Assembly (NCBI RefSeq): GCF_002563675.1
Contig: NZ_PDJC01000001.1
Location: 2,914,001-2,978,000, forward strand
Direction: 5' to 3'
Source of the DNA: Propionicimonas paludicola
GTDB taxonomy: Bacteria; Actinomycetota; Actinomycetes; Propionibacteriales; Propionibacteriaceae
DNA: 64,000 bases
Part shown: positions 1 to 64,000 of the stretch, one piece after another
Layout of the letters: each line of letters starts with the position of its first letter
Position numbering within the stretch: the stretch's first letter is position 1
Made by a program: the position numbers and the translations under genes
Notes under the pieces: generated by a model
Told to the model about the DNA's origin: nothing
The model's database searches: none
The model's input: only the letters and a program-made list of their open reading frames with translations

Positions 1-377
1 ACGTGCATTGGAATGTTGTCGGCCCGAGCTTCATCGGAGTGCACGAGATGATCGATCCCGAGGTCGATCGGGTCCGGCTCAGCGCGGACGCCGTGGCTGA
101 GCGGATCGCCACCCTGGGCGGCTCGCCGCGCGGAACCGTCGGTGCCATCACCAAGACCCGTGATTGGGCCGACTACCCGCTGGGCCGCGCGCTGGTTCCC
201 GACCATCTGGCCGCGATCGACCGCGAGTACGATCGGGTCATCGCCGACAACCGGGCAGCGATGGACGCCCTGGAGGACGCCGATCTGGTCACCCAGGATC
301 TGCTGATCGGGCAGACCGGGGCGCTGGAGAAGTTCCAGTGGTTCGTCCGGGCTCACCTGGAGACCGCGGCCAAGTAG
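1..377 (+). CDS. dps: Dps-family ferritin-like protein, 5' end cut off
   Basis: This is the C-terminal 125 or so residues of a Dps/ferritin-like protein. Dps proteins form 12-subunit shells that oxidise and store iron and protect DNA from oxidative and starvation damage. The frame opens with HWNVVGP, followed by FIGVHEMID and the acidic helix EVDRVRLSADAVAERI, the usual Dps ferroxidase-site region (HW...H...D...E). The C-terminus EKFQWFVRAHLE is also typical. The first visible GTG is internal to the conserved HWNVVGP stretch, so the true start lies before base 1. The stop is TAG at 375-377. Confidence 0.9.
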   Translation, partial: VHWNVVGPSFIGVHEMIDPEVDRVRLSADAVAERIATLGGSPRGTVGAITKTRDWADYPLGRALVPDHLAAIDREYDRVIADNRAAMDALEDADLVTQDLLIGQTGALEKFQWFVRAHLETAAK

Positions 378-447
378 GCCGCCCGAAGACGGGGCTCGGG
401 GCGCGGCTTGGTCCGCTCCCTGGGCCCTCTTTCGTGCCCGGTTCGGG

Positions 448-957
448 CTAGTCGACCAGGGAGATGTCGACCAGGATCTCGCTGGCCAGTCGCTCCAGGT
501 CGGCGGTGAGCGCCTCCGGGTCGACCTCCTGCGGGAGCCGGGCCACCACGGTGGCCTCGAACAGCCGTCCGCCCGACATCGGGGCTTCGATGATTCGGGT
601 GGCCAGCTTCTCGATGTTCAGCCGGTGCTGGTTGAGCACGTCGGTGACGTCGCGGACGATGCCGGGGTGGTCGTTGCCCAGGACGTTCAGCTCCAGGCTG
701 CGCCAGGCCGGCGCGGCCGGCTCCGAGCCGGGGTGGGTGGTGATCTTCAGCAGGCCGTCCAACTCGCCGAGAGCCTCGATGAGCTCTGCGCTGCGGACGT
801 CCGGAACCGAGACCTCGACGATGCCGGCAAAGGTACCGGCCAGCTCGGCCAGTCGGCTCTGTTCCCAGTTGCCCCCATGCGCGCTGACCACCGTGGCCAG
901 CGCCGCCACCAGGCCGGCCCGGTCGTCACCTACGACAGTCAGTACGAGATTCGCCAC
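448..957 (-). CDS. ACT-domain protein, GcvR-like
   Basis: The protein is about 170 aa with two ACT domains: one at residues 1-75 starting VANLVLTVVGDDRAGLVAAL, the second at about 85-165 starting SLELNVLGNDHPGIVRDV. Tandem ACT domains of this length are typical of glycine-cleavage-repressor-like (GcvR) regulatory proteins that sense amino acids. The target here is unknown. I chose the GTG at 957 rather than the longer frame because homologous sequence starts there and a -10-like TACGAT (964-969) lies 6 nt upstream, so the mRNA is probably leaderless. Confidence 0.75.
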   Translation of the reverse strand: MANLVLTVVGDDRAGLVAALATVVSAHGGNWEQSRLAELAGTFAGIVEVSVPDVRSAELIEALGELDGLLKITTHPGSEPAAPAWRSLELNVLGNDHPGIVRDVTDVLNQHRLNIEKLATRIIEAPMSGGRLFEATVVARLPQEVDPEALTADLERLASEILVDISLVD

Positions 958-1032
958 TTGTGCATCGTAGTGTGCGGGCCGCCGGCCGGCTTCTGGGCCC
1001 GAACCGCGGTACTCACGCCTCAACCCGCGCCG

Positions 1033-1100
1033 TGGGGACGGTTCCGAAATTCGTAGCGCTGCCCCCTGACAAGGGGTGGACGGTAATGGAACCGTCCCCA
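1033..1100. repeat. 68-bp palindromic element with 13-bp perfect inverted repeats
   Basis: TGGGGACGGTTCC at 1033-1045 is repeated as its exact reverse complement at 1088-1100. The 42-bp centre holds a smaller hairpin (CCCC...GGGG around 1062-1076). The outer arms share TGGGGACGG/CCGTCCCCA with the hairpin at 16117-16153. It sits between two leftward genes and may act as a terminator for the rightward strand or be a small mobile palindromic (REP- or MITE-like) element. Confidence 0.6.
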
Positions 1101-1116
1101 GTTGAGTCCGCCGAGG

Positions 1117-1443
1117 CTAGTCGGGCATCGCGCCGTCGAGCTGGTCGAGCGCGGCGCTCAGCTCGCCGGTTCCCCAGGGCCGGACGACCCGGGCCACCTC
1201 GACGCCGTCGGCCAGGAAGATCAGGGTCGGCCACAGCTTGACCCGATACGAGCGACCCAGCGGACGGCCCTTGCCGTCCTCCACCCGGATCCGGGTCAGG
1301 TCACTGCGTCCGCCGAGCACCTGCTCGATGGCGGCGTCCGCGCCCTGGCAGTAGCCACACCAGTTGGTGCCGAACTGCAGCACGGTGGCCCCGGCGTGGG
1401 CGTCCACCTCTTCTCGAGTGATCGACTCCGGCTGGTAGTCCAT
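1117..1443 (-). CDS. thioredoxin-like protein, WCGYC active site
   Basis: A 108-aa single thioredoxin fold with the redox motif WCGYC at about residues 28-32 (QFGTNWCGYCQGADAAIEQV) and the cis-proline segment LWPTLIFL at about 70. There is no signal peptide, so it is cytosolic. It is distinct from the canonical TrxA (WCAPC) encoded at 56212-56535. The ATG at 1443 has a TAGCGT hexamer (1450-1455) 6 nt upstream and no Shine-Dalgarno sequence, which suggests leaderless expression. The specific partner is unknown. Confidence 0.8.
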   Translation of the reverse strand: MDYQPESITREEVDAHAGATVLQFGTNWCGYCQGADAAIEQVLGGRSDLTRIRVEDGKGRPLGRSYRVKLWPTLIFLADGVEVARVVRPWGTGELSAALDQLDGAMPD

Positions 1444-1587
1444 GCACCAACGCTAGTCGCCCCGGACAATCGAACCGGCGAGCAATCCTGCGTCAGGGGT
1501 CGATTGCCGGCCAAGTCCCCGAATTCGGCACGGGGATTTCATCCCGGTGCGAAAATGCGGACAACTTCGCTCCGGGAGATATCAACA

Positions 1588-2661
1588 ATGACCTTCGAAG
1601 ATGCCCTGCATGACGTCGCGGACAAGGTCCGCGAGTTCGGTCCCGCGCTCACCACCGAGGAGGCGACCAAGACCGCGGTGATCATGCCCTTCATCAGCCG
1701 CGTCCTCGGATATGACGTGTTCAACCCCCAGGAGGTGCTTCCCGAGTACGTCGCCGACCTGGGCCTGAAGCACGGGGAGAAGGTGGACTTCGCGATCCTC
1801 CGCGACGGCCAGGTGCAGATGCTGATCGAGGCCAAGCGGATCGGCGACAGCCTGAGCCTCGACCATGCCGGCCAACTCGTCCGCTACTTCCACACCTCCA
1901 ACGCGCGCATTGGCGTCCTCACCAATGGTCAGCACTGGCACTTCTACACCGACCTCGAGCGGACCAACATCATGGACGAGCGGCCGTTCCTGCAGTTGGA
2001 CCTGCTGAACATCGATCCCTACGTTCTGCCCGAACTCAAGAAGCTCACCAAGGAGGTCTTCGACCTGGAGTCGGTGATCCAGGCGGCCGAGGAACTCAAG
2101 TACGTCAGCGGACTGAAGCGGGCATTGGCCGATCAGTTCGAGCGGCCGAGCGATGAGCTGGTCAAGCTGCTCGCCACCCAGGTCTACGACAAGTACTTCA
2201 ACGCCAAGGTCCGCGAGCAGTTCAGCCGACTGACATCCAAGGCCATGGCCCAGTTCATCAGTGAACGCGTGAACGACCGCCTGAAGTCGGCGCTCAGCGG
2301 TGACGCGGCGGGCGCTCCGGCGACAGCCCCGGTCGAGGCGGACGGCCAGCCGACCGATCCGTCGGCGCCGGAGACTGAGACCACTGAAGAGGAGCGGGCG
2401 GGCTTCCAGATCGTCCGGGCCATTGCGGCGAGTGAAGTGCCTTACGACCGCGTCTACGAGCGGGACCAGCACTCCTACTTCGCGGTCCTGCTGGACGACA
2501 ACAACCGCAAGCCGGTGTGCCGACTGCACTTCAACGGCAAGAAGCTCTACTTGGGGCTGCTGAACGAGGAGAAGGTCGAGACCAGGGTCGCGCTGGAGCG
2601 GGTCGAGGACATCTACCTGCACGCGGAGGCGATCCGCGAGGCCGTCCGCCGTTACCGGTGA
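1588..2661 (+). CDS. solitary HsdR-N-type nuclease domain protein
   Basis: A 357-aa protein whose N-terminal half resembles the type I restriction R-subunit N-terminal domain. It has TKTAVIMPFISRVLGYDVFNP, then the PD-(D/E)XK core with Asp in KVDFAILRDG (about residue 70) and Glu-x-Lys in MLIEAKRIG (about 83). The C-terminal 120 residues form a second domain after an Ala/Pro/Glu-rich linker (about 225-260). No helicase, HsdM or HsdS gene is nearby, so this is not a complete restriction system. The start at 1588 is preceded by GGGAGA about 9 nt upstream; a longer in-frame start at 1555 is less likely. The gene converges with the next one with a 1-bp gap. Confidence 0.8.
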   Translation: MTFEDALHDVADKVREFGPALTTEEATKTAVIMPFISRVLGYDVFNPQEVLPEYVADLGLKHGEKVDFAILRDGQVQMLIEAKRIGDSLSLDHAGQLVRYFHTSNARIGVLTNGQHWHFYTDLERTNIMDERPFLQLDLLNIDPYVLPELKKLTKEVFDLESVIQAAEELKYVSGLKRALADQFERPSDELVKLLATQVYDKYFNAKVREQFSRLTSKAMAQFISERVNDRLKSALSGDAAGAPATAPVEADGQPTDPSAPETETTEEERAGFQIVRAIAASEVPYDRVYERDQHSYFAVLLDDNNRKPVCRLHFNGKKLYLGLLNEEKVETRVALERVEDIYLHAEAIREAVRRYR

Positions 2662-2662
2662 C

Positions 2663-3088
2663 CTACAGGACGCCCTTGACCAGGACGAAGCAGGAGTAGC
2701 CGCGCGGCTCGCCGGTCTGGATGATCGCGTGGGCCGTGCGGGCCAGCTCGTAGAAGTCGAAGCGCTCGACCGGGGCGACCTCCACCTCGCGGTCCTCGGC
2801 GGCGTTCAGCTCGGCCTGGAACTCGCGGTGTGAGTCGAACCAGGTCTCGAGCTGTCCCGGCGGAACGATCCGGTAGGCGGCCGGAACGTCGAAGGTATCC
2901 ACCGGGAACAGCTCGAGGACGGCCTTCGAGGCGGCCGCCGTATCGGCGCCCGGCAGGTGGTGCACCTGCGAGGCCGAGGTTGTCGAGGGAAAGTTGCGGT
3001 CGACGATGGCCAACCGATCTCCGTGGCCCATTGCGGCCAGATCGGCCAGCAGCGCCGGGGTGAGTAGTGGCGAGATCCTCTTCAGCAT
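2663..3088 (-). CDS. RbsD/FucU family sugar mutarotase/pyranase
   Basis: A 141-aa member of the RbsD/FucU family, which interconverts sugar anomers or ring forms (ribose pyranase, fucose mutarotase). The family hallmark MGHGDRLAIVDRNFP lies near residues 20-35, with the catalytic His in HGD, and the C-terminus ends RGYSCFVLVKGVL. It is the last gene of the leftward sugar operon. Its start codon overlaps the stop of the kinase gene by one base, so the two are translationally coupled. It probably presents the transported sugar in the form its kinase or isomerase needs. Which sugar cannot be read from the sequence. Confidence 0.8.
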   Translation of the reverse strand: MLKRISPLLTPALLADLAAMGHGDRLAIVDRNFPSTTSASQVHHLPGADTAAASKAVLELFPVDTFDVPAAYRIVPPGQLETWFDSHREFQAELNAAEDREVEVAPVERFDFYELARTAHAIIQTGEPRGYSCFVLVKGVL

Positions 3089-4308
3089 CAGCCCTCCTCA
3101 GAAGCGGTTTCGGTGCCCAGTGGCCCGTAGACCAGGGTGCCGAGGAAGCCGCCAACGAAGGTGTCACCCAGGCCGATCGTGGTCGGACGGGGCACGTCCA
3201 GCACCCGTCCGGGAACGCAGCGGACCGAACCGCCCAACCAATCCTGGATCTGAGTACAGAACTGCGCCCCACCGGCATGGACGCTCAGCTGCCGCACCGC
3301 GGCCAGATCCGCCACCGTGAAGTTGTCGCCGTAGCAGTAGCGGGTGCTGGCCAGGTCGATCCCACCGGCCAGGGCATCGGTGAACTCCCCGGCTCGGGCA
3401 CCGCGGGCCAGCGACCAGTACTTGGTGTGCACCACCACAGTTGGGGCGATCGCGAAGCGGTTGAACTCGCCCAGGGCGGCCAGTACGTCGTCCAGGTCGA
3501 GCAAGTTCACCCGGCGCCCCAGGTAGGACTGCAGCTCGTCCTCGTTCAGGCTGTGCACGTCGATCCGGCCGCGGAAGTCGCGGCTGACCAGCTCGCGCAT
3601 GGCGTTGTCGTGGAAACCGGCGTCCTCGTAGAACACCACCGCCTCGGCCGGCAGCTGGGTCATCGCCTGCTGCAGGAACGCGATCCGGTCGGCCAACAAG
3701 GTCGGATCGCGCATCACGTTGAAGCCGGACGGGAGGAAGGCCCGTGCTCCGGCCAAGGCGGCGGGTAGTTCCGGGCTGAGCACAAGGTCCCGATTGGGCG
3801 GATCATTGACGAAGATAATCCGGTTCGGGTGCTCGGCCCGCACTTCCCCATCGACGAGCGCCACCCGCGCTCCAGCCGGGAACTGGACGATCAGGTGCGG
3901 GTCGAGAGAGTCCCGAGTCGCACTGCTGAGGTAGTCGATTCCCGGCGGGAGCAGCCGGCGGACGTTGTCGTCGATGCTCACAAGGTGCACCAGGCTGGGT
4001 ACACCCAGCTTGGCGATGGCCAGGGCGGCCCGCACGCAGGTGCCGCCCAGGCTGATCAGATAGTCGAAGCGCTCAGCGAAGTCGATGCCCAGTTGCGAGG
4101 ACGAGATGTACTTCTCGCCGCCGCTGTCGGCGTCCAGAAACGCCAGGATGGCGCAGACCAGATCACGCTCGTCCTGGACCGGTGCGGTCACGTCGAGGTC
4201 GGCTCGGACGATCCGATACTGCCGGGCCAGTTCGGCCAGCAGCTCGGCGTCCCAAGCAATCTCGAAGTCGACGGTTCCGCCCAGTCCGAGGACGAGTTCG
4301 TGAGTCAT
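3088..4308 (-). CDS. ADP-dependent-type sugar kinase (ADP-PFK/glucokinase family)
   Basis: A 406-aa ribokinase-fold protein that looks like the ADP-dependent phosphofructokinase/glucokinase family, best known from archaea and metazoa. Family signatures are visible: the N-terminal GLGGTVD, the NxxE-type motif in HSLNEDELQSYLG (about residues 247-259), and the C-terminal GLGDTFVGGF (about 380), whose Asp is the catalytic base. The family uses ADP rather than ATP as phosphoryl donor; that is known for the family and not shown here. The gene lies between a class II aldolase (19-bp gap) and a mutarotase (1-bp overlap), which suggests it phosphorylates a ketose or its phosphate before aldol cleavage. 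Confidence 0.75.
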   Translation of the reverse strand: MTHELVLGLGGTVDFEIAWDAELLAELARQYRIVRADLDVTAPVQDERDLVCAILAFLDADSGGEKYISSSQLGIDFAERFDYLISLGGTCVRAALAIAKLGVPSLVHLVSIDDNVRRLLPPGIDYLSSATRDSLDPHLIVQFPAGARVALVDGEVRAEHPNRIIFVNDPPNRDLVLSPELPAALAGARAFLPSGFNVMRDPTLLADRIAFLQQAMTQLPAEAVVFYEDAGFHDNAMRELVSRDFRGRIDVHSLNEDELQSYLGRRVNLLDLDDVLAALGEFNRFAIAPTVVVHTKYWSLARGARAGEFTDALAGGIDLASTRYCYGDNFTVADLAAVRQLSVHAGGAQFCTQIQDWLGGSVRCVPGRVLDVPRPTTIGLGDTFVGGFLGTLVYGPLGTETASEEG

Positions 4309-4327
4309 TGCTGAACTATCTCCAACC

Positions 4328-5194
4328 TCAGCGGTACAGGTGAGCCTTGTTGTCGGCGCCGAAGAGACGGATCTTGTGCGCCGCCACCTCGTTCATGGCC
4401 TCGATGCAGGCCGGCTGGATCATCAGCGGCTCACGCAGCTTGGGATCGTCGCCGAGCACCTCACGCATCTTGGCGTGGTAGCCGACCTTGATGTCGGAGG
4501 AGATGTTGATCTTGTTGATGCCGGTCTTGGCAGCGATCGCGATCTCGTCGTCGGGGTTGTTCGAACCACCGTGCAGCACCAGCGGAATCGGCAGCACCGC
4601 CTTGATCTCCTTGAGCAGCTCGAGCTTGAGCTCGGGCTTCATCCCGGCCGGGTACAGGCCGTGGAAGGTGCCGATGGCGATGGCCAGGCTGTCCACACCG
4701 GTCTGCTCGACGAACCTCACGGCGTCCTCGGGCTTGGTGTAGATGACCTCGCTGGCGCCGGACTCACCGTAGGAGTCGTTGGCGCCGATGGTGCCGAGCT
4801 CGGCCTCAACCGACAGCCCGACAGCGTGAGCCGCGGCCACGACCTTCTTGGTGATCTCGACGTTCTCCTCGAACGGCTTGATCGAGGCGTCGATCATCAC
4901 CGAGGTGTAGCCGTTCTGGATCGAGGTGAGCACCTGCTCGTAGGTGCCGCCGTGATCCAGGTGGACGGCCATCGGCACCGACGAACGGTAGGCGCGGGCC
5001 AGGATTGCCTTGATCAGGTCCGGGCCGATGTGGGCGTACTCATCGGGATGAATCGCCACGATCCACGGCGCCTGGAGCTCCTCGCAGAGGTCCGCGATCC
5101 CCTGGAACATCGCGTAGTCGCTGATGTTGAACGCCGGCACGGCGAAGCCGGCCTCGTTGGCGACCTTGAGAACTCCGTCACCGCTGGTAAGCAT
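4328..5194 (-). CDS. class II ketose-bisphosphate aldolase
   Basis: A 288-aa class II (zinc) aldolase of the Fba/GatY/KbaY family, which cleaves a ketose bisphosphate to dihydroxyacetone phosphate and an aldehyde phosphate. Visible motifs are VHLDHGGTYEQV (catalytic Asp and zinc His, about residues 78-90), SVEAELGTIGANDS (about 128-141), AIGTFHGLYP with a zinc His (about 173-183) and LVLHGGSNNPDDEI (about 207-220), then KINISSDIK. The length fits the tagatose/fructose-type subgroup. Encoded in the sugar operon, it is probably devoted to that pathway and not to central glycolysis. The exact substrate is unresolved. Confidence 0.88.
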   Translation of the reverse strand: MLTSGDGVLKVANEAGFAVPAFNISDYAMFQGIADLCEELQAPWIVAIHPDEYAHIGPDLIKAILARAYRSSVPMAVHLDHGGTYEQVLTSIQNGYTSVMIDASIKPFEENVEITKKVVAAAHAVGLSVEAELGTIGANDSYGESGASEVIYTKPEDAVRFVEQTGVDSLAIAIGTFHGLYPAGMKPELKLELLKEIKAVLPIPLVLHGGSNNPDDEIAIAAKTGINKINISSDIKVGYHAKMREVLGDDPKLREPLMIQPACIEAMNEVAAHKIRLFGADNKAHLYR

Positions 5195-5232
5195 GCTATT
5201 TCTCCTTGTGTTTCTTTGTTTGGTAGGGAAGT

Positions 5233-6072
5233 TCAGTTCTTAACGGCACCGGCGGTCATGCCGCCGATGAAGTACCGCTGGAAGAAGAGGAAGAGCAGCA
5301 TGATCGGGATCGATCCGAGGATCGACATCGACATCATCTGGTTCCACTCATAGGAGTGCTGGCCCATCAGCAGCTGGATGCCGATCGGCACCGTCCGCAT
5401 CTCGGGGGTCTTGGTCAGGGTCAGCGCGAACAGGTACTCGTTCCAAGCGATCATGAACGTGTAGATGCCCACCGAGACCAGGCCGGGGATGCTGATCGGA
5501 ACCAGGACCCGCCACAACGCCGTCCAGGACGATCCGCCGTCGACCTTCACGGCCTCGTCCAACTCACGCGGCAAGGTGTTGAAGTAGCCGGTGAGCATGA
5601 TGATCGCATAGGGCAGGGTGAAGACCAGGTAGGTCAGGATCAGCCCGGCGTAGCTGTTGTAGAGGCCCAGGAAGACGATCAGACCGAAGTAGGGGATCAG
5701 CAGCGTGATCGGCGGGACGGCCTGGACGCTGACGATGATCATGTTCAGGATCTTCTTGAACGGGAACTCGTAGCGACTCAGCGCGAAGGCGGCCAGGATG
5801 CCGACCAGCAAGGTCAGCGCCGTCACCGAGAGCGAGACGAAGTAGCTGTTCAGGAAGAAGCGCACCTTGGCCGGATCGGTGAAGATCGCGGTGTAGGCAT
5901 CGAAGGTGAACGTGGACGGGATCAGATGCGGCGGGAACTGGAAGATGTCGGTGTTCGGCTTGAACGAGCTCGACAGCATCCACAGCACCGGCGCACCGGC
6001 GAAGATCGCGCCGAGCACCAGGGCGATCAAGAGCCCGGTGCGGGCCAGCATGCGGGTCTGTGCTTTGGTCAT
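5233..6072 (-). CDS. sugar ABC transporter permease, MalG type
   Basis: A 279-aa inner-membrane permease of the carbohydrate uptake CUT1 class, with six predicted membrane segments. The cytoplasmic coupling loop that docks the ATPase is clear: DEAVKVDGGSSWTALWRVLVP (about residues 178-198). The C-terminus FFQRYFIGGMTAGAVKN is typical of MalG-like subunits. It is separated by only 2 bp from the partner permease upstream and is co-transcribed with aldolase, kinase and mutarotase genes downstream. No ATP-binding subunit gene is in the locus, so a shared ATPase such as the MsiK type known in actinobacteria is probably used. Confidence 0.92.
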   Translation of the reverse strand: MTKAQTRMLARTGLLIALVLGAIFAGAPVLWMLSSSFKPNTDIFQFPPHLIPSTFTFDAYTAIFTDPAKVRFFLNSYFVSLSVTALTLLVGILAAFALSRYEFPFKKILNMIIVSVQAVPPITLLIPYFGLIVFLGLYNSYAGLILTYLVFTLPYAIIMLTGYFNTLPRELDEAVKVDGGSSWTALWRVLVPISIPGLVSVGIYTFMIAWNEYLFALTLTKTPEMRTVPIGIQLLMGQHSYEWNQMMSMSILGSIPIMLLFLFFQRYFIGGMTAGAVKN

Positions 6073-6074
6073 GA

Positions 6075-7028
6075 TCAGTCCCTCGCCTTCTGGGCGCGGA
6101 CGTAGAAGAACGCGAGCACCATCGAGATCACCAAGACGATGACGGCGGACGCGGACGCGGCCCCGAACTGGTACTTGGTGAAGGCCAGCTTGTAGGTGAA
6201 GGTGCTCAGCATCTCCGTGGTGCCGAGCGGACCGCCGCCGGTGGTCATCCAGATCAGCGCGAACTGCTGGGTGGTCCAGATGAAGTCCAGCAGGGCCATA
6301 CTGATGATGATCGGCTTCAGCTGCGGCAAGGTGATTCGGGTGAAGCGCTGCCAGGCGCTGGCACCGTCCACCTGAGCGGCCTCGTAGTACTCACCGGGGA
6401 TTCCCTGCAGGCCGGCCAGCAGGCTGGTCATGTAGAAGGGGTAGCCGGACCAGATGTTGATGAAGGTGACCGCGAACAGTGCGGTCTCCGGCGAGCCCAG
6501 CCATTCGATCTGCGAGCCGGCCAGGTGGGACGCCGTCAGCAGGTAGTTGATGACGCCGTTCGGCTCGAGCAGCAGGCGCCACAGCACGGCGATGATCGCC
6601 ACGGTGAACAGCCAGGGCAGCACGTAGATGGTGCGGAAGATGGCCTTGGTCTTGTGACCCAACAAGTCGGTGTTGAGCATCATGGCGAAAGCCAGGCCGA
6701 GGATCAGATGAGCGACGACGCTCACCCCGGTGAAGAACAAGGTGTTGGTGACCGCAGTCCAGAAGCTCTCGCTGGACAGGATGTCGCTGTAGTGCTTGAA
6801 CCCGACGAACTGCGGGTTCTTCTTCATGATCACGTTGTCCATCAGCGAGTAGCCGATGACCATCACGATCGGAATGACCATCAAGACTGTCAGCAGGATG
6901 ACGGTCGGAGAGAGGTAGCCAAAGGGAACCAAGGCCTTGGCCAAGCCCTTCTTGCCGCCAGTCGCCCGGGAGCGGCTACCGCCGGGTCCGGAGCTCTTGG
7001 CTCGTGCCGGGAGCGTGGTGGTGCTCAC
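6075..7028 (-). CDS. sugar ABC transporter permease, MalF type
   Basis: A 317-aa CUT1 permease with a Ser/Lys/Arg-rich N-terminal tail of about 30 residues, then six membrane segments starting near LVPFGYLSPTVILLTVLMVI. The ATPase-contact loop is YEAAQVDGASAWQRFTRITL (about residues 212-231). It pairs with the MalG-type permease downstream to form the membrane channel for the solute-binding protein encoded upstream. The start GTG/ATG region at 7028 lies just after a strong intercistronic hairpin (7049-7086). Confidence 0.92.
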   Translation of the reverse strand: MSTTTLPARAKSSGPGGSRSRATGGKKGLAKALVPFGYLSPTVILLTVLMVIPIVMVIGYSLMDNVIMKKNPQFVGFKHYSDILSSESFWTAVTNTLFFTGVSVVAHLILGLAFAMMLNTDLLGHKTKAIFRTIYVLPWLFTVAIIAVLWRLLLEPNGVINYLLTASHLAGSQIEWLGSPETALFAVTFINIWSGYPFYMTSLLAGLQGIPGEYYEAAQVDGASAWQRFTRITLPQLKPIIISMALLDFIWTTQQFALIWMTTGGGPLGTTEMLSTFTYKLAFTKYQFGAASASAVIVLVISMVLAFFYVRAQKARD

Positions 7029-7048
7029 CGCGCCTCCTTTCGATCATG

Positions 7049-7086
7049 GAGTGGGGGCCTCAAGGTGAACCGTGAGGCCCCCACTC
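7049..7086 (-). terminator. intercistronic hairpin between binding protein and permease genes
   Basis: A perfect 14-bp stem (GAGTGGGGGCCTCA at 7049-7062, complement at 7073-7086) with a 10-nt loop sits in the 74-bp gap after the binding-protein gene. Such structures in ABC operons act as partial terminators or 3' RNA stabilisers that keep binding protein in excess over permease, as known for malE-malF. That role here is inferred. Confidence 0.75.
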
Positions 7087-7102
7087 GGTACATCAGGTGG
7101 GA

Positions 7103-8407
7103 TCAGCCGGCGAAGGCTGCGTCCCAGGCCTTCTGCGCAGCAGCCAGCGCATCATCTGCGGACTGCTTGCCGGCCAGGTACTTCTGGAACTGCTCATCGA
7201 AGGAACGCATCAGATCCTCGGCCACCGGCAGACCGGTGAACTCGTTGGTCGGAGTGCCTGCCTGGTAGATGTCGAAGGCCTGCTTGAAGATCGGATCACT
7301 GTTCACGAAGTCCGGCACGGCCTGGGCGTTGCCCGGGAAGGCGTGGGCCGCGTTGCAGAGGGTGGCGTTGACATCCTTGCCGAGCAGGAAGGCGACCAGC
7401 TTGAAGGCCTCGGCCTGGTGCTTGGAGTTGGCGGCAACACCGATGCCCCACGATGCGTACGGCATACCGCGCTTGCCGGAGTAGCCATCAGCGGACGGAA
7501 TCGCGGCGACCTGGAACTTCAGATCCTTGTTCTGCTCGCGGATCAGGTTCACGTGAGCCAGCGAGTCGATCATCATGCCCACCCGGCCGTTGGTGAACTC
7601 GTTGACCTTGTCCTGCTCCTTCATGGTGAAGCTGCCCTTGGCGATCGAGCCGGCGTCGTACATGCCCTTGATGAACTCCATGGCGGACTTCACATCAGCA
7701 TTGCCGGTCAGGTACGGCTTGCCGTCCTTCAGCATCGAGCCACCGGACGACCAGACCCAGCTCATCACGTCGTTCTGGATGCCGTTGGGCGCGCTGGAAT
7801 CCAGCGGGAGAACCCAGCCAGCGGTGTTGTTGCCGAGCTTGGTCAGCGCGGCGGCGGCAGCGGTGAACTCGGTGCGGTTGGTCGGGACGGCGGAGACGCC
7901 GGCCTTCTTGAGCAGATCGTCGTTGACGAACATCGGGTAGACGAAGTTCGCCACGGGGATCATCCAGGTGGAGCCGTTCAGCTGCACCTGGGCAGCCAGC
8001 TGCTTCTCGTCGAAGCTGGCTGCCTTCATCAGCTCGGACAGGTTGGCCAGCGAGCCCTGCTTCACGAAGTCGTTGACCCAGGCTCCGTCGAGGCCGACCA
8101 CGTCGGACATGGTGCCGGCCGCGGCACCGGCGACGACCTGCTCCTTGGTGGAGGCGTACGGGCCGCTGATCAGCTTGACCTTGATACCCGGGTTTGCCTT
8201 CTCGAACTGATCCATGAGGCCGCGCAGTGCGTTGGCGGGCAGTTCCGGCTCCCACCACTGGGCGAATTCGAGGGTAACTTCCTCAGCGGCGGCGCTGCTG
8301 CTACCTGCGGCTGAAGTCGGTGCGGTGGTGCTGCCACTGGCACATCCAGTCATTGCCAGAGTCGCTGCTGCCATCACAGCGATCCCCGCCAGGAACTTCT
8401 TACGCAT
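7103..8407 (-). CDS. sugar ABC transporter substrate-binding lipoprotein
   Basis: A 434-aa extracellular solute-binding protein of family 1 (CUT1 sugar uptake). The N-terminus MRKKFLAGIAVMAAATLAMTGCASG is a lipoprotein signal with a TGC-A lipobox (Cys about residue 22), followed by a Ser/Ala/Thr linker. The mature protein has the family pattern ...VTLEFAQWWEPEL..., ...FEKANPGIKVKLISGPY... The start is fixed by GGGAG a few bases upstream of ATG 8407, even though the frame runs far beyond it. It is the first gene of the leftward sugar operon and faces deoR across a shared 222-bp promoter region. Confidence 0.92.
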   Translation of the reverse strand: MRKKFLAGIAVMAAATLAMTGCASGSTTAPTSAAGSSSAAAEEVTLEFAQWWEPELPANALRGLMDQFEKANPGIKVKLISGPYASTKEQVVAGAAAGTMSDVVGLDGAWVNDFVKQGSLANLSELMKAASFDEKQLAAQVQLNGSTWMIPVANFVYPMFVNDDLLKKAGVSAVPTNRTEFTAAAAALTKLGNNTAGWVLPLDSSAPNGIQNDVMSWVWSSGGSMLKDGKPYLTGNADVKSAMEFIKGMYDAGSIAKGSFTMKEQDKVNEFTNGRVGMMIDSLAHVNLIREQNKDLKFQVAAIPSADGYSGKRGMPYASWGIGVAANSKHQAEAFKLVAFLLGKDVNATLCNAAHAFPGNAQAVPDFVNSDPIFKQAFDIYQAGTPTNEFTGLPVAEDLMRSFDEQFQKYLAGKQSADDALAAAQKAWDAAFAG

Positions 8408-8523
8408 CTCACTCCCTTGTTCGTGCGTGACGCGCCGGAGGAGCGGCGACTCCGCTCTGAGACTCACGATCGCGCCGGCGTGCTCATCCTGCCGTCGATT
8501 TCCTCCGAGAGTCAAGGCATTTT

Positions 8524-8538
8524 TGCGGGTTCTTGCGG
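8524..8538 (+). promoter_or_regulatory. direct repeat TGCGG-N5-TGCGG, candidate DeoR operator
   Basis: TGCGG occurs at 8524-8528 and again at 8534-8538, exactly one helical turn apart (TTGCGGGTTCTTGCGG). A further single TGCGG is at 8576-8580, and the inverse pair lies at 8599-8613. DeoR-family repressors commonly bind direct repeats of this spacing, so these are the natural sites for the adjacent DeoR protein. Confidence 0.55.
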
Positions 8539-8598
8539 TTACAGATCGATAACTTCCGCGGACTCTTGCTATAGATGCGGCACTAGTGGCACAATTTG

Positions 8599-8613
8599 CC
8601 GCATAAAGCCGCA
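8599..8613 (-). promoter_or_regulatory. direct repeat CCGCA-N5-CCGCA, second candidate DeoR operator
   Basis: CCGCA at 8599-8603 and 8609-8613 is the mirror image of the 8524-8538 site. It lies 16 bp before the deoR start codon, where binding would allow autoregulation. Together the two sites frame the divergent promoter region, consistent with looping or joint control of the sugar operon and deoR. Confidence 0.55.
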
Positions 8614-8629
8614 CCCCTGAGGAGAGAGT

Positions 8630-9454
8630 ATGGCTAAGGAGAACCTCTACCCTGCGCGTCGCCGTGCCGAGATGCTGGAGTTCTTGCGGGACCGGGGCCA
8701 GGCCTCGATTCACGAGTTGTCCACGCAGTTCGCGGTCTCGGAGGACACCGTCCGTCGCGACGTCGAGACCCTGGCCGGACAGGGTTCGGTCGAGCGGACG
8801 CACGGCGGGGTGACCATCTCCCGCGAGGACCGGTTCAACGATGTGGTGCCGTTCGTGAAGCGGATCGACGCACACTCCGCGGCCAAGGACGAGATCGCCC
8901 GGGTCGCGTCCACCTTCATCGAAGAGGGTCAGAGCCTGATCATCTACGGCGGGACGACCACGCTGGCACTGGCCAAGTACCTGGCGGCGCTGCGCGGCAT
9001 CACCGTGGTCACCAACAACCTGGCCCTGCCTCAGGAGCTCTACTCCCGAGGGGTCCGCGAGATCTATGTGCTGGGTGGCTCGTTCCGTCCCCGCTCCCAG
9101 GTGACCATCGGCCCGGTGGCGCTGTCCGACGGTGCCGGCAAGCCGCGCTCGATCCACGCCCGCTGGGCCATCATCGGCGTCGGCGGCGTGTCCGACGAGG
9201 GGACGGTCTGGACCAGCAGCCTTCCTGAGGCCGGGATGATGCGGGAAATGATGGACTGCGCCTCGCACACTCTGCTGCTGGCCGATGCCACCAAGTTCGG
9301 CAAGCAGGAGTTCGCCGAAGTCGCCGACCTGTCGGCCAACACCACTCTGATCACCGAGAAGCGGCCCAGCCAGGCGCTGCTCGATATGGCCGCCGAGGTC
9401 GGCGCCCGAGTGATCATCACCAGCGAGTTCGAGGACGCCCAGTCCCGCGACTGA
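8630..9454 (+). CDS. DeoR-family transcriptional regulator
   Basis: A 274-aa DeoR-type repressor. The N-terminal winged HTH (about residues 10-55) contains RRAEMLEFLRDRGQ, VSEDTVRRDVETLAGQG and the ERTHGG wing. The C-terminal sugar-phosphate sensing domain has IYGGTTTLALAKYL and TNNLALPQEL, and ends with the usual ADATKFGKQEF. The start has a strong GAGGAGAG ribosome site. It is divergent from the binding-protein gene and 25 bp upstream of the cupin/isomerase gene. It most likely represses the sugar operon and is relieved by a phosphorylated sugar intermediate. Candidate operators are at 8524-8538 and 8599-8613. Confidence 0.92.
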   Translation: MAKENLYPARRRAEMLEFLRDRGQASIHELSTQFAVSEDTVRRDVETLAGQGSVERTHGGVTISREDRFNDVVPFVKRIDAHSAAKDEIARVASTFIEEGQSLIIYGGTTTLALAKYLAALRGITVVTNNLALPQELYSRGVREIYVLGGSFRPRSQVTIGPVALSDGAGKPRSIHARWAIIGVGGVSDEGTVWTSSLPEAGMMREMMDCASHTLLLADATKFGKQEFAEVADLSANTTLITEKRPSQALLDMAAEVGARVIITSEFEDAQSRD

Positions 9455-9479
9455 GCTCCGCACTCTGAATCGAGAACCG

Positions 9480-10700
9480 ATGTCTGTCCTGCCCACCTTC
9501 TCCGCCGCTGCCGCCGATCGCACCCTGGATGCCGGGGACGGCGTCGTCCGCCTCGCCCCGACCTGGGTGCCCCGGGTCTTCTCCACCCCCGGCCGGCGGA
9601 TCCGGCTGCACCCCGAGGACTACTACGCCTTCGGCAAGGACCGCGGCGGGATCGACGAGCGCTGGCTGGCCTCGCCGATCAGGGCCGACAACGGCCCGGC
9701 CACCGGTGATTTCGAGGGACTCAGCCTGGTGCGCGGCGCCGAGGGTCAGCTGCTGCCCTTCGACCAGTTCATCGCCCATCACCAGGACACCCTGATCGGC
9801 TCACGGATCTGGGCGGCCTACGGCAAGTGGCCGGTGTTCGCCAAGTTCTTCGACAACGAGCAGTCGTTGCCGTTCCACGTCCATCACCGCGACGAGGACG
9901 CCCGGGCACTGGGCAAGGTGTCCAAGCCGGAGGCCTACTACTACGCCCCGCAGCTGAACAACCACCTGGCCGCACACCCGGTCTCCTTCCTCGGCCTGCA
10001 GCCCGGAGTGACCCGTGACCAGCTGCGGGAGCGGCTGATCGGCTTCGGCAAGGGTGGCGACAACCGGATCACCGAGTTGTCCTTCGGCTACCGGACCCAG
10101 CTCGGCACCGGCTGGGACGTGCCGGCCGGCGTCCTGCACGCCCCGGCCAGCGCCTGCACCTACGAGCCGCAGGCCGCCTCCGACGTGCTGTGCATGTGCG
10201 AGTCGTGGAGCAACAACCGCGAGGTGCCCGACGAGCTGCTCTGGAAGGACGCCCCGGCCGACCGGGTCGGCGACTACGACTACATCCTCGACCTGCTCGA
10301 CTGGAAGCTGAACACCGACCCCGATTTCACCAACAGCCGCCGGCTGATCCCGTTCGAGACGGACGAGTCTGTCGCCGCGGCCGACCCCGGCTACGTCGAG
10401 AAGTGGATCGTGTACAAGTCGGCCATGTTCAGCGCCAAGGAGCTGACCGTGCGTCCGGGCGCGAGTGTGGTGATCACCGACGCCGATGCCTACGGAGTGA
10501 TCGTGATCCAGGGCCACGGACGCTTCGGCGTCCATCCGGCCGCGGCACCGACGCTGATCCGCTTCGGTGAGCTGACCGAGGACGAGTTCTTCGTCTCCGA
10601 GCCGGCCGCGCGCCGCGGCGTCCGGGTGGTCAACCAGAGCTCGACCGAGCCGCTGGTGATGCTGAAGAACTTCGGACCGGGCACCGCGCCAGGCTTCTGA
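9480..10700 (+). CDS. phosphomannose-isomerase-like cupin protein
   Basis: A 406-aa protein resembling type I mannose-6-phosphate isomerases (zinc cupins that interconvert aldose and ketose phosphates). The metal-binding segment is SLPFHVHHRDEDARALG (about residues 130-146), and the second cupin region has the family PAGVLHAPASACTYEPQ (about 213-229). The spacing differs from classical ManA, so the substrate may differ too. It follows deoR by 25 bp in the same direction, which ties it to the sugar locus. A plausible role is isomerisation of the imported sugar before the kinase and aldolase steps; this is inferred from context only. Confidence 0.7.
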   Translation: MSVLPTFSAAAADRTLDAGDGVVRLAPTWVPRVFSTPGRRIRLHPEDYYAFGKDRGGIDERWLASPIRADNGPATGDFEGLSLVRGAEGQLLPFDQFIAHHQDTLIGSRIWAAYGKWPVFAKFFDNEQSLPFHVHHRDEDARALGKVSKPEAYYYAPQLNNHLAAHPVSFLGLQPGVTRDQLRERLIGFGKGGDNRITELSFGYRTQLGTGWDVPAGVLHAPASACTYEPQAASDVLCMCESWSNNREVPDELLWKDAPADRVGDYDYILDLLDWKLNTDPDFTNSRRLIPFETDESVAAADPGYVEKWIVYKSAMFSAKELTVRPGASVVITDADAYGVIVIQGHGRFGVHPAAAPTLIRFGELTEDEFFVSEPAARRGVRVVNQSSTEPLVMLKNFGPGTAPGF

Positions 10701-10710
10701 GCGCCTGGGC

Positions 10711-11673
10711 TCAGCCGACCGCCAGCAGCCGAGCCTTCTCGGCGGCGGGCAGGAATGAGGCCTCGATGCTGTTGCAGGCCAGGGTGTCCAGCTGATCCTG
10801 CCTGAGCCCGAACTGATCGCGGACGGCGACCAGGTTGTCGTCCAGATAGCCGCCGAAGTAGGCCGGATCGTCGGAGTTCACGGTGACCAGCAGGCCGGCG
10901 TCCAGCATGGCCGGGAGCGGATGCGCGGCCAGGTGCGGTACCGCCTTCAACCGGACGTTCGACAGCGGGCAGCTGGTCAGCGGGATCCGCTGCTCGGCCA
11001 GATGCGCGACCAGTGACGGATCCTCCACGGCCCGGATGCCGTGGTCGACCCGCTCCACCTTCAGCTCGCGCAGCGCCTCCCACACGTAGTCAGGGCCGCC
11101 TTCCTCGCCGGCGTGAGCGACGGTGTGCAGCCCGTCGGCGCGCGCCCGCTGCCACAGCGGGGCGAATGGTGCGGCCGGGAAACCGACCTCGGACGAGCAC
11201 AGCCCGATCCCGAGGAGCTCGACCCCGGTGGCCAGGGCCTGGTCGTAGGCGCACTCGGCGTCGTCCGCACTGAGGTGGCGCAGGAAGGTGACGATCAGCC
11301 CCGAACTCACCCCATGGTCGACCTCGGATCGGCTCAACGCGTCGCTGACTCCGGCCAGGACCACCTCTGCCGGCACTCCGCGGGCCGTATGTGCTTGTAG
11401 ATCCAGGAAGACCTCGGCCCGGACGACGCCGGCCCGGGCAGCCCGGGCCAGGTAGGCGTCGGTCAGCTCGGCGAAGTCGGCCTCCGTGCGCAACACGGCC
11501 ATGTTCGCGTAGTAGATGTCCAGGAAGTCCTGCAGGCAGCCGTAGTCGAAGCGGCTGCGCAGATCGTCCACATCGCGCCAAGGCAGGGTGAGCTGGTTGC
11601 GCTCAGCCAGCTCGAAGGCGAGCTCCGGCTCGAGCGTCCCCTCCAGATGCAGATGCAGTTCCGCGAAGCCCAT
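10711..11673 (-). CDS. adenine deaminase-type member of the adenosine deaminase family
   Basis: A 320-aa zinc amidohydrolase. Metal ligands are visible in AELHLHLEGTLEPEL (HxH, residues 4-18), HTVAHAGEEGG (His and catalytic Glu, about 178-188), the VERVDHGIRA region, and NSDDPAYFGGYL (Asp, about 267-278). The SDDPAYFGGY form and LHLHLEGTLEPEL are, as far as I know, characteristic of the subgroup that deaminates adenine rather than adenosine. The in-frame extension to 12021 is rejected because it crosses the repeat region and lacks family sequence; ATG 11673 starts the conserved protein. It would serve purine salvage. Confidence 0.8.
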   Translation of the reverse strand: MGFAELHLHLEGTLEPELAFELAERNQLTLPWRDVDDLRSRFDYGCLQDFLDIYYANMAVLRTEADFAELTDAYLARAARAGVVRAEVFLDLQAHTARGVPAEVVLAGVSDALSRSEVDHGVSSGLIVTFLRHLSADDAECAYDQALATGVELLGIGLCSSEVGFPAAPFAPLWQRARADGLHTVAHAGEEGGPDYVWEALRELKVERVDHGIRAVEDPSLVAHLAEQRIPLTSCPLSNVRLKAVPHLAAHPLPAMLDAGLLVTVNSDDPAYFGGYLDDNLVAVRDQFGLRQDQLDTLACNSIEASFLPAAEKARLLAVG

Positions 11674-11729
11674 CACCACTCCCTCGTCGGCTGTTCCCGC
11701 GATGCTATCGCCGTCCCGCCGGGGTCGCC

Positions 11730-11834
11730 GCGCTACCCGTCCACCTCGCCGCGCTACCGCTCCGCCCGCCTCGCTACCCGTGCAACGGTAGCGGCGCGAC
11801 AGGACGGGTAGCGAAGTGTCGAGACGGGCAGCGC
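11730..11834. repeat. cluster of GCGCTACCCGT-type repeats in direct and inverted orientation
   Basis: Copies: GCGCTACCCGT at 11730-11740, GCGCTACCGC at 11751-11760, TCGCTACCCGTG at 11771-11782, then inverted ACGGTAGCG (from 11785), ACGGGTAGCGA (11804-11814) and ACGGGCAGCGC (11824-11834). The centre forms a GCTACC.../...GGTAGC hairpin. The same family occurs at 17307-17410, so this is a dispersed intergenic repeat of this genome. It fills most of the gap upstream of the deaminase gene. Confidence 0.75.
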
Positions 11835-11887
11835 CGCTGCGAACCTGAGGGTGGAGCGGTGAGCGGCCAACCCGCGTGCGCGGACGC

Positions 11888-12568
11888 TCAGTCGCCCAGC
11901 CAGACCACCAAGCCGGTGTGGCCGCTGAGTACGGCAGCGACTCCGGCACGGACGGCGTCCGCACATCGCTGTGGGGTGAAGGAGGCCGGGTTGTAGGTGG
12001 ACGAGGTGCCCAGGCCCTCACCGCGGAAGGAGGCGCCGGCCCAGTCGGCGGCGGTGACGTTGCTGGTCGGTTCGGCCAGTTCGGCGCCCACCACCAGGAA
12101 CTGCTGGCTCAAGTGGTTGGCCGAGACCAAGGCCATCGGATCGATCAGGTCCTCCCCGACGATGATGATCAGGTCCGGATGCAGTGCGATGGCCTCGTTG
12201 GCACCGGCGATGATCCGGGCGTCCGCGACGATCGTGCGCAGGTCGACGCCGTTCTCCCGCGCCCACTCCCCAACCGCAGAGCGAAGCGTCCCGGTCGGCC
12301 GATCATTGCCGGTGGTGAGCAGGACCACCCGATACCCCGGGGCCGGTCGCAGGTCGTGCCAGGATCCGGCGGTCGGAGTGAAGGTCGACTCCGGCGCCGG
12401 CGTCCCGGACGGGACGAAGCCCGCAGCCAGCCCGCCGATCGGACGGGGCACCGGCCGAGCCTCCAGCCACGGATCGGCGGCAAAGGCGGTGGCCGCAACC
12501 GCCGCCACGGCGGCCAGCCCGGCCATGGCGGCCACCAGCAGCAGCCCACGGTGCGGGGAAGTCGTCAT
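11888..12568 (-). CDS. exported protein of unknown function
   Basis: A 226-aa protein starting MTTSPHRGLLLVAAMAGLAAV, a signal peptide or N-terminal anchor. The exported part contains a Rossmann-like alternation: YRVVLLTTGND, then VDLRTIVADARIIAGANEAI, LHPDLIIIVGEDLIDPMALV, and FLVVGAELAEPTSN. This loosely recalls periplasmic-binding or BMP-type lipoprotein folds, but no family can be named with confidence. The start at 12568 is backed by a GGAGCAGG ribosome site. It is divergent from the HupE-like gene. Confidence 0.7.
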   Translation of the reverse strand: MTTSPHRGLLLVAAMAGLAAVAAVAATAFAADPWLEARPVPRPIGGLAAGFVPSGTPAPESTFTPTAGSWHDLRPAPGYRVVLLTTGNDRPTGTLRSAVGEWARENGVDLRTIVADARIIAGANEAIALHPDLIIIVGEDLIDPMALVSANHLSQQFLVVGAELAEPTSNVTAADWAGASFRGEGLGTSSTYNPASFTPQRCADAVRAGVAAVLSGHTGLVVWLGD

Positions 12569-12731
12569 GCCTGCTCCTGGTCGTCCGGGCCTTGTCGGAT
12601 CCACTGTGCGGGGTGATCAAGGCTCAGATCCAGCCGTCCGCAGCAGAGTTCTTCCGACGTTCGCCAGCCGACCAACCGGCGTTCACCTGCGCCCGTGAGC
12701 CTTGCGCTGAACCGACAGAAGGAACCAGGCG

Positions 12732-13949
12732 ATGCCCCACACCACCGTCCGCCCCGCCGCGCGCAATGGGGCGCTGATCGCCATCACGATCCTGCTCGGC
12801 GCCGGCTGGTTCGCGCCGGCCGCATCCGCCCACGGCTTCAGCTCGGTGGTCTACGCCAGCGTCGCCCCCGGCGAGCAGAGCGGACGGGTCCGCGCTGAAC
12901 TCCAGCTCGAGTACGACCTGCTGGTGGTCTCGGCCGCCGACACCCAGCACACCGACCAGCTCTTCCGGGACGGCACCGCAGCCTTCGAGGATCAGGACGC
13001 CACCGCCCAGGCGTCCGCTCTGACCACGCATCTGCCGACCGTCCAGGCCTACGTCGACGAGCGCTTCCGGATCAGCGCGGACGGTGCCCCGTGCCCGGCC
13101 CAGGTGGTGGGACCGATCACCATGTCGATCCGGGAGGGCGTCCCCTACGCCGGCCTGGTGCTGGACGCCGACTGCGCGCGGCCCAGCGACGCCCACGAGA
13201 TCACCAGCACGCTGTTCGCCGACTCCGAGGGCTTCGTCACCGGCACCACCACGATCCTGACCTACGACCTGGATCTGCACTCCGGCAGCGCCGCGCTCAC
13301 CGCGCAGCAGCCGTCCTTCTCCACCGCGCAGAGCGTCGGCCAGCGGTTCTGGGAGTTCTTCCAGCTCGGCGCCGAGCACCTGCTCGGCGGCCTGGATCAC
13401 ATCCTGTTCCTGCTGGCCCTGATCGTCGGCTCCCGGCGGCTGCGCGAGGTGATCTACGCGGCCAGCGCCTTCACCCTGGCCCACTCGGTGACCTTCATCC
13501 TGGCCGCCACCCACACCGCCAGCCTGCCGCCGGAGTTCGTCGAACCGACTATCGCGGCCTCGATCGCCGTGGTCGGCGCCTGGCATCTGTTCCGGGTCCG
13601 TAAGGACCCGCTGGCCGCCCCCGAGCTGGCCAGTCGGACCACCTGGGGCCTGGATCGGGCCGGACGGCTCCGGCTGGCCGTGGTCTTCATCTTCGGTCTG
13701 GTCCACGGGATGGGCTTCGCCTCGGCCTTGGGTATCGACGAGCCATGGTCATGGACGCTGCTGTGGTCGCTGCTGGTGTTCAACCTGGGCATTGAGGTGG
13801 TCCAGATCGGGATCATCGCCATCACCTTCCCGCTGCTGGCCCTGCTGCGCCGACGAGCACCGCGGTGGGGTGGCTGGGTGAGCATCCTGATCGCCAGCGG
13901 GGTCGTCCTGGCCGGAGCGATCTGGTTCGTCCAGCGGATCCTCGGCTGA
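12732..13949 (+). CDS. HupE/UreJ-like membrane protein
   Basis: A 405-aa protein with a signal peptide (residues 1-34, ending AASAHGF), an extracytoplasmic domain of about 170 residues, and six to seven membrane helices at the C-terminus. The membrane part has the HupE/UreJ-2 family pattern: GLDHILFLLALI (about 218-229), AFTLAHSVTFILA, FGLVHGMGFASALG (about 317-330) and FNLGIEVVQIG. Relatives of this family are linked to nickel or other metal uptake; no hydrogenase or urease genes are nearby to support that. The start has an AAGGA ribosome site. Confidence 0.78.
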   Translation: MPHTTVRPAARNGALIAITILLGAGWFAPAASAHGFSSVVYASVAPGEQSGRVRAELQLEYDLLVVSAADTQHTDQLFRDGTAAFEDQDATAQASALTTHLPTVQAYVDERFRISADGAPCPAQVVGPITMSIREGVPYAGLVLDADCARPSDAHEITSTLFADSEGFVTGTTTILTYDLDLHSGSAALTAQQPSFSTAQSVGQRFWEFFQLGAEHLLGGLDHILFLLALIVGSRRLREVIYAASAFTLAHSVTFILAATHTASLPPEFVEPTIAASIAVVGAWHLFRVRKDPLAAPELASRTTWGLDRAGRLRLAVVFIFGLVHGMGFASALGIDEPWSWTLLWSLLVFNLGIEVVQIGIIAITFPLLALLRRRAPRWGGWVSILIASGVVLAGAIWFVQRILG

Positions 13950-14112
13950 GCCCGGTCATCCGTCCGAGCTACAACACGCGCTCAACCGGCCAGTGTTTCC
14001 GGAACCGCCCATTGCCTCGGAGGAACCGTTCATCTGGTGTCCACCTGGCGCCAAAACAGTGTTGCTGCCGTCCAGCCGGGCGGCGAGCAACCCCTGACAG
14101 GAATGGATACCC

Positions 14113-16107
14113 ATGTCTTCCTTCAGTGCAGCGGCACGGGACGGACGGCCAGTGCGTCGACGGCTCGTGCTCTGGGCGTCCGCAGTCGCCCTGAGCGTCT
14201 CGATCGGCACCGGCGGCCTGCTGGCCACCCCGGCCTACGCCGATACCCCCGCAACCTTCACCGACATCATTCTTGGCGTCGGTGCTAATGAGGCCCAGCG
14301 GATCGTCAGCTGGTACTCCACCGCAGACACCACCCAGGTCGTGCAGCTGGCCCGCACCTCCGATCTGGTCAGCGGCGACTTCCCCAGCGGCGCCACCACC
14401 TTCAGCGCCTCGGGCACCGCGAACATCACCAGCGTGGGCGGCTTCAACCGGCACGCCACCCTCACCGGCCTGACCAAGAACACCGCCTACTCCTACCGGG
14501 TGGGTTCGGACGGCAACTGGTCGAACACCTACAGCTTCAAGACGCAGTCTTTCGACGGGAACTTCGACTTCCTGTTCTTCGGTGACCCGCAGATCGGGTC
14601 GTCCGGCAACGTCACGAAGGATGCGGCCGGTTGGGTCGACACCGTGAACGTGGCAGTCAACGAGGCTCCGAACAGCGAGCTGCTGGTCTCCGGCGGTGAC
14701 CAAGTCGAGACGGCCAACACCGAGCTCCAGTGGGACGCCTTCGCCCAGCCCGAGCAGCTGCGCAGCTACCCGTGGGTGGCCACCATCGGCAACCACGACG
14801 TCGGCGGCAAGGCCTACGAGCAGCACTTCTTCACTCCGAACACCGACCGGTCGGCGTCCCTGTACGCCAACGGCAACCCGGCGTCGAACACCTCCGGTGG
14901 CGACTACTGGTTCATCTACAAGGATGTTCTGTTCATCGACCTGAACAGCAACAGCTACACCACGGCCACCGGTGGCGGCGGCGACGCGGCGCATGTCGCC
15001 TACGTCACCGACGTGATCAACAACCACGGGGCCGAGGCCAAGTACACCGTGCTGGTCTACCACCACGCGATCTACTCCCCGGCCGATCACGCCAAGGACA
15101 ACGACAACAAGGTGCGCCGAGTCGACTTCCCGACCACCTTCTCCAAGCTGGGCGTCGACCTGGTTCTGCAGGGCCACGACCACAGCTACTCGCGCAGCTA
15201 CGAGATCAAGAACAGCGCCAAGGCCAATGCTGACGAGCAGCCGGCCCAGGACGAGGTCTACGAAGGCCCCGGCGGCGTGATCTACGTCACCGCCAACTCG
15301 GCTTCCGGCTCGAAGTACTACGACCTGACCACCCCCGACTCCTCCGGCACCAGCGGCGCCGGCAACGGGGCGGACCCGCTGAACCCGTCCAGCTACTGGT
15401 ACAACTCGGTGCAGAACCAGGAGCACGTGCGCAGCTACGTCAAGGTCGAGGTGAAGAACGACGCCCTGGTCGTGAAGGGCATCCGTTCGGGCACCTGTGA
15501 CGCTCCGAACGCAGCCGTCGAGCTGGGCAAGGTCCTGTGGTGTGGCCCGAAGAACGGCAGCGAGGCGGCCAAGCCGGTCGGTTCGGTCTTCGACTCGGTC
15601 ACCATTCACCCGAACCACGGCGACGGTCAGGACATCCAGGTTGCGGTTCCGGAACTGCCCGGCGAGTTCGGCTGGACGATCGACGGCCACAACACCCTGG
15701 TCGACCTGGGCACCGCGAGCCACAGCTCCGGCGGCTACTTCGAGGCGCAGGGCGCGATCAACCCGATCAAGGTGAACGACACCCGCAGCGCACTGTCGCC
15801 GTGGTCGCTGTCGGCATCGGTGGGCAACTTCACCGATGGCGGAAAGTCCTTCTCCGGCTCCTACCTCGGCTGGAGGCCGAAGCTGGTCACCGCCGGTGGC
15901 GGTGCCACCTTTGGGGACGCCGTGGCGTCGTCCTTCGATGACAACGGCAAGGGCCTGTCGATCTCTCGGGTGCTCGGCTCGACCACGCAGGGCCACGACC
16001 GGGGGAGCGCCGTGCTCGGCGCCGACCTCGATCTGAAGGTGCCTGAGCTGTCCGCAGACGAGGGCGCGTACCGCGCGACCCTCACCATCACCGCGCTCTC
16101 CAGCTGA
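14113..16107 (+). CDS. secreted purple-acid-phosphatase-like metallophosphoesterase
   Basis: A 664-aa exported protein. Signal peptide about residues 1-43 (ending TPAYAD). An N-terminal fibronectin-III-like purple acid phosphatase domain spans about 45-145 (RIVSWYSTADTTQVV, LTGLTKNTAYSYRVGSDG). The calcineurin-like phosphoesterase domain follows with metal-ligand blocks FFGDPQIG, VSGGDQVE, ATIGNHDVGG, VYHHAIYS and LQGHDHSYSRS. The last 170 residues form an extra beta-rich domain with no anchor or LPXTG-type signal visible. It probably releases phosphate outside the cell. A strong hairpin follows the stop. Confidence 0.88.
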   Translation: MSSFSAAARDGRPVRRRLVLWASAVALSVSIGTGGLLATPAYADTPATFTDIILGVGANEAQRIVSWYSTADTTQVVQLARTSDLVSGDFPSGATTFSASGTANITSVGGFNRHATLTGLTKNTAYSYRVGSDGNWSNTYSFKTQSFDGNFDFLFFGDPQIGSSGNVTKDAAGWVDTVNVAVNEAPNSELLVSGGDQVETANTELQWDAFAQPEQLRSYPWVATIGNHDVGGKAYEQHFFTPNTDRSASLYANGNPASNTSGGDYWFIYKDVLFIDLNSNSYTTATGGGGDAAHVAYVTDVINNHGAEAKYTVLVYHHAIYSPADHAKDNDNKVRRVDFPTTFSKLGVDLVLQGHDHSYSRSYEIKNSAKANADEQPAQDEVYEGPGGVIYVTANSASGSKYYDLTTPDSSGTSGAGNGADPLNPSSYWYNSVQNQEHVRSYVKVEVKNDALVVKGIRSGTCDAPNAAVELGKVLWCGPKNGSEAAKPVGSVFDSVTIHPNHGDGQDIQVAVPELPGEFGWTIDGHNTLVDLGTASHSSGGYFEAQGAINPIKVNDTRSALSPWSLSASVGNFTDGGKSFSGSYLGWRPKLVTAGGGATFGDAVASSFDDNGKGLSISRVLGSTTQGHDRGSAVLGADLDLKVPELSADEGAYRATLTITALSS

Positions 16108-16116
16108 GCCGGTTCG

Positions 16117-16153
16117 GCGCTGGGGACGGAGCGTGTGGCGCCGTCCCCAGCGC
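16117..16153. terminator. hairpin terminator, shares arms with the 1033-1100 repeat
   Basis: Perfect 13-bp stem GCGCTGGGGACGG (16117-16129) / CCGTCCCCAGCGC (16141-16153) with an 11-nt loop, just after the phosphatase stop codon. There is no U-run. Its TGGGGACGG core matches the 68-bp palindrome at 1033-1100, so it may belong to the same repeat family. Confidence 0.65.
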
Positions 16154-16193
16154 CTCCCCACAAACATCGATCGTCCGCCCGAGAGGAACTCCG

Positions 16194-17264
16194 ATGGTCA
16201 CCCGCTCCACCTTCGTCCGAGGGATCGCGGCCGCGGCCGCGGCGCTGCTTGCTGTGTCCTGGCTACCGACCACGGCTTGGGCCGACGATGCCAGCTGGAC
16301 GGTGCGGACCGCGTCCAACGACTTCGGCAAGAGCCGGACCAGCTTCAGCTATGCCGTGGAGCCGGGGGGCAGCATCGACGACGAACTGGTGGTCGCCAAC
16401 CACGGTAAGCAGCCCATCGAGCTGGCGATCTACGCCGCCGACGGCTACACGACGACCAACGGTCAGCTGGATCTACTCACCAAGGACCAGCAGTCGACCG
16501 GGATCGGCGCGTGGGTGAAGCCGTCGGTCGAGCGGGTCACCATCGCCCCGGACAAGGAGCAGGCGGTCGCCTTCCGGGTGGCGGTTCCGACCAATGCCAG
16601 CCCCGGCGACTACGTCGGCGGCATCGTCACCTCGCTGTCCAGCGAAGGTGCCTCGGGGATCTCGGTCGATCGCCGGCTGGGCATTCGGATCGGCCTGCGG
16701 GTCGGCGGTGCGCTGGCCCCGGAGCTGGCCGTCGACGGCGTCCAGGTGAGCTGGGGTGGCTGGCTGAACCCGCTGGCCAGCGGTGACGCCACGATCAGCT
16801 ACACCCTGCACAACAACGGCAACACGGTCCTGGCCGCGCAGTCGTCCGCCCTGGTCAACGGCCCGTTCGGCTGGTTCGCCAGCCCGCCGGTGACCGCCAC
16901 GGCACCGCCGAAGCTGCTGCCAGGGGAGAGCTGGACGCAGACCGTCCAGGTGCCCGGGGTGCTGGCTGGCTTCGTGGTGTTCGCCACGGTGAGCGCGGTA
17001 CCGCTGGTGATCGACGCCTCGGGTTCGACCTCGCCACTGGCCCCGGTCACCGCGTCCGGCTCGACAATGGCGCTGCCGGTGTTCCCGCTGCTGGCCCTGG
17101 TGCTCGTGGTCGGTGCGGTCCTCCTGACCATCTGGTTGCGCCGCCGGGCCAAGGCCGCGCAGGACGCCCGGATCGAAGCGGCCGTGCGGGACGCGCTGGC
17201 CGGCACCGGAACCGCTGTGGCTAGCCCGGCCTCTGCCGACGAGGACGAAGTCGAGGTCCACTGA
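16194..17264 (+). CDS. DUF916 (WxL-interacting-protein-like) surface protein
   Basis: A 356-aa membrane-anchored surface protein. It has a signal peptide (residues 1-31, ending TAWADD), an N-terminal DUF916-type peptidoglycan-binding domain (about 33-160: FSYAVEPGGSIDDELVVANHG, then VPTNASPGDYVGGIVTSL), a second beta domain (about 165-275, SYTLHNNGNTVLAAQSSALV), a C-terminal helix (VFPLLALVLVVGAVLLTIWL, about 302-321) and a basic/acidic cytoplasmic tail. In Firmicutes such proteins partner with WxL proteins; no WxL partner is in this window. It follows the phosphatase gene in the same direction after a terminator-like hairpin. Confidence 0.8.
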   Translation: MVTRSTFVRGIAAAAAALLAVSWLPTTAWADDASWTVRTASNDFGKSRTSFSYAVEPGGSIDDELVVANHGKQPIELAIYAADGYTTTNGQLDLLTKDQQSTGIGAWVKPSVERVTIAPDKEQAVAFRVAVPTNASPGDYVGGIVTSLSSEGASGISVDRRLGIRIGLRVGGALAPELAVDGVQVSWGGWLNPLASGDATISYTLHNNGNTVLAAQSSALVNGPFGWFASPPVTATAPPKLLPGESWTQTVQVPGVLAGFVVFATVSAVPLVIDASGSTSPLAPVTASGSTMALPVFPLLALVLVVGAVLLTIWLRRRAKAAQDARIEAAVRDALAGTGTAVASPASADEDEVEVH

Positions 17265-17306
17265 GGACGTGGCGCCCGTGGTGCGCCCGGGATCTCGATT
17301 TTCGCC

Positions 17307-17410
17307 GCGCTACCCGTAGCCCCACTGCGCTACCGCTCCTGCTCGCGGCGCTACCCGTAGCCCGACCGCGCTACCTGTGCACGGGTAGCTTCGCGGAGTT
17401 CGGGTAGCGC
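17307..17410. repeat. second cluster of GCGCTACCCGT-type repeats
   Basis: GCGCTACCCGT at 17307-17317 and 17348-17358, GCGCTACCGC at 17327-17336, GCGCTACCTGTGC at 17368-17380, followed by inverted ACGGGTAGC (17381-17389) and CGGGTAGCGC (17401-17410). GCTACCTGTGCACGGGTAGC forms a hairpin. Order and spacing of the first two units match the 11730-11834 cluster, so both derive from a common element. Confidence 0.75.
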
Positions 17411-17516
17411 GGCGGGCTGTAGGCGAGCCGGACCTTGAGGGCTGAGACAATCAGAACCCAGTGCTTCTCCGCCGAGCCCGGCATGTTCGTCCTCGGCCGA
17501 CCAGGAAGGTGACGAC

Positions 17517-18917
17517 ATGGCTGACCTGCAGCCGAACCCTCCCGCCGAACCGGTCGGACGCGACGCCGCCCTGGCCGAGAAGTCGGACGCGGTGTGCCGG
17601 ATGGGCTCACTGATGCTGACCGCCGGCACCGGCTCCTACCGGGTGAAGGCCGCCATGGGACGGGTGGCCGCGGCGCTGGGCATCGAGCAACTCGAAGCGC
17701 AGGTGAGCCTCACCGAGATCGTGGCCACCACCCGCGCCCAGGGCGCTTTCCGGACCCAAGTTCTGGAGGTGCCGGTTCCGGTGGTGAACGCCGATCGAAT
17801 CTCGGCGCTGCTACGGGTTTCGCTGCGGGCCGCACCGGGGCTGACCGCCGCAGAACTCCATGCTCAGCTGGACGCCGTCGAAGCCAAGGCGCGCCACTAC
17901 TCGCACCTGGCCATCGTGGCCGGAGCCGCCGCGGCCTGCGCGGCCTTCGCCTTCCTGAACAACGGACGCTGGCAGGAGTGCCTGGCCGCCGCCTTGGCGG
18001 CCGGGCTCGGCAAGGGCGTCCAGCTCGCCCTGCAGCGGTTCCGGCTCAACCAGCTGGCCGTGGTCGGGCTGGCCGCGACCGCTGCCTGCCTGGTCTACAT
18101 GCTGTGTGCGTCCGCGCTGGCCTGGCTGATGCCGTCGGCCGCGCACCCGCTCCACGAGGCGGCATTCACTTCGGCCATCCTGTTCCTGGTGCCCGGCTTC
18201 CCGCTGCTCACCGCGGCCCTGGATCTGGCCCGGTTCGACTTCACCTCGGGGGTGTCCCGGCTGCTCTACGCGACCATGGTCACCTTGGCCGCGGCGCTGG
18301 GTGCCTGGCTGGTGGCGTGGACGTTCGGTCTGACCCCAGCCGAGATCGCACCGCTGGATCTGGCGCCGGCCGCATTGTTCGGATTGCGTGCCCTGGCCAG
18401 CCTGATCGGCGTGTTCGGTTTCGCGATCACCTTCAACACCCCATTGCGTCCGGCGCTGACCGCCTCAGTGATCGGGATGATCGCCAACGTGGCCCGGCTG
18501 ACCGCCATGGACGCGTCCGCAAACCCCCTGCTGTGTGCGGTGGCGGCCACCATCCTGGTCGGCCTGCTGGCCGGCTGGGCCAGTCAGCGGCTGCCCGCAC
18601 CGCGGATCATCTTGTCGGTGCCGGCCGTGCTGATCATGATCCCGGGCGCCAGCACCTATCGGGCGCTGGTGGCCATGATCAACCGGGACTCGCTGAACGC
18701 GCTGAGCAACGCCTCGGCGGCCCTCAGCGTGATCGTGGCGCTGGCGGCCGGCCTGGCGATCGCCCGGATGCTCACCGATCCGGCCTGGACGGTCGCGAAC
18801 CCGACCTGGACTCAGATGCCGACCACCCGCGCCCAGCGGATCCTGCGCAACCGGGCCCGGGCCGAGCAGCGTCGGCAAGCCGCCCGTCCGTCCACCACAG
18901 ACGACAACGGCAACTGA
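17517..18917 (+). CDS. threonine/serine exporter family protein (ThrE type)
   Basis: A 466-aa membrane protein of the ThrE family, amino-acid exporters first described in Corynebacterium glutamicum. The N-terminal cytoplasmic part (about residues 20-130) has the family hallmark GSLMLTAGTGSYRVKAAMGRV and EIVATTRAQGAF. About ten membrane helices follow in two blocks (about 130-290 and 295-430, the second containing ILSVPAVLIMIPGASTYRA). The fused two-domain arrangement is the usual actinobacterial form. The start at 17517 has GGAAGG upstream. The basic tail is cytoplasmic. Confidence 0.85.
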   Translation: MADLQPNPPAEPVGRDAALAEKSDAVCRMGSLMLTAGTGSYRVKAAMGRVAAALGIEQLEAQVSLTEIVATTRAQGAFRTQVLEVPVPVVNADRISALLRVSLRAAPGLTAAELHAQLDAVEAKARHYSHLAIVAGAAAACAAFAFLNNGRWQECLAAALAAGLGKGVQLALQRFRLNQLAVVGLAATAACLVYMLCASALAWLMPSAAHPLHEAAFTSAILFLVPGFPLLTAALDLARFDFTSGVSRLLYATMVTLAAALGAWLVAWTFGLTPAEIAPLDLAPAALFGLRALASLIGVFGFAITFNTPLRPALTASVIGMIANVARLTAMDASANPLLCAVAATILVGLLAGWASQRLPAPRIILSVPAVLIMIPGASTYRALVAMINRDSLNALSNASAALSVIVALAAGLAIARMLTDPAWTVANPTWTQMPTTRAQRILRNRARAEQRRQAARPSTTDDNGN

Positions 18918-18959
18918 CCCGGGCTCGAGAAGCCGGGTCAGCCGCCGCCGGAGTCGACC

Positions 18960-19706
18960 TCAGTCGGTGAACTCGAAGCCCTGGGCGCGCAGAGTGGCAG
19001 CCACCTCGGGGTAGTAGATCCGGGAGTAGACCCCGGCGGTCTCCTGGGCATAGCCGCCCATCTGGGTCAGGCCCTGGCCGTCCCACCAGGCCCGCAGCAC
19101 CTGGTCGTAGCTGGCCACGCCCTCGGCGACCTTCTCGGCGTCGTAGCGCTCAGCCATGGCGAAGGACTCCACCGGAACCCGCGGCTTCACCTTGTTCAGC
19201 CGCGCCCGGTCCGGCACCCCCAAGGTGGAGCCGACGATGGGGAAGGTGCGCGGCGGCAGCTCCAGCAGCGCGATGATCTCGGCCGGATTGCGGCGGATCC
19301 CGCCGATCGGGGTGGTCCCGTAGCCCAGCGCGGCGGCCGCGGCCTGGAAGGTGGCCAGGGCGATACCCGCGTCGACCGCACCGACCAGGATTCCCTCAGC
19401 GCTGCGCTCGACGACCTGTTCAGTGCCGGCCAGCTTGGCGGCTTCCGCGGTCCGGTTGAAGTCGGCCACGAAGGCGACGAAGGCGTCGGCGGCCGCGATC
19501 CCCGGCTGGCCGGCGAGCTCGGCGATCCGAGCGATCCGCTCCTTGTCGCGGACCACGACCAGAGTGATCTGCTGGCCGTTGATCGAGGTCGGGGCCTGCT
19601 GGGTCGCCTTGATGATCTCGGCGAGATCGGCCTCCTTCACGGTCTCGCCGGTGAAGGCGCGGACGGAACGGCGCTCGGTGAGCTGCTCGAGGACGGGATT
19701 GGTCAC
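18960..19706 (-). CDS. NfsA/FRP-type nitroreductase
   Basis: A 248-aa FMN-dependent, NAD(P)H-using oxidoreductase. It has LTERRSVRAFTGETVKEADL at the N-terminus (FMN phosphate contact), QQAPTSINGQQITLVVV, GAVDAGIALATFQAAAAALG and GIRRNPAEIIALLELP, then the C-terminal extension of the NfsA-like subgroup. The start is GTG 19706 with AAAGG upstream; the long in-frame extension to 20558 runs through the divergent regulator gene and is not real. It is divergent from a TetR regulator, the usual arrangement for a repressor controlling a nitroreductase. Confidence 0.88.
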   Translation of the reverse strand: MTNPVLEQLTERRSVRAFTGETVKEADLAEIIKATQQAPTSINGQQITLVVVRDKERIARIAELAGQPGIAAADAFVAFVADFNRTAEAAKLAGTEQVVERSAEGILVGAVDAGIALATFQAAAAALGYGTTPIGGIRRNPAEIIALLELPPRTFPIVGSTLGVPDRARLNKVKPRVPVESFAMAERYDAEKVAEGVASYDQVLRAWWDGQGLTQMGGYAQETAGVYSRIYYPEVAATLRAQGFEFTD

Positions 19707-19794
19707 TGCACTGCCTTTCGTTGCGTTCCCAGGGACGCCCACCGCGGCAGTCAGCCGGGGGTTGTCCACCTGGGCGAGGCCGGGCCTCCGTAGT

Positions 19795-19840
19795 TGTGTA
19801 TCGACCGTTCCAATATATATACTGAACCATCCGGTACACA
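19795..19840. promoter_or_regulatory. imperfect palindrome in the nitroreductase/tetR divergent promoter
   Basis: TGTGTA (19795-19800) and TACACA (19835-19840) flank an inner GTTC (19807-19810) / GAAC (19824-19827) pair around an AT-rich core CAATATATATACT. When the two arms are folded, 12 of 18 positions match. The core also supplies TATA-like -10 elements for both directions. This is the natural operator for the TetR protein encoded next to it. Confidence 0.5.
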
Positions 19841-19880
19841 AATCGGCTGGGTGGCGGTGCTGATCAGAAGTGGAGGAGTG

Positions 19881-20456
19881 ATGGGACGACCACAGGAGTT
19901 CGATACCGCTCAGGCGGTCCGGGCGGCCCGTCGCGTGTTCTGGGAGCAGGGCTACGCCGAGGCGTCGATGCCCGACCTCGAAGATGCCACCGGCGTCGGC
20001 CGCTCCAGCATCTACCACGCCTTCGGCAGCAAGCGCGGTCTCTTCGACGCCGCCGTGATCAGCTACCTGGACGAGGTGGTCCGGCCGCGGCTTCGTCCGC
20101 TGTACGACAATCCGGTCGATCCGGACGCGGTGGTCACCTACCTGCGCCTGATCCAGACCGCGGCACATCAGGCCAGCGGCGTCCACGGCTGCCTGCTGAT
20201 CAACACGGCCACTTCTCCACTGGGCGCGGACTCGGCGGTGGCACGGGCGATCGTTGAGTATCGCGCCGAACTGCAGGAGGGCCTTGCCCACGGCCTTCAG
20301 GCCCGCTTCCCCGATCGCAGCGGCGCCTCGATCACCCGGCTGGCCGAGACCCTCACGGCCCTGCTGGTCTCCGCGTTCAGCACCGTCCGCGCCGACCCGA
20401 AGGGCGCGGCCCGCGACATGGAGTTGGCCATCAGCCTGGCCACCGAGGGCAGCTGA
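19881..20456 (+). CDS. TetR-family transcriptional repressor
   Basis: A 191-aa TetR regulator. The HTH lies at about residues 24-44 (ASMPDLEDATGVGRSSIYHAF) followed by GSKRGLFDAAV. The C-terminal ligand-binding domain resembles the AcuR/YxaF-like group with the segment GVHGCLLINTATS (Cys about residue 109). The start is ATG 19881 after GGAGG at 19872-19876; a GTG 3 nt upstream is also possible. It is divergent from the nitroreductase gene and probably represses both through the palindrome at 19795-19840. Confidence 0.88.
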   Translation: MGRPQEFDTAQAVRAARRVFWEQGYAEASMPDLEDATGVGRSSIYHAFGSKRGLFDAAVISYLDEVVRPRLRPLYDNPVDPDAVVTYLRLIQTAAHQASGVHGCLLINTATSPLGADSAVARAIVEYRAELQEGLAHGLQARFPDRSGASITRLAETLTALLVSAFSTVRADPKGAARDMELAISLATEGS

Positions 20457-20460
20457 GCCC

Positions 20461-20490
20461 AACCGTCCGGAGTGCCCGCCGCGGACGGTT
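20461..20490 (+). terminator. hairpin after tetR
   Basis: AACCGTCCG (20461-20469) pairs with CGGACGGTT (20482-20490), 9 bp with a 12-nt loop, 4 bp after the tetR stop and followed by CTGG. It separates tetR from the riboswitch-controlled exporter gene. Confidence 0.6.
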
Positions 20491-20525
20491 CTGGCACAGT
20501 GGAGGGCAGGTCCCCTTCGTGGGCC

Positions 20526-20565
20526 CCGGACGAGGGAGCCGTACCCGGTCAGCGACAAGACGGCC
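20526..20565 (+). promoter_or_regulatory. guanidine-III riboswitch (mini-ykkC type III)
   Basis: The leader of the SMR gene contains CCGGACGAGG (20526-20535), GCCGTACCCGGTC (20538-20550) and GACAAGACGGC (20554-20564). From memory this is nearly the full conserved core of the guanidine-III aptamer. The pseudoknot pairing GCCGT (20538-20542) with ACGGC (20560-20564) is intact, as is CCGG/CCGG pairing (20526-20529 / 20545-20548). The ribosome site AGGAAGG (20566-20572) starts right after the aptamer, which fits translational control by guanidinium. Confidence 0.8.
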
Positions 20566-20578
20566 AGGAAGGCTCGTC

Positions 20579-20896
20579 ATGTCCTGGCTCATCCTCGTCC
20601 TGGCCGGTATCGCTGAAGCTGTGTGGGCGCTGGCCCTGCGACGCTCCGAGGGGCTCACTCGTCTGGCACCCAGCGTGGTCTTCGTCGTCGCCCTACTGCT
20701 CAGCATGGCTGGCCTGGCCTACGCCATGCGCAGTCTGCCGACCGGCACCGCCTACGCGGTCTGGGTCGGCATCGGCGCGTCCCTGACCGTCGGCTACGGG
20801 ATGATCACCGGCGCCGAAACCGCCTCGCTGTGGCGGGTGCTGTTCTTGGCCATGATCATCGGCGGCGTGATCGGGCTCAAGGCCGTCGAGTCCTGA
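20579..20896 (+). CDS. gdx: small multidrug resistance family guanidinium exporter (Gdx/SugE)
   Basis: A 105-aa four-helix SMR protein. It starts MSWLILVLAGIAEAVWALAL with the essential Glu13, and has the SugE/Gdx-type block MRSLPTGTAYAVWVGIGA in helices 2-3. Members of this subgroup export guanidinium in exchange for protons as antiparallel dimers. A guanidine-III riboswitch directly upstream makes this function much more likely than drug export. The ribosome site AGGAAGG lies 6 nt before the ATG. It converges with the next gene. Confidence 0.9.
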   Translation: MSWLILVLAGIAEAVWALALRRSEGLTRLAPSVVFVVALLLSMAGLAYAMRSLPTGTAYAVWVGIGASLTVGYGMITGAETASLWRVLFLAMIIGGVIGLKAVES

Positions 20897-20917
20897 GCCC
20901 GAACCGCCGACCTCACC

Positions 20918-21787
20918 TCAGCCCAGGCGTGGCACCAGCACCGGGGTGCGGCGTCGATACTCCTGGTAGTCGGCCTGATCGCCCCACTTGGCTTCGGCTT
21001 TCGCCTCGAGCAGCGGCACCCCGCTGACCCGGGTGATCAGCAGCGCCACGAAGATCGGCGACACCAGGCCGACCCACTGCCAGCCGTGCAGTGCCGGGAA
21101 AGCGATCACGGCGACCCCGACCCACAGCAGGATTTCGCCGAAGTAGTTCGGATGCCGGGAACGCGACCACAGCCCGGTGGAGATGAAGCGTCCCCGATTG
21201 GCGGGATCGGCCCGGAAGGCGCTCTTCTGCCGATCAGCAATCACTTCGATGGCGAATCCGACTGCCCACAACAGCAGGCCGACCACCGCAAAGACATCGA
21301 TTCCCAGCGGGGCGGACGAGCTGAGCGCGATCCACGCCGCGGACGCCGTGACGCTGACCCACAGGCCTTGAATCGTCCAGACCCCGAGGAATCGCGGCAG
21401 CGAGCCCTTGATCTCGTCGAAACGATCATCGGCGCCGGTGCGACTCACCCGCCCGAACAGGAAACTCCCGAGCCGGACCGCCCAGATCAGCACTACGGCC
21501 GCCAGCAGAATCCGACGCGGCTCCCAGCTGCCCACCATCAGCAGCGTGGCCAGCGTGACCAGGATGTAGGTGAGGCTTCCGGTCAGATCGAAGAAGCGCT
21601 CGGTGTGAGCTACGAAGGACGGCACGAAGACCAACCACTGCAACACGAACGCGGCGGCCACCGCCACCGCGAACACCGGAACCGATCCGATCATGGCGCC
21701 ATCCTGGCTGCCGGCCAGGGCCAGCCCGACCCCGAGCACCACGACCAGCGGCGTCGCCACCAGCGAGGTGCGTTCAGCTTTCGTCAT
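20918..21787 (-). CDS. DUF1295 membrane protein (steroid 5-alpha-reductase-like fold)
   Basis: A 289-aa polytopic membrane protein with about seven helices. It carries the DUF1295/isoprenylcysteine-methyltransferase-superfamily C-terminal motifs: FISTGLWSRSRHPNYFGEILLWVG (around residues 204-227), and YQEYRRRTPVLVPRLG at the end. Related proteins reduce or methylate lipid substrates using NADPH or SAM, but the substrate is unknown here. The start has a strong GGGAGGG ribosome site. It is divergent from the acyl-CoA ligase gene (125-bp gap), so a link to lipid metabolism is possible. Confidence 0.82.
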   Translation of the reverse strand: MTKAERTSLVATPLVVVLGVGLALAGSQDGAMIGSVPVFAVAVAAAFVLQWLVFVPSFVAHTERFFDLTGSLTYILVTLATLLMVGSWEPRRILLAAVVLIWAVRLGSFLFGRVSRTGADDRFDEIKGSLPRFLGVWTIQGLWVSVTASAAWIALSSSAPLGIDVFAVVGLLLWAVGFAIEVIADRQKSAFRADPANRGRFISTGLWSRSRHPNYFGEILLWVGVAVIAFPALHGWQWVGLVSPIFVALLITRVSGVPLLEAKAEAKWGDQADYQEYRRRTPVLVPRLG

Positions 21788-21912
21788 TGAATTCCCTCCC
21801 GCAATCAGCCGTCGTCTCGACCGGGTTTATTCCTTTGCTCCCAACAACTGCACCAGATGCTGGTGGATTCCCTCCAATCACGACCAAGATGGCGACAAGG
21901 GGAGGAAATGCC

Positions 21913-23823
21913 ATGACCACCGAAATCCGCCAGGCACCGATGCCGTCGACGGAACTGGCTGAGGCGAGCACACCGCTGCTCGTCGACGCCACTGGTTTTC
22001 AGAATGCCACCGATCTGCTGCTGAACCGGCTGGCGGAGGCGCCCGATCACGTCGCCTTCGACGTCCGGGACGCCGGCGCACCGGTCAGCGGGCCGTGGCG
22101 TCCGGTCTCCACCAGGGAGTTCGCCGCACAGGTCCGTCGGCTGGCCCGTGGCCTGATCGCGGCCGGGATCGAGACCGGGGACTCGGTCGGGATCATGGCC
22201 GCCACCCGTTACGAGTGGGCCGTGGCCGAGATGGCCTGCTGGTTCGCCGGCGCCGTGGTGGTGCCGATCTACGACACGTCCGCTGCCGTCCAGGTGCGGA
22301 CGATCGTCGCCGACGCCGCGGTCCGACTCGGCGTGGCCGGCTCGTCCGAGCAAGCCGACTTGCTGCGGGAAGCGCTGGCCGAGCAGGCCGTCGGCCCGCT
22401 GGGCGTGTGGACCATGGACCCTGCCCCCGGCCACGATCTGGACGCGCTGGCCGAGCTGGGCGAGGCGGTCTCCGATGAGCTGCTCGAGCAGCGCCGAACC
22501 GCGGCCGACCTGGACGCGGTGGCCACCATCGTCTACACCTCCGGCACCACGGCCGAGCCGCGCGGCGCCCTGATCACCCACCGCAACTTCGTCCTGCAGG
22601 TCCGCAACATCGCCGCGGCCTACACCGAGGTGGTGAAGGCGGACGGGAACACGATCATCTTCTTGCCGCTGGCCCATGTGCTGGCCCGCGGACTGCAGCT
22701 GGTCTGCCTGGCCTCGGGGATGCGGATCGCGCACTTGGCCGAACCGAAGGAGGTGGTGCCGGCGCTGGCCGTGCTGCGTCCGACCTTCTTGGTGGTGGTG
22801 CCGCGGGTGCTGCAGAAGGTGCAGGCCGCCGCCGCGGCCGCCGCGGCCAGCAAGCATCTGGGTCTGGTCTGGACGGCCGCGCAGAACACCGCCATCGCCT
22901 GGGGACGGTTCCTCGAGGAGCGCCAGGTCGTCCCGGACGCCCGACCGTCGCCCTGGCTGACGGCGCGGCGCCGGGTCTTCGATCGGCTGTTCTACTCCCG
23001 GCTGCGCGGCCTGCTCGGCGGACGGATCGAGTACCTGCTGTCCGGGGCGGCGTCCCTGGACGCCGAACTGTGCCGCTTCTTCACCGGGATCGGGGTGCCG
23101 GTGGTCGAGGGCTACGGCCTGACCGAGACCACCGCCCCGCTCACCGGGAACCTGCCCGGCTCGATCCGAGCCGGCAGCGTCGGGGTACCGATGCCGGGCA
23201 CCACCGTCCGCATCTCCCCCAATGGCGAGGTCTTGGCCCGCGGCGTCGGGGTCTTCGCCGGCTACCGCAACCGCGAGGCGAACACGGACGCCTTCGTCGA
23301 CGGCTTCTTCCGCACCGGCGATCTGGGCGAGTTGGACGCCGCCGGCCGGCTGACCCTGCGCGGGCGCAGCAAGGATGTGATCGTCACCTCCGGTGGCAAG
23401 ACCGTTTCCCCGGCGGCCTGGGAGGGTTCGGTCGAGCAGAACCCGCTGGTGGCCCACGCCGTCCTGGTCGGTGAGGGAAAGCCCTACCTGGGTGGCCTGA
23501 TCCTGCTGGATCCGGAGTCGGTGAATGCCTGGGCGCAGCGCGAAGGTCTCGCCGGAGCCGTGAAGCTCAGCGCTCCGGTGGACGGCGGCCTGGTCCAGGT
23601 CGACGACTCGCGGCTGGTCGCGGCGATCAGTCGGGCCGTGCAGGCCGCGAACGCACAGCTGGCCCGCTCCGAGCAGGTGCGGCGGTTCTCGCTGCTGATC
23701 GCCGACCTCACCGAGAAGGGCGGCATGGTCACGCCTACCCTGAAGTTGAAGCGGGCCGCATTGCTGGCCCGGGTCCACGACATTGTCGAGAACCTCTATC
23801 GAGATCCTAGGAGTCGCAGATGA
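21913..23823 (+). CDS. long-chain fatty-acid--CoA ligase (AMP-forming)
   Basis: A 636-aa acyl-adenylate-forming enzyme that activates fatty acids to acyl-CoA. The P-loop is IVYTSGTTAEPRGALITHRN (about residues 205-224), the A5 motif VVEGYGLTETTAPLTG (about 398), and the A7/A8 region FFRTGDLGELDAAGRLTLRGRSKD (about 470-493). The catalytic Lys lies in the C-terminal MVTPTLKLKRAALL. The start at 21913 follows GGGGAGG; an in-frame ATG at 21889 lies before that site. Its stop overlaps the start of the DUF2177 gene (ATGA). Confidence 0.9.
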   Translation: MTTEIRQAPMPSTELAEASTPLLVDATGFQNATDLLLNRLAEAPDHVAFDVRDAGAPVSGPWRPVSTREFAAQVRRLARGLIAAGIETGDSVGIMAATRYEWAVAEMACWFAGAVVVPIYDTSAAVQVRTIVADAAVRLGVAGSSEQADLLREALAEQAVGPLGVWTMDPAPGHDLDALAELGEAVSDELLEQRRTAADLDAVATIVYTSGTTAEPRGALITHRNFVLQVRNIAAAYTEVVKADGNTIIFLPLAHVLARGLQLVCLASGMRIAHLAEPKEVVPALAVLRPTFLVVVPRVLQKVQAAAAAAAASKHLGLVWTAAQNTAIAWGRFLEERQVVPDARPSPWLTARRRVFDRLFYSRLRGLLGGRIEYLLSGAASLDAELCRFFTGIGVPVVEGYGLTETTAPLTGNLPGSIRAGSVGVPMPGTTVRISPNGEVLARGVGVFAGYRNREANTDAFVDGFFRTGDLGELDAAGRLTLRGRSKDVIVTSGGKTVSPAAWEGSVEQNPLVAHAVLVGEGKPYLGGLILLDPESVNAWAQREGLAGAVKLSAPVDGGLVQVDDSRLVAAISRAVQAANAQLARSEQVRRFSLLIADLTEKGGMVTPTLKLKRAALLARVHDIVENLYRDPRSRR

Positions 23824-24251
23824 GCAGGTTCCGTCGTTGGTTGATCAGCTACGTGGTCGCGTTGGTGGTGTTCACCCTGGTGGACGGGGTGTGGATCGGC
23901 CTGGTGGCGTCCGGGGTGTATCGGGCTGAGCTCGGCTCGCTGCTGGCCGCCTCGTTCCAGCCGGTCGCGGCCATCGTGTTCTACCTGGGCTACGTGGCCG
24001 GACTGGTGCATTTCGGAGTGCAGCCGTTGGCCGGGGACGTCCCGCTGGGCCGGCGGGTGCTGGCCGGGGCACTGTTCGGCCTGTTCACCTACGGCACCTG
24101 GGGGCTGACCGCCCTGACCGTGCTGAACGGCTTCTCGGCATTCGTCGCCGTCACCGACATCGCCTGGGGGACGGCGCTGGGCGCCCTGGTCACTTGGCTG
24201 TCCACACTCCTCTTGCGGCGCTTCGGGGTACTCCGGGCCAACCCGGTCTGA
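23820..24251 (+). CDS. DUF2177 family membrane protein
   Basis: A 143-aa integral membrane protein with four predicted helices (about residues 7-28, 42-65, 80-103, 108-132). The pattern FTLVDGVWIGLVASGVYRAEL and GLFTYGTWGLTALTVLNGFS matches the DUF2177 family, whose function is not known. Its ATG overlaps the ligase stop by 4 bp, so it is translationally coupled to the acyl-CoA ligase. Confidence 0.8.
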   Translation: MSRFRRWLISYVVALVVFTLVDGVWIGLVASGVYRAELGSLLAASFQPVAAIVFYLGYVAGLVHFGVQPLAGDVPLGRRVLAGALFGLFTYGTWGLTALTVLNGFSAFVAVTDIAWGTALGALVTWLSTLLLRRFGVLRANPV

Positions 24252-24297
24252 GCCGAACCGTCATCACCGGACGACGCGCTCCGTCCGGACAGCACGA

Positions 24298-24327
24298 AGC
24301 CGCCCCCGGGGCACCCGGGAGCGGCTC
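24298..24327. terminator. bidirectional terminator hairpin
   Basis: AGCCGC-CCCCGGG-GCA-CCCGGG-AGCGGCT forms a long GC-rich stem between the convergent DUF2177 and fasciclin genes. It can serve both strands. No long U-run follows. Confidence 0.7.
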
Positions 24328-24341
24328 GGCTGGGGGACGGG

Positions 24342-24932
24342 CTAGCTCTTCGGCAGCAGGACGCCGTCGATCACGTGGATCACGCCGTTGCTGGCGGTGA
24401 TGTCGGTCTTGATCACGTTCACGGTGTTTCCGGCGCCGTCGGTGAGGCTGACCTTGCCGTCCTTCACCTTCACGGTGAAGGTGCCACCCTGGACGGTCTT
24501 GACCTTCTCGCCGTTCATTCCGGCGACCTGGCTGGCCATGACCTCTCCGGAGACCACGTGGTAGGTCAGCACGCTGGTCAGCGCCTTCTTGTCCTTCAGT
24601 AGACCGTCCAGGGTGCCGGCCGGCAGCTTGGCGAAGGCCTCATCGGTGGGCGCGAAGACCGTGAACGGGCCGGGGCCCTTCAGGGTCTCGACCAAGCCGG
24701 CTGCGGTCAACGCCGTGGCCAGAGTCTTGAAGTCGCCGGCCGCGACGGCGGTGTCGACGATGTCGGACATCATCGGTTCGCTCATTGACGGGCTGGGGGA
24801 GGCGGGGGCGGAGGTCGCCGGTGCCGAGCTGGCCGGGGCCGAACTGGGCGGGGCGGCCGGGGCAGCAGCGGTACAGCCGGTGGCGATCAGGCCCAGGCTG
24901 AGGATGGCGGCCGCAATAGCGAAGCGCTTCAT
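24342..24932 (-). CDS. fasciclin-domain lipoprotein (MPT83-like)
   Basis: A 196-aa lipoprotein: signal [20 protein letters not shown] with a lipobox Cys at about residue 20, an Ala/Pro/Ser linker, then one fasciclin (FAS1) domain from about residue 58. FAS1 hallmarks are [38 protein letters not shown] and [15 protein letters not shown]. Such proteins are surface adhesion or carbohydrate-binding factors; mycobacterial MPT70/MPT83 are SigK targets. The true start is ATG 24932 (AAAGGA upstream); the longer frame crosses the promoter. An ECF-type promoter GCATCC...CGAAG precedes it and matches the one before the divergent fasciclin gene. Confidence 0.9.
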
Positions 24933-24965
24933 GAACGGTCCTTTCGGTCGAGTGATGTACCTGTG

Positions 24966-24992
24966 CTTCGTCCCCAGCCCTGTGGCTGGATG
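24966..24992 (-). promoter_or_regulatory. SigK-type promoter of the fasciclin lipoprotein gene
   Basis: Read on the minus strand, CATCC (24992-24988) is followed after 17 nt by CGAAG (24970-24966), about 34 bp before the start codon. The same CATCC-N17-CGAAG occurs at 25042-25068 on the plus strand, each inside GCATCCAGCC. Mycobacterial SigK promoters are described as CCATCC ... CGAAT, so recognition by the neighbouring SigK-like factor is likely. Confidence 0.7.
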
Positions 24993-25041
24993 CACGACTA
25001 GGTAGTGCTGCGCAGATCGGGCGATCTGTGGACCTCGTCTG

Positions 25042-25068
25042 CATCCAGCCGCGGCCCTGCCTGCGAAG
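25042..25068 (+). promoter_or_regulatory. SigK-type promoter of the second fasciclin gene
   Basis: CATCC (25042-25046), 17-nt spacer, CGAAG (25064-25068), 48 bp before the start codon. Element sequences and spacing are identical to the divergent promoter at 24966-24992, while the spacers and the rest of the leaders differ, which argues for a functional promoter. Confidence 0.7.
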
Positions 25069-25116
25069 AGAGGACGAGCTGCACGCCGGTGCAGCCACAG
25101 CTGAAGGGAGCATTCG

Positions 25117-25770
25117 ATGACGCTTCGACGCACTTTGGCCCGGCTCGGTGTGATTGCCGTGGCCGGTTTGGTCTCCGCAGGCCTGGTGGCAGTGCCCGCC
25201 CAGGCGTCCACCTCGCCTGCGGGTGAGCGCAGCCTGGCCGCGCTGCTCACCTCCGACGGCAACACCTTCGACCACAACTGGTACGACTACGACATCGTCA
25301 CCGAGGCGGTGCTGGCTGTCCTGGCTGCCAAGCCGAGCAGCCCGGTCGGCGTCCTGGCCGACGGCTCAGTGCCGCTGACCGCCTTCATTCCCAACGACCG
25401 CGCCTTCCAGGTGCTGGTGCGCGACCTGACCGGACGGTGGCCCAGCACAGAAAAGAAGACGTTCGAGGCGCTGGTCGGTGCCGTCGGGGTGGACGCCGTC
25501 GAGGCCGTCCTGCTCTACCACGTGGTGCCAGGAGCGACGATCCGCTCCAAGGACGCACTGAAGGCGGACGGCGCGAAGCTCGCCACCGCGCTGCCGGGTG
25601 CCGCGATCACGGTGGACGTGAAGAGCAAGTGGCTGCGTCTGATCGAGCTGAAGGATCTGGACCGCAACGACGCCAACCCGTGGATCAACCCGCGAGCCTT
25701 CGATCTGAACAAGGGCAACAAGCAGATCGCTCACGGGATCACCCTGGTCCTTCGGCCGCTGAACCTCTGA
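25117..25770 (+). CDS. secreted fasciclin-domain protein
   Basis: A 217-aa exported protein: signal peptide about residues 1-31 (ending PAQASTSP) with no lipobox, so it is probably secreted. One FAS1 domain spans about 35-217, with [43 protein letters not shown] and [14 protein letters not shown]. It has an insertion ([20 protein letters not shown]) before the last strand that ordinary FAS1 domains lack. It is divergent from the fasciclin lipoprotein gene, shares its promoter type, and lies 68 bp upstream of the sigma factor gene. Confidence 0.88.
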
Positions 25771-25838
25771 CCCGCGTGGGCACCGGCCCCTTCCCGGCAA
25801 CCCTCGGCGGAGGGGCCGGGCCCACCTATGCTGAAGAC

Positions 25839-26402
25839 GTGCCGAGCGACAGCGCCCTCCCGTCGGCGGAGCTGGCTGTCCGCTTGCGGAACGGCGATCA
25901 GCAGGCGCTGGCCGAAGCATTCGCCCAGCACTCCCGCCTGGTCCATACGGTTGCACTGCGGACCCTGGGAAATCACCACGATGCCGAGGACGTCACCCAG
26001 CAAGTCTTCGTGGCCGCCTGGCGTGGCCGTCACGGTCTGGATCCGGCGCGGGGCAGTCTGGCCGGCTGGCTGGTGGGGATCACCAAGCATGTGATCGCCG
26101 ATGTGATGGCGCAGCGGGCCAGGAGCGTCCGCAACCTGCACGCGGTGGCTGCCGAGGCCGGGCCGACGGCGACTCCGGGTCTGGACGGAACTGTCGTCGA
26201 CAAGGTCGTGGTGGCTGCGGCGCTGGCCAACCTCGGCGAGCCACGGGCCACGATCCTGCGGCTGTCGTTCGGCGAGGAGCACACTCATGAGGAGATCGCC
26301 CAGCGCCTCGATCTTCCGCTGGGTACGGTGAAGAGCCACATTCGGCGCGGACTGCTGCAGTTACGAGAGGACATCCGGGAGGTGAGGGCCGATGCATCCT
26401 GA
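25839..26402 (+). CDS. sigK: ECF sigma factor, SigK-like
   Basis: A 187-aa sigma-70 family ECF factor. Region 2 is at about residues 15-85 (HSRLVHTVALRTLGNHHDAEDVTQQVFVAAW) and region 4 at about 130-180 (LRLSFGEEHTHEEIAQRLDLPLGTVKSHIRRGL). It overlaps the anti-sigma gene by 11 bp. The start is GTG 25839, only 6 nt after a -10-like TATGCT (25827-25832) and with no ribosome site, so the transcript is probably leaderless. The SigK assignment rests on the RskA-like partner and the adjacent fasciclin genes, as in mycobacteria. Confidence 0.85.
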   Translation: MPSDSALPSAELAVRLRNGDQQALAEAFAQHSRLVHTVALRTLGNHHDAEDVTQQVFVAAWRGRHGLDPARGSLAGWLVGITKHVIADVMAQRARSVRNLHAVAAEAGPTATPGLDGTVVDKVVVAAALANLGEPRATILRLSFGEEHTHEEIAQRLDLPLGTVKSHIRRGLLQLREDIREVRADAS

Positions 26403-27102
26403 GGACGAAATCCTGGCCCAGCTCGCTCTCGGCGAGTCCGTGGATCCGTCGGCCGCCGCCCATGTGGCCGGCTGTGAGTCCTGCCAGGCAGTGGTCGGCG
26501 AGCTGCGCGAGACCATGTCGCTGGTCGGTGAGGCCGCCGACGAGGAGTTGGTGGCTCCGCCCGCCTCGGTGTGGGAGTCCATTCGTGCCGAGGTGGCGGA
26601 CGAGGCCGCACCGGCGCCCACAGCCCCCGCTGCTCCGAGCGTCCCGGACGAACTGGCCCGGCGGCGACGTCCGGCTTTCGGCTGGATCGCCGCAGCCGCG
26701 GCGATCGGTGTGGTGGCCGGTGTAGTCGGAACTCAGGTCGTCGGGAATGCCCCGGGACTCCGACCCACGGTGCTGGCCCAGACGCAGCTGGACACCCTCG
26801 ACACCGGCACCCGCGGCGGCGAGGCCGAACTGCTCTCGTCCGCGGCCAGCGGTCTGGATCTACGGGTGCAGGTGAAGCCGCTGGATCCCGGCGACGGCTA
26901 CCTCGAGGTGTGGCTGATCAACACCGACCTGAAGCGGATGGTCTCGATCGGAGTGCTGCCGAAGGACGCCACCGTCCAGGACTTCCGGATCACCGGCAGC
27001 CTGATCGAGCAGGGTTACGTGATCGTCGACATCTCTCGCGAGCGGTTCGACGACCGTCCCCAGCACTCCGGCGACAGCCTGCTGCGGGGCAGCCTGAGCT
27101 GA
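26392..27102 (+). CDS. rskA: anti-sigma factor, RskA-like
   Basis: A 236-aa membrane anti-sigma factor. The cytoplasmic N-terminus has a zinc-associated anti-sigma motif HVAGCESCQ (HxxxCxxC, about residues 24-32). One transmembrane helix follows (FGWIAAAAAIGVVAGVVGT, about 97-116), then an extracytoplasmic RskA-type domain (about 130-236) with LDLRVQVKPLDPGDGYLEVWLI and MVSIGVL. It would hold the sigma factor at the membrane until intramembrane proteolysis releases it. It starts inside the sigma gene, giving coupled translation. Confidence 0.88.
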   Translation: MHPEDEILAQLALGESVDPSAAAHVAGCESCQAVVGELRETMSLVGEAADEELVAPPASVWESIRAEVADEAAPAPTAPAAPSVPDELARRRRPAFGWIAAAAAIGVVAGVVGTQVVGNAPGLRPTVLAQTQLDTLDTGTRGGEAELLSSAASGLDLRVQVKPLDPGDGYLEVWLINTDLKRMVSIGVLPKDATVQDFRITGSLIEQGYVIVDISRERFDDRPQHSGDSLLRGSLS

Positions 27103-27133
27103 ACGCCGGACGGTGCCGGGGCGATCATCCTGG

Positions 27134-27574
27134 TCAGCTGTTGGCCGGCTGCACCTGGATGGTGAAGCTCACTGACTTGCCGGCCGGATCGGTCAGGGTC
27201 GCCTTCGTGGTGCCCACCTTCTTTGCGTCGAAGCCCGGGTTGAAACTGGCCCCGTCCCGGGTGCCACCGGGGGAGAACACCGCGACAGTGGCGTCCTCGG
27301 TACTGCCCGTCCACTTGCCCAGCTCGTCCCCGGTGGACTCACTCGTGATCACCACAGCACTGTCCTGACGGACGCTGATGGTCTGACCGGCCAGCTTGTC
27401 CGGCTCAACGAAGACCGGCGGACGCAGTTGGGAGTTACCGGCACTCGACGCCTCCGCGGACGGACTTGTGGCCGGAACCGTCGTCGACCTAGCCGGCGCA
27501 CCCGCGCTGGTGCAGGCGGTCATCATGATGGTTGCCGCGATCAGCGCCGCGACGCCGATGAACTTGCGAAACAT
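27134..27574 (-). CDS. lipoprotein of unknown function
   Basis: A 146-aa lipoprotein. The signal MFRKFIGVAALIAATIMMTACTS carries a lipobox ending in Cys at about residue 21, followed by a Ser/Ala/Thr linker to about 48. The remaining 95 residues look like one beta-sandwich domain (LAGQTISVRQDSAVVITSES, ...VGTTKATLTDPAGKSVSFTIQV), comparable to Ig-like or BIg-type folds. The start at 27574 has GAGAGG upstream. It converges on the anti-sigma gene with a 31-bp gap. I do not recognise a family. Confidence 0.75.
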   Translation of the reverse strand: MFRKFIGVAALIAATIMMTACTSAGAPARSTTVPATSPSAEASSAGNSQLRPPVFVEPDKLAGQTISVRQDSAVVITSESTGDELGKWTGSTEDATVAVFSPGGTRDGASFNPGFDAKKVGTTKATLTDPAGKSVSFTIQVQPANS

Positions 27575-27935
27575 ACCGGGCCTCTCTCCGGATGGACACT
27601 CAACACTCACACCCACGCACCGATCACGCGAAACGTTGCGTCCACTGGGGGATTTGGAACAAGGAGGCGTCACACCAAGCGCGGGGACAGCTATCACCAG
27701 CAAGACGGCTCAGACTCTCCACACCCCACCGATCTGAACTAGTGAGACACCACGGGTGGCAACAGCCGGACCGAGCTTCTCGAACCGGAGATCTTCCAGG
27801 TCGGCTGTCATCGTCACCATCAGCCGCATTGACTTGGGGAGCAGCAGTTCATGACTGGGATCTATCATGGGACCGCTAGGCGGAATGGTGGCGAGCGACC
27901 GATGCCATTGCTCCCAGGCCTTCGTTGCTTTTCCG
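27575..27935 (-). other. 361-bp gap; possible C-terminal remnant of the nuclease-like gene
   Basis: The part from 27575 to about 27700 looks non-coding. From 27710 an open frame runs leftward (27985 to 27710, 91 codons) and overlaps the end of the nuclease-like gene in another frame. Its last 50 codons look protein-like (LRLMVTMTADLEDLRFEKLG style). It may be a frameshifted continuation of that gene or a chance frame; the sequence alone does not decide. Confidence 0.3.
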
Positions 27936-28619
27936 CTAGACGAAGACACTCCAAGCCAGAACACCCCAGTTCGGCGGATCCACATAAGACGGCTTGTGGA
28001 GCCGCGTCACGATTCTGGTCGGCATCTCAGGCAACTTCTCAGCGACCTTGGCCCGCAGGCTTGCATCGAGAACTGAGGCGGCGCCAACGGTCGACCTAAT
28101 GAAGTATGTGTTCTGATTCCCGTCATATGCCGACTGGAGAAGCTGCTTGGGTCTTCTCCCCCCGTGTGGAGCCAGCACGCCAGTCGACAGCCTCTTCGCC
28201 ATGGCACTCTTACCCCCGGCAAGGACGAAGAGGCAGGTCGCCTCGGGATGGGCTTGGCGGACAAGGGCCAGCCTGCACAGGTCGAGGAGGATGTTCTCCT
28301 CGCTTGCGTGCGTGGATCCAGCCCACTTGGCTTCGATGCACACCAGGGGGATCGTCTCGTTCGCTCGAGAGGTGATGGCGAAGTCCACCTCTCGCTTACG
28401 GCCACTTCCAGCTACACCTCGCCGTTGCAGCACCGGCACTGCATGAGACGGGCGTATCGCCTCATCCTGAGCGTTTGAGTTCGAAGCCAGTATCTGCATA
28501 AGCACTCCATGCAAGTACGCCTCACTGAAGGCGTGCCCGAGGTTACACGCGAAATCGAACTCAAGTCGGCCATACAGGCCGTCAGAAATCTTCCTGGCGA
28601 GTGTGGTCTGTTGAAGCAT
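27936..28619 (-). CDS. PD-(D/E)XK nuclease-like protein of unknown role
   Basis: A 227-aa protein with a nuclease-like core: GRKREVDFAITSR (Asp) followed by IPLVCIEAKWAG (Glu-x-Lys) at about residues 75-102, then helices EENILLDLCRLALVRQAHP and the strand CLFVLAGGK. This is the layout of PD-(D/E)XK restriction-type folds. No methylase or helicase partner is adjacent. Base composition looks lower in GC than the flanking core genes, which suits acquired DNA. The frame ends early compared with a further open frame at 27710-27985, so a C-terminal frameshift is possible. Confidence 0.55.
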   Translation of the reverse strand: MLQQTTLARKISDGLYGRLEFDFACNLGHAFSEAYLHGVLMQILASNSNAQDEAIRPSHAVPVLQRRGVAGSGRKREVDFAITSRANETIPLVCIEAKWAGSTHASEENILLDLCRLALVRQAHPEATCLFVLAGGKSAMAKRLSTGVLAPHGGRRPKQLLQSAYDGNQNTYFIRSTVGAASVLDASLRAKVAEKLPEMPTRIVTRLHKPSYVDPPNWGVLAWSVFV

Positions 28620-28764
28620 GCTGCGATCAAAGCACGTCGCTGGGATAGTTGGGGCTGCTTCTGACCAAGTGGCGACACCATCTCGGGCCGGGAATGGGGA
28701 GCCCCGGGAGTCCTCGGGACCTCCGATGCTGGCTGCTCGAGACGTGCGAGGGAGTTCTGCCTAC

Positions 28765-29184
28765 TCAGGACAGAAGCAGTAGACCCTCGAGAGGGACGCT
28801 GCCGAGTTCTGCGGTGAGGATCACGTCCCGTCCGGTGGTGCCACAAGTGATCGACTGGGAGCTGTCCAGGTCGTCGGGATCCCGAGCCTCCACCCGGCAG
28901 CCGGCGGCCACAGCCTGCGTGAGTAGTTGGTCCAGGCCATCGTGCTCCCACGAGGCGTACACCTGACCGCCTGAGTCGCAGCTATCGCCGAACCTGGTGA
29001 AGTGCAGGCTCGGGATTCGGCTGCTGAGCTCATCGACCGCGCGGTCCAGCTGCGCCGTGGCAGAGTCGCCACACGACGGGGCGATCACGTTGGCACGCAG
29101 CCACCAGAAGGTCAGTCCGCCGCTCACCAGGACACCAACCACGGCCAGGATGGTCCAGGCAAGAGCACGATCAGACAACTTCAT
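28765..29184 (-). CDS. small membrane-anchored protein of unknown function
   Basis: A 139-aa protein with one N-terminal membrane helix (ALAWTILAVVGVLVSGGLTFWWL, about residues 7-29) and an extracytoplasmic part containing four Cys (SCGD, DSCDSG, AGCRVE, ITCGT), which could form two disulfides. No family recognised. It is divergent from the lipoprotein gene at 29331 within the accessory region. Confidence 0.6.
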   Translation of the reverse strand: MKLSDRALAWTILAVVGVLVSGGLTFWWLRANVIAPSCGDSATAQLDRAVDELSSRIPSLHFTRFGDSCDSGGQVYASWEHDGLDQLLTQAVAAGCRVEARDPDDLDSSQSITCGTTGRDVILTAELGSVPLEGLLLLS

Positions 29185-29330
29185 GTCACCGCCAACGTTG
29201 GTGGAGTCTGCATTCAGACGGGGGTTGCTTCAAACCTACTGCGTCTTGAGTTGCACTCAAGTTGTCACCTAGGGGCCTCAACAATGCTGGTCTGGAAGGC
29301 GTCTACGTAGTGAAGGAGGATCGATTGATC

Positions 29331-29741
29331 ATGAACCGAGCACGCCATGGACGCCTCTTCCTGCTGCCGGTAGCTGTTGCGGCTGTGTTCGCCCTGCTGG
29401 CCGGTTGCACTGCAGCGAGCAATGAGCCCGTGTCCACGCCAACGCCAACACCTGCGCCTGGCCTACTAGTCGGGCACCTGTACGTGAAGGGAGGCTTAGA
29501 CCCCAAGACCTATACCTATGCGGCGAAGCTGACCGCGACCGCGATCTACACTTCGACACCAGCTGTCTACAACTTCGAGGCAGGCAAGGATGGTGCGTTC
29601 CGTATCGAGTTGCCGCCGGGCATCTACATGGTCACCAGCGTCCCGATCGGGAACGAAAGTGGCGGGCAAGTGGATCCGCACGAGGTGACCATTCGGTCAG
29701 GCGGAACCTACACACTGGAAACCACTTCGATTCACCCGTAG
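29331..29741 (+). CDS. small lipoprotein of unknown function
   Basis: A 136-aa lipoprotein: signal peptide with lipobox LLAGC at about residue 25, a Thr/Pro linker (STPTPTPAPG), then a beta-rich domain of about 90 residues resembling carboxypeptidase-regulatory or SpaA-like folds (GLLVGHLYVKGGL, GAFRIELPPGIYMVTSVPIG). The ribosome site AAGGAGG at 29313-29319 is 11 nt from ATG 29331 and 5 nt from an in-frame TTG at 29325; either may be used. Confidence 0.65.
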   Translation: MNRARHGRLFLLPVAVAAVFALLAGCTAASNEPVSTPTPTPAPGLLVGHLYVKGGLDPKTYTYAAKLTATAIYTSTPAVYNFEAGKDGAFRIELPPGIYMVTSVPIGNESGGQVDPHEVTIRSGGTYTLETTSIHP

Positions 29742-29849
29742 CCGCCGCGCAGGTTCGGCATTCTGGCCAGCGGCTGCTCCTCGACTCACTTTTCGCCAGG
29801 CCCGATACGAACAGGAAGTGGTCGATAGCCTGAGCTGGGAGGTCGTGAG

Positions 29850-31205
29850 GTGAGCGTTCAGGAGACGGTTCATCGGCTGGTGCTGGACTGGGAGGCCGCC
29901 GTTCTGGACGGACTCGACGAGGATGAACGCGTCCCGTCGATCCTCCGGGCACCGGCCTCGGCGGAGGCGATCGCAGCGCTCGAGGAGCGGCTCGGCCGCA
30001 CCCTTCCGCCCTCCTATCGGGCGTTCCTGGAACTCACCGATGGCGCGATCACCAAGCCGGGGTGGGACCACATCCTCCTCCCGAGCAACGAAGGCGACGA
30101 TGCCGGACTGCTGACCACCGGCCAGGTCGGATGGCTACGAGACAAGAGTCCCGACACTGTGGAGATCTGGAGCGATGGGCCCGAGAGCAACCTCCCCGAC
30201 GAGGTGTACTTCGACTACAGCCGGACGCAGGACTGCGTCCAGCTCAAGGTGAGCCATCTTCCGCACCTGCTCCAGATCTCGTGCTTCGAGTGGGAGAGTG
30301 CCATCCTGCTCAATCCGCTGGCCTGCCAGTCGGACGGCGAGTGGGAGGCCTGGAGCTTCGATGTCACCGACCCCGGCGCATTCCGGTACCGCTCGTTTGC
30401 CGACCTCCTGCGTGCCGACACGACCGAGCTCCGCAAGCGCCACGCGCAAGAGATCGCGGAGGCCTCGGGGTACATCCCTGGACTGGAGTCGGCCTTCGCT
30501 GAACTCGATGCGCGCACGGACGACGCAGCAGTGAACCGGCACTGGGAGATCAGACAACTGCAGGACCCGCAGCCATGGCTGCACCGACTAATCGCCCTCA
30601 CTGACCACCCCCACGCCGACGTCCGCAGCTCCGTGTGGAGCGCGATCGCTCGCGTCCCCACCACCGAGGCATTGGAGGCGGTGCTCGGCCTCGTCCACAC
30701 CGAAAGCGATGAGTGGGTGATCGGTTCGGTGATGACCCGGCTGGCCACCGACCCCGACCCGCGCGCGCACCAGGCAGGGGTCGACCTGCTCTCTCGTGGA
30801 CGGATCGCCTACACGGTGTACGCCGACCAAGCCGGGCTCGACCTGCTGTGGGACGCGTGGCTGCTCCACGACAACCCCGAATGCCTCGAGCGGCTGGTCG
30901 GTTGCGGCGATCCCCGGGCGACTGAACCCGCTCGCGCCCTCCTAGTGGACGCGTCGACGCCAGCCGACCGGATTGAGAGGCTCGTCTCGGCTGCCTCGCG
31001 TCCGCGGGACCCGTCGCTGGCTCAGGCTGTGAGTGCGGTGGCTCAGCAGGGACGGGTGGACGTGTCCTCAGCCTTGTCCACCCTGATGCAGATGGGGGCC
31101 CTGGACGAGGCGCTCGCCCTGATCACCCCTGCGATGCTCGACGACGCCGAACAAGGCGAGATGTGGCGTGGCTGGGTCGAGATGATCGAGAAGCAGCGCA
31201 GGTAA
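29850..31205 (+). CDS. SMI1/KNR4-domain protein with HEAT-like C-terminus
   Basis: A 451-aa protein. Residues about 35-185 form an SMI1/KNR4 (SUKH) domain: AIAALEERLGRTLPPSYRAFLELTDG, ending DPGAFRYRSFADLL. The C-terminal 230 residues are helical repeats resembling HEAT/armadillo units (ALTDHPHADVRSSVWSAIARVP, VHTESDEWVIGSVMTRLATDPDP). SUKH proteins often serve as immunity proteins against polymorphic toxins; no toxin gene is visible next to it. The start is GTG 29850 after GAGGTCGTGAG. It lies in the accessory region before the tRNA-Ile element. Confidence 0.78.
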   Translation: MSVQETVHRLVLDWEAAVLDGLDEDERVPSILRAPASAEAIAALEERLGRTLPPSYRAFLELTDGAITKPGWDHILLPSNEGDDAGLLTTGQVGWLRDKSPDTVEIWSDGPESNLPDEVYFDYSRTQDCVQLKVSHLPHLLQISCFEWESAILLNPLACQSDGEWEAWSFDVTDPGAFRYRSFADLLRADTTELRKRHAQEIAEASGYIPGLESAFAELDARTDDAAVNRHWEIRQLQDPQPWLHRLIALTDHPHADVRSSVWSAIARVPTTEALEAVLGLVHTESDEWVIGSVMTRLATDPDPRAHQAGVDLLSRGRIAYTVYADQAGLDLLWDAWLLHDNPECLERLVGCGDPRATEPARALLVDASTPADRIERLVSAASRPRDPSLAQAVSAVAQQGRVDVSSALSTLMQMGALDEALALITPAMLDDAEQGEMWRGWVEMIEKQRR

Positions 31206-31428
31206 CCGCGGCCCTCGCTGGTCGGACCCTCCACACCCGGCTCCGGCTGTTGAAACAGCGGGCTGCCGGATGGCTCACACCCCAACTTGAGCCCGACGAC
31301 GCTCCTGACGAAGGCGAGATCGTAGCCAGGAGCGGTGACCCTGATGCCCTTCTCGCGCACTTCCAGATCGCCCGCGATAGGACGCTCCCGCGACCTGTGC
31401 GGCACAAGCGCGCGTGTTGTTCGCGTTC

Positions 31429-31968
31429 CTACCGATCCGTGTCGATAGTCCACATGAGATCGGCGACCATATCGCCGGAGCCGCCACTGCTGGTGGTGTC
31501 GGCGGCGAAGAGGCTGACCAGGTACGTCCCGGCAGGCACCCTGGGCTGCGCGGCCTGCCACCAACCGTCCCCCAGGAACCGGCTGTTCACCTCGACCGCA
31601 TGGTCGGCGCCGTCGGCGCCGAGAGGCTCTAGCGTCACCACCAGTTCGTTGAACTCCTTGGTCGCGACGAACACGAGGATCTCCCTCGGCGAACCGATCT
31701 CCGGCGGATGATGATCGACACCATCCGCACAGCCGCTGCTGGACCCACCCGACCAGCAGTAGGTGTAGGGCTCGAGTTCGAGCTGGGTATCGGCGTACCG
31801 CACGACGAATGGTCTCGGCCTGAAGCTGGGAGCCTCCTTGTCGCCATGCCGAACGGTGAGCGTCGGCGTTGGAACTGAGGACGGCACGTTCCCGGGCGTA
31901 GCTGCCGAGACAGACCCACACCCCGCGAGAACCATGCCGATGACGGCGACTAGGACAGTGTTTCTCAT
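31429..31968 (-). CDS. lipoprotein of unknown function
   Basis: A 179-aa lipoprotein starting MRNTVLVAVIGMVLAGCGSVS with lipobox Cys at about residue 17 and a Pro/Thr/Ser linker. The mature domain has two Cys (YTYCWSGG, SGCADG) that may form a disulfide and a beta-rich C-terminus. The start at 31968 has GGAGG 5 nt upstream; an ATG 12 nt earlier overlaps that site. No family recognised. It is the last gene before the left attachment repeat. Confidence 0.65.
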   Translation of the reverse strand: MRNTVLVAVIGMVLAGCGSVSAATPGNVPSSVPTPTLTVRHGDKEAPSFRPRPFVVRYADTQLELEPYTYCWSGGSSSGCADGVDHHPPEIGSPREILVFVATKEFNELVVTLEPLGADGADHAVEVNSRFLGDGWWQAAQPRVPAGTYLVSLFAADTTSSGGSGDMVADLMWTIDTDR

Positions 31969-32187
31969 CACATCCTCCACGCGTTCGACACCACGAGCGT
32001 TGCATTCTCAGCGGAGGCCAAGACGGCCGAGCTGTCGGCGGCAAATGCGAGCGTTCCGTCTCCCGTCGACGAGCCTTGGTGGCCCGATGAAGATCCCGCA
32101 AGAGACGAGGCGCGCCGAAAATGCCAGAAGAAGAGGCTTCGGACGGCATGTGCCCCACCCTCACAGAACCGGAGGGGCGGGCGGGGA
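31969..32187. other. non-coding stretch left of the element
   Basis: Together with the left end of the element (to 32394) this forms a gene-free stretch of about 425 bp. The part up to 32187 shows no coding frame, hairpin or repeat I can support, apart from serving as the upstream region of the leftward lipoprotein gene. Confidence 0.4.
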
Positions 32188-32220
32188 AGATCTGGTGGGC
32201 CTAACTGGACTTGAACCAGT
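32188..32220 (-). repeat. attL: 33-bp copy of the tRNA-Ile 3' end
   Basis: Identical over 33 bp to 39079-39111. It contains the T-arm half, acceptor strand and CCA of tRNA-Ile but not the rest of the gene, so it is a target-site duplicate, not a tRNA. It marks the left boundary of an integrated element. Just inside, CAACGCG (32221-32227) and CGCGTTG (32264-32270) form an inverted repeat and GCCTAACTGG from the core recurs at 32270-32279, possible recombinase arm sites. Confidence 0.9.
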
Positions 32221-32394
32221 CAACGCGGTTCCCGGAAGGTGCCTCTCACAAGGCCAAACGAGACGCGTTGCCTAACTGGCCTCGCGACGGTGCATCTTAC
32301 GTGCAATGCCGCGTTCCAGGCATCGCGACCGCCGATTCGTGGGTGGCCGACAACAAGGAATCGTTCTCAACTCCTGGACGTTCGGCGGGCGCAG

Positions 32395-33828
32395 TCAGCG
32401 GTGGGACAGGATGCGCACTCGGACCTGCCATGACAACGGGGTCTCGTCAACCTTCGACATAGCCATCCTGCCTCGTATTGCTGACACCGCAAGCACGACC
32501 GCCACCAAGAGGCTGTACGCCCCGGTCGTCGTCCAGATGCGTACTAGGTCGAGTGCAACAACGGGCCACACTTGATACGGGCCCAACTGGTTGCGGACGA
32601 GAACCATCGAGCCTGCCGCTAGCAGGGATCCAAGCACGGTGATTCCTACGAGCACCTTTGGCCAGATCAGGACTCTGCCGAGCAGCTTGTGTTCGCCTCT
32701 TCTGGTGAGGTATGCCGCCACGGTTGACGGAGCGAGAAGAAGGAGGGCGATGGTGGATTGCGCGTCGGCCAAGATCCCGAAAGTAGCCTGGTACCAGGCA
32801 CCCACGAGTAGGAGCAAAGCCGAGATACCAGTCGTGATCATGGCGGGTATGGCGAACTCAGCAGCGCTCGGCACCAGCCTTGCGAGGGCAAGGTAAGACC
32901 CAACCTGCAGCCCAGACGAGTACAGCACCCCGCGTTCATGGGTAACCCGGCGCTCAAAGGTCTGCTTTCCTGCCGGGGGCGACCCGTCCTGAATCCGGGC
33001 CAGGGTCATCTCCGTGAGGCTTAAGCCTGGCGGCGCGATCAACCTCAGATGCTCTCGCTCCGCTCGACCAACGGCGGGCGCCTCGATGAGGATTGATGCT
33101 GGTTCCCATCCGATCCGCCCGGCGTTGCGTCGTCTCGTGATGATCGATTCACGCTCTACATAGCGGAGTTTGACCAGCGTCAGTCCTCCGTCCTTCCGCA
33201 GATAGATGGTCGGCATGAAGAGTCTGGTGAAGTCGACGATCGTCGGCACGATGTGCTCATTCTCGAAGACCGCGTCCCACACCGCGCTGTCTTTAGCGTT
33301 TGGTATGACACCGTTCTCGCCTCCGAGCGTCCACGCGTCGATGTCCCGGGAGGCAGGGTCCCCACTCACCAACTTTTCGTAGTCGGTCTTGGAAGGCATG
33401 TCCTTCGCGATTACGTAGAGCTTCTGGATCAGGTAGTCCGACAGTTCGATACCTGGCATGTGTTCGGCGATGCGACTGAGCATTGTGGCGTGAGCGGCCT
33501 GGGAGTCCTCGTGGCTGGTGGCAATAGAGACGGCGCCTCCGCTGTGGTCGCGCACATCGACATCCAAGAGCAGGGTCTTCTGGAGCATTGCCAAAGGAAC
33601 GGGGAGTTTGCGGACGTGCTCCCCATCGACTCCTGCGTCGCGAGCCCTTTCCGCTACTCGTTCCATATCGATGTCAAGCGTCACCCGCCGTTCGACTCGT
33701 TTGAGGTCAACGATGTGAACAGTCTCAACTCGCCGGCGCACCCAGGAAGGGTCATCAATTAAGGCACAAAAGTACCGGCCCACCGTCTGCGCCGATTTGG
33801 GAGACGATGGGCCAGCATCGAGCTTCAC
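32395..33828 (-). CDS. protein of unknown function with C-terminal membrane helices
   Basis: A 477-aa protein. The first 320 residues are soluble and mixed alpha/beta (RRVTLDIDMERVAERARDAG, YLIQKLYVIAKDMPSKTDYEKL, REHLRLIAPPGLSLTEMTL). The last 150 residues hold about four membrane helices (around 332-352, 358-376, 392-414, 430-455). Its GTG start overlaps the stop of the small gene upstream (GTGA). I do not recognise a family. A soluble sensor domain plus a multi-helix membrane tail, inside an island, is reminiscent of membrane-acting defence effectors, but that is only an analogy. Confidence 0.65.
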   Translation of the reverse strand: MKLDAGPSSPKSAQTVGRYFCALIDDPSWVRRRVETVHIVDLKRVERRVTLDIDMERVAERARDAGVDGEHVRKLPVPLAMLQKTLLLDVDVRDHSGGAVSIATSHEDSQAAHATMLSRIAEHMPGIELSDYLIQKLYVIAKDMPSKTDYEKLVSGDPASRDIDAWTLGGENGVIPNAKDSAVWDAVFENEHIVPTIVDFTRLFMPTIYLRKDGGLTLVKLRYVERESIITRRRNAGRIGWEPASILIEAPAVGRAEREHLRLIAPPGLSLTEMTLARIQDGSPPAGKQTFERRVTHERGVLYSSGLQVGSYLALARLVPSAAEFAIPAMITTGISALLLLVGAWYQATFGILADAQSTIALLLLAPSTVAAYLTRRGEHKLLGRVLIWPKVLVGITVLGSLLAAGSMVLVRNQLGPYQVWPVVALDLVRIWTTTGAYSLLVAVVLAVSAIRGRMAMSKVDETPLSWQVRVRILSHR

Positions 33829-34031
33829 CGACTTCGACGGGTTTGCGAGTGCGCGGGACGGAACCCGCGGGCGCTCGCGCGCGTCGCGAGGGCACCCTCA
33901 GCCGACCGGACGACAATGAAGCCATCCTTGCCTTGGCTGTTCCAGACCTTGTCGACCCAGGCCTTCTCGCCATCCGTCGTGTCGTAGACGTTCGCCACGT
34001 CGTTCTCCCTCGGTCCATCCTTGATGGCCAC
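33825..34031 (-). CDS. small protein of unknown function
   Basis: A 68-aa open frame (MAIKDGPRENDVANVYDTTDGE ... ending with a very basic tail SARGFRPAHSQTRRSR). The last 4 bp overlap the start of the 477-aa gene as GTGA, the arrangement expected for translational coupling, which is the main reason to believe it. No domain recognised. Confidence 0.4.
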   Translation of the reverse strand: MAIKDGPRENDVANVYDTTDGEKAWVDKVWNSQGKDGFIVVRSAEGALATRASARGFRPAHSQTRRSR

Positions 34032-34194
34032 CCGATCAGCCGTCGGCGTGTCGGCTTGACGCGTGATCGAGCGAGTCTATCTCTTCGCCCGGACGTCCGA
34101 CAAATTGGTGCCCTTCGCGGATATTTCTGCCAATACTAGCCACTAATGTCATTTCTATGGAGATTTTGGTCCAAGATCGGGACCGCGTCGTCGG

Positions 34195-34674
34195 ATGAGT
34201 GAGCCACTGCGGGCCACCTACGGGCTCCTCGCGACGCGCCGGTTGCTTGGGGTTGAGGACCTCATGACGTCGAGGCGCCTGCGATGGCTAGCCGGTCGAG
34301 TCCGGGAGGTCTCCCCCGACTCAGCGGACGGGGCGGATGGGTCATGGATCCGATTCACAATCGGCGATGTGGCTCGACTGGCGATGGCGATCGACCTGAG
34401 CGGGGGTCTGGAAGCGCTGGCCGAGGGTCAGCGGCTGCGGCGCTTGACGCACCTCACGGCGGCTTGCCACGCTCTGCGGAGGCCTCCCTACGCCTTCGCG
34501 GATCCTCTGCTGGAAGTCCCGATGTATCGGATCGGTGGTTCCATCCTGGCGCTCGTCGACGGAACCCTGTTCAACCCCCTAACGGGTCAGCAGGCTCTTC
34601 AGGTGGCGCCAGATCGAGCGGGCGGGCTAGTCGCTTTGGTGGCCAACCTTGCTCCCGGGGTGCTGAAGTACTGA
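34195..34674 (+). CDS. protein of unknown function
   Basis: A 159-aa soluble, Leu/Arg/Ala-rich protein (MSEPLRATYGLLATRRLLGV, then FTIGDVARLAMAIDLSGGLEAL). The helical middle and the phrase FTIGDVARLA recall MerR-like HTH starts but not convincingly. It sits 89 bp upstream of the toxin-antitoxin genes in the same direction, yet the antitoxin has its own operator, so it is probably a separate unit. Confidence 0.5.
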   Translation: MSEPLRATYGLLATRRLLGVEDLMTSRRLRWLAGRVREVSPDSADGADGSWIRFTIGDVARLAMAIDLSGGLEALAEGQRLRRLTHLTAACHALRRPPYAFADPLLEVPMYRIGGSILALVDGTLFNPLTGQQALQVAPDRAGGLVALVANLAPGVLKY

Positions 34675-34738
34675 GGCGGTCTCCTGACTTTCCGCCGCCT
34701 CGTCTTCCCCGGCATCCTCGAGCGAACTCATGGGACCC

Positions 34739-34755
34739 GATACCAGGTTGGTATC
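34739..34755. promoter_or_regulatory. perfect palindrome GATACC-AGGTT-GGTATC, antitoxin operator
   Basis: A 6-5-6 perfect inverted repeat ending 8 bp before the antitoxin ATG. Ribbon-helix-helix antitoxins bind such palindromes to repress their own operon, with the toxin acting as co-repressor or de-repressor. Confidence 0.75.
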
Positions 34756-34763
34756 ATGGCCTG

Positions 34764-34967
34764 ATGGCGATGACCTTGCGACTACACCCCGACGATGAGC
34801 GCGCCCTCGCCCTTCTGGCTGAGGCTGACGGCGTGAGCAAGCAGGAAGCGACCGTCCGTGCGATCCACGAGGCGGCCTCCCGCAGGCTGCGACAGGACAA
34901 GATCCGCACCCTGTCCGCCGGCGCCCGAGAGCAGTACGCCGACCTGTTGGACCGCCTGGGCAAGTGA
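34764..34967 (+). CDS. ribbon-helix-helix antitoxin
   Basis: A 67-aa RHH (CopG/MetJ-type) protein: beta strand MTLRLHPDDERAL then helices LLAEADGVSKQEATVRAIHEA (about residues 20-40) and a C-terminal helix that would bind the toxin. The start ATG 34764 follows the palindrome directly. Its stop overlaps the toxin start (GTGA), the classical toxin-antitoxin arrangement. Confidence 0.82.
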   Translation: MAMTLRLHPDDERALALLAEADGVSKQEATVRAIHEAASRRLRQDKIRTLSAGAREQYADLLDRLGK

Positions 34968-35326
34968 TCGAGTACCTCACGCTGGAAGACGTCCTAGCGC
35001 TCATCGATGACCTGAAGGTCGGCCCGATCCGGGACGTCGGGTTGCTCGACTCTGCCGTGCACAGACCGCAGGCGACGGTGTTCGGTGTGGACGCCTATCC
35101 CGAGATCGACCAGAAGGCTGCCGTGCTCCTGGAGTCAATAGTCCGCAACCACGCCCTGATCGACGGCAACAGGCGCATCGGCTGGCTCGCGGCCGTCGTG
35201 TTCTACGGACTCAACAGCATCGAACTGGACGTGCCCGACGACGACGCCTACGACCTGGTCATCGCCATCGCGAGTAGCGCCATCACCTACGGAGAAGCAG
35301 CCGCGCATCTGGCGAGTTGGCACTGA
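34964..35326 (+). CDS. doc: Doc-family toxin (Fic fold)
   Basis: A 120-aa death-on-curing toxin. The Fic/Doc active-site motif HxFx(D/N)GN(K/R)R appears as HALIDGNRRIGW (about residues 62-73), preceded by EIDQKAAVLLESIVRN. Doc phosphorylates elongation factor EF-Tu and stops translation. Phe of the consensus is replaced by Leu, as in some other members. It starts at a GTG overlapping the antitoxin stop. In the island it would stabilise the element or act in abortive infection. Confidence 0.88.
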   Translation: MIEYLTLEDVLALIDDLKVGPIRDVGLLDSAVHRPQATVFGVDAYPEIDQKAAVLLESIVRNHALIDGNRRIGWLAAVVFYGLNSIELDVPDDDAYDLVIAIASSAITYGEAAAHLASWH

Positions 35327-35454
35327 CCCACGAACTCCGCGAGTGCGCCAGCAGCCTCCGAGCAGTTCGATCTGGCACAGACCTCATGCATCTCGGTGGC
35401 GAGTCAAATCGTTGGCACGATGACTCGGGTGACACAAGGGTTTGGGTGAGTCGC

Positions 35455-36309
35455 TCAGTCAACCTCTGAGAGGTCATCTACATCCAGATCCGCTGATCTC
35501 ATGAACCGTGCGTAACTGAAGTCCGACTCGTCCGTGACCTCGGTCGTCCACTCTTCAATGACGCCTGGCACACCTTCGGCAAGGGCACTCTCGCACAAGA
35601 GCTGTGAGAACCGCTGCCACAGCGGGAATAGCTGCGCATCTTCCGGTGCGCAAGCATCGATCAACTGGGCGGTCTTGGTCAGGTCCTTTGGAAGGACGCG
35701 GAGCAGAGTGGGTTGGGGAAGGTCGTCCCCGAGGGGCGGAAGGATTCCATCACCGAGAACGAACACGACATTGAGGGCCCAAGGCGGGCCGTCGTCCCAG
35801 TCAGCTTCCACCCGCAGGGTGGCGAGCTGATCCAAGCATCGTGCAACTGCGGAGTCCTTTGTGATTCGGGATCGCAGGTTCTTTTGCAGCGTGCGGAGGT
35901 AGCGCTGGACCTCATCAGGGTACGCAAAACGGCTGAATCGGCGGGAGACTCTTCCAGCCAACACTCTTCGACGTTCGTCATCCTCCTCGGCAACAGCCCC
36001 GTCAAGAAGGTCGGTCTCAATCGAGCCCATGGCCCCGAAGTCGACAAAAAAGCCCTCGCCCAGATGCTCGGCGCTCGCATACCGGGGTTGCCTCCCAGAT
36101 CTCGCCAGCGCCGCATCACTTCCATGTAGCTCAACCACGGCAGCACAAACGGGAAGGTTGGTTGCAGACGCCTTCGTAAGGTCGCAGCATTGTGAGATGA
36201 CGACGACCCCAAGCACCGTCGGGTGTTCTACAGGGCCGTCAGACGACACAGAGAAGATGCGACGAACCTCGGGAAGGTAGTCGCCCTGACGAATGCTGTT
36301 GTCTGCCAT
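35455..36309 (-). CDS. conserved-looking protein of unknown function, third gene of the element operon
   Basis: A 284-aa soluble protein. Near the N-terminus it has IRQGDYLPEVRRIFSV followed by LGVVVISQCCDLTKAS (about residues 32-47); an SQ/H-x-CDL motif of this kind recurs in uncharacterised bacterial proteins I know only as hypotheticals. The middle has AGRVSRRFSRFAYPDEVQRYL (about 117-137). The C-terminus is acidic (DLDVDDLSEVD). It starts 10 bp after the HTH gene and so belongs to its operon. No function can be assigned. Confidence 0.65.
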   Translation of the reverse strand: MADNSIRQGDYLPEVRRIFSVSSDGPVEHPTVLGVVVISQCCDLTKASATNLPVCAAVVELHGSDAALARSGRQPRYASAEHLGEGFFVDFGAMGSIETDLLDGAVAEEDDERRRVLAGRVSRRFSRFAYPDEVQRYLRTLQKNLRSRITKDSAVARCLDQLATLRVEADWDDGPPWALNVVFVLGDGILPPLGDDLPQPTLLRVLPKDLTKTAQLIDACAPEDAQLFPLWQRFSQLLCESALAEGVPGVIEEWTTEVTDESDFSYARFMRSADLDVDDLSEVD

Positions 36310-36319
36310 CTCGATGGGA

Positions 36320-36889
36320 TCAGCTGATACCCATCAGCTCACGGGGGGTGAGCCGGGCTTCTACGGGCTTGCGCGTGTTGGCTAGCCGTATCTGCTCGTA
36401 CACACTGGACCCCGATGACGAGTCGAGGAGCCAGGCTCGATTGTCTTCAGGGTCGCCAGCGCGACTGGAGAGTCGACCAGCGAGGTCATATATGGCCTCA
36501 AGGTGACGCGCACTAACGCGGCTGCCGGACGCCCAAGAGTGCACCGCCCGACGGGAGACGCCGAAGAGCCGCGCCAGCTGCTCCCAGGTAAGGCCCGATC
36601 GCTCGTAGATCGTGCGAATGTTGTCGGCCGACGCGAGTCCGGTTGACCCGAGTCCAACAACTACGGCGCGACGGTTTAGGACCTCATCAAAACTCAGCGG
36701 ACCCCCAGTCGTGCTCTGAACTGGAGGAGGCTGAGTAAATTGGACTGGTGAAGCGGTCCACGGTCTCGCCTCAAAGAAGGTCATAGCCCCGCCAGAAGTA
36801 GGGGCGACAGTACTTGCCGCCATGCCTATGGCAGCGACCCGTTTGGCGGCGCGGAAGACCACTGGCAACTGCGGGACCGAGGGGTTCAT
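36320..36889 (-). CDS. HTH (XRE-like) protein, second gene of the element operon
   Basis: A 189-aa protein with an XRE-like helix-turn-helix at about residues 92-137 (IRTIYERSGLTWEQLARLFG, VSRRAVHSWASGSRVSARHL). The N-terminal 70 residues are Pro/Ala-rich and probably unstructured. The ATG at 36889 overlaps the stop of the TIGR04255-like gene (ATGA), which is why the longer frame to 37183 is not used. It may regulate the operon or act as its DNA-binding part. Confidence 0.7.
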   Translation of the reverse strand: MNPSVPQLPVVFRAAKRVAAIGMAASTVAPTSGGAMTFFEARPWTASPVQFTQPPPVQSTTGGPLSFDEVLNRRAVVVGLGSTGLASADNIRTIYERSGLTWEQLARLFGVSRRAVHSWASGSRVSARHLEAIYDLAGRLSSRAGDPEDNRAWLLDSSSGSSVYEQIRLANTRKPVEARLTPRELMGIS

Positions 36890-37716
36890 GAGGCAATCCC
36901 AGTGGGCCTGAATCGGCCCAGCGCAGGAAGTGGAACCATCCAGCGGAAGAACCGATATGACCGGCGAGCAAGGGACTCCAACTGGTCCGTGGCCGCATCG
37001 AACCCGAGACCTCCGGTTGGATCCTCGATGAACGTATCGATGTCTAGGAACCAAGTTTCCGTGTCGTGCACCTTCATGTTTGGGTCTATCACCGCACCCT
37101 TCGGAAGCACGCCCCATCGGCCCTGCAGTTGGGGACCGTCCCTCCACTTGTACACAAGTTGCTGTATGCACAGTGGTACGCACTCAATGTCAGCCTCGTC
37201 AATCACGGCAAGCACGCCCCGAGATGGCTCACTAAGAGACGATAGCCATTCGCGGGCTCCGCTCTCCCTCAAGACAACCCGATCGATGTAGCGAAGCCCG
37301 ATCCGACTTACGGCGGGCGGACTCCCCGCTTCCTGCACTGCGGCCAGTACCCTTCGCACGAGTCCCACGAACTCGCCCCTGGATCCATAGGATCTGGTCA
37401 CGACCGAGGCAGATTCGCCACCGAAGGAAGCTGTGACGTTGCGATCCGCACTGGACAGGTTCCAGAACTCCGACCCCGCCTCTTGTACAGGCATTTGGCC
37501 CGGCTGGAAGGTCCAGCTCATGCCACGCTGCTTCTCAGCGTAGGGAAAGTCGTCCACGAGTAGCGCTTGCAGGCGCTCAGTCGCGAGGGCTTGCTTCAGT
37601 TTGGACAGCGACCCAGGGAACTGAACTTGGAAGATGACCGTTTCGAGGGGGCTCGCAGCTAGAGGGATCTCTTCGAGCTCTTCGTCAATGAATGGATCCA
37701 CTACCACTTCACTCAT
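36886..37716 (-). CDS. TIGR04255-like protein, first gene of the element operon
   Basis: A 276-aa protein resembling the uncharacterised TIGR04255 family: an N-terminal PLETVIFQVQFPGSL segment (about residues 22-36), then GMSWTFQP, and the typical AVSRIGLRYIDRVVL (about 138-152). Such proteins are often found in variable genomic islands; their activity is unknown. It heads a tight leftward operon (4-bp overlap to the HTH gene, then a 10-bp gap to the 284-aa gene). Its role is not known, but the preserved overlaps suggest the three proteins work together. Confidence 0.62.
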   Translation of the reverse strand: MSEVVVDPFIDEELEEIPLAASPLETVIFQVQFPGSLSKLKQALATERLQALLVDDFPYAEKQRGMSWTFQPGQMPVQEAGSEFWNLSSADRNVTASFGGESASVVTRSYGSRGEFVGLVRRVLAAVQEAGSPPAVSRIGLRYIDRVVLRESGAREWLSSLSEPSRGVLAVIDEADIECVPLCIQQLVYKWRDGPQLQGRWGVLPKGAVIDPNMKVHDTETWFLDIDTFIEDPTGGLGFDAATDQLESLARRSYRFFRWMVPLPALGRFRPTGIAS

Positions 37717-37789
37717 ACTTCACACTGTACTTCACACTGCCTGGCGATGTTGCCAAGCCGGAGACTTCGTCTGACGAAACGCCCTCGCT

Positions 37790-38931
37790 CTAGGTTCCAC
37801 GCTCGTGGCTGCTGGTAATGGCGAATCTTGACAGCGGCTCCGCGATCCGCCTATCCGAGCCCTGTGCGGCGTGCTGGTAGGCAAGAGCCGCTGAGACGGT
37901 GGAGTGGCCCAAGCGCTGCATCAACTCGGCCAGCGTGGCGCCTGGCGCGGCCGCAAAGTGGCTCCGGTGTGCCGCGGAGGTCGTGGAAGCGCAGGTGTCG
38001 GGCCGTCCAGCGGCCTCTCTGGCCTTCCTGAAGTAGGCCTGGTGGAAGGTGGGCGCCCGGTACTGCTCACCATGCATCGTTGGGAACAGCAGGCCGTCCT
38101 TGCGCCATTGGGCGTGCTTCCGAAGATGCTCCTTGATCGCTTCCCCGATGTGGGGCGGGAAAGCCACCACTCGGACGCTGTCGGCCTTGGGCGCTGCCAC
38201 GATTTTCTTGCCGTCGACCCACTGGACGGCGCGGCTGACCCGAATCTCACCGCTCTTGAGGTCGACGTCGCCTCGGTGCAGATCGACCACTTTACCGAAC
38301 CTCAGTGCACACCAGGCGGCCAGCTCAATCATCAGCCGCAACCGTTCCGGCATCGCTGCCACCAACAGCGCCAACTCGCCCAGGGTCGCCGGCCCCCGAT
38401 GTGCCGGACGGGCTTCCGCATCCGTTCCCGGCAGGGGTTCCGATCCAGCAGCTCGTCCTGGACCGCCGTAGCGAAGATCGTCTTCACCAGCGCGTAGGCG
38501 TGCTTGTTGACCCGCGGCGTCCCCGCGTTGAGCTTCCCGATCCACGCCCGCACCGTCGCCGGCGTCACGTCCTTCAGCCGCAGCTCCCCCAGCGTCGGGT
38601 AGATCAGCCGGTCGAGGTAGCGCTGATGTTCACTCACAGTCTTCGGCTTCAGGCCGCGGACGGCGGTCCGCTCCGGAAGCCAGGTGTCGGCGTAGGTGCG
38701 CAATGTCTGAGTGTCATCCTGGATGTGCTTGGCCCGCCGTTGAGCTGGCGGCATCCACTCCTCCCACTCGATCAGCCGTCGCTCCAAAGCGACCCAGCCC
38801 TCCGCGCCCGCTCTGGCCGTGAATGTGCCCGGAGCGTTGTATCGAGCCATGTCTGGCCCGATGTAGCTCGCCTGGTACATCTTCGAGGGCAACCTGCGTA
38901 TCGTGGCGATCGATCGCTTGACCTGTCTCAT
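37790..38931 (-). pseudogene. int: tyrosine-recombinase integrase, broken by several frameshifts
   Basis: Remains of a phage-type integrase of about 375 aa. The N-terminal half is intact from MRQVKRSIATIRRLPSK (start 38931) through the SAM-like core-binding domain (TVSEHQRYLDRLIYPTLGEL). The frame shifts near 38395 at a run of five C on the plus strand, then continues with LAAWCALRFGKVVDL (first Arg). Around 37965-38010 the catalytic HDLRHTGATL block is split over three frames (LRFHDLR, HTGAT and GATLAELMQRLGHST), so at least three more indels. The Tyr region AALAYQHAAQG is present. Integration or excision activity should be lost unless these are sequencing errors. Confidence 0.85.
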
Positions 38932-39078
38932 GGGCTCGGCGGCCAGGTCACTTTCGCTCAACCCTCGTGCCGCACGGGGGACCCGCTTCGCCTCATCATC
39001 GGGCCGCGCGATCGGGGCAGCCGAACAGGAGGGTGCCCGCATCCGAAAGGTTCACGGAAGGCGGCGGGGATCTCCGAG

Positions 39079-39111
39079 AGATCTGGTGGGCCTAACTGGA
39101 CTTGAACCAGT
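39079..39111 (-). repeat. attR: 33-bp repeat within the 3' end of tRNA-Ile
   Basis: Second copy of the 33-bp sequence at 32188-32220, here as part of the intact tRNA-Ile gene. Identity ends at base 39112 (G here, C at the left copy) and before 39079. Because the tRNA remains whole, integration did not damage it. Confidence 0.9.
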
Positions 39112-39160
39112 GACCTCTGCCTTATCAGGGCAGCGCTCTAACCGTCTGAGCTATAGGCCC
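39084..39160 (-). tRNA. ileT: tRNA-Ile (anticodon GAT)
   Basis: Cloverleaf with acceptor GGGCCTA (39160-39154) pairing TAGGCCC (39094-39088), discriminator A at 39087 and genome-encoded CCA at 39086-39084. The D-arm begins AGCTCAG, the anticodon loop reads CTGATAA with anticodon GAT, and the T-arm has GGTTCAAGTCC. It lies downstream of gyrA-DUF3566 as usual in actinobacteria. Its 3' end is the integration target of the adjacent element. Confidence 0.97.
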
Positions 39161-39242
39161 GCCGCGCGGGTGAACACGCAAGGTGAAAGGTTACCGACTC
39201 CCGTCCAGAGGCTCAAATCGGGGTGATCCGGACCAGCTGGAC

Positions 39243-39303
39243 GGTGGCGGAACCGCCACCACAATCGGGGCTGACCAGGGTGGACGTTTCTAGAAACGTC
39301 CAC
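39243..39303. terminator. two tandem hairpins after the gyrA operon
   Basis: GGTGGCGG-AA-CCGCCACC at 39243-39260 and GTGGACGTTTC-TA-GAAACGTCCAC at 39280-39303 (11-bp perfect stem). The second lies 6 bp beyond the DUF3566 stop codon and ends the gyrB/gyrA transcription block. Confidence 0.8.
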
Positions 39304-39309
39304 GAAGGA

Positions 39310-40071
39310 TCAGTTTTCAGCGAGGGTGACTTCCAGGCCGCCGAGGATGTTGGCGGACAGGTTGTACAAGAACGCGGTCAGGGTGCCCAGCGCGGTGATC
39401 AGCACCACGTTCACCGCAGCGAACAGCGCGCTGAGGCCGAGCACCTTGTTGGTGCTGATGTAGTCCTGGATGTTCCAGGTGTCGTTGCTGGTCGGGCTGG
39501 CGATGATCTTGGTGATCTGGCTGTTCAACGCCTCGAAGACGCCCGAGGACGAGACCACGTTCCACAGCACGTAGACCGAGACCCAGAACATGATCCCGAA
39601 GGCGATCGAGAACAGGAACGAGGTCTTCATCACCGACCACGGATCCACCCGGGACAAGCGCAGCCGCGCCTTCCGGGTGCGGCGCAGGTTGGCGCTGCGC
39701 GGCTTGGTGGCCTCCGCGGCGGCCGCAGCCACCGGGACGACCGGAGTCGGCGGCACCGGAGGAGCAGCCACCGGAGCCTGCACCGCGGTCGGCGCAGCCT
39801 CGGCAGCCGGACGGCGCGTAGCGCGACCTCGCGGCTGGGTCGAAGTGGCCGGCGGGTTGGGCGCCTTGGCGCTCACCGCACGGGTCCGTCCCGTGTTGGG
39901 CCCTTGGCTCTTGCCGTCACGCTTCGGCGCAACCGGCACCTTGGGCAGCCGCACCACCGTGTCGGCCATGCCCTCGTTCCACGTGGCCTCGCCGGTGGCC
40001 CCCTCGACGCTCCACTGAGCGTCCGGTCCACCCTTGGGGGCAGACGACGCGGGGTCTGGTTGGTCAGTCAC
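39310..40071 (-). CDS. DUF3566 transmembrane protein downstream of gyrA
   Basis: A 253-aa protein: about 150 residues of Ala/Pro/Arg-rich disordered sequence, then the DUF3566 domain with two membrane helices ([20 protein letters not shown] about residues 158-177, and [21 protein letters not shown] near 215-235). The family is specific to actinobacteria and almost always follows gyrA. The mycobacterial member has been linked to CwsA-like cell-shape functions, but this is weak. The GTG start overlaps the gyrA stop by 8 bp. Confidence 0.88.
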
Positions 40072-42718
40072 CGGTTCCCTCCTCGGCGTTCGGCTCGACC
40101 TCATCAGTCTCAGCCGGCGGCTGTTGCGCCTCAACGCTACCCTGCTCGTCAGCTTCCGGGTCAACGGAACCGGAAGTCTCGTCGTCGGTGCTGGACTCGG
40201 GGTTGATGGCGATCACCGAAACCGCGTCGTCCCCAGCCACCGCCACGAACTTGACCCCCATCGTGTCGCGGCCCTTGGCCGGCACGTCGGCGACTGCGGA
40301 GCGGATGATCTGACCGCTGGTCTTGATGGCGATCACCTCGTCGGACTCTTGGACGACCAGGCCGCCGACCAGGGATCCACGATCCTCGTTCAGCTTCATG
40401 GCCTTGATGCCCAGGCCGCCGCGGCCCTGCTGGCGATACTCGCTGACCGCGGTCCGCTTGGCGAAGCCGCCGTCGGTGACGGTGAACACGAAGCGATCGT
40501 CCTCGGGCATGTCCGCCCCGATCACCGACATGCTCAGCAGCGCGTCGCCGTGACGGAACTTCATGCCGGTGACACCGGACGTCGCTCGGCCCATCGGACG
40601 CAGCTGCTCATCATCAGCGGCGAACCGGATCGCCTGACCCTTGCGGGAGATCAGCAGGACGTCGTCCTCGGCCGAACACAGCGAGGCGCCGATCAGTTCG
40701 TCGTCGTCCTCGCGGAAGTTCACCGCGATCACGCCCGCCTGTCGCGGCGAGTCGTAGGCCCGCAGCTCGGTCTTCTTGACCAGACCATTGCGAGTGGCCA
40801 GCAGCAGGTACGGCGCGTCGTCATAGCTGCGCAGGGTGAGCACTTCGGCGATCTGCTCGTCGGGCAGGAAGCTGAGCAGGCCGGCCACGTGGCCGCCCTT
40901 GGCGTCCCGTCCGGCCTCCGGCAGCTGCCAGACCTTGGCCCGGTAGACCCGGCCCAGGTTGGTGAAGAACAAGATCCACTGGTGGTTGGTGGTCGCGAAG
41001 AGGTGATCCACCTCGTCGTCGGCCCGCAGCGAGGCGCCGCGAACTCCCTTGCCACCGCGCTTCTGGGTCCGGTACAGGTCGGTCCGGGTGCGCTTGGCGT
41101 AGCCGCCGCGCGTGATGGTGACCACCATCTCGTCGTCGGGGATCAGGTCCTCTTCGGACAGATCGCCGTCCGCGGCGATGATCCGGGTGCGACGCTCGTC
41201 GCCGTACTTGTCGACGATCTCGGCCAGCTCGGTGCTGATGATCTGACGCTGACGCTCGGGCCGGACCAGGATGTCCTGCAGGTCCTTGATCTGGGTCTCC
41301 AGGTCGGCCAACCGGGCGATGATCTGCTCGATCTCCATGGCGGCCAGCCGGCGCAGCTGGGTGTTCAGGATGTGCAGCGCCTGGTCGTCGTCGATGCCCA
41401 GCAGGTCCTTCAGTCCCTCGCGGGCCGCCTCGGCGGTCCGGGACGCCCGGATCAGGGCGAGCACTTCGTCCAGCCGGTTCAGCGCGGCCACCAAGCCGCG
41501 ATCCAGGTGGGCCCGCTTCTCGGCCTCCTGCAGCCGGAACGCGGTCCGGCGCTGAATGACCTGCATCTGGTGCTTGACCCAGTAGCTGATGAACTGGTCC
41601 AGCCGCAGCGTGCGCGGCACCTCGTCCACCAACGCCAGCATGTTGCAGCCGAAGGTGTCCTGCAGCTGGGTGTGCTTGTACAGGTTGTTCATCACCACGC
41701 GCGGCTGGGCGTCGCGCTTGAGCACGATCACCAGTCGCTGGCCGGTACGCGCGGACGAGTCGTCGCGGATGTCGGCGATGCCGGTCAGCTTGCCGGCGTT
41801 CACCAGCTCGGCGATCTTGATGGCCAGGTTGTCCGGGTTGCACATGTGCGGCAGTTCGGTGACCACCAGCAGGGTGCGTCCGGCCTTGTCCTCTTCGATG
41901 TCGATGACGGCCCGCATGATCACCGAGCCGCGACCGGTGCGGTAGGCGTCCTCGATGCCCTGGCGTCCGACGATCAGCGCGCCGTTGGGGAAGTCCGGGC
42001 CCTTGACCCGCTCCATGGCCGCCTCAAGCAGCTCTTCCTTGCTGGCTTCGGGATGCTCCAGTGCCCACTGGACCGCAGAGGAGACCTCCCGCAGGTTGTG
42101 GGTCGGGATGTTGGTGGCCATGCCGACCGCGATACCGGTCGAGCCGTTCACCAGCAGGTTCGGGAACCGGGCCGGCAGGACGGTCGGCTCGAGCTCGCGG
42201 TTGTCGTAGTTGGGGACGAAGTCGACGGTGTCCTCGGTGATGTCGCGGACCATCTCCATCGACAACGGCGCCATCTTGCACTCGGTGTATCGCATGGCGG
42301 CGGCAGGGTCGTTGCCCGGGGAGCCGAAGTTGCCCTGACCGGACACCAGCGGCGCCCGCATTACCCACGGCTGGGCAAGACGGACGAGGGTGTCGTAGAT
42401 CGCCGAGTCACCGTGCGGGTGGTACAGACCCATCACCTCACCGACCACGCGGGAGCACTTGTTCCAGCCGCGGTCGGGGCGGTAGCCGCCGTCGTACATG
42501 GCGTAGAGCACTCGGCGGTGCACCGGCTTCAAGCCGTCACGGACGTCCGGGAGCGCACGACCGACGATCACGCTCATGGCGTAGTCGAGGTAGGACCGCT
42601 GGATCTCGACCTGCAGGTCGATCTCCTCGGTCTTGGCCTTGGTCGGAACCAGGCCCTGCTCGGGAGCTTCGAGCTCGACGTCTTCGGCGCCGATCGGTTC
42701 GTCTGGACCGTCAGTCAT
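40064..42718 (-). CDS. gyrA: DNA gyrase subunit A
   Basis: 884 aa, the breakage-reunion subunit of gyrase that introduces negative supercoils. The quinolone-resistance region is [20 protein letters not shown] (about residues 90-109), with Ser and Asp at the positions that mutate in resistant strains, so it looks wild type. The catalytic Tyr lies in [10 protein letters not shown] (about 137). The C-terminal DNA-wrapping domain has the GyrA box QKRGGKG (about 560). An acidic tail of about 50 residues follows. It is transcribed with gyrB upstream. Confidence 0.98.
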
Positions 42719-42758
42719 TCAACTTCTCCTTCTCCGGAGCTTGCTCGTACAGCCGATC

Positions 42759-42817
42759 GATCCCTGAGCCTGTCGAAGGGATCACGTCCGGCGTTGGCTT
42801 CGACTGGCTCAGCCAAC
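42759..42817. repeat. pair of REP-like hairpins between gyrB and gyrA
   Basis: GATCCCT...AGGGATC (42759-42783, loop GAGCCTGTCGA) and GTTGGCT...AGCCAAC (42793-42817, loop TCGACTGGCTC). The loops and flanks contain CTGAGCC-TGTCGAAG and its approximate inverse CTTCGACTGGCTCAG, so the two hairpins form a converging pair. Sequences with CTTCGACAGGCTCAG cores are common intergenic repeats in high-GC bacteria. Confidence 0.65.
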
Positions 42818-42840
42818 GGCTCGCAACGTTCGGGTTGAGG

Positions 42841-44844
42841 TCAGATATCAAGGAAGCGGACGTCCTTGGCATTGCGCTGGATGAAGCTGCGTCGCTGCTC
42901 GACGTCTTCACCCATCAGGATCGAGAACATCTGGTCGGCGGCGGCCGCGTCCTCCAAGGTCACCTGGAGCAGCGATCGCTTGTCTGGATCCATCGTGGTG
43001 TCCCACAGGTCACCGGCGTCCATCTCACCCAGACCCTTGTAGCGCTGGATCGGGTTCACCTGCGGCAGCTTCTTGCCGGCGGCCACGCCTTCGTCGCGCA
43101 GCCGGTCGCGCTCCTCGTCGGAGTAGGCCAGCTCGTGGGCGGCGTTGCTCCAGCGCAACCGGAACAGCGGCGGCTGGGCCAGGTAGATGTGGCCGGCGTG
43201 GATCAGAGGCTTCATGAACCGGAACAGCAAGGTGAGCAGCAGCGTCCGGATGTGGGCGCCGTCGACGTCGGCATCGGCCATCAGGACGATCTTGTGGTAG
43301 CGCAGCTTGTCCAGATCGAAATCGTCCTGGACGCCGGTGCCGAGGGTGTTGAAGATGGCCTCGACTTCCCGGTTCTGCAGGATCTTGTCCAGCCGGGCCT
43401 TCTCGACGTTCAGGATCTTGCCGCGGATCGGCAGGATCGCCTGGGTCCGCGGGTCGCGTCCGCCCTTGGCCGAGCCACCGGCGGAGTCACCCTCGACGAT
43501 GAACACCTCGCACTCGCTGGGCTCGGTGGACGAGCAGTCGGAGAGCTTGCCGTACTGGCCGCGGTTCAGCAGACCCTTACGGCTACGGGCGATATCGCGC
43601 GCCTTGCGGGCGGCCAGTCGAGCCGACGCCGCGGCCTGGGACTTGCGGACGATGTCCTTGCCCTCGGCCGGGTTCTTCTCGAACCAGTCGCCGAGCAGGT
43701 CGTTGACGACCTTCTGGACGAACGAGCGGGCCTCGGTGTTGCCGAGCTTGGTCTTGGTCTGGCCCTCGAACTGCGGCTCGGCCAGCTTCACCGAGATGAT
43801 CGCGGTCAGGCCCTCGCGGATGTCGTCGCCGGAGACCCGGTCGTCGCGCTTCTTGATCATCCCCCAGGTCTCGCCCCACTTGTTGACCGTGTTGGTCAGC
43901 GCGGCGCGGAAGCCCTCTTCGTGGGTGCCGCCCTCGTGGGTGTTGATCGTGTTGGCGAAGGTGTGGACGCTCTCGTTGAACGAGGAGTTCCACTGCATGG
44001 CCACCTCGAGGCTCATCTTCTGCTCTTCGGAGACCGCGTCGATGGCGATCACCGAAGAGTGGATGGTCTCCTTCGAGCCAGTCAGGTACTTCACGTAGTC
44101 GATCAGGCCGTCGGTGTAGTAGAAGGTCTGCTCGCGCTCGGCCGGCTCGTCCTCTTCGGGATCGACGGCTCGGCGGTCGGCCAGGGTGATCTTCAGGCCC
44201 TTGTTGAGGAAGGCCATCTCCCGGAACCGGGTGGCCAGCGTCTCGTAGGAGTAGTGAGTCGTCTCGAAGATGGTCGGGCTGGCGAAGAAGGTGACCGTGG
44301 TCCCGGTCTCGTCGCTGGCCTCGAGCTGCTCCAGCGGAGCCAGCGGGTCGCCCAGGTGGAAGCTCTGCTGCCAGTGGTAGCCGTCGCGGCGCACGTCCGC
44401 GGTCAGCGAGTCGGACAGCGCGTTCACCACGGAGACACCGACGCCGTGCAGACCGCCGGAGACCTTGTAGCCGCCGTCGCCGAACTTGCCGCCGGCGTGC
44501 AGGATGGTCAGCGCAACGGTCAGCGCCGAGATCTTCTCCTTGGGGTGCTCCTTGACCGGGATGCCGCGGCCGTTGTCGGTGACCCGGATCCCATCGCCTT
44601 CGAGCAGCTCGACCAGGATGGTGTCGCAGTAGCCGGCCAGGGCCTCGTCCACCGCGTTGTCGACCACCTCGTAGACCAGGTGGTGCAGGCCGCGCTCACC
44701 GGTCGAGCCGATGTACATACCCGGCCGCTTGCGGACGGCTTCGAGGCCTTCCAGGACGGTGATCGCGGAGGCGTCGTAGTTGCCTTCGGCAACGTGGGCG
44801 GCTTCGGCGGCGGATTGGGCGGCGACGCTGGGGTCGTCTGTCAC
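42841..44844 (-). CDS. gyrB: DNA gyrase subunit B
   Basis: 667 aa, the ATPase subunit of gyrase. The GHKL ATPase part has [14 protein letters not shown] (Asn/Glu, about residues 48-61), [10 protein letters not shown] and [14 protein letters not shown]. The TOPRIM domain has [17 protein letters not shown] (about 445-461) and [15 protein letters not shown]. The GTG start at 44844 precedes the family N-terminus ([20 protein letters not shown]); the frame extends to 44934 without homologous sequence. The leader contains alternative hairpins (44952-45000). Confidence 0.97.
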
Positions 44845-44951
44845 TCGGGTTCCCCTCGGACGTGATAATGGCCACCAACTGCCAGGGCAGCTAGCGGCGC
44901 TCTCCAACGGCCCAATACTACCGCATCCACCCAAGATTCCTGGTCACCGAT

Positions 44952-45000
44952 CACACTCAGTGTGGCCTATCCGGCCTTAGAGGCCGTTTTGCAGCCTCTA
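44952..45000 (-). promoter_or_regulatory. mutually exclusive hairpins in the gyrB leader region
   Basis: Three stems: CACAC-TCA-GTGTG (44952-44964), CGGCCT-TAG-AGGCCG (44972-44986), and TAGAGGC...GCCTCTA (44978-45000). The second and third share bases 44978-44984 and cannot form together. They lie 110-155 bp upstream of the gyrB start and downstream of dciA. They may be a dciA terminator, or an attenuator or supercoiling-sensitive leader for gyrB. Confidence 0.45.
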
Positions 45001-45091
45001 CCGGGGGTCTGGACAAGGTCCGATATGTGGTGACGGGGCTCAGGCGGCCAAATCGGCCCGCGTGGCCGCCGCCGCCCGGACCCCGCGACGG

Positions 45092-45550
45092 TCAGCCGTA
45101 GGTGTCGCGCGGGCCGCGGCCCGGCACCGAGCGCGGGCCCTTCTTCCAACTCGGCGCCTGCGGCCCGATCACCTGAATCCGGGTCACCGTGCCCTGGCCC
45201 AGCTGCTCGTTCAACACCGCCACCAGTTGCGGGGCGATGCTGCGCAGGGAGGCCGCCCACACCGTCGAGTCGGCCCGGACGATCAGGACGGTCTGCGAGT
45301 AGGACTCCGGCGTGGAATGGGCGGCGTTGATCGGGCCGACCAGAGCCGGCCAGCGGGCCAGCAGCTGATGGACGTTCACCTCGGCGGTCCAGCCCTGGTC
45401 GTCCATCACGCCCTTGAGGAGGTCGCCGACTCGGGTCGGCTCGTCGAGCGGACGCTCCCGCGGCCCACGCTTGGGTTTCGGTGCCGCGCCCCGCGCGGCC
45501 CGCGCGATTTGCCGGGCCAGTTCCTGGCCTTCGGGATCGTGCTCGCTCAT
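45092..45550 (-). CDS. dciA: DciA-family (DUF721) replication protein
   Basis: A 152-aa DUF721 protein. The conserved core is VGDLLKGVMDDQGWTAEVNVHQLLARWPALVGPINAAHSTPES, followed by LIVRADSTVWAASLRSIAPQLVAVLNEQLG. DciA is the ancestral loader of the replicative helicase in bacteria lacking DnaC/DnaI. The ATG overlaps the recF stop by 4 bp, so the two are co-translated. Confidence 0.92.
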   Translation of the reverse strand: MSEHDPEGQELARQIARAARGAAPKPKRGPRERPLDEPTRVGDLLKGVMDDQGWTAEVNVHQLLARWPALVGPINAAHSTPESYSQTVLIVRADSTVWAASLRSIAPQLVAVLNEQLGQGTVTRIQVIGPQAPSWKKGPRSVPGRGPRDTYG

Positions 45551-46683
45551 TCCACCTCCTCCACAGTCGCAGCCTTCACCTGGTAGCGCCGCCCGGCCAG
45601 TACCGGCGGCACATCGGCGACCACGGCCGCGGTGATCAGCACCTGCTCAGCCGAGCCAACCAGGTCGGCCAGGCGATCGCGCCGGGTCTCGTCCAACTCG
45701 GCGAAGACGTCGTCCAGGATCAGCACCGGCTCCACTCCGTCGGCGCGCAGCAGGGTGAAGGCCGCCAGCCGCAGCGCAAGAGCACTGGACCACGACTCGC
45801 CGTGCGAGGCGTACCCCTTGGTCGGCAGCCCACCCAGAGTGAGGGTCAGGTCGTCACGATGCGGGCCCACCAGGCACAGTCCGCGGGCGATCTCTTCGCC
45901 GCGGCGCTCGGCCATCTTCTCCAGCAGGGTCTGGGTGAGCTCGGTGATCGACGCCTCATCCTCGGTGACCGAGCTGGACTTGTAGGCGATGCCGGCCTCG
46001 TTGTTGGTGGGCGCGATGTCGGCATAGGCCCGCAGCAAGTGCGGACGCAGTTCGGACAGCGTGGTCAGCCGCGCGGCGATCAGTTCGGCACCCAAGGCGG
46101 CGAGCTGTCCATCCCACACTTCGAGGGTGGCCGCCACGTCGGCTCCGGAGGCGCGTCCGGTGCGGCCCGACAGCGACTTCAGCAGGGTGGCGCGCTGCTT
46201 GAGCACCCGGTCGTAATCGGCGCGGACGCCGGCCAGCCGCGGCCAACGGGCAGTGATCAAGGAATCCAGGTAGCCGCGACGGTCGGCCGGATCGCCCTTG
46301 ACGATGGCCAGATCGTCCGGTGCGAACAACACCACCCGCAGGGCGCCGAGCAGATCTCGCGGCCGGCGCAGCGGACCCCGGTTCAGCGCCGCCTTGTTGG
46401 CTCGGCCCGGAATGATCTCAACTTCGAGCAGCAGGCTGCGCGAATCGTCCAAGCCGGCCTGCACCTTGCCGCGGACGATCGCTCGCTCGGCGCCGGCCCG
46501 GACCAGCGGCTGATCACCGGCCACCCGGTGCGAACCAAGGGTGGCCAGGAACTCGATGGCTTCGACCAAGTTGGTCTTGCCCTGACCGTTGGCGCCGGTG
46601 AAGACCGTGACGCCCGCGTCCAGAGCGACCTCGGCCGAGGTGTAGTTGCGGAAGTCGGCCAGGCTGAGGTGGGTGACGAACAT
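45547..46683 (-). CDS. recF: DNA replication and repair protein RecF
   Basis: 378 aa, the ABC-type ATPase that, with RecO and RecR, loads RecA at single-strand gaps. Walker A is FTGANGQGKTNLVEAIEFLA (about residues 28-47); the signature and Walker B region is ALRLAAFTLLRADGVEPVLILDDVFAELD (about 303-331). It is 57 bp downstream of dnaN, with no gnd gene between them. Confidence 0.96.
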   Translation of the reverse strand: MFVTHLSLADFRNYTSAEVALDAGVTVFTGANGQGKTNLVEAIEFLATLGSHRVAGDQPLVRAGAERAIVRGKVQAGLDDSRSLLLEVEIIPGRANKAALNRGPLRRPRDLLGALRVVLFAPDDLAIVKGDPADRRGYLDSLITARWPRLAGVRADYDRVLKQRATLLKSLSGRTGRASGADVAATLEVWDGQLAALGAELIAARLTTLSELRPHLLRAYADIAPTNNEAGIAYKSSSVTEDEASITELTQTLLEKMAERRGEEIARGLCLVGPHRDDLTLTLGGLPTKGYASHGESWSSALALRLAAFTLLRADGVEPVLILDDVFAELDETRRDRLADLVGSAEQVLITAAVVADVPPVLAGRRYQVKAATVEEVE

Positions 46684-46740
46684 CTAGCTACCTGCCGCCG
46701 GGTGGGACGGCCACCGGAGGCGCATTGTGGATGGCTCCGG

Positions 46741-47901
46741 TCAGGCCGGAAGGCGCATCAGCATGATCACATGCCGGTAGTCGCCGAGCTCCTCGCCGTC
46801 GATGTCGTTCAGGCCGGTCAGCAGACAGGGCTTGCCGGGAGCGGTGAACGAGAACTGCACGTACGGGGCGTCCAGGGCGGCCAGCGCATCGGACAGGTAG
46901 TGCGGGTTGAAGCCGGCCGCAGTCATCGACAACCCGTTGCCGGTGGTGTCGGCCACGATGGCCTCCAGCGCCTCGACCGCTTGGGCCTGGTCTCCGGTGG
47001 CTGCCTCAAGGGTGATCGAGCCGTCGGCGATCAGCATCCGCAGCGACGTGTTGCGCTCAGCCACCAGGCCGACGCGCTTCACCGCGGCGATCACGTCGGC
47101 GGTGTTGGCGCGGACGCTCACCACGGCCTGGACGCTCATCAGATGGCGAACCTTGGGGAACTCACCGTCGAGGAGCCGGGTGGTGATCTGCCGGACGCCG
47201 GCTGCGCCGGTGCCCTCGAAGCCGATCAGTCCGTCACCGGTCGCGGCCGCGGACAGGCTCACCGTCACCGACTCGCCGGCAGTCATCGACTTGGCGGTCT
47301 CGGCCAGCACCCGGGCCGGTACCAGCGCGGCACCCTCACCCTTGCTGGAGCGCGGCGACCACTGCAGTTCCTTCAGCGCCATCCGGTACCGGTCAGTGGC
47401 CAGCAACGAGAGGGTCTCGCCCTCGATCTCCATCCGGACACCGGTGAACACCGGCAGCAACTCGTCCCGGCCAGCCGCGACGAAGACCTGGCCGACCGCC
47501 TTGGCGAAGTCTTCGCTGGGGATGGTCCCGGTGGCCTCGGGCATTTCGGGCAGCGCCGGGTAGTCGGCGACCGGCAGCGTCTGCAGGGTGAAGCGCGCGG
47601 TGCCGCAGACCAGCTCCATCTTGGTCTGATCGGAGGTGATCTCCACGGTCTTGTTCGGCAGGGAACGGGCGATATCGGCCAGCAGTCGTCCCGACACCAG
47701 CGCGACGCCGTCGTCGCTCACGTCCGCCTTGACCGTGATCTGCGCCGAGGTCTCGTAGTCGAAGCTGCTCAGCACGACCTGCCCGCCGGATGCCTTGACC
47801 AGCAGGCCGGCCAGGATCGGCACACTCGGACGAGTGGGCAGGCTGCGGGCAGCCCACTGGACGGCTTCGGCCAGAACGTCGCGGTCGAGACGGATCTTCA
47901 C
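46741..47901 (-). CDS. dnaN: DNA polymerase III beta sliding clamp
   Basis: 386 aa, a three-domain processivity clamp that forms a ring dimer around DNA and tethers polymerase III. It starts MKIRLDRDVLAEAVQWAARS and ends in the canonical HVIMLMRLPA, close to the conserved MPMRL C-terminus. It is separated from dnaA by the origin region. Confidence 0.97.
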   Translation of the reverse strand: MKIRLDRDVLAEAVQWAARSLPTRPSVPILAGLLVKASGGQVVLSSFDYETSAQITVKADVSDDGVALVSGRLLADIARSLPNKTVEITSDQTKMELVCGTARFTLQTLPVADYPALPEMPEATGTIPSEDFAKAVGQVFVAAGRDELLPVFTGVRMEIEGETLSLLATDRYRMALKELQWSPRSSKGEGAALVPARVLAETAKSMTAGESVTVSLSAAATGDGLIGFEGTGAAGVRQITTRLLDGEFPKVRHLMSVQAVVSVRANTADVIAAVKRVGLVAERNTSLRMLIADGSITLEAATGDQAQAVEALEAIVADTTGNGLSMTAAGFNPHYLSDALAALDAPYVQFSFTAPGKPCLLTGLNDIDGEELGDYRHVIMLMRLPA

Positions 47902-48352
47902 GATGACTCCCTAGAAATCAACCTGCCGCGATCATATCGGCGCAGCTCACCCAGCACAGGCTTGCCTGGTCCAGGCAGTATCCCCTAGTTGTGCAGAACC
48001 CGTCATTGAAGATCTCTCGACATGTATCAATTCGTACTCGTAGTAGGGCCTGTGGATCCGGTGGATAACTCTTGACATCGCTGGTCGCCACGCCTGAACT
48101 CCTGTGGACGAAGGCTGTGGACAGCTTCGGGAGAACTCGGGCCGGCTGCGGATAACAAGCCGAGTCCCGCGCTGTGCACACAGTCATCCCCAGTTATCCC
48201 CAGGGTTGTTCACATCGGTGCACAGTCACCCATGAGAGGGACCATGTTGGTAGACGGTTGTCTAGAGGTTGTCGCAATGTTCACCGGTGCAGCTATTGCT
48301 GTGGTAGCGGCCGATGTGCATGGCCGGAGGGGTGGTGAGGGGCGAAGGCCGC
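47902..48352. other. oriC: oriC: replication origin between dnaN and dnaA
   Basis: A 451-bp gene-free region with a cluster of DnaA-box-like 9-mers: GGTGGATAA (48060-48068), TGTGGACGA (48103-48111), TGTGGACAG (48116-48124), TGCGGATAA (48147-48155), TCATCCCCA (48184-48192), TTATCCCCA (48194-48202) and TTGTTCACA (48206-48214). Most differ by one base, and TCATCCCCA by two, from TTATCCACA or TTGTCCACA. The stretch 47990-48045 is less GC-rich than its surroundings and could be the unwinding element. The position between dnaA and dnaN is the standard actinobacterial origin site. Confidence 0.88.
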
Positions 48353-49744
48353 TCAGCGCAGGGCGGACTGCCGGATTCGGTTGGTGATCTCGGTGATCTG
48401 GTTGAAGACGCTGCGGCGCTCCCGGATGAGGTGGCGGATCTTGCGATCGGCGTGCATGACCGTCGTGTGATCGCGGCCGCCGAACAGCTGGCCGATCTTC
48501 GGCAGGGACAGGTCGGTCATCTCGCGGCACAGGTACATGGCGATCTGACGGGCCGTGACCAGCACGTGAGTGCGGCTTTGTCCACAGAGCTCGTCCACCG
48601 TGACCGAGAAGTAGTCGGCCACGTGGGCCATGATCGCCGAGGACGAGATCTGGGTCTCGCCGCCGTCGGGGATCAGATCCCGCAGGACGATCTCGGCCAG
48701 TGACAGGTCGACCTCTTGCCGGTTGAGGCTGGCGAACGCGGTGACCCGGATCAGGGCACCCTCGAGTTCGCGGATGTTGGTCTGGATCTTGCTGGCGATG
48801 AACTCCAGGACGTCGGGGCCGGCGGTGAGCCGCTCGGCCACGGCCTTCTTTCGGAGGATCGCGATCCGGGTCTCGAGGTCCGGGGGCTGGATGTCGGTCA
48901 TCAGGCCCCACTCGAACCGGCTGCGCAGCCGCGGCTCCAGGGCTTCAAGGGCCTTGGGCGGACGGTCGGAGGTGAGCACGATCTGCTTCTGCGCGGTGTG
49001 CAGGGTGTTGAAGGTGTGGAAAAACTCTTCCTGAGTCTGGATCTTGCCTTCCAGGAACTGGATGTCGTCGACCAGCAGGACGTCCACCTCGCGGTACTGG
49101 CGGCGGAACTCCGCGGTCCGGTTCGCTGAGACGGCGTTGATGAAGTCGTTGGTGAGTTCTTCGGTGGAGACGTACTTCACCCGGACCCGGTCGTAATAGT
49201 TGCGGATGTAGTGACCGACGGCGTGCAGCAGGTGGGTCTTGCCCAGACCCGAGTCGCCATAGATCATCAGCGGGTTGTAGGCCTTGCCGGGCGCCTCGGC
49301 CACGGCAACGGCGGCCGCGTGGGCGAATCGGTTGGAGTTCCCGATCACGAAGGTTTCGAAGGAGTACTTCGGGTTGAGCCGGTCACCGCCGCGCTGGGCG
49401 GCCTTGGCCGGGACCGGATCCGGCTCGGCCACGAAGGCGTCCGCGGCTTCCTCCTCGGCGGCCTCTTCCTCGGCGATGCTGGCATCGACGGTGATGGCCA
49501 GCCGGACCGGCCGATCGAAGTACTCGCTGAGCTGGGATTCGATGATCGGACGGAGCCGGGACTCGACCCGTCCGCGGGTGAACTCGTTGGCGACAGCCAG
49601 GATGACCAGCGAGTCGTGGATCGCGATCGGACGCGTGCCTTGCAGCCAGGCGAGAGTCGATGGGTCGGAGCTCTTCCGGACGTGATCCCAGGCGTCAACC
49701 AGTTGTGCGGAGGCTGGATCTGCGTTCGCTGAAGATTGCGACAT
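48353..49744 (-). CDS. dnaA: chromosomal replication initiator DnaA
   Basis: 463 aa. Domain I is at about residues 1-85, followed by a short Glu/Ala-rich domain II ([14 protein letters not shown]). AAA+ domain III has Walker [17 protein letters not shown] (about 165), Walker [14 protein letters not shown] and sensor [10 protein letters not shown]. Domain IV contains the DnaA-box-binding signature [16 protein letters not shown] (about 430-445). The start at 49744 gives [10 protein letters not shown]; the frame runs to 49792 but lacks further family sequence. A perfect DnaA box upstream suggests autoregulation. Confidence 0.97.
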
Positions 49745-50067
49745 TGATTCGACCCGGCTCCCTTCCCCGACCGTGACACCCGTTACCCACATGGTTGTCC
49801 ACAGATTGTGTACGAGTACGCACGTCAGCGCACGGGGGTGATCCGTGGCGGCTGTCCAGCAACTTAGCGACGACTGAAGGACTTCGCAAACAGTTTTCAG
49901 AATTGGGTCGTCTATGATCGGCGTGTCGTCTGGACGGTGCGGCGATTCGGGTTCGGTTTGCCCGGAATCATGCGCTCCGCGTATCGTTGGACGGTCGCAC
50001 CAGCGGCATCCGTGCGTCCAGGTGGGCGCATCAGCTTCGAGAACCTACCGAATATGGGAGCACTCGC
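49745..50067. other. divergent promoter region of dnaA and rpmH
   Basis: A 323-bp gene-free stretch between the leftward dnaA and rightward rpmH. It holds a perfect DnaA box at 49795-49803 and an AT-richer segment around 49880-49915. The rpmH ribosome site GGAG is at 50056-50059. No further hairpin or small gene stands out. Confidence 0.6.
49795..49803 (+). promoter_or_regulatory. perfect DnaA box TTGTCCACA upstream of dnaA
   Basis: TTGTCCACA is the actinobacterial DnaA-box consensus. It lies about 50 bp upstream of the dnaA start, where bound DnaA can repress its own promoter. Confidence 0.75.
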
Positions 50068-50205
50068 GTGAGCAAGCGCACTTTCCAGCCGAGCAACCGG
50101 CGTCGCAGCCGCACCCATGGCTTCCGTCTGCGGATGCGCACCCGTGCAGGGCGCGCCATCATTTCGGCCCGGCGCCGTCAGGGCCGCGCCCGTCTGGCCG
50201 GCTGA
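50068..50205 (+). CDS. rpmH: 50S ribosomal protein L34
   Basis: 45 aa, very basic: [20 protein letters not shown] continuing to a Gly/Arg-rich end. This matches L34 over its whole length, including [20 protein letters not shown]. It starts at GTG 50068 with GGAG 8 nt upstream. It heads the conserved rightward rpmH-rnpA-yidD-yidC block and is 11 bp from rnpA. Confidence 0.97.
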
Positions 50206-50216
50206 GCCGGCGGGCG

Positions 50217-50552
50217 GTGCTGCCTGCGCAGTCGCGACTTCGCCGTCCTGACGAGTTCCGCGACACCCTGCATCAGGGCGTCCGTTGTGGGCGCAGGAGC
50301 CTGGTCATGCACGTCCGGCTCAATGGCCGGGATGACTCGCGGGCGGGTTTCATCGTCTCCAAGGCCGTGGGCAAGGCGGTCACTCGTAATCGAGTGAAGC
50401 GCCGGCTTCGGCATGTCGCGGCCGCAGCGTTCTCGGCGACGCCGTCCGGTGTGGACGTCGTGGTCAGGGCGCTGCCGTCCGCAGTTGCGGGTGATCTCAG
50501 GGATGACTTCGATACCGCTCTGCGTGACTGCCTGGGGAGACTTGCCTCATGA
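50217..50552 (+). CDS. rnpA: ribonuclease P protein component
   Basis: 111 aa. It supports the RNase P RNA in 5' tRNA maturation. The family RNR motif is in KAVTRNRVKRRLRHV (about residues 60-74), with LPAQSRLRRPDEFR at the N-terminus. Start GTG 50217; its stop overlaps the yidD start (ATGA). Confidence 0.93.
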   Translation: MLPAQSRLRRPDEFRDTLHQGVRCGRRSLVMHVRLNGRDDSRAGFIVSKAVGKAVTRNRVKRRLRHVAAAAFSATPSGVDVVVRALPSAVAGDLRDDFDTALRDCLGRLAS

Positions 50553-50851
50553 GGTACGTCCTGATCGGCCTGCTCAAGGCCTACCGCGCGGTGATCTCCC
50601 CGTTGTACGGCAATGTCTGCAAGTACTACCCGTCCTGCTCGGCCTACGCCTTGGAAGCAGTGACGGTGCACGGCTCGATCAAGGGCACCTGGCTGGCCGG
50701 ACGGCGACTGCTGAGTTGTCATCCGTGGGCCGCCGGCGGTTACGACCCGGTCCCGGGAACTGAGGCTGCGGCGGCTTGGGCCGCTGAGCAGGCTGCTGCC
50801 TGCAACTGCACCAATGAAGGCGCGTTGAGCGCCCGAGAGGCGACATGTTGA
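50549..50851 (+). CDS. yidD: membrane protein insertion efficiency factor YidD
   Basis: 100 aa. The conserved core is LLKAYRAVISPLYGNVCKYYPSCSAYALEAV (about residues 8-38), then RRLLSCHPWAAGGYDPVP. It is a small amphipathic, membrane-associated protein that assists YidC-dependent insertion. It overlaps rnpA by 4 bp and yidC by 7 bp. A Cys-containing tail (AAACNCTNEGALSAREATC) extends past the usual end. Confidence 0.94.
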   Translation: MRYVLIGLLKAYRAVISPLYGNVCKYYPSCSAYALEAVTVHGSIKGTWLAGRRLLSCHPWAAGGYDPVPGTEAAAAWAAEQAAACNCTNEGALSAREATC

Positions 50852-51930
50852 CCCTACTTTCTTTGCTCCCGCTGAACCTGTGGGACGACTTCATGCGGCT
50901 GTTGGACGCGATGATGCAGCCCCTGTACTGGGCCGTGTCCGGCGTGATGGTCGGCTTCCACTGGCTGCTCGGCTTCGTGTTCGACCCCAACTGGGGAGGC
51001 ACCTGGGCGCTGTCCATCGTCCTGCTGACTGTCGTGATCCGGACACTGCTGATTCCGCTGTTCGTGCGGCAGATCAACTCGGCGCGCAACATGCAGATGC
51101 TGCAGCCGAAGCTCAAGGAGCTCAACGCCAAGTACGGCACCGACCGGGAGAAGCTCGGCCAGGAGACGATGAAGCTGTACAAGGAGGAGGGCGTCAACCC
51201 GATGGCCTCCTGCATGCCGATCCTGCTGCAGATGCCGATCTTCATCGCGCTGTTCAACGTGCTGAACAGCGTTTCGCGCACGGTCGTCCCCGAGAATGCG
51301 ACCGGCTACCTGCCCACTGTGCTGGGGCACTTCTTCCAGCAGGACGCCACCTTGGTGACCTCGCTGCAGAAGGCCACCTTGTTCGGTGCACACATCTCGC
51401 AGACCTTCCTGCCGATCACCACCTTCGGTGCTACCCAGATCGTGGCCCTGGTGCTGATCGTCCTGATGACCGGCGTGCTGTTCATCACGCAGATGCAGCT
51501 GATGCGCAAGAACATGCCCCCGGACGCCATGACCGGGCCGATGGCTCAGCAGCAGAAGATGATGCTGTACATGTTCCCGGCCATGTACGCGGTCGGCGGT
51601 GTGAACATCCCGATCGGCGTGCTGCTGTACTGGCTGACCACCAACACCTGGAACATGGGTCAGCAGTACATCCTGATCCACAACAACCCGGCACCCGGCA
51701 CCCCGGCCTACATCGACTGGGAAGAGCGGATGAGGGCCCGTGGCAAGGACCCCGACGAGATCGCCGCCAAGCGGCGCGGGGCCACCAAGCGTCCGGTTGC
51801 CGACCCGGCCAAGGTCGCGCGGCAGTCGACGGCGACCGAGTCCGGTGCGTCCGGTGATGCCGGCGTGCAGCGTCAGGTGATCCAGCGGCAGCAGCCGCGG
51901 AAGAACCCGCGCGCCGCCCGCAAGAAGTGA
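50845..51930 (+). CDS. yidC: membrane protein insertase YidC
   Basis: 361 aa, Oxa1/YidC family with five membrane helices and without the large Gram-negative periplasmic domain. Conserved parts are WGGTWALSIVLLTVVIRTLLIPLFVRQI (with the hydrophilic-groove Arg), then NPMASCMPILLQMPIFIALFNVLN and IPIGVLLYWLTTNTWNMGQQYIL. The C-terminal 90 residues are basic (ending RKNPRAARKK), suited to ribosome contact. Confidence 0.96.
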   Translation: MLTLLSLLPLNLWDDFMRLLDAMMQPLYWAVSGVMVGFHWLLGFVFDPNWGGTWALSIVLLTVVIRTLLIPLFVRQINSARNMQMLQPKLKELNAKYGTDREKLGQETMKLYKEEGVNPMASCMPILLQMPIFIALFNVLNSVSRTVVPENATGYLPTVLGHFFQQDATLVTSLQKATLFGAHISQTFLPITTFGATQIVALVLIVLMTGVLFITQMQLMRKNMPPDAMTGPMAQQQKMMLYMFPAMYAVGGVNIPIGVLLYWLTTNTWNMGQQYILIHNNPAPGTPAYIDWEERMRARGKDPDEIAAKRRGATKRPVADPAKVARQSTATESGASGDAGVQRQVIQRQQPRKNPRAARKK

Positions 51931-51959
51931 GTGAGAGCCAGATGGAAGAGGAAGTTGCG

Positions 51960-52493
51960 ATGAGCGAAGAGAACAACGACGTCCCCGTTGCGGTGGACGA
52001 GGACCAGGCCGAGACCACTGAGGGCCGTTCCAAGAAGGAAGTTGCCCTGGAGAACGAGGGCGAGATCGCTGCGGATTACCTGGAGGAGTTGATGGACATC
52101 GTCGATCTCGACGGTGACATCGACACCTTCACCGAGGGTGGCCGCGCCCACGTCTCGATCATCACCGATTCCGAGGTGCTGGTCGGCCGGGACGGCGAGG
52201 TGCTCGAGGCGCTGCAGGAGCTGGCCCGGCTGGCAGTGATGACCGAGACTGGTCACCGCAGTCGGCTGATGCTGGACATCGCCGGCCATCGGGAGACCCG
52301 TCGGACCGCGCTGCAGGAGTTGGCCGCTGACGCGGTGACCGAGGTCAAGGAGTCCGGTGAGCCGGTCCGCTTGTCCCCGATGAATCCGTTCGAGCGGAAG
52401 ATCGTCCATGACGCGGTGGCGGCCGCCGGCCTGATCAGCGAGTCCGAAGGCGAGGAGCCCCAGCGCCGCGTTGTGGTGCTGCCCAAGGCGTGA
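51960..52493 (+). CDS. khpB: KhpB/Jag RNA-binding protein
   Basis: 177 aa. An acidic N-terminus of about 35 residues is followed by a KH domain (about 60-120, with a degenerate DSEVLVGRDGEVLEALQELA) and an R3H domain (about 125-177, GHRETRRTALQELAADAV, LSPMNPFERKIVHDAV). It binds RNA and influences cell elongation and division in relatives. The start ATG 51960 has GAGGAAG upstream; in-frame starts at 51927 and 51942 also exist. Its stop overlaps the rsmG start. Confidence 0.9.
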   Translation: MSEENNDVPVAVDEDQAETTEGRSKKEVALENEGEIAADYLEELMDIVDLDGDIDTFTEGGRAHVSIITDSEVLVGRDGEVLEALQELARLAVMTETGHRSRLMLDIAGHRETRRTALQELAADAVTEVKESGEPVRLSPMNPFERKIVHDAVAAAGLISESEGEEPQRRVVVLPKA

Positions 52494-53116
52494 CCGGGCA
52501 TCCGGCCGAGCTGTTCGGCCCGTCGACTGAAGAGATAAAGCAATATGTTGACATACTCGCCTCGCGAGGCGTGGAGTGGGGATTGCTCGGGCCGCGCGAG
52601 GGCGAGCGGCTCTGGGATCGTCACGTTCTGAACAGCGTGGCCTTGGCCCCGCTGCTTCCTGAGGGCGCCACTGTGGTGGATGTCGGCTCGGGCGCCGGCC
52701 TGCCGGGACTGCCGCTCGCGCTGTACCGACCGGATCTGAAGGTGACCCTGCTCGAGTCACTGCTGCGACGCTCGGAGTTCCTGGAGCTCGCGGTGGAGGA
52801 GCTCGGTCTGTCCGATCGGGTGCAGGTGGTGCGGGCCCGTGCCGAGGATCATCGTGGCTCGTATCAGGTGGTCACCGCTCGGGCGGTGGCTCCGCTGGAT
52901 AGATTGGTGGGCTGGTGCGTCCCGCTAGTGGCCCCCGGTGGAGCCATAGTCGCGTTGAAGGGCGCCAGCGCGTCCGCGGAGTTGGCGGCGTCCGCGGGGA
53001 GCCTGCGCCGCGACCGGCTTACTGGCGTTGTTCGTGAGTTGCCGGTCCCTGGGACCGATGAGGTCACTTGGGCGGTGGAGATCCGACGCCACGGGGACCC
53101 GCAGACCCTATCCTGA
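52490..53116 (+). CDS. rsmG: 16S rRNA (guanine527-N7)-methyltransferase
   Basis: 208 aa, SAM-dependent; it methylates G527 of 16S rRNA, and loss in relatives gives low-level streptomycin resistance. The SAM-binding motif is VVDVGSGAGLPGLPLALYRP (about residues 63-82), preceded by LWDRHVLNSVALAPLL. It starts at GTG 52490 overlapping the khpB stop. The stop codon abuts the first parS site. Confidence 0.94.
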   Translation: MTGHPAELFGPSTEEIKQYVDILASRGVEWGLLGPREGERLWDRHVLNSVALAPLLPEGATVVDVGSGAGLPGLPLALYRPDLKVTLLESLLRRSEFLELAVEELGLSDRVQVVRARAEDHRGSYQVVTARAVAPLDRLVGWCVPLVAPGGAIVALKGASASAELAASAGSLRRDRLTGVVRELPVPGTDEVTWAVEIRRHGDPQTLS

Positions 53117-53132
53117 TGTTTCACGTGAAACC
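53117..53132. promoter_or_regulatory. parS site 1 (15 of 16 bases)
   Basis: TGTTTCACGTGAAACC matches the parS consensus TGTTTCACGTGAAACA except for the last base. It lies between rsmG and parA and is a loading site for ParB. Confidence 0.92.
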
Positions 53133-53152
53133 GTCTTGCCAGTGGGAGTGTG

Positions 53153-54082
53153 ATGTCGATCAAGCCACCTGACGCGCCGCGTCGGATTGCGTTCGAGGGA
53201 CCGGAGACTCCGGCCGATGGATCGGACGAGCCGGACGACCTGGACGCTCCTGTTTCACGTGAAACAACGCTCCCCCGGCCTGCCCAGACCCGGACCTTCG
53301 TGATTGCCAATCAGAAGGGCGGCGTGGGCAAGACCACCACGGCGGTCAACATCGCCACCGCGCTCGCTCTCGGCGGACTCGAAGTGCTGGTCGTCGATCT
53401 CGACCCGCAGGGCAATGCCTCCACGGCACTGGGGATCGACCATCACGAGGGGATCCAGGGCACCTATGAGGTGCTCACCGCAGGAGCCTCGATCGCCGAG
53501 CTTGCCCAGGCGTCCCCTGAAGCTGAGGGTCTGTGGGTGCTGCCGGCCACGATTGATCTGGCCGGCGCAGAGATCGGCCTGGTCAGCACACCGGCTCGAG
53601 AGAGCCGTCTGCTGCATGCGCTGCGCGACTACTTCCTGGTCCGCAAGCCCGACTACATCTTCATCGACTGCCCGCCATCGCTGGGCTTGCTGACCTTGAA
53701 TGCGTTGGTCGCGGCCAGTGAGATCCTGATCCCGATTCAGTGTGAGTACTACGCGCTGGAGGGTGTCACCCAGCTGCTGCGCACGATCAATCTGGTCAAG
53801 GGATCGATGAACGACCAGCTGTACCTGTCGACGGTTCTGCTCACGATGTTCGATGGCCGCACCCGGTTGGCCACCCAGGTCTCGGCGGAGGTGCGCAAGC
53901 ACTTCGCCGAGCAGACACTAGAGGCGGTCATCCCGCGCTCGGTGCGGGTCTCGGAAGCGCCCAGTTACGGACAGACCGTCCTCACCTATCACCCGGCCTC
54001 GGCCGGAGCTCAGGCCTACTTCCACGCAGCCACCGAGATCGCCAACCGCGGCGTGGTGGCCGGAGAGGAGCGCAGCGCATGA
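53153..54082 (+). CDS. parA: chromosome partitioning ATPase ParA
   Basis: 309 aa. An extended N-terminal region of about 45 residues contains VSRET, encoded by a parS site. The deviant Walker A is [20 protein letters not shown] (about 52-71) and the Walker B region is [18 protein letters not shown]. ParA binds DNA non-specifically and moves ParB-parS complexes. The start ATG 53153 follows GGGAG; a GTG 3 nt upstream is less well placed. It overlaps parB by 4 bp. Confidence 0.96.
53251..53266. promoter_or_regulatory. parS site 2, perfect, inside parA
   Basis: TGTTTCACGTGAAACA is a perfect 16-bp parS palindrome located in the parA coding sequence, where it encodes most of PVSRETT. Together with the site at 53117 it forms an origin-proximal centromere, 118 bp from the first. 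Confidence 0.95.
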
Positions 54083-54984
54083 ACGCACAGCCCAAGCGCA
54101 CGGGACTTGGACGAGGCCTGGGGGACCTACTGCAACGCACCGATCCCGAACTTGCCCATGGTGTCGAGCCGGACGCTGCCGTCCCGGCCGAGCCGCAGGG
54201 GGCGCACTTCGCCGAACTGCCGCTGGACTCGATCACGCCCAACCCTCGCCAGCCTCGGACGAACTTCGACGCCGACGCGCTTGCCGAGCTGGTCGGCTCC
54301 ATCAAGGAGGTCGGGCTCCTGCAGCCGGTCGTCGTCCGTCCGCTTGAGCCGGGACGCTACGAGCTGGTCATGGGCGAGCGTCGCTGGCGTGCGTCCCGTG
54401 AGGCGGGGCTGGACGTCATTCCGGCCATTGTTCGGCGCACCGAGGAAGCTGACCTGCTCCGCGATGCCCTGTTGGAGAACCTGCACCGGGCGCAGCTGAA
54501 CCCGCTGGAAGAGGCCGCGGCGTACCAGCAGATGCTCAGCGACTTCGGCTGCACCCAGGAGGAGCTCTCGGTGCGGATCAAGCGGTCGCGTCCGCAGATC
54601 TCGAACACCATTCGGCTGCTCCAGCTGCCGGCACCCGTGCAGCGTCGGGTGGCTGCCGGTGTGTTGAGCGCCGGCCATGCTCGCGCGCTGCTGGCACTGC
54701 CGGACGGCGACAAGATCGAGCACCTGGCCACCCGCATCGTCGCCGAGGGGCTCTCGGTGCGGGCAGTCGAAGAACTCGTAGCCCTGGGGGAGGGCGGCCC
54801 CAAGCGGGCGCCGCGGTCCCAGCGCACGGCCGAGCCGTCGCCCGAAGCCGCGAAGGTGGCGAACGAGCTGAGCGAGAAGCTGGACACCCGGGTCACGGTC
54901 ACTCCCGGCAAGGGACGCGGCCGAGTGGTGATCGAGTTCGCTGACCAGGCCGACCTCGCTCGCATTGCCGATCTATTGATTTAG
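54079..54984 (+). CDS. parB: chromosome partitioning protein ParB
   Basis: 301 aa, CTP-dependent DNA clamp loaded at parS. The N-terminus [13 protein letters not shown] is the ParA-activating segment. The CTPase motifs are ITPNPRQPR and [14 protein letters not shown] (C2, GERR), with [18 protein letters not shown]. The HTH lies at about 155-175 ([24 protein letters not shown]). The C-terminal dimerisation domain ends [11 protein letters not shown]. It converges with the following gene. Confidence 0.96.
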
Positions 54985-54986
54985 CT

Positions 54987-55526
54987 CTATATCGACATAT
55001 CCACTTTGGCTGCCAAGGGGAGTTCGAGGTGGTCGACGGTGAAAGGCAGCGGCGGGTAGCTCTCTCCACAAGAGACGTCCACAAAGCCGAGCCCGTGGTA
55101 CCAGTCGGAGAGCCGTCGGTTCTCTGCCACGATGCCGATCCGCAGCGCCTCGGCACCGTCAGCGGCGGCATGTGCCGCCGCCTCGGTTACCAGCAGCCGC
55201 CCGAGACCACGATGCCGATGCTCCGGATCCACGGCCAGATGCCGCAACTCCCAACAACCCTCACGACGCCGGGACGGCCCAACGAACGCACAGCCGGCCA
55301 CCCGAGAGTCGACTTCCACCCCGAGCAACCGGGCCGGCCGCGCCACGGCTCGGGCCACGTCGCCCACCGTCCAGTACACCGGGTAGTGCGGATTGTTCTG
55401 CGCGGTGATCCCAAACTGCTCTCGCACAGTGTCGAATCCGGCGCGCAACACCGCCAGCACCTCTGGGTAGCGGGAGGCCCCGAGGGTCACCACCTGAAGT
55501 GGGCCGTCCGGCTCCTGCGCGTCCAT
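54987..55526 (-). CDS. GNAT-family N-acetyltransferase
   Basis: 179 aa, one GNAT domain. The acetyl-CoA-binding motif A is LRHLAVDPEHRHRGLGRLLVTEA (around residues 93-115, with the Arg/Gly-rich HRHRGLG loop), and the late motif is NRRLSDWYHGLGFVDV. The substrate cannot be inferred. The start at 55526 has GAGGGG upstream. It converges with parB (2-bp gap). Confidence 0.85.
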   Translation of the reverse strand: MDAQEPDGPLQVVTLGASRYPEVLAVLRAGFDTVREQFGITAQNNPHYPVYWTVGDVARAVARPARLLGVEVDSRVAGCAFVGPSRRREGCWELRHLAVDPEHRHRGLGRLLVTEAAAHAAADGAEALRIGIVAENRRLSDWYHGLGFVDVSCGESYPPLPFTVDHLELPLAAKVDMSI

Positions 55527-55655
55527 GTCCCCTCACTTCGTCGTCGGGAACAACCCTAGCCAGCCGGCGACCCACAGCACGGAGGGTTCGGACTACGGCA
55601 ACCGGCCGCCTAGGATGAGAAGTGCCCGATGGCTCGACCTCACCCATGGAGTCAG

Positions 55656-56201
55656 ATGCGCAGCCTTACCCCGGTCACCGAGGCCGACCTCGCCAACCTG
55701 GCGTGCCCCTACTGTGGGACCACTACGCCGCCCGACGCCGAGTGGGTCGTCGAGGCTGTGCGCGCCTGGGGGTTGTGCGGGTGGCGGATCGCCGGCGACG
55801 GGCAGACCGACGCGCTGCTGCTGGTAGCACCGAGCCAGAGCGAGCCGGCTGCGGTCCTGGTCATGCAGCTGTGGGTGGCCCCGAACGCCACTGGACGAGG
55901 GCTGGGCAAGCGACTGGTGCAGGGTGCCGCGGCGGCGTTGAAGGCGAACGGAGCCACCACCATCCTCAGCCGAGGCTCGCGATCACATCCCAGCTGCAGC
56001 GTGCCGCCGCGGGACTTCCTGCGCGCAGTGGGCTTCACCCGTCAGCTGGACGAGCGGTACTACCGGCTGGACCTGAACCGGGCCGTAGCGAGCCGCAACC
56101 CGTTCCAGGCTCTGCTCGACCGGGTGACCGCTGCACTTCAGGGCCCGGGCGAACCGGCGGCCGGCGGTCTCAGTCCGCGCGCCGTGTCGAGCCCGGACTA
56201 G
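55656..56201 (+). CDS. GNAT-family N-acetyltransferase
   Basis: 181 aa, a GNAT domain with an unusual N-terminal CPYCGTTTP segment that could be a small metal-binding knuckle, though only two Cys are visible. Motif A is VMQLWVAPNATGRGLGKRLVQGA (about residues 67-89) and the C-terminal part is FLRAVGFTRQLDERYYRLDL. The start 55656 has GGAGT upstream, and a TAGGAT -10-like element is at 55611-55616. The tail of 35 residues is disordered. Substrate unknown. Confidence 0.82.
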   Translation: MRSLTPVTEADLANLACPYCGTTTPPDAEWVVEAVRAWGLCGWRIAGDGQTDALLLVAPSQSEPAAVLVMQLWVAPNATGRGLGKRLVQGAAAALKANGATTILSRGSRSHPSCSVPPRDFLRAVGFTRQLDERYYRLDLNRAVASRNPFQALLDRVTAALQGPGEPAAGGLSPRAVSSPD

Positions 56202-56211
56202 TCAGGACGGA

Positions 56212-56535
56212 TCAGAGGTATTCTTCGAGCGCCTTCAGCAGGGTCGACTTCGGCTTGGCACCGGTGAACGACTTCACCACCTCGCCGCCCACGAACACCT
56301 GGACGGTCGGCAGCCCGAGCACGCCCTGCTGCAGCGGCACCTGGGTGTTCACGTTGGTGTCCAGCTTCACGAAGGTGATCTTGTCGGAGTACTCGCCGGC
56401 CAGCTCATCCAGGATCGGGGAGAGCTGACGGCAGGGGGCGCACCAGTCGGCCCAGTAGTCGACGACCACCGGCTTGCCGGACTTCAGCACCACCTCGTCG
56501 AAGGTGGCATCGGTCACATCTGCAACTGCGGACAT
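56212..56535 (-). CDS. trxA: thioredoxin
   Basis: 107 aa, canonical thioredoxin with VVVDYWADWCAPCRQLSPIL (WCAPC active site at about residues 31-35) and GLPTVQVFVGG containing the cis-Pro. It is the general cytosolic disulfide reductant, reduced by the TrxB encoded immediately upstream (9-bp gap), so the two form an operon. Confidence 0.96.
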   Translation of the reverse strand: MSAVADVTDATFDEVVLKSGKPVVVDYWADWCAPCRQLSPILDELAGEYSDKITFVKLDTNVNTQVPLQQGVLGLPTVQVFVGGEVVKSFTGAKPKSTLLKALEEYL

Positions 56536-56544
56536 TGAAAGCTC

Positions 56545-57516
56545 CTAGGCGTTCGAGTTGGCGCTAGCCAGGCTAGCCGGGGCGTCAGACAGAGCCGCCA
56601 GGTAGCGCTCTGCGTCCAGGGCTGCCGCGCAGCCGGAGCCGGCGGCGGTGATCGCCTGCCGGTAGGTGTGGTCGACCAGGTCGCCACAAGCGAAAACACC
56701 GTCCAGGTTGGTACGGGTGCTGGGAGCGTCCACCTTCACGTAGCCCGCCGAATCCAGCTCGATCTGGCCGCGGACGATCTCCGAGCGAGGATCGTGGCCG
56801 ATGGCCACGAACAGGCCATCAGCCGGCAGCGCACGGGTTTCGCCAGTGACGGTGTCGGCCAGCGTGATCGAGGTCAGCGACTGATCGCCGACCAGGCCCA
56901 CGATCTGGGAGTTCCAGGCGAAGTGGATCTTCGGATCGGCCTTGGCCCGCTCGACCATAATCTTGGAGCCGCGCAGCTCGTCGCGGCGGTGGATCAAGGT
57001 GACCGACTTGGCGAATCGGGTCAGGAAGGTGGCCTCCTCCAGAGCGGAGTCACCGCCACCGACCACAGCGATGTCCTTCTCGCGGAAGAAGAAGCCGTCG
57101 CAGGTGGCACACCAGGACACACCGCGTCCGGACAGCCGATCCTCATCGGCCAGGCCCAGCCGGCGGTACCCGGAGCCCATGGCCAAGATCACGGCCTTGG
57201 CCTGGTAGGTGGTGCCCTCGGAGTCGGTGGCGGTCTTCACCGGGCCGGTGAGCTCGACGGCAGCGACATCATCGGTGATGATCTCGGCGCCGAACTTCTC
57301 GGCCTGAGCGCGCATGTTGACCATCAGATCCGGCCCCATTACGCCTTCGGGGAAGCCGGGGTAGTTCTCCACCTCGGTGGTGGTCATCAGGGCACCACCG
57401 GCGGTCAGCGCACCCTCGAACAGCAGCGGACGCAGCCCGGCCCGGGCGGTGTAGATGGCCGCGGCGTAACCGGACGGGCCGGAGCCGATGATGATGACTT
57501 CGCGAATCTCGGACAT
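56545..57516 (-). CDS. trxB: thioredoxin reductase
   Basis: 323 aa, NADPH-dependent FAD enzyme. FAD site [20 protein letters not shown] (residues 9-28), redox-active [12 protein letters not shown] (CATC at about 135-138), NADPH site [15 protein letters not shown] (about 151-165) and [21 protein letters not shown] at the end. Its promoter must lie in the gene-poor region after 57516. Confidence 0.97.
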
Positions 57517-58067
57517 GGCTCCTCATACGAATTCTCGGACGCCCCACTCTAGCTGTCGGGGCCCGGCACGCAGCTGTAACCACGGCGGCCGCCGCGACAT
57601 TCCCGATACCCCTGGGTGGTATGAGCGCGTGACCCGCAAGAAGATGCCCGGCCGGGCCCGGGGGTCCCCACTCCCGAGCCCGGCCGGAGGCATCACTACA
57701 GCGAAACCATCCGCCTGCATGAGGTGAGTGACGCCAGCCCAGCCGAGTCCGGCATCGGTGAGGACGCACGGGAGCCCGTCCGAAGACGGCGATCGGCGGA
57801 GGTCATGGCGGTAACCACCTGTCACAGGTTCACTGGCTGATCTTGAGGGTAGCCACGTGGTGAGGCACGGCAGATCCGGGAGTGTGGCAATCCGCAGTCG
57901 AGGCCTCCGACGCCCCCAGATCGGGGCTCCCAGGGCGCCGGAGCGACGCCCTACGACAGTGCAGCGGACAATCGCCTGACGACCCGCATCAGGCGCCGTC
58001 AGCGGGCCGATCCGCAGGCTAGGGTCAGCAGCAACGCCGTCCGGCGATGCACACAGGAGGTGGCGCG
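57517..58067. other. 551-bp region without a convincing gene, holding a large hairpin
   Basis: Divergent region between trxB and the gene at 58068. Open frames on both strands here lack coding character (Arg/Ser/Pro-rich, no start signals). It contains the promoters of both neighbours and the strong hairpin at 57643-57694. A small RNA or a lost gene is possible. Confidence 0.4.
57643..57694. terminator. 15-bp-stem hairpin in the trxB upstream region
   Basis: GATGCC-CGGCCGGGC (57643-57657) pairs with GCCCGGCCG-GA-GGCATC (57678-57694), a 15-bp stem with a 2-nt bulge and a 20-nt loop. It lies 127 bp upstream of trxB with no gene ending next to it, so it does not look like a normal gene terminator. 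Confidence 0.6.
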
Positions 58068-59684
58068 ATGAGCGACGAGAACGAACCGCGTCCGGTTGGA
58101 GATGACGCCGCCCAGGCCCCGAACCCCGCTGATCCCGCACAGCCGGCGTCCAACCCGACCGGTCCGGTCTGGTTCGAGCCGCCCGTCCAGACCACCTCGT
58201 CGTCGACCGACCTGCCAGAGCCCCCGATCGGCGTCACTCCTGCGCCGGCGCCGCGGCTGACCCGACGCCGCTGGGCGCTCGCCCTGGCCGCGGCCATTGT
58301 GGTGGTGGCTCTGGTCGCCGGCTTCCTCACCGGGGGCTTCGGCCTGCTGCGCAGTGGCGGAGCAGCCACCCCGACCGAAGAGGCGGCCAAGGTCGCTGAG
58401 AAGTCCGTCCGCTTGTTCAACTCGATCTCGATGAAGAACCTGCTCAGCAACCCGCTGACCGCTGTCGGCGACCTCACCGCAGAGATCGCGCCCAGTGAGG
58501 TTCGACTGGAGCCCGGCTTCACCAAGGTGGACAACTCCGACCTGCTCGCGCTGACCAAGGAGTCGATCGAGCTGAGCACCGAGATGGCCGGGGCATTCCA
58601 GGTGTCCCTGGAAGGTCTGAAGACCGAGGCCACCGAGGTGAGCGATGACATTGCACTGGTCACTTTCACCGAAGGCAAGCTCACCGTCAGCGCGGACCTG
58701 GTTCGCCTGAAGGCGGCGCTGCAGAAGGTGCCGGCAGTGGCGTCCGCACAGGTGACGGCCACACTGACCAAGTACGGGCTGCCACCGACCAAGCCCATCG
58801 ACTTGGGCTTTCCGGATGGCTGGCAGGACGACTTGCTGACCCAGGCCAAGACCACTTTCCCGTACTGGGTGGACCTGGCCGACTGTGCGAAGTGGACCAA
58901 GACCGGCGAGCTCATAGATCATCCCGACGTCGCTGCCGTGTGCGCGTTGGTCGGCCGGGTTGTGGTGGTGAACGAGGGCGGCCGCTGGTACCTCTCGCCG
59001 ATGCTCACCTCGAGCATCGGCATGGGTGAAGCGACCGGACAAGAGGGCATCAAGGTCCTGACCGATCCGGAGCGCAAGGAGCTGCTGAGCGTCACTCCGG
59101 CGCGGCACGCGAACCCGACCGATGCTCCCGGCGGGCTGATCTCAACGCTGCTTCTGGGCGAGCCGCGGGCCGTGGCTGCCGAGTTGCCGCTGGCCGAGCG
59201 TCGCTACGCCGCGGCCAGTGGGTTGTTGTCGGAGGTGAACCTGTCCGGACTGCAGAGCAGGAGCCACTTCTCCGAGATCGTCCGCAGTGGGCAGCAGGCC
59301 AAGATTCGGGTCGACCAGCTCACTTTGAGCACGCCGGACGGCGAGACCGAGATCACGGACGGGACCTGCGTCACCGCGGACGGCTCAAAGACCTGTCTGA
59401 GCGATCTGAAGCAGTCGGAGGCCGTACACGACATGTTCGCCACCCTGGCCGAGCTGGATTGGAAGCCCTTCGAGGACACCACCGGGATCAGCAGCGACAA
59501 GGTGATCCACAAGCTCCAGGCCGCCACCGATACGGCCATCTCCGCCATCGACCCGAGCCAGATCGGCCTGGTCGTAGTCCAGGAGGACGGCAGCTGGCTG
59601 CTCAGCCTCACTGCCACCATCGCCGAGCTGCAGAACCAGCTCTGGGCTGCGGCTCGGACTGGGTTGATCAGCATCCAGGAGTGA
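58068..59684 (+). CDS. membrane-anchored extracytoplasmic protein of unknown function
   Basis: 538 aa. The cytoplasmic N-terminus of about 65 residues is Pro/Ala-rich, followed by one membrane helix (RRRWALALAAAIVVVALVAGFL, about 66-87). About 450 extracytoplasmic residues follow in what look like repeated alpha/beta modules, with two Cys pairs (CAKWTK...VCALVG and CVTADGSKTC). The layout recalls actinobacterial proteins with DUF4878-like domains, not confidently. Start 58068 has a strong AGGAGG. It is followed by nested hairpins at 59688-59747. Confidence 0.75.
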   Translation: MSDENEPRPVGDDAAQAPNPADPAQPASNPTGPVWFEPPVQTTSSSTDLPEPPIGVTPAPAPRLTRRRWALALAAAIVVVALVAGFLTGGFGLLRSGGAATPTEEAAKVAEKSVRLFNSISMKNLLSNPLTAVGDLTAEIAPSEVRLEPGFTKVDNSDLLALTKESIELSTEMAGAFQVSLEGLKTEATEVSDDIALVTFTEGKLTVSADLVRLKAALQKVPAVASAQVTATLTKYGLPPTKPIDLGFPDGWQDDLLTQAKTTFPYWVDLADCAKWTKTGELIDHPDVAAVCALVGRVVVVNEGGRWYLSPMLTSSIGMGEATGQEGIKVLTDPERKELLSVTPARHANPTDAPGGLISTLLLGEPRAVAAELPLAERRYAAASGLLSEVNLSGLQSRSHFSEIVRSGQQAKIRVDQLTLSTPDGETEITDGTCVTADGSKTCLSDLKQSEAVHDMFATLAELDWKPFEDTTGISSDKVIHKLQAATDTAISAIDPSQIGLVVVQEDGSWLLSLTATIAELQNQLWAAARTGLISIQE

Positions 59685-59687
59685 GTC

Positions 59688-59747
59688 GGCCGGTCGGGTC
59701 GACGCGGGAACGGCTGAGACTGCGGCACGCCCGGCGTGCGACCGGCC
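59688..59747 (+). terminator. nested hairpins after the 538-aa gene
   Basis: GGCCGGTCG (59688-59696) pairs with CGACCGGCC (59739-59747); inside lies GCACGCC-C-GGCGTGC (59725-59739), which overlaps the outer right arm by one base. It follows the stop codon by 3 bp and ends just before the next promoter. Confidence 0.6.
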
Positions 59748-59760
59748 TAAGCTCGCTCGG

Positions 59761-60558
59761 GTGAGCAACCACACCGGCAAGTGGGCCGGCAAGGCGGAGG
59801 CCTATGCCGAGACCTTTGCGCTGCTGTGTGCGCAGCTGGTCGACCCGCTGCTGGACGCCCTGGCGCCGACCGCCGGGAGCCGGCTGCTCGATGTCGGTAC
59901 CGGTACCGGGAGCGTGGCCCGAGCCGCCCGAGATCGCGGCTGTCAGGTGGTGGCCGTTGATCCGGAGGCGGACATGCTGGCCATGGCCGTCCAGGCCGTA
60001 CCCGGGGTCGAGTTCATTGAGGACGGCCTGCCCGGCCTTGACCGGGTCACCGGCCCGTTCGACGCCATCACGGCCAACTGTGTGCTCAATCAGCTGGCCG
60101 AGCCGCAGGCGTCGGTGCGCCGACTGACCCAGCTCCTGAGCCCGGACGGGAGACTGGCGATCTCCACCTGGCCGGAGGTGCACCCGCTGCAGCAGCTGTG
60201 GAACGACGTGGTGGCACAGGCCGGGGCCGAGGTGCCGTCCGGTGCGGCCCGGTCGGCGGCCGCCACCGGCTTCGAACGCAGCCTGGACGGGGTGAGCGGG
60301 CTGCTGTCCGCTGCCGGAGTGCAGCTGGAGCGGGTCTGGGCCTACGAGTTCGTCCATCGGGTCGACCCCCAGCTGTGGTGGAGCGGTCCGAGCCGTGGCG
60401 TCGCCTGGATCGGCCAGGTCTACCGGGCGCAGAGCCCGGCGAAGGCGGACGCCATGGAGCGCGCGTACCAGCGGCTCAGCGCCGCCTACCTGGCCGCGGA
60501 CGGAATGCTGCACCTGCCGGCCACCGCCATCCTGGCCGTCGGAGGACGTTCGGCCTAG
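59761..60558 (+). CDS. class I SAM-dependent methyltransferase
   Basis: 265 aa. The SAM-binding motif is LLDVGTGTGSVARAARDRGCQVVAVDPEADM (about residues 41-71), followed by FDAITANCVLNQLAEPQASV. The family is broad (UbiE/COQ5-like), so the acceptor is unknown. It starts at GTG 59761, 7 nt after a TAAGCT hexamer (59748-59753) with no ribosome site, which suggests leaderless expression. Confidence 0.82.
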   Translation: MSNHTGKWAGKAEAYAETFALLCAQLVDPLLDALAPTAGSRLLDVGTGTGSVARAARDRGCQVVAVDPEADMLAMAVQAVPGVEFIEDGLPGLDRVTGPFDAITANCVLNQLAEPQASVRRLTQLLSPDGRLAISTWPEVHPLQQLWNDVVAQAGAEVPSGAARSAAATGFERSLDGVSGLLSAAGVQLERVWAYEFVHRVDPQLWWSGPSRGVAWIGQVYRAQSPAKADAMERAYQRLSAAYLAADGMLHLPATAILAVGGRSA

Positions 60559-60652
60559 CCAGGACTGGTGCCAGGAGCCCACCCGCGGGCGAACTGACTG
60601 CGAGAAACTGCCCGCTGTCCGGGCTTCGTCGACCGCCTAGGATCACAGGCAA

Positions 60653-61456
60653 ATGCTCAGCCTGATCTCGCCGGCCAAGGCGCTCGACTTCGAGTCCCCG
60701 GTGCCCAAGACCGTCCACACCCTGCCGCGACTGCTCGACGACAGCATGGCGCTGGCCGCCGTGATGAAGAACAAGTCGGTGGCCGACCTGGCCCGGCTCT
60801 CCGGGATCTCCGACGAGTTGGCCGCTCGCAATGCCGAACGGTGGGCCGCCTTCGACGTCCCGTTCCCGACCTCGGCGTCCCGGGTGGCGCTGCTGGCCTT
60901 CAACGGCGACGCCTACCAGGGCTTGGCCGCCCGGCAGCGGTTCGGCACCCGCGACTACACCGAGGCGCAGAAGACGCTGCGGATCCTGTCGGGCCTCTAC
61001 GGGCTGCTGCGTCCCCTCGATCTGATCCTGGCCTACCGGTTGGAGATGGGCACCCGGCTGGAGACCGAGCAGGGCGGCAGCCTCTACCAGTGGTGGGGAC
61101 GGCGGATCACCGACCTGATCGCCGAGGACCTGGCCGCGTCGCCGGGTTCTGCGGTGCTGGTCAACCTGGCCTCGACGGAGTACTTCAGTGCCGTCCAGCC
61201 GAGCTCGCTGGACGCCCGGGTGATCTCACCGCGGTTCGAGGACACCGATCCGCGCGGACGCCGTTCGGTGATCTCCTTCTTCGCCAAGCGCGCTCGCGGC
61301 GAACTGGCCGCCTGGCTGGTGCTCAATCGGGTGCACAGCGCCCGGGCCATCATCGAGTTCGACGGCGCGGGATATCGCTACGACAAGGCCGCATCCACTC
61401 CGGATCAGCCGGTCTTTGTGCGTCCGTTCGCAGCTCGGACGCAGCCAGGCAGCTGA
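60653..61456 (+). CDS. yaaA: peroxide stress protein YaaA (DUF328)
   Basis: 267 aa, YaaA/DUF328 family. It has LISPAKALDFESPV at the N-terminus, FNGDAYQGL, LRILSGLYGLLRPLDLILAYRLEMGTRL (about residues 103-130), then VLVNLASTEYF and ISFFAKRARGELAAWL. In E. coli YaaA limits free iron during peroxide stress and binds DNA. A TAGGAT hexamer lies 9 nt upstream of the ATG. A strong terminator follows. Confidence 0.92.
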   Translation: MLSLISPAKALDFESPVPKTVHTLPRLLDDSMALAAVMKNKSVADLARLSGISDELAARNAERWAAFDVPFPTSASRVALLAFNGDAYQGLAARQRFGTRDYTEAQKTLRILSGLYGLLRPLDLILAYRLEMGTRLETEQGGSLYQWWGRRITDLIAEDLAASPGSAVLVNLASTEYFSAVQPSSLDARVISPRFEDTDPRGRRSVISFFAKRARGELAAWLVLNRVHSARAIIEFDGAGYRYDKAASTPDQPVFVRPFAARTQPGS

Positions 61457-61457
61457 G

Positions 61458-61506
61458 CCCGCAATCGAGCGCACCATCAACCGTCGACGGCGCGCTCTCT
61501 TGCGGG
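61458..61506. terminator. bidirectional terminator between yaaA and glpC
   Basis: CCCGCAA-TC-GAGCGC (61458-61472) pairs with GCGCTC-TC-TTGCGGG (ending 61506); an inner CCGTCGACGG palindrome fills the loop. It lies in the 57-bp gap between convergent genes. Confidence 0.8.
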
Positions 61507-61513
61507 GATCGGC

Positions 61514-62749
61514 TCAGCTGAGCCCGTAGGCCCGGTGAATCAGGAAGATCGGGTGTTCGGTCTTCACCCCGGACGACTTCTCGATCTGCCAGCGGCAGGT
61601 CTCGGTGTCGCACAGGGCCAGCTCGGAGCTGGTCGCCTTCACCATGTCGAACAAGGGCTTTCCGACGGCCTGAGCGACGTCGTACTTCTCCTTCTTCAGA
61701 CCGTAGGTGCCGGCGATGCCACAGCAGATGGCGCCGGAATCGACGACCTCGAGCTCGGGGATCAGTCGCAGCACCTCGAGGGCCGGCTTGCCGATGCCCT
61801 GGCTCTTCAGCTGACACGGAGCGTGGTAGGGCACCTTCATCCCGATCGGGGCGAAGTTGGTGGGCAGCTCGCCGGCCTCGTGCAGGTCGAGCAGGAACTC
61901 CATCATGTCGACGATCCGGGTGCCGACGTCCTTCAGCCGCTCGTCGTCGACGCCCATGATCTCGTGCGCCTCATGCTTGAGCATGCCGGTGCAGGAGCCG
62001 GACGAGGACACGATGGTCAGGTCCTTGCCGGCCGCGCGCAGGTCGTCGCACAGCTTCAGGACGTCCTTGGTGGCGCCGGCGAACAGCCCGTTGGACTGCT
62101 GGGCCAGGCCGCAGCAGCCCTGCTTGGGCACCAGCACCTGGTAGCCGAGGTGCTCCAGGACCTCCACCGACTTCTTGGAGGTCTCCACCTCGAAGTAGCC
62201 ACCGGCGCAGCCATGGAAGAAGACCACAGTGCCGCGCGGGAACGGTCCGGCCGGAGTCGGACGCTTGCGGAACCAGCCCTCGAAGGTCTGCGACTGAGGC
62301 GGCGGCATCGGTGCGTCCGCGTGCACCTTGACCACGGCCTCCATCACCTTGCGGATCGGCTTGTTGTTCAGGGCGGCCCTGGCGATCGGCGCCACCGGGG
62401 TCATGGCCTTGCCCATCAGCACGGTCTGGCCGATCAGCCGGTCGCGCAGTGGCATGTGGTCGGCCTTCATCACCGCACGGGCCTGGCTGTTCAGCTCGGC
62501 GATCTGGACGCCCTGCGGGCAGACCAGGGTGCAGGTGCCACAGCTGGAGCAGTAGTCCAGGGAGTGATCGACCGACTCACCGTTGCGGAACCGCTCGGCC
62601 TGCGGGCCGACGTACTTCGGTCCGGAGAACAGCGGGGTCACCGCGGCCACCGGGCACTGGGTCTCACAGATCGTGCACTTCACACATGCGTCCAGGCTGG
62701 CCCGGGACAGCGAGTGGCCGGCGAACTCCAAGCCTTCGGTTGCCATCAC
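61514..62749 (-). CDS. glpC: anaerobic glycerol-3-phosphate dehydrogenase subunit C
   Basis: 411 aa, the iron-sulfur, membrane-associated subunit that passes electrons from GlpAB to the quinone pool. There are two 4Fe-4S ferredoxin motifs near the N-terminus, CVKCTICETQCP (about residues 20-31) and CSSCGTCTLVCP (about 67-78). Two cysteine-rich CCG domains follow (HGCAGGYFEV...PKQGCCGLAQQS, and HAPCQLKSQG...GAICCGIAGTYG). Its start overlaps the glpB stop (ATGA). Confidence 0.94.
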   Translation of the reverse strand: MMATEGLEFAGHSLSRASLDACVKCTICETQCPVAAVTPLFSGPKYVGPQAERFRNGESVDHSLDYCSSCGTCTLVCPQGVQIAELNSQARAVMKADHMPLRDRLIGQTVLMGKAMTPVAPIARAALNNKPIRKVMEAVVKVHADAPMPPPQSQTFEGWFRKRPTPAGPFPRGTVVFFHGCAGGYFEVETSKKSVEVLEHLGYQVLVPKQGCCGLAQQSNGLFAGATKDVLKLCDDLRAAGKDLTIVSSSGSCTGMLKHEAHEIMGVDDERLKDVGTRIVDMMEFLLDLHEAGELPTNFAPIGMKVPYHAPCQLKSQGIGKPALEVLRLIPELEVVDSGAICCGIAGTYGLKKEKYDVAQAVGKPLFDMVKATSSELALCDTETCRWQIEKSSGVKTEHPIFLIHRAYGLS

Positions 62750-63984
62750 AACTCCTTCAGGATCGAATCGGCGGCCAGGACGGCGCTGGCGGCAGCGACT
62801 CCGTCCCCGGACTTCTCGGCCCAGCGGGTACTGCCGGCGATCACATCGCCGACGGCGCGCAGGTTCGCGTACACCGGTTTCCCGTTACCCAGTACCCGCA
62901 TCTGCGAATCGACGCCGACACCGACGGAGAAGATGGGCTGCTCGGCACCCCAGTAGTCACCGTGGATCAGCGGGGTGTTCTCGGTGCCGACCAGCGGCAG
63001 CCCGAACAGGGTCTCGGTCACCGTGCCGTAGGAGTCCATGGCCAGAGCTCCGGCCTCGAAACCACCGGTGGCCAGGACGAATGCGTCCGCGCGGTACTCC
63101 CGCTCGGCCGGCACGGTGGCATTGCGGACGTTGAGGATCCGGTCGCCGTCGGCAGCGAAGCCGACCGTACGAACCCCGGAGACCATCCGCACGCCGGCGG
63201 CCAGCGCCCGGGCGTTGAGCGCCTGGTTGAGTCGCAAGCCAGCCACAGAAGGCGGCGGCAGCGGGATCTCGAAGACCGGGTGCCCGAGCTTCGCGGCCAG
63301 GTCGGAGTGGGCCTGCCGATCCTTCAGCCCGATCACGGCCGGCAGCGCCACGATCTCGCCGTCCTTCAGCAGCGGGGCCAGCAGATCGGCGAACTGCTGC
63401 CGGAAGGCCGGCACGTCGAAGGCATGAGCGAAGGCCAGGCCGGAGGAGTCGATCTCGCCCTCACGAGCAGCGATGTCGACGTTGATGGCGCGGGCGGCCA
63501 CCCGTCCACCATCGGGCAACTCGGTGCGGCCCAGGTTGCCGGCGATCAGTTCGGGCTGGAAGTCCTTCAGCCGGCGCAGGCCGACCACCACGACGGAGCT
63601 ACCCGCCTTCAGGTTGCCGGCCAGCATGCTCGGCTGGGCCAGGCAGGTCGGACGCAGCGCGCCGACCGCCGTGGGCAGGTGGTAGTTCGCCTCCGGGTCA
63701 CCGACCAGCAGGTCGGGCACCAGTTCCTTGAGGTAACCGAGCGCGGTGAGCACGCCCTGAGCGCCGATGGTGGCGTAGGGATGCTCGGCGGCGACCTCAG
63801 CGACGGCCTTGATCGGGTTGGTGACCCGCTGCGGGTTGTAGCCCAGCACGTCCACGGTTCCTTGGCCGAGCTGCAGGCCACCGATGCCCTTGCTGAGCAG
63901 GAGCACCTCGGCCCCGCCGTCGGCCAGCCGGTTGGCGGCGACTAGGCCGGCCAGCCCGGCCCCGATCACGATCACGCGGCTCAC
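62746..63984 (-). CDS. glpB: anaerobic glycerol-3-phosphate dehydrogenase subunit B
   Basis: 412 aa, flavoprotein subunit with an FAD-binding N-terminus VIVIGAGLAGLVAANRLADG (residues 4-23) and DAFVLATGGFEAGALA near 300. It starts at GTG 63984. The operon order glpA-glpB-glpC is implied: the tail of an upstream frame overlaps its start. Confidence 0.92.
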   Translation of the reverse strand: MSRVIVIGAGLAGLVAANRLADGGAEVLLLSKGIGGLQLGQGTVDVLGYNPQRVTNPIKAVAEVAAEHPYATIGAQGVLTALGYLKELVPDLLVGDPEANYHLPTAVGALRPTCLAQPSMLAGNLKAGSSVVVVGLRRLKDFQPELIAGNLGRTELPDGGRVAARAINVDIAAREGEIDSSGLAFAHAFDVPAFRQQFADLLAPLLKDGEIVALPAVIGLKDRQAHSDLAAKLGHPVFEIPLPPPSVAGLRLNQALNARALAAGVRMVSGVRTVGFAADGDRILNVRNATVPAEREYRADAFVLATGGFEAGALAMDSYGTVTETLFGLPLVGTENTPLIHGDYWGAEQPIFSVGVGVDSQMRVLGNGKPVYANLRAVGDVIAGSTRWAEKSGDGVAAASAVLAADSILKEL

Positions 63985-64000
63985 AGCACGACCTCACTTT
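63981..64000 (-). CDS. glpA: probable 3' tail of glpA, cut by the window edge
   Basis: The last 20 bases read on the minus strand give a frame ending SEVVL and TGA (stop 63983-63981), overlapping the glpB GTG by two bases. Position suits glpA, the catalytic subunit gene, but too little is visible to prove it. Confidence 0.35.

Follow-up and report, generated by a model that had tools for sequence, protein, structure and literature searches.

A divergent pair of fasciclin genes and an adjacent ECF sigma/anti-sigma pair that appear to form one regulatory module in Propionicimonas paludicola

The locus lies within a 64,000-nucleotide stretch of the Propionicimonas paludicola genome, the whole of which was analysed and is called the window below. 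Two fasciclin genes, fas1 and fas2, are transcribed away from each other, and the genes for an ECF sigma factor and an anti-sigma factor follow fas2 on the same strand. The features are listed below; L and G numbers denote loci and genomes.

23820..24251, plus strand: neighbouring gene for a DUF2177 membrane protein (PF09945, 118.9 bits), motif-free and outside the assigned regulon
24342..24932, minus strand: fas1, lipoprotein-like, with one FAS1 domain (PF02469, 136.3 bits) and a lipobox-like LIATGC recognised by eye
24966..24993, minus strand: predicted fas1 promoter, GCATCC-N17-CGAAG (CATCC-N17-CGAAG part at 24966-24992); a similar site precedes fas1 in L034, L036 and L046
25041..25068, plus strand: predicted fas2 promoter, GCATCC-N17-CGAAG (CATCC-N17-CGAAG part at 25042-25068)
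25117..25770, plus strand: fas2, 217 aa, a divergent FAS1 protein (PF02469, 30.0 bits) with a signal-peptide-like start by eye
25776..25825, plus strand: strong hairpin between fas2 and the sigma gene (z -3.1 to -3.9; no T run)
25827..25832, plus strand: TATGCT, predicted housekeeping -10 element of a leaderless sigma-anti-sigma transcript (TATGCT-N6-GTG)
25839..26402, plus strand: ECF sigma factor gene, 187 aa, cysteine-free (Sigma70_r2, 62.3 bits; Sigma70_r4, 52.2 bits)
26392..27102, plus strand: anti-sigma gene (RskA_C PF10099, 36.7 bits, cut-off 29.4) with an N-terminal HxxxCxxC

The sigma gene begins 68 nt after fas2 and is overlapped by the anti-sigma gene, whose product has one membrane span as judged by eye. 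An earlier first-pass annotation had placed the sigma/anti-sigma pair directly downstream of the fasciclin genes, and the two frames (25839-26402 and 26392-27102) indeed follow at once. It had also described two fasciclin genes; both products matched PF02469, but fas2 is a divergent member of the family (30.0 against 136.3 bits). A FAS1 fold was predicted for fas2 (pLDDT 84), in agreement with sequence alignments. At E 0.001, fas1 and fas2 were the sole PF02469 genes found in the 3.26 Mb genome, in which a single PF10099 gene was also found. The neighbouring DUF2177 gene is syntenic in L034 and L051.

The motif CATCC-N17-CGAAG was confirmed at both sites given by the first-pass annotation (24966-24992 on the minus strand and 25042-25068 on the plus strand), and the fas1 and fas2 leaders were unlike outside the motif, as it had stated. 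The predicted promoter sites end 33 nt (fas1) and 48 nt (fas2) upstream of the start codons. In the window, the motif was matched 2 times, compared with 0.22 expected from shuffles, and 2 of 100 shuffles reached this number. Taken alone, the 10-base pattern is weak evidence: genome-wide, it had 6 matches, compared with 4 when reversed. The weight of the motif therefore comes from the position of the sites and their conservation rather than from the rarity of the bare pattern. A search for GCATCC-N16..18-GGAAG gave 8 matches genome-wide (2 in the reversed control). Neither these 8 nor the 4 further CGAAG sites, which the first-pass annotation had proposed to look for, carry TG before CATCC, and 8 of these 12 non-fasciclin matches fall in coding-like frames. 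Therefore, the fasciclin sites are the only TGCATCC-N17-[CG]GAAG sequences seen in the 3.26 Mb genome. Weaker forms were sought genome-wide with one loose pattern, TGCATCC-N15..19-GA, which proved uninformative (69 matches against 43 reversed). No motif was found before the DUF2177, acyl-CoA synthetase or DUF1295 genes of the window, and a simple promoter scan of positions 23700-27700 returned no sigma-70 site with a -35 box. A palindrome between the two -35 boxes, CAGATCGGGCGATCTG, was considered as a second operator and rejected, as it was not seen in the L034 spacer.

Within the genus, 5 of 30 genomes contained a fas2 relative, and within the family 11 of 198 did (own genome included in each case), one of the latter being marginal (G083, E 0.001). 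A species collection supplied 80 named fas2 loci, the best 80 of 258. Upstream regions were compared for 86 loci, namely the window, L024, L030-L033 and L034-L113; L023 and L025-L029, which repeat named loci, and the marginal L022 were left out. When all 5+5 pairs with gaps of 0-30 were ranked over these regions, which include the best 80 of 258 loci, the top dyad was CATCC-17-GGAAG (38 of 86), and GCATCC occurred in 75 of the 86. The strict motif CATCC-N16..18-[CG]GAA was present at 56 of the 86 fas2 loci (best 80 of 258 included), and the spacing was N17 in all 56. The opposite strand yielded 2 of 86, namely the sites before fas1 in the window and in L034; the reversed motif yielded none, and single-base shuffles a mean of 0.58. 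Records with a strict site include Intrasporangiaceae, Cellulomonadaceae, Promicromonosporaceae, Dermacoccaceae, Micromonosporaceae, Propionibacteriaceae and the Kineosporia type. The first-pass annotation had let its proposal depend on conservation of the motif in relatives, and this was borne out by the strict sites at 56 of 86 loci (including the best 80 of 258). The shared promoter core that it described was retained in part: the motif is shared, but the core conserved in relatives is GGTGCATCC, not GCATCCAGCC, the consensus of the 56 strict sites being GGTGCATCC-N17-[CG]GAAG. The strict motif was missing at 30 of the 86 loci (best 80 of 258 included), of which 12 carry the variant GCATCC-N17-[CG]GAGA[AT], all in Nocardioides records, 10 lack GCATCC and 8 are otherwise degenerate. 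The genes, the motif, and the conservation and place of the motif are thus read directly from the sequence. As this promoter is found again upstream of genes of the same kind in many actinobacteria, the fas1-fas2-sigma-anti-sigma module, although real, belongs to a largely familiar type of regulatory module.

The presence of the regulator was compared with that of the motif. A search with the anti-sigma profile was positive in 34 of 37 genomes at E 1e-12. The family was found in 28 of the 29 searched genomes having a strict-motif fas2 (the exception being L089, Cellulosimicrobium arenosum), in all 3 with a degenerate or variant fas2 site, and in 3 of 5 whose listed fas2 has no GCATCC. Because the best 73 candidates were scored in most genomes, absences are soft: 73 of 128 candidates were scored for L089, 73 of 101 for G007 and 73 of 135 for the L062 genome. 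In all 30 fetched loci, the sigma gene adjoins the anti-sigma gene. Regulator and motif go together, and the clustering of shared promoter and sigma/anti-sigma partner into one self-contained unit, as read by the first-pass annotation, was supported. Three genomes, those of L068 and L092 and G020, which belongs to the same genus as the window, speak against a strict regulator-motif rule: the anti-sigma gene is present in them, but fas2 was found without GCATCC.

In G007, the divergent fas1-fas2 pair is kept beside DUF2177 and acyl-CoA synthetase genes, as in the window. No sigma/anti-sigma genes were found in the 17 kb fetched from it, and no anti-sigma gene among the 73 of 101 candidates scored in the genome. 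Both leaders, examined by eye, are of the TTGACA...CACAAT type and look like sigma-70 promoters. This joint change of regulator and promoter offers a natural experiment on rewiring. G016 has three copies of fas2, and the motif is present only in the copy adjoining sigma and anti-sigma genes (L026). Another of its copies (L025) has as neighbours a SOUL gene and a gene for a MerR protein with B12-binding domains.

On the NCBIfam SigK model PRK09646, the window sigma factor scored 89.7 bits against a cut-off of 226; it scored higher on PRK12519 (123.7), still under the cut-off of 222. In a comparison of the sigma profile with the PDB, the best match was Rhodobacter RpoE (2q1z, 101.5 bits), SigK reaching 91.6 through a match to the sigma chain of its solved complex (4nqw). 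The anti-sigma profile matched no RskA chain in the PDB and gave weak matches to RsiW and ChrR. In these matches, the locus resembles the RpoE-ChrR system of Rhodobacter; however, the C-terminal domain of the anti-sigma factor is RskA_C here, whereas that of ChrR is a soluble cupin. Residues H24, C28 and C31 of HxxxCxxC are invariant in 14 of 14 anti-sigma family members, 10 of which matched RskA_C at E 0.01. The anti-sigma factor is of the zinc type by this motif, zinc binding itself being predicted. The promoters also differ, with TGCATCC...[CG]GAAG as the consensus here and CCATCC...CGAAT as that reported for mycobacterial SigK. The window sigma factor has no cysteine; the same is true of 34 of 41 sigma factors (window included), and none has two. 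According to the available text of PMC7509140, cysteines 133 and 183 of SigK (ECF18) are retained by 94% of ECF18 members and by 56% of ECF19 members; the cysteine-free sequence would be compatible with assignment to ECF19. Because the sigma factor is cysteine-free and far under the SigK cut-off, and its partner has HxxxCxxC, it was not assigned to mycobacterial SigK, and the SigK-like label of the first-pass annotation was not supported in the sense of an orthologue (89.7 against 226 bits). Judged from sequence, the pair is one that would work like SigK-RskA, its identity with the mycobacterial system not being claimed.

A minimal mpt83-sigK-rskA cassette with a SigK site has already been published, also in Yersinia (PMC7509140, available text). 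It shares with the present locus the adjoining fasciclin, ECF sigma and RskA genes and the sigma site before the fasciclin gene. The present locus differs in having two divergent fasciclin genes, each with a site, and the hairpin and leaderless-type sigma promoter; its sigma factor lacks the two cysteines, and its anti-sigma factor carries HxxxCxxC. In a literature search, largely without subscription papers, no account of the module in non-mycobacterial actinobacteria was found.

The first-pass annotation had suggested that the arrangement is ancestral. In a sigma tree (68 rows, unrooted and without mycobacterial SigK), fas2 lies directly before the sigma gene in 22 rows. This direct layout requires 5 changes, compared with 18.8 in shuffles, and falls in a supported 34-row branch (22 direct, 11 spaced, 1 unlinked). 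Therefore, the linkage of fas2 to the sigma and anti-sigma genes, which is common in the nearest clade, may be old there. Micropruina glycogenica (L035), for example, carries fas2 together with the sigma and anti-sigma genes. The divergent two-fasciclin form with a site for each gene was found at 2 of the 86 loci (the window and L034; best 80 of 258 included) and looks derived rather than ancestral. The suggestion is further weakened by the earlier description of the minimal cassette in the available text of PMC7509140.

The gap between fas2 and the sigma gene is filled by the hairpin, which is probably a terminator or attenuator. Among 20 direct-layout loci, z was at or below -2.0 in 15 (60 shuffles each), and the hairpin was not significant in 5 (z +0.1 in L037). 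A terminator scan of positions 23700-27700 gave none with a T run. TANNNT was found before the in-frame sigma start in 25 of 41 sigma loci (at 6-7 nt in 23 and at 9 nt in 2); neither of the other frames had it in any of the 41, and reversed sequence gave 1. When 30 loci were refetched via the anti-sigma gene (three of them repeats of known loci), TANNNT occurred in 8, comprising 5 of 5 fas2-linked and 3 of 25 unlinked loci. Therefore, the leaderless-type start is a trait of the fas2-linked clade. The available text of PMC3898074 reports that, in M. tuberculosis, TANNNT is the -10 element at 73% of primary starts and many genes are leaderless. The view that the sigma gene lacks the motif and is not autoregulated from its own start, also taken from the first-pass annotation, agrees with these results: no extended motif was found directly before a sigma gene in the 86 fas2 loci (best 80 of 258 included) or the 30 refetched loci, and TANNNT occurs there instead. 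The hairpin after fas2 and TANNNT just before the sigma start codon are new detail. Together, they suggest a leaderless regulator transcript independent of the sigma factor, a simple means of keeping the regulator independent of its own operon.

It appears, then, that the two exported fasciclins are switched on from back-to-back promoters by the adjacent sigma factor under the control of its membrane anti-sigma factor. Very probably, the locus is a signal-controlled sigma/anti-sigma switch that drives both fasciclins and whose regulator has its own leaderless promoter. The anti-sigma factor, with its N-terminal HxxxCxxC part, one span and outer RskA_C domain, would hold the ECF sigma factor at the membrane. 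We infer that upon a signal, the sigma factor would be freed, would recognise the motif and would bring RNA polymerase to the two divergent TGCATCC-N17-CGAAG promoters to start transcription, the output being lipid-anchored and secreted FAS1 proteins for the cell envelope. The hairpin would largely end the fas2 transcript. The sigma and anti-sigma genes would be transcribed from their own housekeeping (TANNNT) promoter, with the transcript beginning at the GTG start codon, and the regulator would therefore be kept at a steady level; read-through from fas2 would add at most some positive feedback onto the regulator. The locus thereby offers, outside mycobacteria, a well-delimited promoter, GGTGCATCC-N17-[CG]GAAG, and what appears to be a regulon of two genes, in which the signal that SigK/RskA-type systems respond to and the part played by fasciclin proteins in bacteria could be tested.

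It is unlikely, though still to be reckoned with, that fas2 and the sigma and anti-sigma genes form one fully autoregulated operon transcribed from the fas2 promoter, with the hairpin acting as a processing or stability element. The short same-strand gap of 68 nt and the missing T run are in keeping with this, as is the autoregulation of M. tuberculosis sigK via Rv0449cp; however, according to the available text of the same source (PMC7509140), the promoter immediately upstream of sigK is not SigK-regulated. Also against the operon reading, 25 of 41 sigma loci have TANNNT at a leaderless spacing, compared with none in the other frames, and 15 of 20 loci keep a stable hairpin in this position.

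Profile and fold comparisons with the PDB both ranked AstaP first for fas2, which is closer to AstaP and several animal FAS1 domains than to MPT70. AstaP proteins are algal astaxanthin-binding fasciclins with 27-28% identity to fas2 over the match, and by these sequence and fold matches fas2 is a candidate for carotenoid binding. That the module serves light or photo-oxidative stress, its FAS1 proteins binding carotenoid or guarding against singlet oxygen, is improbable as a reading. Equally doubtful is the wider picture of a widespread actinobacterial ECF/HxxxCxxC-RskA module with a distinct family of secreted FAS1 proteins as core output, hairpin and leaderless insulation and a photo-oxidative role, in which loss of the regulator led to sigma-70 rewiring, in one genome beside a B12-binding MerR of the light-sensor type. 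MPT83 and MPT70 are a mycobacterial pair of lipoprotein and secreted fasciclin; fas1 and fas2 are highly diverged and divergently transcribed, and the parallel is drawn with no claim of common descent.

Slightly less probable still is that another ECF factor, or more than one, reads the fasciclin promoters, the neighbouring pair being one input among others. Cross-recognition among ECF factors is common, and L089 bears the motif with no anti-sigma relative detected among the 73 of 128 candidates scored; against this stand the 28 of 29 co-occurrences and the lack of the motif before fas2 in G007 and L062, with no anti-sigma match among the 73 candidates scored in either genome. Conservation of a motif does not in itself prove which ECF factor of a cell reads it. 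Chance, or similarity inherited by duplicated fasciclin leaders, can be dismissed: the bare pattern occurs 6 times against 4 reversed in this genome, but with the best 80 of 258 loci included, the dyad ranked top, 56 of 86 loci have strict sites with a mean spacer identity of 38% and 35 spacer clusters among the 56, the extended pattern gave 85 matches against 3 reversed, and the two leaders are otherwise unlike.

Those 85 matches, found across 1.30 Mb in the 86 loci (best 80 of 258 included), were assigned by script to fas2 (66), fas1 (4), DUF4397-type genes (9), the inside of sigma genes (2) and others (4). The fas1 matches were those of the window, L034, L036 and L046, and one of the others (L090) was a mis-assigned fas2 site. 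Among 21 loci with other fas1-like lipoprotein genes, taken from 20 of 28 genomes, 3 had the motif upstream: L152, which is the same gene as in L036, and two with distant CGAAT sites. Therefore, fas1 was rejected as a core target beyond a few genera. In all 15 loci where the sigma gene follows fas2 at 1.5-1.9 kb, the interval holds a gene for a DUF4397-type secreted protein (Pfam-checked in L096); 12 of these genes are without and 3 with a site of their own. From such spaced or motif-bearing loci, it may be concluded that the module serves other envelope proteins in some relatives. No sortase gene after DUF4397 was seen among the four longest frames of L040, L041 and L059; one follows it in L047 (Pfam) and apparently in L052.

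The following features were noted in the window:

24994-25040: perfect palindrome CAGATC-GGGC-GATCTG, halfway between the two predicted -35 boxes of the divergent fasciclin genes fas1 and fas2
25776-25832: very strong hairpin in the fas2-sigma intergenic gap, with TATGCT immediately after it
27134-27574: short gene with a lipoprotein-like product, running convergently to the anti-sigma gene

A hairpin with a TATGCT-type sequence, similarly arranged, was also found in the gap between fas2 and the sigma gene in relatives. In L047 and L052, the stretch from fas2 to the sigma gene holds a DUF4397 protein anchored at its C-terminus; after it comes a sortase or a sortase-like frame, and both apparently belong to the fas2-sigma module. 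The palindrome was not seen in L034, another locus with divergent fasciclin genes and a site before each, and no Pfam match was found for the lipoprotein-like gene.

A different setting was noted in a relative's genome with three fas2 copies (G016):

contig 305, 4977-7981 (L025): fasciclin gene with two neighbours, a haem-binding SOUL gene and a MerR gene whose product has B12-binding domains

The leaders of L025, L024, L027 and L028 contained TTGACA/CACAAT and ACAAACNTTC-like elements.

Because an identical 26-base string beginning with TGCATCC was present at two distant sites (G000:C1:4844-4869 and 3244519-3244544), this contig may carry a more extensive repeat close to each of its ends. The record titled Sphaerisporangium cinnabarinum ATCC 31213 has a sigma gene that differs very little from the Cellulosimicrobium funkei one (L083 and L084); this record may be mislabelled.
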